NCBI GenBank assembly: GCA_903905655.1
Contig: CAIVHG010000004.1
Location: 1-43,049, forward strand
DNA from: an uncultured beta proteobacterium
GTDB taxonomy: Bacteria > Pseudomonadota > Gammaproteobacteria > Burkholderiales > SG8-41
Direction: 5' to 3'
DNA: 43,049 nt
Positions 1-43,049 of this stretch are shown piece by piece. The notes beneath the pieces were generated by a model. It made no database searches, was not told where the DNA came from, and worked only from the letters and a program-made list of their open reading frames with translations. Made by a program: the position numbers and the translations under genes. Position 1 is the first letter of the stretch, and the number at the start of each line of letters is the position of its first letter.

Positions 1-180
1 ATGATCTATTTCGACAAGCCCACGCAGTACCGGATATTGCAAAAGTTCGCGCCGCTGCTCGCGCCAGGCGGGCTGCTCTTTGCCGGCCATTCCGAGAGCT
101 TCCATCACGCCGCCGACTTGTTCAGACCGTGCGGCAAGACTGTCTACCGTCGCGCCGGCGCACAGGGCGTTGCGGCATGA
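1..180 (+). CDS. cheR: Chemotaxis protein methyltransferase CheR, C-terminal end (partial)
   Basis: The window opens inside this gene; only the last 59 codons before the TGA are present. CheR is the cytoplasmic SAM-dependent methyltransferase that methylates glutamates on chemoreceptors and works against CheB. The readable piece matches the end of the Rossmann-type catalytic domain: the N-(V)MIYFDK segment typical of CheR, then a stretch on the pattern L-x-PGGLLFAGHSES. Its stop overlaps the cheD start (ATGA at 177-180), so the two are probably translationally coupled. The family assignment rests on this short fragment plus the cheD-cheB context. The catalytic N-terminal half cannot be judged from here. 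Confidence 0.85.
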   Translation: MIYFDKPTQYRILQKFAPLLAPGGLLFAGHSESFHHAADLFRPCGKTVYRRAGAQGVAA

Positions 181-791
181 TTCAGAGTTATGAGGAGCAA
201 CTCGCGGCCAATGTCTATTTCGACCGCAGCTTCAAACTCGAGACGGCGAAATTGCTGCCTGGAGAATATTACGTCACCGATCGCAACATGATGCTCGTCA
301 CCGTGCTTGGCTCGTGCGTGGCGGCGTGCGTGCGCGACCCCCGGCACGGCATCGGCGGCATGAATCACTTCATGCTGCCGGACAGCGCGGGCGACGGCGC
401 CAGCCCGGTCAGCAATTCGGCGCGCTACGGGACCTACGCCATGGAGATACTGATCAACCAGCTGATCAAGCTCGGCGCGCGCCGCGAGGCCCTGGAGGCG
501 AAGGTCTTCGGTGGCGGCAACGTGCTGCGGGGGCTGACCATCGCCAACGTCGGGCAGCGCAACGCCGATTTCGTGCTTGAGTTTCTGGCGGCGGAGCAGA
601 TTCCCGTGCGCGGGCGCGATCTGGTGGGAGAGTGGCCGCGCAAAGTTCATTACTTTCCCGCAGATGGACGCGTGCTCATGAAAAAGCTGCAACCGCCCAT
701 GCACAACGACACGATCTACGTGCGCGAAGTCGAATACCGGTCGCGTTTGGTCACTGCCAAAGTTGCGGGCGTTGTCGAGCTCTACGCCTGA
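177..791 (+). CDS. cheD: Chemoreceptor glutamine deamidase CheD
   Basis: 204-residue protein of the CheD family, which deamidates specific glutamines on methyl-accepting chemotaxis proteins to give methylatable glutamates. The family's catalytic Cys and His are both visible: C47 in V-LGSC-V and H64 in GGMNHFMLP. The length is normal for the family. The frame is open further upstream (from 129), but I chose the ATG at 177 because it overlaps the cheR stop as ATGA and gives the usual N-terminus. cheB follows after 27 bp, so cheR-cheD-cheB form one adaptation module. In some bacteria CheD also interacts with CheC; no cheC is in this window, and CheZ is the visible CheY phosphatase. Confidence 0.95.
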   Translation: MIQSYEEQLAANVYFDRSFKLETAKLLPGEYYVTDRNMMLVTVLGSCVAACVRDPRHGIGGMNHFMLPDSAGDGASPVSNSARYGTYAMEILINQLIKLGARREALEAKVFGGGNVLRGLTIANVGQRNADFVLEFLAAEQIPVRGRDLVGEWPRKVHYFPADGRVLMKKLQPPMHNDTIYVREVEYRSRLVTAKVAGVVELYA

Positions 792-818
792 GCCACTCCC
801 TACGTAGCAGAGGACGTA

Positions 819-1895
819 ATGGAAAAAATTAAGGTACTGATCGTCGACGATTCCGCCCTTATCCGCAAGGTGCTGACGGAGATCATCAACGGGCAGCACG
901 ACATGGAGGCGGTCGGCGCCGCGCCCGATCCGCTGGTCGCGCGCGAGATGATCCGGCAGCTCAACCCGGATGTGCTGACGCTTGACGTCGAGATGCCGAA
1001 GATGGACGGGCTGGATTTCCTGGAGAAGTTGATGCGGTTGCGGCCGATGCCGGTGGTGATGGTGTCCACCCTCACCCAGCGCGGCTCCGAGGTCACGTTC
1101 CGGGCGCTCGAGCTCGGGGCGGTGGATTTCATCGCCAAGCCGCGCATCGATATTGTGGCCGGGATGCAGAACTATGGCCGCGAAATCGCCGACAAGATCC
1201 GCGCTGCGATGTCAGCGCGCGTCAAGCGGCATGCGCCGGCGGTGGCGCCCAGCAATAACGCGGACGTCGTGTTGCCGGCGGTCGCGAGCCGCGTCGCTTC
1301 CACCGAAAAGCTGATCGTGGTTGGGGCGTCCACCGGCGGCACCGAAGCGATCAAGGAATTCCTGATCCATCTGCCCGCGGACTGCCCGGGCATATTGATC
1401 ACCCAGCACATGCCAGAGGCGTTCACGAAATCCTTTGCCTTGCGGCTGGACAGCCTGTGCAAGATCTCGGTCAAGGAAGCCGAGCACGCCGAGCGCGTGC
1501 TGCCTGGACATGCCTACGTCGCGCCCGGGCACTCCCACCTGCTGCTCAAGCGCAGTGGCGCCAACTACATGACGGAATTGAGCCAGGCGGAGCCCGTCAA
1601 TCGCCATCGTCCGGCAGTCGACGTGTTGTTCCGTTCCGCTGCCAATTACGCGGGCAGGAATGCGGTCGGTGTGATCCTCACCGGCATGGGCCGGGACGGG
1701 GCCGCCGGCATGCTCGAAATGCATCGCGCGGGCGCCTACAACTATGCTCAGGACGAGGCGAGCTGCGTGGTGTTCGGCATGCCGCGCGAAGCGATCGCTG
1801 CCGGCGCCGTCGATGAGGTCGTCCCGCTTGCGGAAATGTCGCGGCGCGTACTGCAGCATCTCACCGTAATGGGCGGGCGCGGCACACGCGTCTGA
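819..1895 (+). CDS. cheB: Protein-glutamate methylesterase / response regulator CheB
   Basis: 358-residue two-domain protein. An N-terminal receiver domain (about residues 4-120) carries phosphoacceptor D56 in the [10 protein letters not shown] motif. A linker leads to the C-terminal methylesterase domain (about 165-350). The catalytic triad is present: S171 in [10 protein letters not shown]197 in ITQHMP and D293 in GMGRDGAAG. CheB demethylates chemoreceptors when phosphorylated by CheA and so drives adaptation opposite CheR. The start is supported by an AGAGGA Shine-Dalgarno sequence just upstream. The next gene is more than 500 bp away, so this is probably the end of the cheR-cheD-cheB transcript. 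Confidence 0.97.
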
Positions 1896-2454
1896 GGCCG
1901 TCGCTAGCCTCCTGCCGGTGATTCTGCTGCATTAAAGAGTCGCCGGCATAAGCCGTTACAGCAACTGTGCAGTCGAGCATTGACAGCACCGTCGCATGGA
2001 GACGGGTATCCACGCGCGCATGGCAACGGCAAGGCGGGCATAGACTTGCTTCTACGAGTACTGGGAATTTAGCTGTGTGGCGCGATCGTCCCGAGTCCCT
2101 GCCAAACTTATCGCCAGTCGGCGTTGCGGCTCCCGCCAGCCCTGATTTCAAATTTCGTCGTAACGCCTTGCCCAAAGGCGGTCGTGATCCGCGGCGCTAC
2201 CAGCAGCGCGCTGCTTCCGGATATCAACGGCGATCGCTCTACCCTGGTTGCGTGCTTACGCTCCAGGATCCGCGCAGCCATCGCATGACCGGGGGGGCTG
2301 CGCATCACCCGGCGCGTCGCCTCATCACTAGCCTCCACCCGAATGAAGCCGCTGGACCCAGCGGCCGTCGGGGACCTACAACAGCAAGCGCGCAATGTAA
2401 ATTCAACGGTAAGCCGTCGCCGACTGCACGACAGCGGTTCAAGTGGATAGTCAA
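1896..2454. other. Long non-coding interval between cheB and the HDOD-REC-GGDEF gene
   Basis: About 560 bp without a gene I can support. It holds a sigma-28-like promoter near its left end (1933-1959), a perfect 7-bp hairpin (2348-2365, arms GCCGCTG/CAGCGGC, loop GACC) and a G7 run (2291-2297). Open frames exist on both strands, for example 1967-2458 (+) and 2108-2464 (-). Their translations are rich in Arg, Ser and Pro with no recognisable motif, so I treat them as non-coding. The stretch could be a long regulatory leader or a decayed gene or mobile-element remnant; the sequence alone does not decide. Confidence 0.5.
1933..1959 (+). promoter_or_regulatory. Candidate sigma-28 (FliA) promoter
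   Basis: TAAA at 1933-1936, exactly 15 nt, then GCCGTTAC at 1952-1959. The enterobacterial FliA consensus is TAAA-N15-GCCGATAA, so the -35 tetramer is perfect and the -10 matches 6 of 8. The flagellar/chemotaxis context fits. The only plausible target on this strand is the HDOD-REC-GGDEF gene almost 500 nt downstream. Confidence 0.5.
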
Positions 2455-4509
2455 ATGAATGCAAAGACCAATGGCGATCCGGCCGCGGAACCGCTCAAGA
2501 TCGGCGACCCGCTCAAGTTGAGCGCACTGAAGGCATTGGGTCAACTGCCGTCGCCCGAGGGCGTGGCACTCGCCATCATGCAACTGTTGCGCAAAGAGAA
2601 GGTCAATGCCAACGAAATCGCGCGCCTGGTCAAGGCAGACCCGGCGCTGACGGGAAGGATCATCAAGGCCGCCAACCTCAGCACTGCGTTTATTCCAGGG
2701 CGCCGGCCGGTAGCCGGTGTTCCGGATTCTATCGTGATCCTCGGTGTTGCGGCGGTGCGCCAGTTCGCGCTGGGCTTTTCGTTGATCTCCAAATATCGGG
2801 AAGGTGTCTGTCAGCAGTTTGACTACGACGGCTTTTGGTCGCGCTCACTGCTCGCCGCGATCGCAATGCAGGCGTTGACTACTCATACCCATGCTGCGCA
2901 GCCGGAAGAGACATTTGTCACGGGCCTGCTCAGCAGAATCGGCAGCCTCGCGCTGGCCACGCTTTTTCCACAGCACTACGGGCGCCTGCTCGTGCAGGCG
3001 GCAGGCTTTACGCACATCGAGTTGGCGCGACTGGAGCAGAAGGAGCTTGCGACGGACCATAATGAACTCACGGCGTGCCTGCTCGCCGATTGGGGCATTC
3101 CGCAGACGCTCGTCGAATCTGCCTATTATCACGAGCATCCAGACTCCTGCAGCTATCCCACCGGATCCCGCGCGTACCTGCTCGTGCGGTCGCTGAATCT
3201 TGCGGTGCGGCTTTCCGAAGTACTTACGGCGCCAGGAGAACGCCGCCCTTGGGCGTTGGCGGAGCTGTTCGCCTCGGGCGCGCGTCTGGGATTGGACGCG
3301 GAAGCCATGATCGCTCTGGCAGATCAATTGGTCAGGGAGTGGCAGGAGTGGGGGCGGGTGCTCAAAGTCACAACGCAGAATGTGGCGTCCTTCGCGGACT
3401 TGTCGCAGATTTTTCGCGACCTGCCGGCGGCCGATCCCGGCGACGGGCTGGTGGAAGCCCGCGGCAGCGGGGCGCTACGTGTGATGGTAGTCGACGGACA
3501 TTGGCCGGCGCTGTTGCAGCTGCAGGAAACGCTGCGCGAAGCGGGACACGAGGTGTGCATTGCGACGGATGGAGAGGATGCACTCAAAGTGGCACTTGAA
3601 CGGCGGCCGCAGGTAGTCATTACGGACTGGATCATGCCGAATATGGATGGGGTGAGCCTGTGCCGTGCGCTGCGCGAGACCAAGGTCGGGAACTCGATGT
3701 ACCTGGTGCTGCTCGCGGAAGACGAGGAAGAAAGTACGCTTGAGACGGCGTTCGAAGCGGGCGTCGATGATTGCAAAGTGAAGCCCCTGAACTACCGGGC
3801 CCTCGTTTCGCGCATGCGCACCTTCGAGCGCGTGATCAAACTGCGCGAGGAGATCGAGCTCGACCGTGAGGAAATCCGGCGCTTTGCCGGCGATCTTGCG
3901 ATTGCCAACAAGCGCCTGCAGGAATCCGCGCTCGTCGATGCACTTACACAGATTCCCAATCGGCGTTATGCGGTCGATCGCATGCACACTGAGTGGGTGG
4001 CGGCGCAACGCAGCGGCGACCCACTTTCGTGCATGATGATCGACATTGATTGCTTCAAACGTATCAATGACAACTACGGTCATGCCTGCGGAGACGGCAT
4101 CCTGCGAGCCGTGGCCCAGGTGCTGAAGATAAATGCGCGGGCCGGGGATGTCGTCGCACGATTGGGTGGAGAGGAGTTTCTCGTTATTTGTCCGGGCACC
4201 AGGCTGGTTGAGGCCGGTCGGAGCGCGGAGCGCCTGCGGAGTGCAGTGCAGACGAGTTCCTTGGACGATCGCGTGCCCGATGGCGAGCAGATCACGGTCA
4301 GCATCGGCGTTGCGATGATAGAAGACGGGATGTGCGGATCCGAGGACGTCATCGAGCTGGCCGATCAGGCCCTATATGTTGCCAAGCACACCGGGCGTAA
4401 CCGGGCTTGCGTTGCGCACAGCCGGAACCTCATTTTTCCGGTGAGAGCCGTACAGCCTTTTGTATCCGAACCTGGCATCGCGCTGAACGCGGCGAATTTT
4501 GCGCATTGA
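2455..4509 (+). CDS. HDOD - receiver - diguanylate cyclase (GGEEF) signalling protein
   Basis: 684-residue cytoplasmic protein. Numbering is from the ATG at 2455, which has a weak GGAT upstream; a GTG at 2443 would add four residues. An HDOD domain covers about residues 15-215 (pattern LP-SPE-VAL, then VKADPALTGRIIKAAN). A receiver domain covers about 340-455 and a GGDEF domain about 500-655. The active site reads GGEEF (571-575), and an RxxD inhibitory site (R562, D565) sits five residues upstream, so cyclic-di-GMP synthesis with product inhibition is expected. The receiver keeps D391 (ITDWIMPNMDG) and K443 but is degenerate elsewhere: the usual DD pair is D347-G348, and the conserved Thr/Ser position reads Leu in LLAE. 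It lies between cheB and cheYZ, so it probably links chemotaxis or motility with c-di-GMP. That role is inference. Confidence 0.88.
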   Translation: MNAKTNGDPAAEPLKIGDPLKLSALKALGQLPSPEGVALAIMQLLRKEKVNANEIARLVKADPALTGRIIKAANLSTAFIPGRRPVAGVPDSIVILGVAAVRQFALGFSLISKYREGVCQQFDYDGFWSRSLLAAIAMQALTTHTHAAQPEETFVTGLLSRIGSLALATLFPQHYGRLLVQAAGFTHIELARLEQKELATDHNELTACLLADWGIPQTLVESAYYHEHPDSCSYPTGSRAYLLVRSLNLAVRLSEVLTAPGERRPWALAELFASGARLGLDAEAMIALADQLVREWQEWGRVLKVTTQNVASFADLSQIFRDLPAADPGDGLVEARGSGALRVMVVDGHWPALLQLQETLREAGHEVCIATDGEDALKVALERRPQVVITDWIMPNMDGVSLCRALRETKVGNSMYLVLLAEDEEESTLETAFEAGVDDCKVKPLNYRALVSRMRTFERVIKLREEIELDREEIRRFAGDLAIANKRLQESALVDALTQIPNRRYAVDRMHTEWVAAQRSGDPLSCMMIDIDCFKRINDNYGHACGDGILRAVAQVLKINARAGDVVARLGGEEFLVICPGTRLVEAGRSAERLRSAVQTSSLDDRVPDGEQITVSIGVAMIEDGMCGSEDVIELADQALYVAKHTGRNRACVAHSRNLIFPVRAVQPFVSEPGIALNAANFAH

Positions 4510-4817
4510 ACTTGGTTGTTAAGCGTGACGGTCAGGATTGCGCCGATTCGATCCTGCTCATGGGCGCGCGTTTTCTCTGCATGGAAGCTGTTTCATGAAT
4601 ATCCGCGGTAGGACATACACAGGCGAGTCCTGGCATTTTCCTCTAAGGGGCTGCCAAATAGTGCCGTTAATTGCAAACGTAGGCATCGATTTGCTTACAT
4701 GGCCGTCTGGCCGTGGTGGCACTCGTTGCGCCGCGCGTGCGCTGGACAGCTGCTGGCGGTGCGGGTTGTGAGAGGCGGCAGGCGCCTGCGGCAATCAGGT
4801 CATGAAACGGAGCGCGT
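4510..4817. other. Intergenic region upstream of cheY
   Basis: 308 bp without a supported gene. Short open frames here have no recognisable content. The main feature is the sigma-28-like promoter at 4644-4670. The remaining 140 or so nt would be the cheYZ leader, ending in a GGAG Shine-Dalgarno sequence five nt before the cheY ATG. Confidence 0.6.
4644..4670 (+). promoter_or_regulatory. Candidate sigma-28 (FliA) promoter for cheY-cheZ
   Basis: TAAG at 4644-4647, 15 nt, then GCCGTTAA at 4663-4670. Against TAAA-N15-GCCGATAA this matches 3 of 4 and 7 of 8 with exact spacing. It lies about 150 nt upstream of cheY on the coding strand. Its -10 closely resembles that of the candidate at 1933-1959 (GCCGTTAC), suggesting a shared sigma factor. 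Confidence 0.6.
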
Positions 4818-5222
4818 ATGACTGATCCCAAATTAAGGTTTCTGGTGGTGGACGATTTCTCCACGATGCGCCGCATCGTCCGCAATCTGCTCAAGGAACT
4901 GAGCTACACCGACGTCGATGAAGCCGAGGACGGCGTGATGGCGCTGCAGAAGCTCAAGGCCGAAAAATTCGATTTCGTCGTCTCGGACTGGAATATGCCG
5001 AACATGACGGGGATTGAACTGCTGAAGTCGATTCGCTCCGACGACGGCCTGAAACATCTGCCGGTGCTGATGGTCACCGCGGAAGCGAAAAAGGAGAACA
5101 TCATCGAGGCGGCCCAGTGCGGAGCGAGCGGCTATGTGGTGAAGCCTTTTACGGCCGCGACCCTGAGCGAGAAGCTGACCAAGATCTTCCAGAACATAGA
5201 GCGCGCGGGGGTGCGGCCATGA
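4818..5222 (+). CDS. cheY: Chemotaxis response regulator CheY
   Basis: 134-residue single receiver domain, the normal CheY size. Conserved positions are present: the acidic pair in VVDDF, phosphoacceptor D57 in VVSDWNMPN, the Thr of MVTAEA, and K109 in the VVKPF motif. Phospho-CheY, made by CheA, binds the flagellar switch (FliM) to change rotation. The start has GGAG five nt upstream. Its stop overlaps the cheZ start as ATGA (5219-5222), so kinase output and phosphatase are translationally coupled. cheA and cheW are not in the window and presumably lie to the left. Confidence 0.97.
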
Positions 5223-5941
5223 ACGGCCACGGGCAGGCCCACGGCAACGTGCAATTCCAGGAGATTTTGGCCGCGCCGCGCGATCCGCACGTGTGCGCCG
5301 GGCCCGGCACCGCCGATGCGCCCTGCGGCGGAGGGGAGTCCGACGGGGAACTGATCTCGCGCATCGGCAAGATCACGCGGGTGCTCCACGAAAGCCTGCG
5401 CGAACTGGGTTACGACAAGAAGCTAGCATCCGCGGCGTCCTCCATGCCCGAGGCGCGCGACCGCCTGTCTTACGTCGCGGGCCTGACGCAGGCGGCGGCG
5501 CAGCGCGCGCTCAACGCGATCGAGACGGCGAAGCCGATTCAGGACAAGCTCGCCAGCGATGCAAACCTGCTCGCTCAGCGCTGGAATACTCTGTTCGCAG
5601 ATCCACCGGGAGTCGAAGACTTCAAGACCCTGGTCGCGCACACGCGCGAGTTTCTGGCATCGGTCCCGGCGCACGCTTATGCCACGGACGTGCAGCTGAC
5701 GGAAATCATGCTTGCTCAGGAGTTCGAGGATCTGGCGGGGCAGGTGATCAGGAAGATCATCGACATCGTGCACCAGCTCGAAGCCCAGTTGCTCGAACTC
5801 CTGCTGGAGACCATGCCGCAGGAGCGCCGGCCGGACCCGCCTGGAGTGCTGGCCGGGCCGGTCATTAGCGGCGTGGGACACAGCGAAGTCGTCAGCAGCC
5901 AGGCGCAGGTCGACAACCTGCTCGCCAGCCTCGGCTTCTGA
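5219..5941 (+). CDS. cheZ: CheY-P phosphatase CheZ
   Basis: 240-residue, mostly helical protein of the CheZ family, which accelerates dephosphorylation of CheY-P. The active-site segment FEDLAGQVI carries D171 and Q175, corresponding to the Asp and catalytic Gln of the enterobacterial enzyme. The C-terminus ([11 protein letters not shown]) is the conserved CheY-binding tail, attached through a linker rich in Pro and Gly. The frame is open from 5117, but the ATG at 5219 overlaps the cheY stop and gives a normal length. The N-terminal 40 residues are Gly/Pro-rich and not recognisable. A gene beginning with GTG follows after 7 bp. Confidence 0.95.
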
Positions 5942-5948
5942 GCGTGCG

Positions 5949-6518
5949 GTGAAAAGCGCCCATCCATTGTTGCCTGGCAATCAGGACGCAGCGTTCGATC
6001 CTCTGTCTGCGCATGCAGATGCGGCAGACCAGGTCGGCGCCGATGAAGCGCTCGATGCCGATGGCGTGCCTTACGATATCGAGGTGCTTGCGGAAGCGGT
6101 GCGCTGCTCGCGCATCATTCGCGGCGCCGCCGCCGGCGTCGACGTGAGCGGGTTGATCGAGCTCTGCCATTTGACGGAATCGCTGTTCGACCAGTTGCGC
6201 GAGCGCCGCATCGAGTTGTCGGGAGCGTTGCTGGACCTGATGCTCGCGGCCACGGCCGCGGTGCGTTCGATGTTCGATGAACTGGTGCGTGCGCAGCAGC
6301 CGGCGCCGTGCAAGCCTGCGCTGCTCTCGGAGCTGAAGGCGGCATTGCGCGGTGAAGCGTGGAGCGTCAGTTTTCCGACCCCGGGTTTCGTGTCCGTCAC
6401 GCAGCGCCCGTCGCCGCGTGAATGGCAGCAGCTCTACCTAGCGGTGCTGGAGGGTGAGTGCAAGGCGGCGCTGCACGCAGACGAATTCACGCCGGTGCAG
6501 CTCAGGCTGCGGCCTTGA
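5949..6518 (+). CDS. CheA P1 (HPt)-like protein lacking the phosphoacceptor histidine
   Basis: 189 residues from a GTG seven nt after the cheZ stop, so probably co-transcribed with cheYZ. I do not recognise a named family. Residues about 47-110 read like the second half of a CheA P1 domain: VRCSRIIRGAAAG aligns with the canonical F-R-A-A-H-S-I-K-G pattern, and LCHLTESLFDQLRERRIEL aligns with the following a-ELAH-x-x-E-x-LLD-x-LR-x-g-x-x-x-L helix pair. At the phosphorylated His the residue is R55. If the alignment is right, it cannot carry phosphate on that site. Residues about 115-189 are an unassigned region ending TPVQLRLRP. No membrane segment is seen. It could be a degenerate CheA-derived scaffold or competitor; function unknown. 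Confidence 0.7.
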   Translation: MKSAHPLLPGNQDAAFDPLSAHADAADQVGADEALDADGVPYDIEVLAEAVRCSRIIRGAAAGVDVSGLIELCHLTESLFDQLRERRIELSGALLDLMLAATAAVRSMFDELVRAQQPAPCKPALLSELKAALRGEAWSVSFPTPGFVSVTQRPSPREWQQLYLAVLEGECKAALHADEFTPVQLRLRP

Positions 6519-6656
6519 CGAGCGTGCGCCACGCTGCGCCTCAAATCGGCAAACTGCACGCCTAAAACCGTTCTATTCCCGCACTGCCCGGCGCTGCCGC
6601 GGGCGCCATAATTCAGTTCGTCGCGCCCATGGCGCACACAACGGGAAAAGACGGGA

Positions 6657-8030
6657 ATGCTTGCTGCCAATTTGCCAGAAGCAAATCGCGCACGCCACGC
6701 TGCGTCCGGGGAGACGACTACCCTGGCTGCGATCAAGCAGGCGATCGCGCGCGCTGAAACGGAGACGCAGGCCGCATTGGCGGCGCAGACGCGCGCGGCA
6801 TGGGAGGTGCATGTCCAGTTGCGTGCTGCGGACAGGGCGCGCGCCGAGTGCGAAGCCCGCACTGCGCTCGCGGATCGGGCGCGCGCCGAGGCCGACGCGG
6901 ATCAGGCCGCGCGCACGCGCGGGGCCCTTGAGCAGCAGCTTGCGCAGCAGGCGCGCGAGCGGCTGAGCGCAGAGGAGTCGCTTGCATCCGAGACGGCCGC
7001 GCGGCTGGAAGCCGAGCAGGCCGCGACCAGCGCCGTGCAGGAGCGCGCGCGCGCTGAACAGCGCGCCCGGCTTGCGGCACAGCAAACGGCAGATGAGGAA
7101 CGCGCGCTCGGGAAGCGCGCGCGGGCGGCAGCGCGCAAATCCGCGCTGCTGCGCAAGCGCCTGCAGGGCTCAGAGGCGTACACCCGTGCGCGATTGCTTG
7201 CACAGCAGCAGGCGTTGGCAGCGATCGAGGCGCGCGAGCGCGCAGAGCGCGAACTCGCAGAGCGCGCTGAGGAGCGCGCAGCGGCGGAGTCGCTACTAGC
7301 GCAGGCCGCAACGCAGCGTATGGCCGCTGAAGCAGCGGCTGCTGATGCGGCGGCAGCGTGCGAGGAGCGTGAGCGCAACGTTTGCGAGTGCGCGCAGGCG
7401 CGGGCATCCGCCGAACGCATGCGGGCGCAACTGCTGGCAGTGCGTGCGGCCGCAGAGAAGAAACTCGCCTGTGCGGCACGGACGCGCATGCATACGGAGC
7501 GGGAACTGGTCGCCGCCACCAAGAGCCGGCTCGCAGCAGAGCGCCGTGCACGGCGCTCCGCGAAAGCGCGCTTGGACGGGCTGCAGAGCCTGCAACCCGC
7601 GGCGTACGCCGCCGCTCCGGTAAGTCTGCAGATTTTGAACACTGCAACCGGCGACTCGCTCGCTGTGGTTTGTGCGAGCGTGCACGATGAGTCGCCAGAC
7701 GAGTACGTAGGCGGCGTCGTAGTCCGCGATAAGAATATGCGGGCCGCACCGCGCCATGAGGTTGTGGTCCATCAGGTGCAACGCACGCTCAGGCACCCAT
7801 GGGGGCTCAGCCTGCGCGGTTCGCTGCAGTTCATGCACCGCCATGTGATGGCGACTGCACTCGTCGCCTGTGCGATGCTGATGCCTGCGCTCTGGATTTG
7901 CGCGGGTGGTTTGTCGGCGGTCGCCGCTTCTGCCGGACCCGTGACGCTCGCTAAAGACAGTGCAGCGCCAGCTGTGGTCACGCCCGTCGTCGCTGCGCTG
8001 AAACTCGATCGCCGCCTGAGCATCCGCTAA
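6657..8030 (+). CDS. Ala/Arg/Glu-rich coiled-coil protein with one C-terminal membrane segment (unknown function)
   Basis: 457 residues, not recognised. Residues about 20-300 are an almost uninterrupted run of Ala, Arg, Glu and Gln with few prolines or glycines (patterns like RAEAD, AARLEAEQA, ERAERELAER). This predicts a long helical coiled coil. A short region of mixed composition follows (about 320-390). One hydrophobic segment lies at about 398-422, then a tail of about 35 residues. No N-terminal signal peptide is visible, so most of the chain should be cytoplasmic and anchored near the C-terminus. It sits 138 bp after the HPt-like gene and is the last gene of the chemotaxis end. TolA-like or polar-scaffold-like roles are possible but are only guesses from shape. 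Biased composition alone could mimic similarity to many coiled-coil proteins. Confidence 0.75.
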   Translation: MLAANLPEANRARHAASGETTTLAAIKQAIARAETETQAALAAQTRAAWEVHVQLRAADRARAECEARTALADRARAEADADQAARTRGALEQQLAQQARERLSAEESLASETAARLEAEQAATSAVQERARAEQRARLAAQQTADEERALGKRARAAARKSALLRKRLQGSEAYTRARLLAQQQALAAIEARERAERELAERAEERAAAESLLAQAATQRMAAEAAAADAAAACEERERNVCECAQARASAERMRAQLLAVRAAAEKKLACAARTRMHTERELVAATKSRLAAERRARRSAKARLDGLQSLQPAAYAAAPVSLQILNTATGDSLAVVCASVHDESPDEYVGGVVVRDKNMRAAPRHEVVVHQVQRTLRHPWGLSLRGSLQFMHRHVMATALVACAMLMPALWICAGGLSAVAASAGPVTLAKDSAAPAVVTPVVAALKLDRRLSIR

Positions 8031-8066
8031 AGCGCAGCGGCACCACAGTCTGCGCGCGGACTCGCT

Positions 8067-8072
8067 TATAAT
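8067..8072 (+). promoter_or_regulatory. Candidate -10 element upstream of the Bcr/CflA gene
   Basis: A perfect TATAAT lies about 95 nt upstream of the transporter start, after the end of the coiled-coil gene. No convincing TTGACA-like -35 sits 16-18 nt before it, so it is a tentative sigma-70 promoter. Confidence 0.35.
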
Positions 8073-8164
8073 CGGGCTATGCCGATTTCGCCCACCTGCG
8101 CGGCGTGCGCTGTATTTGGCCGCGCAACGCGCGCAATCATCATTCCCTGAGGCAACGCCTCGCC

Positions 8165-9397
8165 ATGCAGAACACTCCCCAGCCGTCCGCCGGGCCGTCC
8201 CGGTTTTGGCTCGCTGCCCTCCTCGCCGGGCTGGCCATGCTCGGCCCGTTCACCATCGATACCTACATGCCCTCGTTTCCGGACATGGAGCGCACGTTCT
8301 CGGCGAGCGCGGTGCAGATGCAGCAGACGCTGTCGGTGTATCTGCTCACCTCTGCGTCCATGATGCTGTTCCACGGCGCGATCTCGGATTCATTCGGCCG
8401 GCGTTCGGTGATACTCGCCAACCTGCTCGTGTATATAGTGGCCTCGGCGGGCTGCGCGCTGGCGCAGGATTTCACGCAGCTGCTCGCGTTTCGGGGGCTG
8501 CAGGGCCTGGCCGGCGGATCCGGCATGGTGATCGGGCGGGCGATGATACGCGACAGCTATGCGGGCCACGACGCGCAGCGCATGATGTCCATGGTCACCA
8601 TGCTGTTCGGCGTTGCTCCCGCCATCGCGCCCATCATCGGCGGCTGGCTGCAGGCGGGCTTCGGCTGGCGCTCGGTGTTCGCTTTTCTCGTGCTGTTCGG
8701 CAGCCTGCTGTTCATCCGGTGTTGGCAGGTGCTGCCCGAGACGCTGCCGCGCTCGGCGCGCCAGCCGTTCGCGCCGCGGCCGCTGATCGCCAATTACCTG
8801 AAGCTGCTCGGCAGCCCGCGCTATCTGCTGCTGTCCACGGCAGTCGCATTCAATTTCGCCGGCTTCTTCATCTACATTTCATCGGCGCCTGCCATAGTTT
8901 ACGGACTGCTGCACCTGGACGAAACCCAGTTTGCGTGGCTCTTCATCCCCGCGGTGAGCGGCGTGGTCATCGGCGCGTTCCTCTCAGGCCGGTTGGCCGG
9001 GCGGCTCACTGCGCGTACCACCATCGCGATCGCCTATGGTTTGATGTTCAGTGCCGTCGGCTGCAGCATGACCTATCATTATCTTTTTCCGCCGGCGCTG
9101 CCATGGACGGTGCTGTTCGTTATGATGTACAGCATGGGCATGTCGCTGGCGATGCCGAACCTGACGATCTACGCGCTCGATCTGTTTCCGCAAAACCGCG
9201 GGCTTGCGGCATCGCTGCAGGTGTTTCAGCAGTACATATACACCTCGATCGTCGCAGGCGTGGTCTCGCCGTTTGTGTCGGACTCCGCATTGGGAATGGC
9301 AGTGACGAGCTGCGCGTTTCTCAGTTGCGGCGGCTGCTGTGCGTTTTACTATTTCAAACTGCGCAGCGCAGTGCCCCAGGTGAAGGAGCAGGCCTGA
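8165..9397 (+). CDS. Bcr/CflA-family multidrug efflux MFS transporter
   Basis: 410-residue inner-membrane protein with about 12 hydrophobic segments. The N-terminal pattern (LAGLAMLGPFTIDTYMPSFP) is characteristic of the Bcr/CflA branch of drug:proton antiporters. The loop SDSFGRRSVI between helices 2 and 3 is the MFS motif A region (G-x-x-x-D-x-x-GRR type). The ATG at 8165 is chosen because it places the first helix at a normal distance; the frame is open from 8105. The start is preceded by a small hairpin (8149-8161) that contains the GAGG ribosome-binding sequence. Its stop overlaps the next gene's ATG by one nt (TGATG). Substrate cannot be told from sequence. Confidence 0.93.
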   Translation: MQNTPQPSAGPSRFWLAALLAGLAMLGPFTIDTYMPSFPDMERTFSASAVQMQQTLSVYLLTSASMMLFHGAISDSFGRRSVILANLLVYIVASAGCALAQDFTQLLAFRGLQGLAGGSGMVIGRAMIRDSYAGHDAQRMMSMVTMLFGVAPAIAPIIGGWLQAGFGWRSVFAFLVLFGSLLFIRCWQVLPETLPRSARQPFAPRPLIANYLKLLGSPRYLLLSTAVAFNFAGFFIYISSAPAIVYGLLHLDETQFAWLFIPAVSGVVIGAFLSGRLAGRLTARTTIAIAYGLMFSAVGCSMTYHYLFPPALPWTVLFVMMYSMGMSLAMPNLTIYALDLFPQNRGLAASLQVFQQYIYTSIVAGVVSPFVSDSALGMAVTSCAFLSCGGCCAFYYFKLRSAVPQVKEQA

Positions 9398-10422
9398 TGA
9401 GCGAACTGGCGAACTGGACCGAGGAGAAGCGCGCCGCGTTTCTGTATCGCGTGATGGCGGCGTCCGAATCCGGCACGCCGCGGGAAACGCTGTTTCGCCG
9501 CCTGGCCGAGGAGGCCGAAGGGCAGGCGGGCATCTGGGAGCGCAAGGCGCGGGAGGGCGGCGCGCTCATACCCGTGTTTGTGCCCGACGTGCGCTCGCGC
9601 ATCGTCGCGGGACTGGTGCGGCGCCACGGTCCGCGGCGCCTGCGCACGGTGCTCTCCGCCATGAAGGTGCGCGGCCTGTCGATCTATTCAACGGGCAACG
9701 GCGAAATGATGCCGCACCAGCTCGATCACGCCGCGCACCACAGCGGCGTCAGCGGAGGAGGCAACCTGCGGGCCGCGGTGTTCGGCGTGAACGATGGACT
9801 TATCTCCAACGCCAGCCTCATCATGGGGGTTGCAGGCGCAAGTGTGGATCATGGCGCTCTGCTCCTGACTGGAGCCGCCGGGATGATCGCCGGCGCCTTC
9901 TCGATGGCCGCCGGCGAATACGTGTCGGTGCGTTCGCAGCGCGAGATGTTCGAATACCAGATCGGGCTCGAGCGCGAGGAGCTCGCCGCGTATCCGAACG
10001 AGGAGGCGCAGGAACTCGCCCTGATCTATGAAGCGCGCGGTCTCGGCCCGGAGGCAGCGCGCGCACTCGCGCGCAAGATCATCACCGATCCGGAGCAGGC
10101 GCTCAATACGTTGGCGCGCGAAGAACTGGGATTGAACCCCGATGATCTGGGTTCGCCGTGGGGCGCCGCGCTGTTCTCGTTCTTTTCATTTGCCGGCGGC
10201 AGCGCCATCCCGCTGCTGCCTTTTCTGTTCGGCACGGGCAGTGCGAGCATGGAGATTGCGATCGGCCTGACGATGATCGCGCTGTTCGCGGTCGGCGCCA
10301 CCCTGAGCCTGTACACCGGGCGCAATGCGCTGGCCAACGGCCTGCGCATGCTCGCCATCGGCAGCGCTGCCGGCGGTGTGACCTATATGCTGGGCAAGCT
10401 GCTCGGCGTGACGCTGGGCTGA
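9397..10422 (+). CDS. VIT1/CCC1-family metal transporter with degenerate N-terminal ferritin-like domain
   Basis: 341 residues starting at an ATG that overlaps the upstream transporter stop (TGATG), so the two are translationally coupled. Residues about 120-341 are a VIT1/CCC1 iron/manganese transporter: NLRAAVFGVNDGLISNASLI at the first helix, MAAGEYVSVRSQRE, a cytoplasmic Glu-rich segment, and three more hydrophobic helices. Residues about 8-100 resemble the ferritin-like domain fused to some bacterial members (erythrin-VIT type), but the typical E-x-x-H ligand motif reads E-G-Q here (E41, Q43) and the domain is short. Iron sensing by that domain may therefore be lost. It presumably exports or sequesters Fe2+/Mn2+ across the inner membrane; metal and direction are inferences. 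Confidence 0.88.
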   Translation: MSELANWTEEKRAAFLYRVMAASESGTPRETLFRRLAEEAEGQAGIWERKAREGGALIPVFVPDVRSRIVAGLVRRHGPRRLRTVLSAMKVRGLSIYSTGNGEMMPHQLDHAAHHSGVSGGGNLRAAVFGVNDGLISNASLIMGVAGASVDHGALLLTGAAGMIAGAFSMAAGEYVSVRSQREMFEYQIGLEREELAAYPNEEAQELALIYEARGLGPEAARALARKIITDPEQALNTLAREELGLNPDDLGSPWGAALFSFFSFAGGSAIPLLPFLFGTGSASMEIAIGLTMIALFAVGATLSLYTGRNALANGLRMLAIGSAAGGVTYMLGKLLGVTLG

Positions 10423-10509
10423 AGGCAGCGGAATCATCGCCGGCCTGCGCGAGTTGGGATAGCCCACCTATATTGCAGCGACATCAGCGCTTTGTAGCCG
10501 CCGCTTTGA

Positions 10510-10538
10510 TTGACAATCGTGCTCTCTGAAAGTATCCT
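10510..10538 (+). promoter_or_regulatory. Sigma-70-type promoter for the metH leader
   Basis: TTGACA at 10510-10515 (perfect -35), a 17-nt spacer, then TATCCT at 10533-10538 (4 of 6 to TATAAT). Transcription would start near 10545, about 130 nt upstream of the metH ATG. Confidence 0.65.
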
Positions 10539-10577
10539 CTTGTTTCTGCGCCAATTTCTAGCTTCGCTTGCGGGCGC

Positions 10578-10598
10578 CGCCGATCATGATTATCGGCG
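10578..10598 (+). promoter_or_regulatory. Hairpin in the metH leader
   Basis: Perfect 7-bp stem (CGCCGAT/ATCGGCG) with the 7-nt loop CATGATT. The 5' arm extended by one base (CGCCGATC) is also complementary to GATCGGCG inside the downstream terminator (10630-10637). The two structures could therefore be mutually exclusive. Confidence 0.5.
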
Positions 10599-10626
10599 TA
10601 CAAACAAATCCTGCTAAGCCGCCTGA

Positions 10627-10658
10627 CCCGATCGGCGCTGCGCTAGATCGGGTTTTTT
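10627..10658 (+). terminator. Intrinsic terminator immediately upstream of metH (possible attenuator)
   Basis: CCCGATC (10627-10633) pairs perfectly with GATCGGG (10646-10652) across a 12-nt loop and is followed at once by six T (10653-10658). The metH ATG comes only 16 nt later, with no second promoter visible between. Either metH is expressed by regulated read-through, or the promoter and terminator define a separate small RNA. Confidence 0.7.
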
Positions 10659-10674
10659 ATTGATTGCCTTCATT

Positions 10675-14397
<3,723 letters not shown>

Positions 14398-14409
14398 CCG
14401 GCGTCCTTC

Positions 14410-14763
14410 ATGAATACGATCCTGCCGCCGGCGCTGCTTGCCGCCGTCATGCTCGCGGCATCGAATCTGTTCATGACCTTTGCCTGGTACGGCCACCTCA
14501 AGAACCTGCAGTCCAAGCCGTGGTTCGTGGCAGCGCTCGTCAGCTGGGGCATCGCGCTGTTCGAGTACCTGCTGCAGGTTCCCGCCAACCGCATCGGATA
14601 CACGGTGTTGTCACTCGGCCAATTGAAGATCATGCAGGAGGTGATCACGCTCGTGATCTTCGTGCCTTTCGCACTCCTCTACATGGACCAGAAGCTGTCG
14701 CTCAATTACCTGTATGCCGGCCTGTGCCTGGTCGGCGCGGTGTATTTCATCTTCCGGGCCTGA
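14410..14763 (+). CDS. DUF486 / DMT-family small membrane protein
   Basis: 117 residues with four hydrophobic segments, the size and pattern of the DUF486 family in the drug/metabolite transporter superfamily. Visible family features are FMTFAWYGHLK near the N-terminus, FEYLLQVPANRIGY in the middle, and a closing GAVYFIFR. It starts 12 bp after metH and is probably co-transcribed. No substrate is established for this family to my knowledge, so no function is assigned. A short intergenic tract with tandem repeats follows before mpl. Confidence 0.88.
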   Translation: MNTILPPALLAAVMLAASNLFMTFAWYGHLKNLQSKPWFVAALVSWGIALFEYLLQVPANRIGYTVLSLGQLKIMQEVITLVIFVPFALLYMDQKLSLNYLYAGLCLVGAVYFIFRA

Positions 14764-14802
14764 TGTGGGCCCGCACCTGAGTCCAGCGCGGTAATATTCG
14801 TC

Positions 14803-14886
14803 GCATGCATATTCCGCCTTCACATGCGCGCTCCTGGCATGTATATCCTAATTCAACATGCGCGCCCCTAGCATGCATATCCATAT
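14803..14886 (+). repeat. 34-bp tandem repeat (about 2.5 copies) spanning the mpl start codon
   Basis: The element GCATG(C/T)ATAT recurs at 14803, 14837 and 14871, exactly 34 bp apart. A second block, ACATGCGCGC(T/C)CCT, recurs at 14822 and 14856 with the same spacing. The third copy contains the mpl ATG at 14873. The copies differ at several bases, so the duplication is not brand new. The repeats create upstream ATGs, including a 15-codon reading frame at 14824-14871 that stops one nt before the mpl start. Confidence 0.85.
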
Positions 14887-16243
14887 ATTAGGCATCTGCG
14901 GCACCTTCATGGGCGGCATCGCGGCGATCGCGAAGGCTGCCGGCCACACCGTCACCGGCTGCGACGCCAACGTCTATCCGCCGATGAGCACGCAGCTCGA
15001 AGCGCAGGGCATACGCCTGATCGAGGGTTTCGACGCGGGCCAGATCGCGCTCGCACCTGACGTCTACGTGATCGGCAATGTGGTGAGCCGCGGCAATCCG
15101 CTGATGGAAGAGATACTGAACCGCGGGTTCAGCTATGTCTCGGGACCGCAGTGGCTCGCCGAAAACGTGCTGCGCGGGCGCTGGGTGTGCGCGGTGGCGG
15201 GCACGCACGGCAAGACCACCACCACGGCGATGCTGACGTGGATACTGGAGCACGCCGGCCTCAAGCCGGGCTTCCTGATCGGCGGCGTGCCTGAAAACTT
15301 CGGCATCTCGGCGCGCATCGGCGAAGCGCCGTTCTTCGTCATCGAGGCCGATGAATACGACACCGCGTTTTTCGACAAGCGTTCCAAGTTCGTGCACTAC
15401 TCGCCGCGCACCGCGCTGCTCAACAACCTGGAGTTCGACCACGCGGACATCTTTTCCGATCTAGCCGCCATCGAGACGCAGTTCCATCACCTGGTGCGCA
15501 CCGTGCCCGGCAACGGGTTGATCGTCGCCAACGGCAACGACGCCGCGCTCGCGCGCGTGCTCGCCCGCGGCTGCTGGACACCGGTCGAGCGCTTCGCAGC
15601 AGCGGGCGGCTGGCAGGCGGGGCCACAGTCCGATGACGGCTCATTCAGCGTGAGTTTCGACGGCGTGCCGCAGGGCGAGGTGAGATGGGATGTGTGGGGC
15701 GTGCACAATCAGTCGAATGCGCTGGCGGCGATCGCCGCCGCCCGCCATGCCGGGGTGCCGGCACGCCATGCGATCGAAGCGCTCGCCGGATTCAAGAACG
15801 TGAAGCGGCGGCTGGAGTTGCGCGGCAGCGCGCGCGGCGTCACGGTCTATGATGATTTCGCGCATCACCCCACGGCGATCCGCGTGACGCTCTCCGGCCT
15901 GCGCAGCAAGCTCGCACAGGCCAGGCCGCGTGCGCGCATCATTGCCGTGCTCGAGCCGCGCTCCAACACCATGAAGCTCGGCGTCATGAAGGACGCGCTC
16001 GCCGCGAGCCTCGCCGCCGCCGACCTGGTCTACTGCTACAGCAAGGATTTGGGGTGGGATCCACGCGCCGCGCTGGCTGCGCTCGGCCCGCGTGCAATAG
16101 TAAGCGACGACCTGCAGCAATTGGTGCGTGCGCTCGCCGACGCTGCGCGGCCCGGCGACCATGTGCTGGTCATGAGCAACGGCGGCTTCGGTGGCATCCA
16201 CGAGAAACTGCTGGCGCAATTGCGCGCGACGGATATCCGTTAA
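14873..16243 (+). CDS. mpl: UDP-N-acetylmuramate:L-Ala-gamma-D-Glu-meso-DAP ligase (murein peptide recycling)
   Basis: 456-residue Mur-ligase-family enzyme that joins recycled tripeptide directly to UDP-MurNAc, bypassing MurC, MurD and MurE. The N-terminal HIHILGICGTFMGG is diagnostic for Mpl. The ATP P-loop GTHGKTTT has K114, the metal/substrate segment FVIEADEYDTAFFD follows, and the C-terminal domain contains DDFAHHPTAI and EPRSNTMKLG. I chose the ATG at 14873 because it gives the conserved N-terminus; an in-frame ATG at 14858 lies in the preceding repeat and adds only MRAPS. No Shine-Dalgarno sequence is seen, so translation may depend on the repeat-encoded small upstream frames. yqiA follows after 34 bp. 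Confidence 0.95.
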   Translation: MHIHILGICGTFMGGIAAIAKAAGHTVTGCDANVYPPMSTQLEAQGIRLIEGFDAGQIALAPDVYVIGNVVSRGNPLMEEILNRGFSYVSGPQWLAENVLRGRWVCAVAGTHGKTTTTAMLTWILEHAGLKPGFLIGGVPENFGISARIGEAPFFVIEADEYDTAFFDKRSKFVHYSPRTALLNNLEFDHADIFSDLAAIETQFHHLVRTVPGNGLIVANGNDAALARVLARGCWTPVERFAAAGGWQAGPQSDDGSFSVSFDGVPQGEVRWDVWGVHNQSNALAAIAAARHAGVPARHAIEALAGFKNVKRRLELRGSARGVTVYDDFAHHPTAIRVTLSGLRSKLAQARPRARIIAVLEPRSNTMKLGVMKDALAASLAAADLVYCYSKDLGWDPRAALAALGPRAIVSDDLQQLVRALADAARPGDHVLVMSNGGFGGIHEKLLAQLRATDIR

Positions 16244-16277
16244 GCGCCGCGCACTGCAGCGTACCCGGCCCCGTAGC

Positions 16278-16862
16278 ATGCAGCCCATGCTGATCTACAT
16301 CCACGGATTCAACAGCTCGCCCGCGTCGTACAAGGCGCGGCTGCTGCACGACTGGCTCACTGCGCGCGGGCTCGGCGAGCGTTTCATCGCTCCGGCGCTG
16401 CCGCATTCCCCGGAGGCCGCGGCAGCGCTGCTCGCAGAACTCGTGGGCAAGCACCCGCAGTGCGTGCTCGTCGGCAGCTCGCTCGGTGGCTATTACGCGA
16501 CCTGCTGCGCCGAGCGCCACGGGTTGCGTGCGGTGCTCGTCAATCCCGCGGTGCGGCCCTACGAACTGCTCGCGTCCGTCGTCGGGCCGCAGCAGAACAT
16601 CTATACCGGCGAGCGCTATGAATTCACCACCGAACACCTGGCGCAGCTGAGGGCGCTCGAAGTCGCAGCGGTCAGCTCCGCGCGCTACTTGCTGATGGTG
16701 ACCACCGGCGACGAAGTGCTCGATTACCGCCAGGCGCTGGCCCGCTATCGTGGCGCCCGCCAGATCACAGTCGACGGCAGCGATCACGGCTTTGCCGACT
16801 TTGCCCGCTATCTGGAGCCGGTACTGGAGTTCTGCGCGCTTTCTACGGAATCCCCCGGCTAG
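16278..16862 (+). CDS. yqiA: YqiA-type alpha/beta-hydrolase esterase
   Basis: 194 residues, matching the enterobacterial esterase YqiA in length and in collinear motifs: YIHGFNSSP at the start, then VGSSLGGYYAT with nucleophile S68, VNPAVRPYELL, TGDEVLDYRQA, and GSDHGF near the end supplying the likely catalytic His. It is a small cytoplasmic serine hydrolase with no signal peptide. Its physiological substrate is not established. ATGs at 16278 and 16287 are both possible starts. It lies between mpl and an exoribonuclease gene that seems to have its own promoter, so it is probably co-transcribed with mpl. Confidence 0.88.
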   Translation: MQPMLIYIHGFNSSPASYKARLLHDWLTARGLGERFIAPALPHSPEAAAALLAELVGKHPQCVLVGSSLGGYYATCCAERHGLRAVLVNPAVRPYELLASVVGPQQNIYTGERYEFTTEHLAQLRALEVAAVSSARYLLMVTTGDEVLDYRQALARYRGARQITVDGSDHGFADFARYLEPVLEFCALSTESPG

Positions 16863-16905
16863 CGCTGCCGGGCGCGGCGCGGGCAGCTCTGCCCCGCGGG
16901 TAGGC

Positions 16906-16911
16906 TATAAT
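16906..16911 (+). promoter_or_regulatory. Candidate -10 element for the RNase II-type gene
   Basis: Perfect TATAAT in the context GGCTATAATGCGCGG, about 48 nt upstream of the exoribonuclease ATG. No good -35 is visible 16-18 nt before it. The uvrD and leuS upstream regions also contain a perfect TATAAT. Confidence 0.4.
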
Positions 16912-16958
16912 GCGCGGCCTTCACGCAAGGCGCTGCCCCGGCAGCGCTCCTCTATCCC

Positions 16959-18803
16959 ATGAATGTACTCTACGAAGAAGCGGGCGGCTACAAGGTCGGC
17001 GCCGTACTCACCGATCAGACGACCTCGCTGCACGTCGAGGCGCCGCACGGCAAACGCACCAAGATCAAGGCCTCCGCCGTGGTGCTGCGCTTCGACGAGC
17101 CGCTGGGCACGTTCATGGAGCGCGCGCAGGAAGCGGCGGCGGTGATCGACGTCGATTTTCTGTGGCAGTGCTGCAGCGGCGGCGAGTTTACCTTCGATGC
17201 GCTGGCACGCGAATACTTCGGGCGTCTACCGCTAGCGCTCGAGTCCGCAGCGATCCTGCTCACGCTGCATGCGGCGCCCATGTATTTCTACAAGCGCGGC
17301 CGCGGGCGCTATCAGGCCGCGCCCGCCGACTCACTCAAAGCTGCGCTCGCGAGCATCGAGAAGAAGCGCCTGCAGGCCGAGCAGAAAGACCGGTACGTGG
17401 CAGAAATCGTCGCCGGACGCCTGCCTGAGGCATTCGAGCCGCTGATATCAAAACTGCTTTATGCACCGGACAAGAATTCCCTCGAGTGGAAAGCGCTGGA
17501 ATCGGCGTGCGCATCCCTCAAGCTCACGCCGCAGCGCGTGTTCGCGCACTGCGGTGCGCTCGCATCGGCGCACGATTATCATCTCAACCGTTTCGCGTTC
17601 GAGCATTTTCCGCAGGGTACTGGCTGGGCCGAGGTGGCGCCAGTCGCAGTGCCAGCCGAGCTGAGCGTGGCAAGCGTCCGCGCATTCAGCATCGACGATG
17701 CGTCTACCACCGAGATCGACGACGCGTTCTCGGTGACCGAACTGGCCAACGGCAACCTGAGGATCGGCATCCACATCGCAGCGCCCGGGTTGGGACTGAC
17801 GCTGGGTTCGCCGCACGACGAACTCGCGCGGGCACGCCTGTCGACGGTGTATTTTCCGGGGCAAAAGATCACCATGCTGCCGGACGCCGTGATCGACGCC
17901 TATACGCTGGCCGCGGGACGCGAGCCCCCGGCGCTGTCGCTGTACGCGGAAGTGGCGGCCGACGGCAGCATCGTTTCCGAGGAGACGCGCGTCGAGCGCG
18001 TCGTGATCGCCGCCAACCTGCGGCATCACGAGCTTGATGGCGTGTTTACCAGCGAAGCGCTGGCGGCAGGCAACATCGCCCATGAGTACGGCCGCGAGCT
18101 CAAGCAGCTGTGGCAGTTCGCGCAGCAGCTGCAGGCTGGGCGCGGCAATCCCGATGCCGGTGGCAATCAGCGCGCCGAGTACAGCTTCCACGTCGAGGGC
18201 GAGCACGTGGACATCGTGCTGCGCGAGCGCGGCACGCCGGTCGACAGCGTGGTGTCGGAACTCATGATTTACGCCAATGCCCGCTGGGGCGCACAGCTTG
18301 CAGAGGCCGGCATTGGCGCGATTTACCGCGTGCAGGGCGGCGGCGTCGCGCGCCTCACCAGCGTGCCGGGGCCACACGAAGGCCTGCGCGTCGCGCAATA
18401 CGCCTGGTCGAGTTCGCCACTGCGGCGCTACGTGGATCTCGTCAATCAACGACAGCTGATTGCGCTGGCTAGCGGCGCGCCGGCGCCCTTTCAGAGCGGG
18501 GACGAGCGGCTGCTCGCGGCGGTGCGCGATTTCGAGCTCGCCTACGATGCTTATGGCGAATTCCAGCGCAACATGGAGCGCTACTGGTGTCTGCGCTGGA
18601 TCGAGCAGGAGAAACTGAGCGTGCTGGAAGCGACCGTGATTCGCGACAACCTCGTGCGCTTCGACCGTCTGCCGCTGGTGCTGCGGGTGCTGTCATTGAG
18701 CAACGCCGCGCCCGGCAGCGCGGTGCGCATCGCCGTGTCGCGCATCGACCCCTGGGAACTAACTCTGCACGGCGAGCTCGACAGCATAGTAACGGTCTCA
18801 TGA
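16959..18803 (+). CDS. rnb: RNase II/R-family 3'-5' exoribonuclease
   Basis: 614-residue RNB-domain exonuclease that degrades single-stranded RNA processively from the 3' end. The catalytic block reads SIDDASTTEIDDAFSV. Aligned to E. coli RNase II, the metal-binding positions are D246, E252 (Asp in E. coli), D254 and D255. The C-terminal part of the RNB domain has YRVQGGGVARLTS and SPLRRYVDLVNQRQ with the conserved Arg. The N-terminal 200 residues are divergent and act as the RNA-binding portion. Length and divergence match the short betaproteobacterial form usually annotated as VacB/RNase II, so the symbol rnb is tentative. A tonB-like gene follows after 100 bp. Confidence 0.9.
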   Translation: MNVLYEEAGGYKVGAVLTDQTTSLHVEAPHGKRTKIKASAVVLRFDEPLGTFMERAQEAAAVIDVDFLWQCCSGGEFTFDALAREYFGRLPLALESAAILLTLHAAPMYFYKRGRGRYQAAPADSLKAALASIEKKRLQAEQKDRYVAEIVAGRLPEAFEPLISKLLYAPDKNSLEWKALESACASLKLTPQRVFAHCGALASAHDYHLNRFAFEHFPQGTGWAEVAPVAVPAELSVASVRAFSIDDASTTEIDDAFSVTELANGNLRIGIHIAAPGLGLTLGSPHDELARARLSTVYFPGQKITMLPDAVIDAYTLAAGREPPALSLYAEVAADGSIVSEETRVERVVIAANLRHHELDGVFTSEALAAGNIAHEYGRELKQLWQFAQQLQAGRGNPDAGGNQRAEYSFHVEGEHVDIVLRERGTPVDSVVSELMIYANARWGAQLAEAGIGAIYRVQGGGVARLTSVPGPHEGLRVAQYAWSSSPLRRYVDLVNQRQLIALASGAPAPFQSGDERLLAAVRDFELAYDAYGEFQRNMERYWCLRWIEQEKLSVLEATVIRDNLVRFDRLPLVLRVLSLSNAAPGSAVRIAVSRIDPWELTLHGELDSIVTVS

Positions 18804-18903
18804 ATACACGTGTGCGGCCGCTGCTTCCAACTCGGGACGATTGTCCTGAGCAAGCGCTCGAGCGGCGGTTTCCATTTGAGCAGGCATTGGCTACAATAGA
18901 AAA

Positions 18904-19863
18904 ATGAATTCGAGCGGCCATCCGAGGTCGATGCGGGATTCCAGGGGGTTCTCAGGGCCTGCCAGGCAAACCGGCTTTCAGAATTATTTCCTGCTGTCGC
19001 AAGCTTCCTCGCGCGCAACGTCGCGTTTCCAATACGCGATCCTGGTTTCGCTTGCGATGCACATCTTCGTCCTGTTCGGCCTTGGCATACGCCCGCACCT
19101 GCCCAAGCTCGACGCGCTGCCGCCGGCGCTGGACGTCGTGCTGGTCAACGCCAGATCCGAAAGCCGCCCCGACCAGGCGCTGGCGCTCGCGCAGCACAAC
19201 CTGGACGGCGGCGGCAATACAGACGCGGAGCGTCGTATCAAGAGCCCTCTGCCGGTGGCTCCGCGCGATCGCGAGACGAGCGTGCTGAGCGCACGGGCCC
19301 AGCGCGTGGAGCAACTCGAGCAACAGGCGCGAGCGCTGCTCACGCAGATCAAGCCGGGTCCGGCAGTCGCGAGCGCGCCCGAGGCGCCGCAGCCTAAATC
19401 CGAGCCCGGCACGCAACAGAGCGCCTCACAGCTCATGAGCCGCAGCATGGAGATCGCGCGCCTCGAAGGGCAGATCTCCAAAGACATGGATTCCTATCAG
19501 AAACGCCCGCGCCGCCGCTTCATCGGCGCGCGAACTCAGGAATACCGGTTCGCGCGCTATGTCGAGGACTGGAGGCTCAAGATCGAGCGCACCGGGACGC
19601 TCAATTATCCGCAGGCCGCGCGCGAGCAGAAGATTTACGGCAGCCTGCAGCTCACGGTTTCGCTGCGGCCGGACGGCTCCGTGGATAACATCGAAGTCAA
19701 CCGCTCGTCCGGCAAGAAGATACTTGATGATGCCGCGATCCGCATCGTGAATCTCGCCGCGCCTTATGCGGCCTTTCCGTCCGATATCGCGAGCGACACC
19801 GACATTCTGAGCATCACCCGCACCTGGACCTTCACGAATTCCGATCAGCTGTCGACGGAATGA
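18904..19863 (+). CDS. TonB-family energy-transducing protein
   Basis: 319 residues in the TonB layout: short cytoplasmic N-terminus, one membrane helix (about 44-62), a long periplasmic region with a Pro/Gln/Glu-rich linker, and a C-terminal TonB domain (about 225-315). That domain contains LNYPQAAREQKIYGSL, RPDGSVDNIEV and SSGKKILDDAA. The membrane helix has S49-x3-H53, the spacing of the Ser/His pair TonB uses with ExbD. No exbB or exbD is nearby. A TTTCCA-N17-TACAAT promoter-like pair (18869-18897) would start transcription at about the ATG, implying a leaderless message; an ATG at 18934 is an alternative start. It could be a full TonB or a TonB paralogue. Confidence 0.88.
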   Translation: MNSSGHPRSMRDSRGFSGPARQTGFQNYFLLSQASSRATSRFQYAILVSLAMHIFVLFGLGIRPHLPKLDALPPALDVVLVNARSESRPDQALALAQHNLDGGGNTDAERRIKSPLPVAPRDRETSVLSARAQRVEQLEQQARALLTQIKPGPAVASAPEAPQPKSEPGTQQSASQLMSRSMEIARLEGQISKDMDSYQKRPRRRFIGARTQEYRFARYVEDWRLKIERTGTLNYPQAAREQKIYGSLQLTVSLRPDGSVDNIEVNRSSGKKILDDAAIRIVNLAAPYAAFPSDIASDTDILSITRTWTFTNSDQLSTE

Positions 19864-19928
19864 GCGTTCTGCGCTCAAAGTCGCGCATACAACGACGCTG
19901 AACCCGCCACCGCATTCCCATACACCCC

Positions 19929-20774
19929 ATGACCGATCACTACGCCGTCGTCGGCAATCCGGTTGCGCACAGCGTGTCGCCGCTGATCCACGCGCAGTTC
20001 GCGCTGCAGACCGGGGAGGACATTGATTACGTGAAGCTGCTCGCGCCGCTCGACGGATTCGCCGAGTGCGTTGCGCAGTTCAGGGCGAGCGGCGGCAAGG
20101 GCGTGAACGTGACGCTGCCGTTCAAGATCGAGGCGTACCGGCTGGCGACGCGCTTGAATCCTGCCGCGCAGCAGGCACAGGCGGTCAATACGCTGAAGTT
20201 CGAAGGCAATGACATCATCGGCGACAATACCGACGGGCGCGGGCTCACGCGGGACCTGGAGGTCAATCTGGGTTTTGCCATCGCCGGCCGGCGGGTGCTG
20301 CTGATGGGAGCGGGCGGCGCCGCGCAGGGCGTGCTGGCGCCGCTGTTCGCGCAAAAGCCCGCTGTGCTGATGATCGCCAATCGCACGCTGGCGCGCGCAC
20401 AGACGCTCGCCGACAGCTTTGAGCGCTCGGGCTGCTGTGCGGCGGCAAGCTACGAAGCGCTTGCAGGTTCACAGTTCGACCTCGTGATCAACGCCACTTC
20501 GGCGAGCGTCGCGGGCGCGCTGCCGCCGCTGCCGCCGCGCCTCTATGCGAGCGGCGCGCTGGCCTATGACATGATGTACGCTGCCGAGCCCACGTTGTTT
20601 CTCAGATCAGCGCTCGCTTGCGGCGCTGCGCGCATTGCCGACGGCATTGGCATGCTGGTCGAGCAGGCAGCGGTCTCGTTCCAGGTGTGGCGCGGCGTAT
20701 GCCCCGACACCAAACCGGTGCTGGAGAAACTAAAGGGCGAGCGGCCGGACTGGCGCAATGCGGGGCAGCCATGA
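19929..20774 (+). CDS. aroE: Shikimate dehydrogenase (NADP+)
   Basis: 281-residue enzyme of the aromatic amino acid pathway, reducing 3-dehydroshikimate to shikimate. The N-terminal substrate domain has VVGNPVAHSVSPLIH and VNVTLPFK with catalytic K66. The GDNTDGRG segment supplies D102. The NADP-binding loop GAGGAAQGVLAPL and the segment NRTLARAQTLA follow. The C-terminus (DGIGMLVEQAAVSFQVWRG) is standard for AroE. The ATG has no strong Shine-Dalgarno sequence. mtgA follows 19 bp after the stop, so the two are likely co-transcribed. Confidence 0.97.
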   Translation: MTDHYAVVGNPVAHSVSPLIHAQFALQTGEDIDYVKLLAPLDGFAECVAQFRASGGKGVNVTLPFKIEAYRLATRLNPAAQQAQAVNTLKFEGNDIIGDNTDGRGLTRDLEVNLGFAIAGRRVLLMGAGGAAQGVLAPLFAQKPAVLMIANRTLARAQTLADSFERSGCCAAASYEALAGSQFDLVINATSASVAGALPPLPPRLYASGALAYDMMYAAEPTLFLRSALACGAARIADGIGMLVEQAAVSFQVWRGVCPDTKPVLEKLKGERPDWRNAGQP

Positions 20775-20793
20775 GCTGTAATTCAATCCACGC

Positions 20794-21498
20794 ATGGAAG
20801 CGCGGCGCATGATGGGGCGTGCAATACGCGGCGCGCTGCTGCTCGCGCTCGCGCTGTTCACGCTGATTCAGCTGTGGTTCTGCGTGCAGGTCTGGTACTG
20901 GAGCGATCACAACCCCGCTTCCACGGCTTTCATGGACGCCCGGCTCGAGCGCATGCGCGAGCAGAACCCGGCCGCAGTGCTGCAGCATCACTGGGTGGCC
21001 TACAACCGCATCTCGCCCAATCTCAAGCGCGCGATCATCGCTGCCGAGGACGCGAAGTTCCTCGATCACGAGGGCTTCGACTGGGAGAGTATCGCCAAAG
21101 CATCCGAGAAGAATCTGAAGAAGGGCAGGATCGTTTCCGGCGGCTCGACCATCAGCCAGCAGCTCGCGAAGAACCTGTTTCTCTCCGGAGAGCGCACCTG
21201 GTGGCGCAAGGCGCAGGAGGGCCTGATCACGGTCATGATCGAAAGCCTCATGAGCAAGCGCCGCATACTCGATATCTATCTGAACGTCATCGAATGGGGG
21301 GATGGCGTATTCGGCGCTGAGGCGGCGGCGCGCTATCACTTCGGGACGGTGGCAGCGGCCTTGTCCGCGGAGCAGGCGGCGCAGCTCGCCGCCATGGTGC
21401 CGAGCCCGCGGCGCTATCGCGCCGGCACCGACACTCCATACCTGCAGCATCGCACCGAGATCATACTATCGCGCATGCCGGGTGCCGCCGTGCCCTGA
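20794..21498 (+). CDS. mtgA: Monofunctional peptidoglycan transglycosylase
   Basis: 234-residue GT51 glycosyltransferase that polymerises lipid II without a transpeptidase domain. One N-terminal membrane anchor (about 10-28) precedes a periplasmic catalytic domain with AAEDAKFLDHEGFDWESI (catalytic E85). GGSTISQQLAKNLFLS, the RKAQEGLITVMIES segment and YLNVIEWGDGVFGAEAAARY follow. All conserved GT51 motifs are present and the length is typical. ATGs at 20809 and 20812 are alternative starts that would shorten the pre-anchor segment by five or six residues. It converges on the kor cluster, with a terminator lying between. Confidence 0.96.
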   Translation: MEARRMMGRAIRGALLLALALFTLIQLWFCVQVWYWSDHNPASTAFMDARLERMREQNPAAVLQHHWVAYNRISPNLKRAIIAAEDAKFLDHEGFDWESIAKASEKNLKKGRIVSGGSTISQQLAKNLFLSGERTWWRKAQEGLITVMIESLMSKRRILDIYLNVIEWGDGVFGAEAAARYHFGTVAAALSAEQAAQLAAMVPSPRRYRAGTDTPYLQHRTEIILSRMPGAAVP

Positions 21499-21560
21499 GG
21501 CACGCCTGTGGTGGTACGCAGGCTGCCGTTGGCGGTGCTGATTCAATAGCCGGGATGGGC

Positions 21561-21592
21561 AAAAAATTCGGCCGCTGAGGCAGCGGCCGAAT
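21561..21592 (-). terminator. Intrinsic terminator for the kor cluster
   Basis: An 11-bp perfect stem (21566-21576 with 21582-21592, arms ATTCGGCCGCT/AGCGGCCGAAT, loop GAGGC) is followed on the minus strand by a run of six T (A at 21561-21566 on the plus strand). It lies 44 nt beyond the korB stop and could also stop mtgA transcripts less efficiently. Confidence 0.85.
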
Positions 21593-21607
21593 TGCAAGCA
21601 CAACGGT

Positions 21608-21629
21608 CGCGCCGGGAAACCCCGGCGCG
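21608..21629. other. GC-rich hairpin after korB
   Basis: Perfect 9-bp inverted repeat (CGCGCCGGG/CCCGGCGCG) with a 4-nt loop, six nt beyond the korB stop and just before the intrinsic terminator. It has no T-tract of its own. It may protect the 3' end of the message. Confidence 0.5.
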
Positions 21630-21635
21630 TGAGCG

Positions 21636-22691
21636 TCAGCGCAGCGCGGCGTTGATCTTCTCGAGGGCGACGTTGCCGGGACACAGTTCGCGTTCCGACA
21701 GCCGGTTGAGCGGTGCCTCGATGGTGTCCAGGTGCGCGTGCATGTCATCGGCATCGGGGTTTACGTAGAGCAGCCCGGTCACCACCTCGCCCGCCGCCGC
21801 GCGCTCCTGCAGGTAGTTCATCGCCTTGATGCGGTCGGTGGCGTCGAAATCCGGAGCCAGCTTGCGCAGGGGCGTTACCGAGCCGTCGTGTTGCGTGATG
21901 GTGGTGATGGTGCCCGGCTCGTAATCGGCAGTGAGCGGGTCGCGGCTGGAGATGAAATCCAGGCGGTTCACCGCTTCGTTGTGCTCGCGTACGTAATCGT
22001 AACTCTTGGTCGAGCCGGCGTGGTTGTTGAACGCTATGCACGGCGACACCACGTCGATGAACGCAACGCCGCGATGCTCGATCGCCGCTTTGATGAGCGG
22101 GACCAGCTGCTTCTTATCGCCCGAAAAACCGCGTGCGACATAGGTCGCGCCGAGTTGCAGCGCCAGCCCCACCATGTCGATCGGAGAATCCGCGTTCACC
22201 ACCCCGCGCTTGGACTTGGAGCCCTTGTCGGCGGTCGCCGAGAACTGGCCCTTGGTCAGCCCGTAGACGCCGTTGTTCTCGACGATGTAGACCATGTTGA
22301 CGCCGCGGCGCATGCAGTGCGCGAACTGGCCGAGCCCGATCGAGGCCGAATCGCCGTCGCCGGATACGCCCAGATAGAGCAGCTCGCGGTTGGCGAGGTT
22401 GGCGCCGGTCACTACAGATGGCATGCGGCCGTGCACGCTGTTGAAGCCGTGCGAGTTGCCTAGAAAATAGTCAGGGGTCTTGGAGCTGCAGCCGATGCCC
22501 GAGAGCTTGGCGACCTTGTGCGGCTCGATATCGAGTTCCCAGCACGCCTGGATGATGGAAGCCGAGATCGAGTCGTGGCCGCAGCCGGCGCACAGCGTGG
22601 AGATCTTGCCTTCGTAGTCGCGCCGCGTGTAGCCGAGCGTATTGCGGTGCAGCTCGGGATGGTGCAGCAGGGGTTTCGCGAGATAGGTCAT
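21636..22691 (-). CDS. korB: 2-oxoacid:ferredoxin oxidoreductase, beta subunit (probably 2-oxoglutarate)
   Basis: 351-residue thiamine-diphosphate and [4Fe-4S] subunit. Four candidate cluster cysteines are C34 and C37 (TLCAGCGHDS), C68 (SGIGCSSKTP) and C218 (SPCIAFNNH). The TPP/Mg segment reads GVSGDGDSASIG, then VENNGVYGLTKGQ. It catalyses CoA-dependent oxidative decarboxylation of a 2-oxoacid with ferredoxin reduction, together with the alpha subunit encoded just upstream. The 54-bp gap to korA indicates one operon. Two-subunit enzymes of this type are usually 2-oxoglutarate oxidoreductases, but substrate cannot be proved from motifs. The terminator at 21561-21592 closes the operon. Confidence 0.92.
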   Translation of the reverse strand: MTYLAKPLLHHPELHRNTLGYTRRDYEGKISTLCAGCGHDSISASIIQACWELDIEPHKVAKLSGIGCSSKTPDYFLGNSHGFNSVHGRMPSVVTGANLANRELLYLGVSGDGDSASIGLGQFAHCMRRGVNMVYIVENNGVYGLTKGQFSATADKGSKSKRGVVNADSPIDMVGLALQLGATYVARGFSGDKKQLVPLIKAAIEHRGVAFIDVVSPCIAFNNHAGSTKSYDYVREHNEAVNRLDFISSRDPLTADYEPGTITTITQHDGSVTPLRKLAPDFDATDRIKAMNYLQERAAAGEVVTGLLYVNPDADDMHAHLDTIEAPLNRLSERELCPGNVALEKINAALR

Positions 22692-22745
22692 GTCGTAGCC
22701 TGGAGCGGATATGAGTGGATGCGTATGGGTTTTCGCGAGCCGCCG

Positions 22746-24584
22746 TCAGGAGGCCGTCTTCTTGATGGGAACCACGCTGCGCGAGGAGGCATGCTGCGAG
22801 ATCTGATCGACGATGAAGCGTGCGGTGATCGGCGTGCCGTCGTAGTGCAGGACCGACAGCAGTCGCGACGGATTGATCTTGGCTTCGTTGACCAAGAGCG
22901 TCTTCAGCTGGGCGTCGCGGTTCTGCTCGACCACGAACACCCAGGGATGCGCAGCCGCGAAATCGGCGATCTCGTTGTGGAACGGGAAGCCGCGCACGCG
23001 CAGCGCGTTGACGTGGATGCCGCGCTCTGCAAGCACGTCGAGCGCTTCCTGCATGGCGGGGCTGGTCGAGCCGTAGAAGATCGCGCCGAAGCGTGCGGGC
23101 TTCGCCGCCGGATAGAGCAGCGGCGCCGGCAGCAGCGTCTTGGCGGTCTCGAACTTGCGCAGCAGGCGTTGCATGTTGTCGACGTAATCGGGGCCGCGCT
23201 CGCTGTAACGGGCGTAGCGGTCCTTGGTGGTGCCGCGTGTGAAATAGGCGCCGCGGCTCGGATGCGTGCCGGGGAGGGTGCGGAAGCAGATGCCGTCGCC
23301 ATCGGCGTCCAGATAGCGGCCGAAGTCCCTGCCGGTTTCCAGCTCTTCCTCGCTCATGACTTTGCCGCGGTCATAGACCTGCGCATCGTCCCACTTCAGG
23401 GGCTCGCACAGCCGCGTGTTCATGCCGATGTCCAAATCCGTCATCACGAAGATCGGCGTCTGCAGGCGTTCTGCGAGATCGAAAGCCTTGGCCGTCAGTT
23501 CGAAGCATTCCGCCGGGTCCTCAGGGAACAGCAGCACGTGCTTGGTGTCGCCGTGCGAAGCGTAGGCGCAGGAGATGACGTCGGACTGCTGGGTGCGGGT
23601 CGGCATGCCGGTGGATGGTCCGCCGCGCTGCACGTTGATGATGACGGCGGGGATCTCGGCAAAGTGGGCGAGCCCGATGAATTCGGTCATCAGGGAAACG
23701 CCGGGGCCTGAGGTCGAGGTGAAGGCGCGTGCGCCGTTCCAGCCGGCGCCGATCACCATGCCGATCGATGCCAGTTCGTCTTCCGCCTGCACCACTGCAA
23801 ACTTGCGTTTTCCCGTCGCGGGGTCGACGCGGTAGGTCTGGCAGTGCTTGGTAAACGCCTCCGCGACCGAGGACGAAGGCGTGATCGGATACCACGCGCA
23901 GACCGTCGCTCCGCCGTAGACTGCGCCGAGCGCCGCGGCACTGTTGCCTTCGAGAAATATCTTGTTGCCCACGGCATTGGCGCGCACTACGCGCAGCCCG
24001 AGCGGGCAGGGCAGGTGCTCCAGCGCGTAGTCGCGGCCGAGGCGCAGCGCCTTCACGTTCGACTGCAGCAGCGTTTCCTTGCCTTTGTACTGTTCGGAGA
24101 ACAGGCGCTCGATCTCGGTGGGGTCCATCTCGAGCAGCGCCGACAGCGCGCCGACGTAGATGATGTTCTTGAACAGCTGGCGCTGGCGCGGATCGGTGTA
24201 GGTTGCGTTGCAGATCTCGGTGAGCGGCATGCCGATGACCTCGATGTCCTCGCGCAGCTTGGACTTCGGCATCGGCTTGGTGTTGTCATAGAACAGATAG
24301 CCGCCGGCCTCGATTTCAGCGACGTCAGCATCCCAGGTCTGAGGATTCATCGCCACCATCAGGTCGACACCGCCGCGCCGCGCCTGGTATCCCGCCTCGT
24401 TGACGCGCACTTCGTACCATGTTGGCAGGCCCTGGATGTTGGAGGGGAAGATGTTGCGCGGCGACACCGGCACGCCCATGCGCAGGATGGCGCGCGCGAA
24501 CAGTTCGTTGGCCGATGCCGAGCCCGAACCGTTGACGTTGGCGAATTTGACGACGAAATCGTTGATGGATGAAATGCGTTTCAT
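22746..24584 (-). CDS. korA: 2-oxoacid:ferredoxin oxidoreductase, gamma-alpha fused subunit
   Basis: 612 residues with the gamma domain fused ahead of alpha, the usual KorA form. The gamma part (about 1-190) has NVNGSGSASANELFARAILR and GGVDLMVAMNPQTWDADV. The alpha part (about 195-612) begins GNSAAALGAVYGGATVCAWY, followed by PITPSSSVAEAF, QAEDELASIGMVIGAGWNGA and the TSGPGVSLM loop, the 2-oxoacid/CoA-site region of this family. The C-terminal domain ends in VEQNRDAQLKTLLVNE. It starts 34 bp after korC and ends 54 bp before korB, so the order korC-korA-korB is a single unit. It is cytoplasmic. Confidence 0.93.
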   Translation of the reverse strand: MKRISSINDFVVKFANVNGSGSASANELFARAILRMGVPVSPRNIFPSNIQGLPTWYEVRVNEAGYQARRGGVDLMVAMNPQTWDADVAEIEAGGYLFYDNTKPMPKSKLREDIEVIGMPLTEICNATYTDPRQRQLFKNIIYVGALSALLEMDPTEIERLFSEQYKGKETLLQSNVKALRLGRDYALEHLPCPLGLRVVRANAVGNKIFLEGNSAAALGAVYGGATVCAWYPITPSSSVAEAFTKHCQTYRVDPATGKRKFAVVQAEDELASIGMVIGAGWNGARAFTSTSGPGVSLMTEFIGLAHFAEIPAVIINVQRGGPSTGMPTRTQQSDVISCAYASHGDTKHVLLFPEDPAECFELTAKAFDLAERLQTPIFVMTDLDIGMNTRLCEPLKWDDAQVYDRGKVMSEEELETGRDFGRYLDADGDGICFRTLPGTHPSRGAYFTRGTTKDRYARYSERGPDYVDNMQRLLRKFETAKTLLPAPLLYPAAKPARFGAIFYGSTSPAMQEALDVLAERGIHVNALRVRGFPFHNEIADFAAAHPWVFVVEQNRDAQLKTLLVNEAKINPSRLLSVLHYDGTPITARFIVDQISQHASSRSVVPIKKTAS

Positions 24585-24618
24585 GTCTGGACTTTCCTAT
24601 CCTCTATGCGAGTGGCGA

Positions 24619-26445
24619 CTAGGCGGCCTTGCGCTGCTGATTGGGGCGGCAGCCGGGTCCGGCATGCGTCATCTTGATCAGCGATTTCTGCATGTCCCAG
24701 GCGCCGGTCGGGCAGCGTTCGGCGCACAGGCCGCAATGCAGGCACACATCCTCGTCCTTGGCCATGATGCGGCCGGTCTTGAGCGGCGTCGACACGTACA
24801 GGTCCTGCTCCTTGTTGAGCGCCGGCGCGTTGAGCCGGGCGCGCAGATCCGGTTCTTCGGCATTGGCGGTAAAGGTGATGCAGTCCATGGGGCAGATGTC
24901 GACGCACGCGTCGCATTCGATGCACAGCTTGGGCGCGAACACCGTCTGTGCGTCGCAGTTCAGGCAGCGCTGCGCTTCGGCAAGCGCAAGCTTGGGATCG
25001 AAGCCGAGCTCGACTTCGACCTTGATGTTCTTCAGCGCGATCTTTTGATCCTTGAGCGGCACCTTGTAGCGCTGGTCGGGCGAAATCGAATTGTCGTAAC
25101 TCCACTCGTGGATGCCCATCTTCTGGGACGACAGATTTACCAGCGGCGACGGGCGCTGCTTGATGTCTTCGCCATTGCACAGCTTGTCAATCGAGATCGC
25201 AGCTTCGTGGCCGTGGGCGACGGCCCAGATGATGTTCTTGGGGCCGAAGGCCGAGTCGCCGCCGAAAAACACATGCGGCAGCGTCGACTGCATGGTGACT
25301 TTGTCGACCACCGGCATGTCCCACTTGTCGTCGAACTCGAGCCCGATGTCGCGCTCGATCCAGGGGAAGGCGTTTTCCTGGCCGACCGCGACCAGCACAT
25401 CGTCGCACTCATAGTGCACTTCGGCTTCGCCGGTGGGCACCAGGCGGCGGCGCCCCTTGGCGTCGTACTCCGCTTTGACTTTCTCGAACATGACGCCGGT
25501 CAGCTTGCTGCCCGAGTGCGTGAATGATTTCGGCACCAGGAAATTGAGGATTGGGATGCCTTCGTGTTCGGCATCTTCCTTTTCCCAGGGCGAAGCTTTC
25601 ATTTCCTCGAAGCCCGAGCGCACGATCACTTTGACGTCGGCACCGCCCAGGCGTTTTGCCGAGCGGCAGCAGTCCATCGCCGTGTTGCCGCCGCCGAGCA
25701 CGATCACGCGCTTGCCGATCTTGTCGATGTGGCCGAAGGAAACGCTCGACAGCCAGTCGATGCCGATGTGGATATTCTTCGCTGCCTCGGTGCGGCCGGG
25801 AATCTCGAGATCGCGTCCGCGCGGCGCACCGGTGCCGACGAAGACGGCGTCGTATTTGTCCTGCAGCACCTTCTTCAGGCTGTCGATGCGCTGTCCGCTG
25901 CGGAACTCGACGTTCATGCCGAGTACATAGCCCACTTCCTCGTCGATCACCGACTCGGGCAGGCGGAATTTTGGAATCTGGGTGCGAATCATGCCGCCGG
26001 CGCGCTTGTCGCCGTCGAACAGCACGATGTGGTAACCCAAAGGCGCCAGATCACGCGCCACCGTGAGCGATGCCGGGCCGGCGCCGATCAGCGCGATGCG
26101 CTTGCCGTTCTTCTTGAATGGTCCCTTGGGAATCCTGCCGCTGATGTCTTCTTTGAAGTCAGCTGCGACGCGTTTGAGCCTGCAGATTGCGACTGGCTCC
26201 GGCTTCTCGCCGTTGTTTTCCTCGACGCGGCCGCGGCGGCACGCCGGTTCGCAGGGACGGTCGCAAGTGCGGCCGAGGATGCCGGGAAACACATTGGATT
26301 CCCAGTTGACCATGTAGGCATCGCCGTATTTGCCGGCGGCGATCATGCGGATGTATTCGGGAACGGGCGTATGCGCTGGGCATGCCCACTGGCAATCGAC
26401 GACCTTATGAAAATAATCAGGCTGCTGTATATCGGTGGGCTTCAC
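24619..26445 (-). CDS. korC: Fe-S flavoprotein, NAD(P)H:ferredoxin/acceptor oxidoreductase subunit (GltD-like with C-terminal 2x[4Fe-4S])
   Basis: 608 residues from a GTG with AAGGAG at 26456-26451. The N-terminal GltD-type cysteine region has C18, C22, C61, C65 and C69. An FAD site (IALIGAGPASLTVARDLAP, about residue 115) and an NAD(P)H site (VIVLGGGNTAMDCCRSAKRL) follow. The C-terminus has two ferredoxin-type clusters, C508-x2-C511-x2-C514-x3-C518-P and C568-x2-C571-x2-C574-x3-C578-P. Upstream of korA and korB it fits the third subunit (KorC) described for 2-oxoglutarate:NADP+ oxidoreductase of denitrifying aromatic degraders such as Azoarcus evansii, passing electrons between ferredoxin-level clusters and NADP+. 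It could instead be a NADPH-dependent glutamate-synthase-like subunit of another complex. Confidence 0.85.
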   Translation of the reverse strand: MKPTDIQQPDYFHKVVDCQWACPAHTPVPEYIRMIAAGKYGDAYMVNWESNVFPGILGRTCDRPCEPACRRGRVEENNGEKPEPVAICRLKRVAADFKEDISGRIPKGPFKKNGKRIALIGAGPASLTVARDLAPLGYHIVLFDGDKRAGGMIRTQIPKFRLPESVIDEEVGYVLGMNVEFRSGQRIDSLKKVLQDKYDAVFVGTGAPRGRDLEIPGRTEAAKNIHIGIDWLSSVSFGHIDKIGKRVIVLGGGNTAMDCCRSAKRLGGADVKVIVRSGFEEMKASPWEKEDAEHEGIPILNFLVPKSFTHSGSKLTGVMFEKVKAEYDAKGRRRLVPTGEAEVHYECDDVLVAVGQENAFPWIERDIGLEFDDKWDMPVVDKVTMQSTLPHVFFGGDSAFGPKNIIWAVAHGHEAAISIDKLCNGEDIKQRPSPLVNLSSQKMGIHEWSYDNSISPDQRYKVPLKDQKIALKNIKVEVELGFDPKLALAEAQRCLNCDAQTVFAPKLCIECDACVDICPMDCITFTANAEEPDLRARLNAPALNKEQDLYVSTPLKTGRIMAKDEDVCLHCGLCAERCPTGAWDMQKSLIKMTHAGPGCRPNQQRKAA

Positions 26446-26845
26446 ATCCTCTCCTTGCTACTGCTTGCGGGGGGGGCGCGTATGCGGCGCAATGTTTTTT
26501 AACCATGCTACATGGCACAGCTTGAGCGTTGAAAAAGTGGCGCCATTTTACGCCTCAGAATCGGCGCTGAAAAGCTTTTACTTTCAAGCACTAGTGTGCT
26601 GCGCGGGTATGGGCGCAGGCGTCAAAATTCGACTCGCTGATAGGGTTACTGATCAAGTCTATTATTTAAAAGGGAAATTCGGTCGATCCAGGGTGCGCGC
26701 ACTATACGCTGCATGAGCCCATAGAAGCCTTGATGTTGAGCAAGCGCGCGTTCGATCTTCAAAGGAGTTTGAAAGTGCGGCGCATGATCTGCGCGCTAAA
26801 ACCTGTTTCATCAATTTCCGCGGGTACGACAGCGATCAGGGATGC
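26446..26845. other. Intergenic region upstream of korC
   Basis: About 400 bp with no gene I can support. It is visibly richer in A/T than its surroundings (for example 26640-26680). It holds the korC Shine-Dalgarno sequence (26451-26456), a run of eight G on the plus strand (26469-26476) and a short palindrome CCATG-CTA-CATGG at 26503-26515. I could not find a convincing sigma-70 promoter on the minus strand, although this is where the kor promoter should be. The short open frame at 26435-26716 (+) shows no recognisable motif. Confidence 0.5.
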
Positions 26846-27220
26846 CTATTCGGATTTTTTTTCTGGGGTGTTCGCTGCGGGGGCCTTCGCTTTGGGCGAC
26901 CGCGCGGGACGACCATAAGGCTCGATCACCAGTTTGTCGCCGCGCAGGTAGATCTGGACGCGCAGGTTGAGAAAGCCGTGACGCAGGCCGTCGAACTCGC
27001 GCTTGGGATCGGCGAGATAGCTGCGAATCTGATCGAAGGCCAGCAGCGCAATGTGATCGGTGCGGATGTTGCGGAGGCTCACACCGACGTCTTTTTCGAT
27101 TTCCTGCACCAGCCAATCATCGTCGACGATGCGCAACTCAGTCACGCCGCGGAAACGCCGTGCCGCGGGCCGCAGGCGTACGCGGTGATGAAAACACTGC
27201 GTGAGTCGGGAGGGCATCAT
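26846..27220 (-). CDS. Hypothetical protein with acidic core and Lys/Pro/Ala tail
   Basis: 124 residues from the first of two adjacent ATGs (27220 or 27217). I do not recognise the family. The core (about residues 25-100) looks like a folded alpha/beta domain: FRGVTELRIVDDDWLVQEIE, SLRNIRTDHIALLAFDQI, then LRVQIYLRGDKLVIEPYGRP. The last 20 residues are Lys/Pro/Ala-rich and unstructured in appearance. No signal peptide or membrane segment. It begins 28 bp after the stop of the small Lys-rich gene, so the two are likely co-transcribed. The frame is open much further upstream (to 27466), but that part overlaps the small gene and is very Arg-rich, so I reject it as coding. Confidence 0.65.
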   Translation of the reverse strand: MMPSRLTQCFHHRVRLRPAARRFRGVTELRIVDDDWLVQEIEKDVGVSLRNIRTDHIALLAFDQIRSYLADPKREFDGLRHGFLNLRVQIYLRGDKLVIEPYGRPARSPKAKAPAANTPEKKSE

Positions 27221-27248
27221 AGTGCAAGGGGTCGCGCGGCGGCGTTCA

Positions 27249-27425
27249 TCATGCAGTGGGTTCGGAGTCCGTGGGTACGCTTGCCGGCGGCGGCAAATTT
27301 TCAGGGGATTGCGCTGCGTTCTCCGGCTCGCCATCGGCGAGCTTGCGCAGGCGCTTTTCCTCTTTCTTTTTCTTCTTTGCCAATTCCTTCTGGCGCTTCT
27401 CGAATTGATAGTTCGGCTTGGCCAA
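27249..27425 (-). CDS. Small lysine-rich protein, TTG start
   Basis: 58 residues, beginning MAKPNYQFEKRQKELAKKKK if the TTG at 27425-27423 initiates. An AAAGGA Shine-Dalgarno sequence seven nt upstream supports that start. The N-terminal 30 residues are strongly basic and helical; the C-terminal half is acidic and Pro-rich (ending TDSEPTA). Small proteins with this MAKPNYQFEKRQKE-like N-terminus are common in betaproteobacteria with no known function; this last point is recollection, not something tested here. A possible promoter (TTGTTA-N17-CGTAAT) lies at 27586-27558. It precedes the 124-residue hypothetical gene by 28 bp. Confidence 0.75.
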   Translation of the reverse strand: MAKPNYQFEKRQKELAKKKKKEEKRLRKLADGEPENAAQSPENLPPPASVPTDSEPTA

Positions 27426-27557
27426 TGGTCGTCCTTTCCTAGTCTGCGTTGGCAGAAAGCCCGCATTACGTTTAACTGCCGATGCGGCTCCTCAACGGGC
27501 TACAGAGCGGGGGGGCGCGCTGCCTAATATTTGCGGCGCTGGCGTAGGCATTCCGCG

Positions 27558-27586
27558 ATTACGCGTAACAATGCGTATTGTAACAA
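27558..27586 (-). promoter_or_regulatory. Candidate sigma-70 promoter for the small Lys-rich gene
   Basis: On the minus strand TTGTTA (27586-27581), a 17-nt spacer, then CGTAAT (27563-27558). Each hexamer matches the consensus at 4 of 6. The heptamer TTGTTAC occurs twice here, 15 bp apart, which may be an operator or chance. Confidence 0.35.
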
Positions 27587-27631
27587 GTTATGCCCCTGCT
27601 GAGGGATCGCCGCGTACCCGCGGCCGCGGAT

Positions 27632-29431
<1,800 letters not shown>

Positions 29432-29515
29432 GGCAGGGCATTCAAGAGCCGCGCAGCGCGCTCACGCGCGCGTCGGACTCAAGTCACAGTTCATTGATCG
29501 GATTGCGGGGGCGCA

Positions 29516-30781
29516 TCAGCTGCGGATTTCTCCGTTGCCAAACACCACCCATTTGAGCGAGGTGAGGCCTTCCAGCCCCACCGGGCCGCGCGCGTGCAGC
29601 TTGTCGGTCGAGATGCCGATCTCGGCGCCCAAGCCGTACTCGTAGCCGTCGGCGAAGCGTGTCGACGCGTTGACCATGACCGAGCTGGAATCGACTTCGC
29701 GCAGAAAGCGCTGCGCGCGCGCCGCATCTTCGGTGACGATGGTGTCGGTGTGCTGCGAGCCGTACTTCGCGATGTGCTCGATGGCCTCGTCGATCCCGTC
29801 GACGATGCGCACCGCGAGGATGGCGGCGAGGTACTCGGTGTACCAGTCCTCTTCCGTCGCGGTCTTCATGTCCGGCACGAGTTTGCGCGCCGCTTCATCG
29901 CCGCGCAGCTCGATGCCCTTGGCGACGTAGATCTTTGCGAGCTGCGGCAGCACCTGCTCCGCGATGCGCCGGTCCACGAGCAGCGTCTCCATGGTGTTGC
30001 AGGTGCCCAGGCGCTGGGTCTTGGCGTTGTCGGCGATGCGGATCGCTTTCTCGAGATCCGCTTTCTCGTCGATGTAGACGTGGCACACGCCGTCCAGATG
30101 CTTGATCATCGGAATGCGCGACTCCTGCATGACGCGCTCGATCAGGCTCTTGCCTCCGCGCGGCACCACGATGTCCACGTACTGGTTCATGCGCAGCAGC
30201 TCGCCCACCGCCGCGCGGTCGGTCGTGGATATGACCTGCACCGCGCTCTCGGGCAGCCCGGCGCCTTTGAGCCCGTCGTGCACACAGCGCGCGATCGCCT
30301 GATTGGAGTTGATCGCCTCGGAACCGCCGCGCAGGATGGTGGCGTTGCCCGACTTCAGGCACAGCCCCGCGGCATCCGCGGTCACATTGGGGCGCGACTC
30401 GTAGATGATCGCGATGACGCCCAGCGGCACCCGCATGCGTCCCACCTTGATGCCCGAGGGGCGTTGCCTGAGTTCGCTGATCTCGCCGACCGGATCCGGC
30501 AGCCCGGCGATCTGCCGCAGGCCGTCGGCCATCGCGGCGACAGATTTTTCGTTGAGCGTGAGGCGGTCGAGCAGCGGCGCATCGAGGTTCCGCGCGCGCG
30601 CTGCTTCAAGATCGAGCGCATTCGCGGCCAGCAGCTCTTTGACGTCGCGCTCGATTGCCTGCGCGGTGAGCGTCAGGGCACGATTGCGCGTCGCGCTGTC
30701 CGACTTGGCGACTAGGCGCGAGGCGGCGCGCGCCGCCTGGCCTACGCCGACCATGTATTCGTGGAGATCCATGTTCATCAA
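29516..30781 (-). CDS. proA: Gamma-glutamyl phosphate reductase (glutamate-5-semialdehyde dehydrogenase)
   Basis: 421-residue NADPH-dependent enzyme of proline synthesis, a member of the aldehyde dehydrogenase superfamily. Family blocks are [35 protein letters not shown] and the catalytic Cys in [13 protein letters not shown]. The C-terminal [20 protein letters not shown] and [10 protein letters not shown] are also typical. ATGs lie at 30781 and just after ([10 protein letters not shown]). It lies 40 bp downstream of holA within the leuS-lptE-holA-proA run, an arrangement I associate with betaproteobacteria. proB is not in the window. Confidence 0.97.
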
Positions 30782-30821
30782 CGGGATTGAGGATAGAGGA
30801 ATGATAGCGCTATTCGAGCGC

Positions 30822-31826
30822 TCATAGGCGGGCGAAGCGCAATCCGAGCTGCAGCAACTCGTCCCATACGTCGCCGGTCGCGAGCCCCTTGATCATGCGG
30901 TCGATGCGCGCCGCCTGTCGCAGCGCGCCTTCGACGCGCGGGGCGCCGTCGCGCCCGACGTGACGCTGCATCAGCTGCTCGCGCGCGCCCCACACGCGCG
31001 CCGTGCGCAGCGCCTGCTGCATGGGGCGGCCGGCGGCGAGTTCTGCAATCACGCGGCCCGCCGCGTGCAGTTCTTCGGTGATCGCCCACAGCACCAGCGT
31101 GGGCGCGGCGCCTTCGCCGCGCAGTCCTTCAATCACCCGCGCATAGTGTTGCGCATCGCCCGCGAGCACGATCGCCCCCAGTTCGTAGACGTCGAAGCGC
31201 GCAACGTCGAGCACGGCATCCTTGGCTTTCTCGAACGGAATCTCGCCCGGGGGACACAGCAGCGCCAGCTTCTGCACTTCCTGATAACCGGCCAGCAGGT
31301 TGCCTTCGATCTTGGCGGCGATGAATTCCAGAGTTTGCTCATCGGCGTGCTGATCCTGCATTTTCAGCCGCCCGCTGAGCCATGCCGGCAGCCGTGCGCG
31401 TGGGACCGCTTTGGCCTCGACCATGACGCCGGCCTGCTCCAGCGCGGCAAACCACGCGCTCTTTTGTGCTCGCCAGTCGAGCTCGGGCAGCATGATGAGG
31501 CTGACCGTATCCTCCGGCAAACGCGCGCAGTACTCGGCGAGCGCCGGGCCGCCGTCAGTGCCGGGCTTGCCGTTGGGAATGCGCAGTTCGAGCAGGCGGC
31601 GCGTGCCGAACAGAGACAGGCTGTTGCCGCTCGCTTTGAGCTGCGACCAGTCGAAATACTGTTCCGCGATGAGCACCTCGCGTTCGGCGTAGCCCTCGGC
31701 GCGGGCGCGTGCGCGGATGCGGTCGCCGGCTTCCAGCGCGAGCAGAGGCTCGTCGCCGTACACCGTGTAAAGCGCCGCGCACGTGCGCTTCAATTCGCGC
31801 GCCAGCTCTTCCGTGCTAATCCTCAT
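30822..31826 (-). CDS. holA: DNA polymerase III delta subunit
   Basis: 334-residue clamp-loader subunit, the part that opens the beta sliding clamp. The N-terminal [14 protein letters not shown] and [20 protein letters not shown] match HolA. The middle has [20 protein letters not shown], and the C-terminal helical collar part holds [11 protein letters not shown]. The family has no functional Walker A motif, and none is seen. Length is normal. It begins 49 bp after lptE and is followed by proA, so it is probably part of the leuS operon. Confidence 0.95.
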
Positions 31827-31875
31827 CGCTGTCCTGCGCAGCCGCGCCGCACGCCGCGCTTGCGGTGTGTGGCGC

Positions 31876-32385
31876 TCAAGAGCTGAGGTGCGTCGCCTGC
31901 AGGCGATGCATCAGCTGCTGCACCGCATCGTTCTGCATGTCACGAAACAGCAGGGCTTCCTCCTGTTCCTTCGCGATCACATCGGTGTCGTTGTAGGAAA
32001 GATCGCGGCGCAGCAGGATTTCGCTGGGCGGTATGTATTCCTTGCCCTGGTCATAGAGGCGGTAGCCCAGGCGATAGCGCAGCGTGATCTCGCGCACGCG
32101 CCCGCCGCCCGATAGCGACAGGATGGTGCGCTCGCGGGCTTCGGTGAGTATCTGCAGCGTAACCTGGGCCTGCTTGGGATCATCGGTGATGCGGGTTTGC
32201 GAGCCCGCGCGCACCGCACGCATCAGGTCATTGCGAAATGACGACGGGCCGCTGGTCTGCACGTAGAGCGAGCTGAAGGGCAGCGCGGACTGTCCGCGCA
32301 GCTGAAAGCCGCAGCCGGTGAGGAGCGCGGCGGCGAGCAGCGCGAGCAGCGCGCTTTTCGAGCGGGCGTAGATTGCGGCGTGCAT
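31876..32385 (-). CDS. lptE: LPS-assembly lipoprotein LptE
   Basis: 169-residue outer-membrane lipoprotein that plugs LptD during lipopolysaccharide insertion. A lipoprotein signal peptide ends at the lipobox LLTG-C25, followed by GFQLRGQSALPFSSLYVQT, the typical LptE opening. A later block reads GGRVREITLRYRLGYRLYDQ. It is the usual downstream neighbour of leuS, 18 bp after its stop, and precedes holA. Sequence conservation in this family is low; the call rests on lipobox, N-terminal pattern and position. Confidence 0.93.
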   Translation of the reverse strand: MHAAIYARSKSALLALLAAALLTGCGFQLRGQSALPFSSLYVQTSGPSSFRNDLMRAVRAGSQTRITDDPKQAQVTLQILTEARERTILSLSGGGRVREITLRYRLGYRLYDQGKEYIPPSEILLRRDLSYNDTDVIAKEQEEALLFRDMQNDAVQQLMHRLQATHLSS

Positions 32386-32403
32386 GTGTACCCTTTCGTT
32401 CTC

Positions 32404-35069
<2,666 letters not shown>

Positions 35070-35143
35070 CCCGCAACCATAGGCACTGCCGGCGGCCTCT
35101 TTCTTAGCCGCACGCTGTTGGCGGTTTCTCAAACGCCCTGGCC

Positions 35144-35173
35144 CGGACAGCGGCTGCCGGCAGGGCCTATAAT
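35144..35173 (+). promoter_or_regulatory. Candidate sigma-70 promoter for uvrD
   Basis: CGGACA (35144-35149, 4 of 6), an 18-nt spacer, then a perfect TATAAT (35168-35173), about 25 nt upstream of the uvrD ATG. I saw no LexA-type CTG-N10-CAG box overlapping it. Confidence 0.5.
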
Positions 35174-35198
35174 CCCGCATCGTCATTGACCACCAAGC

Positions 35199-37391
35199 AT
35201 GTCGCCCTCTTTTCTTTCCGGTCTCAACGCACCGCAGCTCGAAGCCGTCACTCTACCGCACGCCTCGGCGCTGATCCTGGCCGGCGCCGGCAGCGGCAAG
35301 ACGCGGGTGCTCACCACGCGCATCGCGTGGCTGATCCAGACCGCGCAGGTGAGCCCGACCGGTCTGCTCGCCGTCACATTTACCAACAAGGCGGCCCGCG
35401 AAATGCTGACGCGCTTGAGCGCGATGCTGCCGATCAACACGCGCGGCATGTGGGTCGGCACCTTCCATGGACTCTGCAATCGCATGCTGCGCATGCATCA
35501 CCGCGAAGCGGGACTGCCGCAGCTGTTTCAGATCCTCGACAGCCAGGACCAGCTTGCGCTGGTGAAGCGCGTGCTGAAGGCGGCCAATGTGGACGACGAG
35601 CGATTTCCGCCGCGCCAGGTCGCGTGGTTCATCAACCGCCACAAGGAAGAGGGCCGGCGCCCGCACCAGGTCGAGGAGCACGACGCGCACGAGCGCCGCA
35701 TGCGCGAACTCTACGTTCTCTATGACGAGCAGTGCCAGCGCGAAGGCGCGGTCGATTTCGCCGAGCTGCTGCTCAGGTCGCACGAGCTGCTGTCCAAGAA
35801 CGAGGTGCTGCGCGATCATTACCGCAGCCGCTTTCAGCACATCCTGGTCGACGAGTTTCAGGACACCAACCGCCTGCAGTACGACTGGCTGCGGCTGTTG
35901 GCGGGACGCGACAACGCGATCTTTGCGGTCGGCGACGATGACCAAAGCATCTACGCGTTTCGCGGCGCCACGGTTGCCAATATGCAGGAGCTGCAGAAGG
36001 ATTTTGCGATCGAGCGCGTGATCAAGCTCGAGCAGAACTATCGTTCCCACGGCCACATCCTCGATGCGGCGAACGCGCTGATCGACCACAACCGCAAGCG
36101 CCTGGGCAAGAATCTGTGGACGGCGGAGGGCAAGGGCGAGCCGCTGCGGTTGTTTGAGGCGGACACCGATTTCGAGGAGGCCGCATTCATCGTCGACGAG
36201 GTGAAGGCCCTGCAGAGCTCGGGCGTGAGGCTGTCAGAGATCGCGTTGCTCTATCGTTCGAATGCGCAGTCGCGGGTGCTCGAGCACGCGCTGTTCAATG
36301 CCGGCGTCGCCTACCGCGTCTACGGCGGCCTCAGGTTCTTCGAGCGCCAGGAAATCAAGCACGCGCTCGCTTATCTGCGCCTGCTGGCGGCAGACGACGA
36401 TGACGGCGCGCTGCTCAGGATCATCAATTTTCCGGGACGCGGCATCGGCGCGCGCTCGGTCGAGCAGCTCCAGGACCTGGCCAAGAGCCGCGGGCTGAGC
36501 CTGTGGGCGGCGGCCCGCGAGAAGGCGGCGATTGTGCCGGGCGCCGCGGACGGTTCGCCGCCGCCGGTGCTCAAGGGCGTGCCCGCGTTCGTCGCGCTGA
36601 TCGCCGGCATGCGCGCGGCGTGCGCTGAGCTGCCGCTGCCCGAGATCATCGAGCACGTGATCGAACACAGCGGCCTCAAACAGCATTACAAGAGCGAGCG
36701 CGACGGCAGCGACCGCCTGGAGAACCTGGACGAGCTGATCAACGCCGCCGCGGGTTTCGTCGCCGACGAGTACCAGCCGGATTCCAGCTTGAGCGCTTTT
36801 CTCGCGCATGCCGCGCTTGAAGCGGGCGACAATCAGGCGCAGGCCGGCAGCGACGCGCTGCAGCTGATGACGGTGCACTCGGCCAAAGGACTGGAGTTTC
36901 ACAGCGTATTCGTGAGCGGGCTCGAAGAAGGGCTGTTCCCGCACGAGAACAGCCTGTCCGAGGCCGACGGACGGGAGGAGGAGCGGCGCCTGATGTATGT
37001 GGCGCTGACGCGCGCGCAACGGCGGCTTTACCTCAGCTTTGCGCAAAGCCGCATGCTGCACGGGCAGACGCGCTACAACATCGCGTCGAGCTTTCTGCAG
37101 GAGCTGCCGGCGGAGCTGCTGCGGCGCGTCTACGGGAGCTCGAAGGCGCAGGCTCCGGAATACGGATCGCGGGCGCGGGAATCCTCTGCCGCTTACTCGG
37201 CGCCCGCAGTTGCCGGAGCGCAATCCGGCATGCAGTGGCGCATCGGCGAAATCGTCACGCATCCCAAGTTCGGCAGCGGCGTCATCGTCAACGCGGAAGG
37301 GCGCGGCGCCGACGCGCGCGTGCAGGTGAATTTCAAACGCGCCGGCACCAAGTGGCTGGCCCTCGAGTACGCCAAGCTTACGCGGGCGTAA
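35199..37391 (+). CDS. uvrD: DNA helicase II (UvrD)
   Basis: 730-residue SF1A 3'-5' helicase used in nucleotide-excision and mismatch repair. Motifs in order: LNAPQLEAV (Q motif), Walker A AGAGSGKTRVLTTRIAWL, TFTNKAAREM, DEFQDTNRLQY (Walker B), VGDDDQSIYAFRGA, and later TVHSAKGLEFHSVF and YVALTRAQRRLYLSFA. The C-terminal WRIGEIVTHPKFGSGVIV block is the Tudor-like tail found in UvrD/PcrA proteins. Length is normal. The stop lies inside the 3' end of the converging membrane-protein gene: 14 bp (37378-37391) are shared on opposite strands. Confidence 0.97.
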   Translation: MSPSFLSGLNAPQLEAVTLPHASALILAGAGSGKTRVLTTRIAWLIQTAQVSPTGLLAVTFTNKAAREMLTRLSAMLPINTRGMWVGTFHGLCNRMLRMHHREAGLPQLFQILDSQDQLALVKRVLKAANVDDERFPPRQVAWFINRHKEEGRRPHQVEEHDAHERRMRELYVLYDEQCQREGAVDFAELLLRSHELLSKNEVLRDHYRSRFQHILVDEFQDTNRLQYDWLRLLAGRDNAIFAVGDDDQSIYAFRGATVANMQELQKDFAIERVIKLEQNYRSHGHILDAANALIDHNRKRLGKNLWTAEGKGEPLRLFEADTDFEEAAFIVDEVKALQSSGVRLSEIALLYRSNAQSRVLEHALFNAGVAYRVYGGLRFFERQEIKHALAYLRLLAADDDDGALLRIINFPGRGIGARSVEQLQDLAKSRGLSLWAAAREKAAIVPGAADGSPPPVLKGVPAFVALIAGMRAACAELPLPEIIEHVIEHSGLKQHYKSERDGSDRLENLDELINAAAGFVADEYQPDSSLSAFLAHAALEAGDNQAQAGSDALQLMTVHSAKGLEFHSVFVSGLEEGLFPHENSLSEADGREEERRLMYVALTRAQRRLYLSFAQSRMLHGQTRYNIASSFLQELPAELLRRVYGSSKAQAPEYGSRARESSAAYSAPAVAGAQSGMQWRIGEIVTHPKFGSGVIVNAEGRGADARVQVNFKRAGTKWLALEYAKLTRA

Positions 37392-38136
37392 CTTCGTTAG
37401 GCTGCACGAACAGGTCTTTGTAGCTCGCGTAGATCGAGGGCACGAGTATCGGCGCCAGCAGCCATAGACCCAGGTCGGGCTGGCGCGCGGCTGCGGCCAG
37501 CGGTGTGAGCAGGATGAACGAGAACACCACCGCACTGGCGTAGGCGATAAACGGCAGGATGTTCTTCACGCATGCCCACAGGCTCAGCGCCAGCGCGCGC
37601 ATGGGCGGCACGTCGTCGAAGAACACGAGCAGCGGAGCAAACCAGGCCGCCATCATGAGCGGCGCTGACAGCACCGACGCGGCGAGCAGCGCGTACATCA
37701 TCTGGCTCACCACCGGTTCCGGCAGCTCGAGCGGCTGCGTGCCGCTGCGCGCCGCCATCTGGCTTACGATGGCGCTGATCGCCTCCGCGCCGCCCAGGGA
37801 CAGGATCAGCTTCGCCATCAGCACCTGGCCGGCGAGCGAGATGGCGCCGATCAGCAGCAGCTGCGGCGCGCTTTTGAGAAAACCGCTCAACAGATAACCG
37901 AACTTCAGCGGCAGCCCGCGTTCGAGCGCCTGTGCTCCGTGACAAAGCCCGGCGATGATGTTAGGCGCGATCAGGACGGTGACGAGGCCGACCAGCGGAA
38001 TCGCAATCAACAGCCGGCTGCCGAAAAACAGGACCGCCATCAGCAGCAGCCACTGCCGCGGGCTGCGGCGGCAAAGAATGATGCCCGCGGAAATCCAGCG
38101 CCAGCCATGCCTGAAACCTACGCTGCGCGCGTTCAT
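37378..38136 (-). CDS. BPSS1780-family integral membrane protein
   Basis: 252 residues with about six hydrophobic segments. The N-terminal GFRHGWRWISAGIILCRRSP matches the G-x-GW-x-W ... G-x-x-x-F/C-x-x-x-P pattern of the BPSS1780 family. The C-terminus ends with PILVPSIYASYKDLF. No biochemical role is known to me. The ATG at 38136 overlaps the thrB stop (ATGA), so the two are translationally coupled. The frame remains open to 38640, but that part is antisense-like sequence inside thrB and is rejected. Its 3' end overlaps uvrD by 14 bp on the other strand. Confidence 0.88.
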   Translation of the reverse strand: MNARSVGFRHGWRWISAGIILCRRSPRQWLLLMAVLFFGSRLLIAIPLVGLVTVLIAPNIIAGLCHGAQALERGLPLKFGYLLSGFLKSAPQLLLIGAISLAGQVLMAKLILSLGGAEAISAIVSQMAARSGTQPLELPEPVVSQMMYALLAASVLSAPLMMAAWFAPLLVFFDDVPPMRALALSLWACVKNILPFIAYASAVVFSFILLTPLAAAARQPDLGLWLLAPILVPSIYASYKDLFVQPNEVTPA

Positions 38137-39077
38137 GGCAGGCACAGCCCGTTGGCGCCAGCGACATGCTGCGTCAGTATGCGCTGGAAGTAGGCGGGGT
38201 CTTTGGCGTAGGTGAGCTCGCCGGCGCGCGGCAGGTGCAGATCGTAGAGCCGCGACATCCAGAAGCGCAGCGCCCCGGCGCGCAGCATGACCGGCCACAT
38301 CCGGCGTTCGTCTGCGCTGAATGCGCGCACCTCGCAATATGCATTGAGCAGCGCGCCGCTGCGCTTGCCATCGAGCGCGCCGTTCTCGGTCACGCACCAG
38401 TCGTTCACGGCGATCGCGATGTCGTAGAGGAGCGCGTCTACGCAGGCAAAATAAAAATCGACGATCCCGCCCACGCGTGCGCCATCCCACAGCACGTTTT
38501 CGCGAAACAGGTCGGCGTGGATCGCGCCGCTTGACAGATTGTCGGTGCGCTGCAGGGACTGGAAGCTCACCTCGGCCTGTAGCAGGCGCGCGCTCCCGGC
38601 ATCCAGAAACCGCAGCACCTGCGGCAGCGTTGCCGTCCACCAGGCGGGGCCGCGCGGGTTCGGCACGCGGCCGTGGTAGCTGTTGCTGGCGAGGTGCATG
38701 TGCGCGAGCAGTGCGCCGATGGTTGCGCAGTGCTGCGCGTTCACTTCTTTCAGCTCGGCGCCCGGCATGCAGGTGACGAGGGTTGCGGGCTTGCCGTTGA
38801 GTTCGCCGAGATAAGCATGGTCTAGATCTGCGATCGGCTGTGGGCAGGGTATGCCGTGGCGCGCGTAGTGCGCCATCAGGTCGAGATAGAACGGCAGTTC
38901 CGGTGCCTTGAGCTTCTCGAACAGCGTGAGCACGTAGCGGCCGCTGCTGGTGGTGACAAAATAGTTGGTGTTCTCAATGCCCGCGGCGATGCCGGTGAGC
39001 TGCTTGAGCTCGCCGATCGAATAGCGTTTGAGCCACGCCGCAAGCTGCGCGGGCGTGACGGTGGTGTATACGGACAT
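38133..39077 (-). CDS. thrB: Homoserine kinase (type II, APH-fold)
   Basis: 314-residue kinase phosphorylating homoserine in threonine synthesis, of the aminoglycoside-phosphotransferase fold rather than the GHMP fold. It begins MSVYTTVTPAQLAAWL; GIENTNYFVTTSSGRYVLTL is the nucleotide-binding strand-loop. The catalytic loop AIHADLFRENVLWDG has H187 and D189, and the metal-binding Asp lies in GIVDFYFA. The ATG at 39077 is chosen for family agreement; the frame runs further upstream to 39161. Its stop overlaps the BPSS1780 gene start. thrA and thrC are not nearby. Confidence 0.96.
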   Translation of the reverse strand: MSVYTTVTPAQLAAWLKRYSIGELKQLTGIAAGIENTNYFVTTSSGRYVLTLFEKLKAPELPFYLDLMAHYARHGIPCPQPIADLDHAYLGELNGKPATLVTCMPGAELKEVNAQHCATIGALLAHMHLASNSYHGRVPNPRGPAWWTATLPQVLRFLDAGSARLLQAEVSFQSLQRTDNLSSGAIHADLFRENVLWDGARVGGIVDFYFACVDALLYDIAIAVNDWCVTENGALDGKRSGALLNAYCEVRAFSADERRMWPVMLRAGALRFWMSRLYDLHLPRAGELTYAKDPAYFQRILTQHVAGANGLCLP

Positions 39078-39157
39078 TAGATGTGCGCGGCGGGCGTGCA
39101 GTTCAGGCAATGCGGGCGGGATCGGCCGCTCGTGGGCGACTTCCCGTGCGACAGCGC

Positions 39158-39493
39158 TCAAAAGCTATGTATGACCCACATCGGCGGGCGGATCCCGCTG
39201 TCCAGGCTGTCCTGGCGCGTCATGCGGCCGTCGCCTTTTTCGTCGATCAGATAATACGAACGGCCGTTGGCGGGTGTCACTTTCAGCATATAGAGCTTGC
39301 CGGCCACGCGGTATTCTTCGACGGTGTCCGTGCCGCGCTGAATGATGGTCACCTGCGGTTCGAGCGCGGGATCGAGTGCCATTCCCGGAGGCGGTGGCGG
39401 CGGCTCGGGGACCGGCTGCAGATTGTTGGGGAGCTCCGCGGCGACCACACGCAGAGCAGCGCTCAACAGCAGGATGGCTAACAAAATGCGCAT
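39158..39493 (-). CDS. DUF2782-family secreted protein
   Basis: 111 residues from the second of two close ATGs (39493), which has AAGGA about six nt upstream; the first ATG (39499) touches that sequence. An N-terminal signal peptide (about 1-18, cleaved near VVAA-E) is followed by a Pro-run (PEPPPPPPG). A short conserved domain follows with VEEYRVAGKLYMLKVTPANG and YYLIDEKGDG. This matches DUF2782, whose genes I associate with thrB/polA in betaproteobacteria. Function unknown; periplasmic location expected. It is driven by a good promoter at 39547-39519 and leads the DUF2782-thrB-BPSS1780 run. Confidence 0.88.
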   Translation of the reverse strand: MRILLAILLLSAALRVVAAELPNNLQPVPEPPPPPPGMALDPALEPQVTIIQRGTDTVEEYRVAGKLYMLKVTPANGRSYYLIDEKGDGRMTRQDSLDSGIRPPMWVIHSF

Positions 39494-39518
39494 GTGCATT
39501 CCTTGGTTGATACGCTGT

Positions 39519-39547
39519 ATTATCAGGGTTTCCCGCGCAAATTTCAA
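39519..39547 (-). promoter_or_regulatory. Sigma-70-type promoter for DUF2782-thrB-BPSS1780
   Basis: On the minus strand TTGAAA (39547-39542, 5 of 6), exactly 17 nt, then GATAAT (39524-39519, 5 of 6). Transcription would begin near 39512, about 20 nt before the DUF2782 start. Confidence 0.7.
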
Positions 39548-39618
39548 AGCGAGTTGCGTACCGGGTCTGAGCGGACTGCCGGACCCCTTCCCGGACCGCG
39601 CTTCGCATCGAACCCGCA

Positions 39619-42342
39619 ATGACTAAAACCCTGCTTCTGGTCGACGGCTCGTCGTATCTTTACCGCGCATTTCATGCGCTGCCCGATATGCGCAACCGGC
39701 TGAACGAGCCCACCGGCGCGATCTACGGCGTGCTCAACATGCTGCGCCGGTTGCACAAGGACTATCCAGCCAATTATAGCGCCTGCGTGTTTGACGCCAA
39801 GGGCAAGACCTTTCGCGACGACATGTATCCGCAGTACAAGGCCACGCGCCCGCCGATGCCCGACGAGCTGGTTGCGCAGATCGAGCCGTTGCACGAGGTG
39901 ATCCGCGCCATGGGCTGGCCGCTGGTGGTCATCGAGGGCGTGGAAGCCGACGACGTGATCGGCACGCTCGCCTCGCAGGCGCGGCGCGCCGGGCTGCGCA
40001 CCGTGATCTCGACCGGCGACAAGGACATGGCGCAACTGGTCGACGCCAGCGTCACGCTCGTCAACACCATGTCCAACGAAACGCTGGACGTGCCCGGCGT
40101 CGAGCGCAAGTTCGGCGTCAAGCCAGAGAATTTCATCGATTACCTGACGCTGATCGGGGACACGGTCGACAACGTGCCCGGTGTATCCAAGGTGGGTCCG
40201 AAGACCGCGGCCAAGTGGATCGCTCAGTACGGATCGCTGGCCGGCGTGCTCGCGCATGCCGATGATATCGGCGGCGCGGTGGGCGTGAACCTGCGTGCGG
40301 TGCGCGACTGGCTGCCCAAGGCGCGCGAACTGCTGACCATACGCTGCGATGTCGAAATGCCGCTCGCGCCCGAGGCTTTGGCGCATGCGCCGCAGGACCG
40401 CGCGAAGTTAGCCGAGCTGTTCGAGCGCTTTGAGTTCCGTACCTGGCGGCGCGAGCTCGATGATCGTGCTGAAAGCGCTGCGGGCGTGCCTGCGCCGTCG
40501 GCGACGCCCGCGGTCGCGGCGCTGCCGCCGAGCGTTCCGCGCAGCTATGAATGCGTGCTCACTGAAACTGAGCTCGCGGCATGGCTCGCTAAGATATCAG
40601 AAGCGCCGCTCGCCGCCTTCGACACCGAAACGACGATGCTTGACGCGCAGCGCGCGGAACTGGTAGGACTCTCGCTGGCGGTCGAGGCGGGCCGCGCTGC
40701 TTATGTGCCGCTCGCGCACCGCTATCCGGGCGCGCCGGAGCAACTCGATCGGGCAGCGGTGCTCGCGCGGCTCAAGCCGTGGCTGGAAGACGAGCGCATG
40801 CCGAAGCTCGGGCAGAACATCAAGTTCGACATGCACGTACTCGCCAACTACGGCATCCAGATGCGCGGCATCGCCCACGACACGCTGCTCGAGTCCTATG
40901 TATTGGAAAGCCACAAGCCGCACGACATGGACAATCTGGCCGAGCGTCATCTGGGCGTCAAGACGCTGAGCTACGCCGAGGTGTGCGGCAAGGGCGCCGC
41001 GCAGATCTGCTTCGACCAGGTGTCGATCGAGCGCGCGACCACCTACGCCGCCGAGGATGCGGATATCACGCTGCAGCTGCACCAGGCACTCTATCCGCAG
41101 ATCGAGCGCGATGCCAAGCTCACGCGCGTCTACCGCGAGATCGAGCTGCCGGTGATCTGCGTGCTGCAGACCATGGAACGTCACGGCGTGCTGATCGACG
41201 TGCAGATGCTGGAGGCGCAAAGCCGCGAGCTCGGCCTGAAGATGCTGGAGCTGGAAAGCGCGGCGCAGGCGCAGGCGGGCCAGCCTTTCAACCTGAATTC
41301 GCCGAAGCAGATCCAGGAAATCCTGTTCGAGCAGCAAAAGCTGCCGGTGCTCAAGAAGACCCCGGGCGGCACGCCTTCGACCGACGAGGAGGTGCTGCAG
41401 CAACTGGCGCTCGACTATCCTCTGCCCAAGATGATCCTCGAGTACCGCGGCATCGCCAAGCTCAAATCGACCTATACCGACAAGCTGCCGCGCATGCGCA
41501 ATCCCGCGACCGGCCGCGTGCATACGAATTATGCGCAGGCGGTGGCGATCACCGGGCGCTTGTCGAGCAACGAGCCCAATCTGCAGAACATCCCGGTGCG
41601 CACCGCCGAAGGGCGGCGCATCCGCGAAGCGTTCATCGCGCCCGCGGGCAGCTCCATCATGTCCGCGGACTATTCGCAGATCGAGCTCAGGATCATGGCG
41701 CACATCTCGCAGGACGCGGGCCTGCTGAAAGCGTTTGCGGCAGGCGAAGACATCCACCGCGCGACTGCCGCCGAGATCTTCACGCAGGACCCGGCGGCGG
41801 TGACTTCCGAACAGCGGCGCTATGCGAAGGTCATCAACTTCGGGCTGATTTACGGCATGTCCGCATTTGGACTGGCGAGCCAGCTCGGTGTGGAGCGCGC
41901 CGCGGCGCAACAGTATATGGAACGCTATTTCGCGCGCTATCCGGGCGTGGCCGAATACATGCGCGTCACGCGCGAGCAGGCGCGCGAGCAGGGCTATGTG
42001 GAGACGGTGTACGGGCGCAAGCTGTGGCTGCCGGAAATCCGCGGTGGCAATGGTGCGCGCCGGCAGGCCGCAGAGCGTGCTGCGATCAATGCGCCGATGC
42101 AGGGCACGGCGGCCGATCTCATCAAAATGGCGATGATCGTGGTGCAGAAATGGCTGGAAGACCAGGCGCTGGGCACCAAGCTCATCATGCAGGTGCACGA
42201 CGAACTGGTGTTCGAAGTCCCGGACGCAGAAATTGCAACCGTGAAAGCGGCGCTGCCGGATCTCATGTGCAAGGTGGCGAGCCTCGCGGTGCCGTTAGCC
42301 GTCGAGATCGGGGTCGGCCCCAACTGGGACAAAGCCCATTAA
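39619..42342 (+). CDS. polA: DNA polymerase I
   Basis: 907 residues with all three activities apparent. The 5'-3' exonuclease domain (about 1-290) has LLVDGSSYLYRAFHALP, STGDKDMAQLV and the helix-hairpin-helix VPGVSKVGPKTAAKW. The 3'-5' proofreading domain (about 315-505) has D335 and E337 in FDTETT, so proofreading looks intact. The polymerase domain (about 515-907) has D684 in SADYSQIELR, the O-helix RRYAKVINFGLIYGMSAFG and D861 in VHDELVFEV. The start directly follows the divergent DUF2782 promoter region; no strong promoter for polA itself was found. It converges with lipA, leaving a gap of 12 bp. Confidence 0.98.
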   Translation: MTKTLLLVDGSSYLYRAFHALPDMRNRLNEPTGAIYGVLNMLRRLHKDYPANYSACVFDAKGKTFRDDMYPQYKATRPPMPDELVAQIEPLHEVIRAMGWPLVVIEGVEADDVIGTLASQARRAGLRTVISTGDKDMAQLVDASVTLVNTMSNETLDVPGVERKFGVKPENFIDYLTLIGDTVDNVPGVSKVGPKTAAKWIAQYGSLAGVLAHADDIGGAVGVNLRAVRDWLPKARELLTIRCDVEMPLAPEALAHAPQDRAKLAELFERFEFRTWRRELDDRAESAAGVPAPSATPAVAALPPSVPRSYECVLTETELAAWLAKISEAPLAAFDTETTMLDAQRAELVGLSLAVEAGRAAYVPLAHRYPGAPEQLDRAAVLARLKPWLEDERMPKLGQNIKFDMHVLANYGIQMRGIAHDTLLESYVLESHKPHDMDNLAERHLGVKTLSYAEVCGKGAAQICFDQVSIERATTYAAEDADITLQLHQALYPQIERDAKLTRVYREIELPVICVLQTMERHGVLIDVQMLEAQSRELGLKMLELESAAQAQAGQPFNLNSPKQIQEILFEQQKLPVLKKTPGGTPSTDEEVLQQLALDYPLPKMILEYRGIAKLKSTYTDKLPRMRNPATGRVHTNYAQAVAITGRLSSNEPNLQNIPVRTAEGRRIREAFIAPAGSSIMSADYSQIELRIMAHISQDAGLLKAFAAGEDIHRATAAEIFTQDPAAVTSEQRRYAKVINFGLIYGMSAFGLASQLGVERAAAQQYMERYFARYPGVAEYMRVTREQAREQGYVETVYGRKLWLPEIRGGNGARRQAAERAAINAPMQGTAADLIKMAMIVVQKWLEDQALGTKLIMQVHDELVFEVPDAEIATVKAALPDLMCKVASLAVPLAVEIGVGPNWDKAH

Positions 42343-42354
42343 GGGCTGCGATTC

Positions 42355-43049
42355 CTAGATTACGCCGGCGTCGTGCGCCTGCTGGTCCGCGTGGTAGCTC
42401 GAACGCACCAGTGGGCCGCAGGCGGCGTGCGCGTAGCCGAGCTCCTGGGCGCGGCGTTCGAAATCCTTGAAGATCGCAGGCTCTGCGTAGCGTTCTACCG
42501 GCAGATGATGCACGGTCGGCTGCAGGTACTGGCCGAGCGTCAGCATACTTACGCCGTGTGCGCGCAGGTCGCGCATTACCTCGAGTATTTCTTCATCGGT
42601 CTCGCCTAGCCCCAGCATCAGCCCTGACTTCGTAGGCACCTGCGGCGCGCGCTCGCCAAACGCCTGCAGCAGACGCAGCGAGTGCAGGTAATCGGCGCCA
42701 GGACGCGCGCGCTTGTAGAGGCGTGGCACGGTCTCCAGATTGTGGTTCATTACGTCCGGCGCATCGGCCGCCAGTATGTCGAGCGCGACGTCCAGCCGCC
42801 CGCGAAAGTCGGGCACCAGCACTTCGATGCTCGTGGCGGGCGAATGCGTGCGCACGGCGCGGATGCAGGCGGCGAAATGCTGCGCGCCGCCGTCGCGCAG
42901 ATCGTCGCGGTCGACGCTGGTAATGACCACGTACTTGAGACGCAATGCGGCGATGGTGGCAGCGAGCTTGTTCGGTTCCTCCGCATCGGGCGGCAGCGGC
43001 TTGCCGTGGCCGACGTCGCAGAACGGGCAGCGCCGGGTGCACAAATCGC
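42355..43049 (-). CDS. lipA: Lipoyl synthase (partial, N-terminus beyond the window)
   Basis: About 230 C-terminal residues of LipA, the radical-SAM enzyme that inserts two sulfurs into octanoyl groups on lipoyl domains. The radical-SAM C-x3-C-x2-C motif appears as [15 protein letters not shown] right at the edge. [38 protein letters not shown] and [14 protein letters not shown] follow. The C-terminal RSSYHAD supplies the conserved Ser that ligates the auxiliary cluster. The auxiliary-cluster cysteines at the N-terminus lie outside the window. Its product would modify targets such as K44 of LpdA. lipB, its usual partner, would be to the right. Confidence 0.96.

Follow-up and report, generated by a model that had tools for sequence, protein, structure and literature searches.

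What is the short open reading frame that lies directly behind cheZ in this uncultured beta proteobacterium, and is its product still of use to the cell? In the window, by which we mean the whole 43,049-nt stretch of DNA that was analysed, cheZ ends at position 5941 and a frame that stays open across 189 codons begins 7 bases further on (Table 1). The first-pass annotation had seen in it a CheA P1 domain with Arg55 in place of the phosphoacceptor His, encoded on its own and coupled to cheYZ. The ancestry and the substitution both held. The predicted protein aligned with the CheA P1 structure 1tqg at E 1.5e-8, with R55 opposite the His of its "HTLKG" motif, and with the N-termini of full-length CheA proteins in related genomes at E-values down to 2.9e-26, a likeness to P1 that is above chance at the level of sequence. 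The coupling to the chemotaxis genes stood as well, Pfam identifying the gene seven bases upstream as cheZ.

Several searches bore on what kind of P1 this is. The NCBIfam CheA profile matched it at E 1.7e-4 and Pfam Hpt (PF01627) at E 0.0013 and 19.4 bits, under the curated cut-off of 24.6, while a Pfam Hpt search of the organism's whole genome returned only the CheA of another contig (C15), the frame studied here not being among the matches. A search with its protein gave matches at E <=0.01 in 32 of 60 genomes, its own included, and the strongest of these were the N-termini of long frames; a scan of the named genomes in which the stump protein was the sole query yielded zero relatives. The likeness to relatives spans P1 and extends beyond it over the linker, where a D-W-x-x-L motif takes the form E158-W159-Q-Q-L-Y in the stump; its Trp is present in all 54 aligned sequences. 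Since P1 and linker are both covered and the matching regions lie at the start of cheA genes, the frame is the front of a cheA, and a stand-alone P1 family found no support, the strong matches examined being CheA starts. The CheA LID and ParP were considered as a possible meaning for the linker Trp motif; the Trp 305 described there is a residue of ParP and not of CheA.

The idea of a protein that had always stood alone failed when the loci were compared. In all 18 loci that were read with their flanks, the homologue at the same place, right after cheY-cheZ, is a cheA; 17 of these genes are full length (603-648 aa), and the remaining one runs off the end of its contig. Two relatives from the same genus (G001 and G002) share the order cheY, cheZ, cheA, a GGDEF gene (typed REC-PAS-GGDEF-EAL in G002) and an Ala/Arg-rich coiled-coil gene; in a further genome, G004, the contig ends before the coiled-coil position. 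The window runs cheY, cheZ, the stump, coiled coil. Measured against G001 and G002, the window has lost the 3′ part of cheA, about 70% of the gene, along with the GGDEF gene that comes next; most simply, this would be one deletion that began inside the linker region of cheA and stopped short of the coiled-coil gene, in the gap that precedes it. The coiled-coil protein of the window matched those of G001 and G002 at phmmer E-values of 1.2e-20 and 6.4e-20, best N-terminally and in strongly biased sequence, and BLASTP with low-complexity masking found no match between the window protein and these relatives. When CheA remnants were sought downstream of the stump, the matches were scattered and weak (for the relatives, E no better than 0.11), with no convincing P3-P5. 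By homology and by the locus that it shares with cheYZA clusters, the stump is a CheA by descent, and we consider its origin by truncation of a cheA nearly certain. As to the coiled-coil protein itself, it has no Pfam match, it shows by eye a hydrophobic segment near the C-terminus, and the relatives in G001 and G002 are longer.

Table 1. Features of the chemotaxis genes and of the truncated cheA in the window, with the evidence for each.
Feature	Position	Strand	Evidence
cheR, 3′ end (presumed)	1..180	+	continues from contig C15 through a 20-base exact overlap
cheD	177..791	+	domain match; ATG picked by eye inside the ORF
cheB	819..1895	+	domain match
HDOD-REC-GGDEF fusion gene between cheB and cheY	2443..4509	+	Pfam
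cheY	4818..5222	+	Pfam and locus comparison
cheZ, sole CheZ found in the assembled genome	5219..5941	+	Pfam E 7.9e-67
Truncated cheA (P1-derived stump and linker)	5949..6518	+	189 aa, GTG start, 7 bases 3′ of the cheZ stop
Residues 1-66, former helices A and B	5949..6146	+	19/28 conserved positions gone; helix A unpredicted; branch dN/dS ~0.5
Codon CGC, Arg55, phosphoacceptor-His column	6111..6113	+	alignment to CheA P1
Residues 67-136, helices C (67-84), D (92-113), E (123-133)	6147..6356	+	4/21 conserved positions gone; pLDDT 80-97; dN/dS 0.145
Residues 156-168, kept linker motif E158-W159-x-x-L-Y	6414..6452	+	alignment and AlphaFold
Ala/Arg/Glu-rich coiled-coil gene	6657..8030	+	relative two genes past cheA in G001 and G002; far edge of the deletion

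The stump does not lie in a cell bereft of its kinase. The final 20 bases of contig C15 (L050 18741-18760) are identical to positions 1-20 of the window, and a frame that we take by eye to be cheR runs through the junction. That end of C15 carries cheY, a 656-aa CheA, cheW, three genes presumed from their sequence to encode MCPs, and the cut cheR. Its CheA has Hpt, CheY-binding, H-kinase_dim, HATPase_c and CheW domains and the motif FRAAHSIKGG; because the contig joins the window by both overlap and cheR frame and this CheA is complete, a complete His-bearing kinase is encoded upstream in the same cluster. The assembled genome holds one H-kinase_dim and two CheW domains, all on C15 with the complete CheA and CheW, and FliM was found in it; at 113 contigs and 69.7% completeness, absence elsewhere in this genome is no proof. 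Two other observations concern the surroundings. Judged by its domains, the HDOD-REC-GGDEF gene would tie c-di-GMP signalling to the che cluster, and farther along (21636-26445, reverse strand) the window holds three adjoining genes of 2-oxoacid:ferredoxin oxidoreductase type, encoding TPP-binding, POR and pyridine-nucleotide/4Fe-4S proteins.

Looking across relatives, we found matches in some of the genomes and the stump in a single one. Within the genus, the stump protein had a match at E <=1e-20 in 4 of 15 genomes, the window's included, and CheZ was present in 5 of 15; in the fifth CheZ genome (G010, L060) an flhB-like sequence follows cheZ and cheA is absent at that spot, the flhB-like and flagellar export genes there being, we assume from inspection by eye, what they resemble. 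At E 1e-9, 8 of 74 genomes of the family and 169 of 399 of the order matched, again counting the organism's own. No second truncated orthologue was present among the matches listed, so that the stump is known from one genome. Seven other frames shorter than 600 aa appeared in the order search among the matches listed (to E 2.0e-16), and each was rejected upon inspection: five lay at contig ends, a sixth (G231) did so by its coordinates, and in the seventh (G332) P3-P5 adjoined in another frame. The sole other short frame in the family search ended with its contig. Also rejected, among the named loci, were L120 (170 aa), where P3-P5 follow in another frame, and two more loci (L146 and L166) that are cut by contig or locus ends. 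Apart from the question of orthologues, L120 (1377-3264) and L097 are cases, in two other genomes, of a cheA split over two frames, probably through sequencing or assembly frameshifts.

The phosphoacceptor column holds His in 47 of 47 relatives, which makes the Arg a change of this lineage. Among the named loci (80 kept of 459) the count was 80 of 80 (FHTIKG in 68, FHTVKG in 12), and this count is biased, since one of the two DNA patterns by which those loci were found contains the His. At residue 55 we infer from the alignment that the stump would be unable to carry phosphate. Two expectations of the first-pass annotation were thereby only partly realised. It had put the exchange of His for Arg forward as the change in this protein; the Arg is real, but much of helices A and B has changed along with it. 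It had also held that homologues with His would reduce the matter to a local mutation or a sequencing error; the homologues do carry His, yet neither a single local mutation nor a sequencing error accounts for the sequence, because 19 of the 28 conserved positions in helices A and B are altered.

That loss is strikingly uneven. Of the 49 positions at which 95% or more of the 47 relatives agree, the stump lost 19 of 28 in residues 1-66 (helices A-B) versus 4 of 21 in residues 67-136 (helices C-E; Fisher p 0.0012), and no relative lost more than two of the 49. A permutation over all split points gave p 0.002, with the best split between residues 70 and 72, and other conservation thresholds gave losses of 22/33 versus 4/24 and of 16/20 versus 2/15 for the two halves. 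A frameshift was rejected as an explanation for the changes in A-B: the segment aligns in frame, with one inserted residue within it and about four near the N-terminus. What separates the stump from its relatives is many diffuse substitutions, with no breakpoint.

Structure prediction divided the protein at the same place. The four-helix bundle with R55 at the His position, which the first-pass annotation had expected, did not appear: with 54 sequences, AlphaFold placed coil at residues 1-43 and a helix at 44-60 with pLDDT of about 60-68, followed by helices at 67-84, 92-113 and 123-133 with ten-residue pLDDT means of 80-97 and by a helix over the Trp motif (156-168) at about 66-69. A control relative (L112) predicted from the same sequences did form the bundle, with helices at 8-34, 39-58, 62-79, 87-108 and 118-128 and means of 94-98 over residues 11-130. 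Both predictions drew on one alignment, made up of the stump protein and 53 of the 80 named loci; 16 others had been removed by hand under no fixed rule, some of them with truncated or unusual starts, and the final eleven did not enter it either. Foldseek searches with the stump model returned CheA P1 entries as the top five at probabilities of 0.96-1.00, but with E-values of at least 0.056. With helix A missing, helix B uncertain and the Foldseek E-values weak, an intact HPt bundle is not predicted for the stump.

Codon evolution told the halves apart once more. We fitted a codon model with our own unpublished script, using 17 hand-chosen taxa of the 48 sequences and shared branch lengths. 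In the joint fit, dN/dS on the stump branch was 0.48 for A-B and 0.145 for C-E, values that are rough on account of saturation, neutral substitutions on this branch numbering about 5.8 per site. Equality of the two halves was rejected (2ΔlnL 20.2), as was dN/dS = 1 for C-E (2ΔlnL 15.5), and A-B was compatible with 1 (2ΔlnL 2.15); the picture did not change when 9 taxa were used or when the split was moved to 60 or 72. Three intact control CheAs gave 0.004, 0.035 and 0.033 for A-B and 0.062, 0.092 and 0.142 for C-E, so that A-B was the lower in all three, with the halves significantly different in two of them (2ΔlnL 11.9, 3.1 and 11.8). When the regions were fitted separately, A-B stood at 0.73 (1 not rejected), C-E at 0.148 (2ΔlnL against 1 of 5.16, a weak rejection) and the whole at 0.227 (9.48). 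The stump values come from one sequence, and its branch covers evolution both as a whole cheA and as a stump; the low C-E rate may therefore in part be older than the truncation, and A-B was possibly relaxed before the kinase was lost. Taken together, the lost positions, the AlphaFold model and the dN/dS contrast indicate that the phosphotransfer half has decayed and that the other half looks kept.

On balance, we judge that the stump has probably retained a function, and as its nature we favour, at a probability of about 0.4, a non-phosphorylatable binding module made beside CheZ and resembling the short form of CheA. Retention as a non-phosphorylatable partner had been suggested in the first-pass annotation, and we share this as something that may be so. 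The foremost competing account is a decaying pseudogene, in which the second cheA became redundant, its 3′ part was deleted, and the stump has been drifting with a frame not yet broken. We regard this as a serious contender, if one to which we give clearly less than even odds. The complete CheA upstream supplies the redundancy, and the amino-acid branch of the stump is very long, at 2.25 compared with a median of 0.27 and a maximum of 0.53 in relatives. The corresponding figures were 0.67 versus 0.39 (maximum 0.93) for CheZ and 0.18 versus 0.11 (maximum 0.32) for CheY; as these lie within the relatives' range, the neighbours are only somewhat fast and P1 is far outside. Further in favour of decay are the near-neutral rate of A-B, its low third-position GC (0.67, compared with 0.84 in C-E and 0.72-0.84 in the che genes), the occurrence in one genome, and a weak start signal, the GTG having a weak Shine-Dalgarno match and an anti-SD pairing of -2.7. 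Uniform drift, however, predicts that C-E should be hit equally, and its dN/dS is instead near the values seen in working CheAs; retention of the Trp motif in the linker likewise speaks against drift. The frame is still open too, which is weak evidence because the DNA is GC-rich and one of the reverse frames across it is interrupted by just a single stop.

If the binding-module reading is right, the stump would have been kept as a small module encoded beside CheZ, would bind CheZ much as E. coli CheA-short does with its later part of P1, and would either tune the activity of CheZ or compete with the complete CheA for it. Since P3-P5 are absent, the stump alone would be unable to anchor CheZ at receptors. 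A paper cited in PMC7750401 reports, by its title, a CheAS-CheZ complex with enhanced dephosphorylating activity. By this analogy and by the gene order, with cheZ seven bases away, CheZ would be the likeliest partner, though at less than even odds. In its most specific form, the proposal would be a selected adaptor, made up of helices C-D-E and the linker Trp motif and co-encoded with cheZ, that serves as a gene-encoded counterpart of CheA-short and regulates CheZ outside the receptor array, which we think rather unlikely when stated so fully. CheA-short starts at residue 98 and binds CheZ via L123 and L126 (PMC7750401, PMC7696710); of the P1 half kept in the stump it has a portion, and this portion serves in CheZ binding. 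In alignment, E. coli L123 falls on the kept L129 of the stump and L126 in an insertion; on the side of CheZ, the protein of the window retains Phe from the "WF" pair of E. coli, as do 15 of 18 relatives, and has Leu where E. coli has Trp. At residue level the comparison thus appears mixed with regard to CheZ binding.

A different role, as competitor or scaffold for CheA or CheY, would place the stump close to the plant pseudo-HPt AHP6. P1 ancestry with Arg for His fits such a role, and pseudo-HPt proteins have been described in plants, but in P1 structures much of the partner surface surrounds the His on helices A and B, exactly the part that was lost, and the prediction lacks the intact fold that a competing P1 would require; we hold this role to be improbable. 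Less probable by far is translation from an internal start, for example GTG 6099 (V51) or GTG 6144 (V66), by which A-B would be mostly leader and the C-E protein an encoded analogue of CheA-short. Constraint does set in at about residue 70, and the anti-SD pairing of GTG 6099 is -9.6, compared with that of the first GTG given above; this signal may be chance, since four other in-frame start-like codons pair at -7.6 to -8.7, its spacing is poor on inspection, and 9 of the 28 conserved A-B positions are still present. An assembly or binning artefact in the form of a chimeric contig, which a genome in so many contigs and so incomplete might suggest, is very improbable, as cheY, cheZ and the coiled-coil gene flank the stump in the order of the genus relatives and it is diffuse substitutions, not a breakpoint, that set the stump apart.

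If the stump is functional, CheA P1 would have a second, phosphate-independent job residing on helices C-E and selectable by itself, and the stump would offer a handle on the His-less HPt domains whose role is called undetermined in PMC10782961. If it is a pseudogene, it would represent the ordinary loss of a redundant chemotaxis kinase, with unusually uneven decay.

Among known systems, the nearest is the CheA of beta-proteobacterial cheY-cheZ-cheA clusters, which in one such locus (L033) has Hpt, H-kinase_dim, HATPase_c and CheW domains and no P2 match. The stump shares with it the locus, the order after cheZ, P1 helices C-E and the D/E-W motif of the linker, and differs in being without P3-P5, in having Arg for His and in its eroded helices A-B. 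AHP6 belongs to a plant phosphorelay, and the likeness drawn to it here is one of description (HPt-derived, without phospho-His). Likewise by description only, the frameshifted rcsD of Yersinia pestis (PMC10191623), a different protein in a different pathway, is a broken phosphorelay gene that reportedly alters signalling instead of merely vanishing. A lone CheA stump was not found in the open-access literature, among the matches listed (titles and abstract starts), and neither was a link of CheA-short, CheZ and Betaproteobacteria. His-less HPt domains are described, in PMC10782961, inside multi-HPt CheAs such as Pseudomonas aeruginosa ChpA and Rhodobacter sphaeroides CheA3; these lie within large CheAs, whereas the stump is alone and its predicted structure falls short of a complete bundle. 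Closest in what it may have kept is E. coli CheA-short, which, as described in PMC7750401 and PMC7696710, is likewise derived from CheA, lacks the phospho-His segment and retains the later P1 helices, a combination that the stump shows in its erosion of A-B and retention of C-E. CheAS arises by translation from within cheA and keeps P2-P5, by which it sits in the array, whereas the stump is a separate gene without them, its frame ending after the linker.
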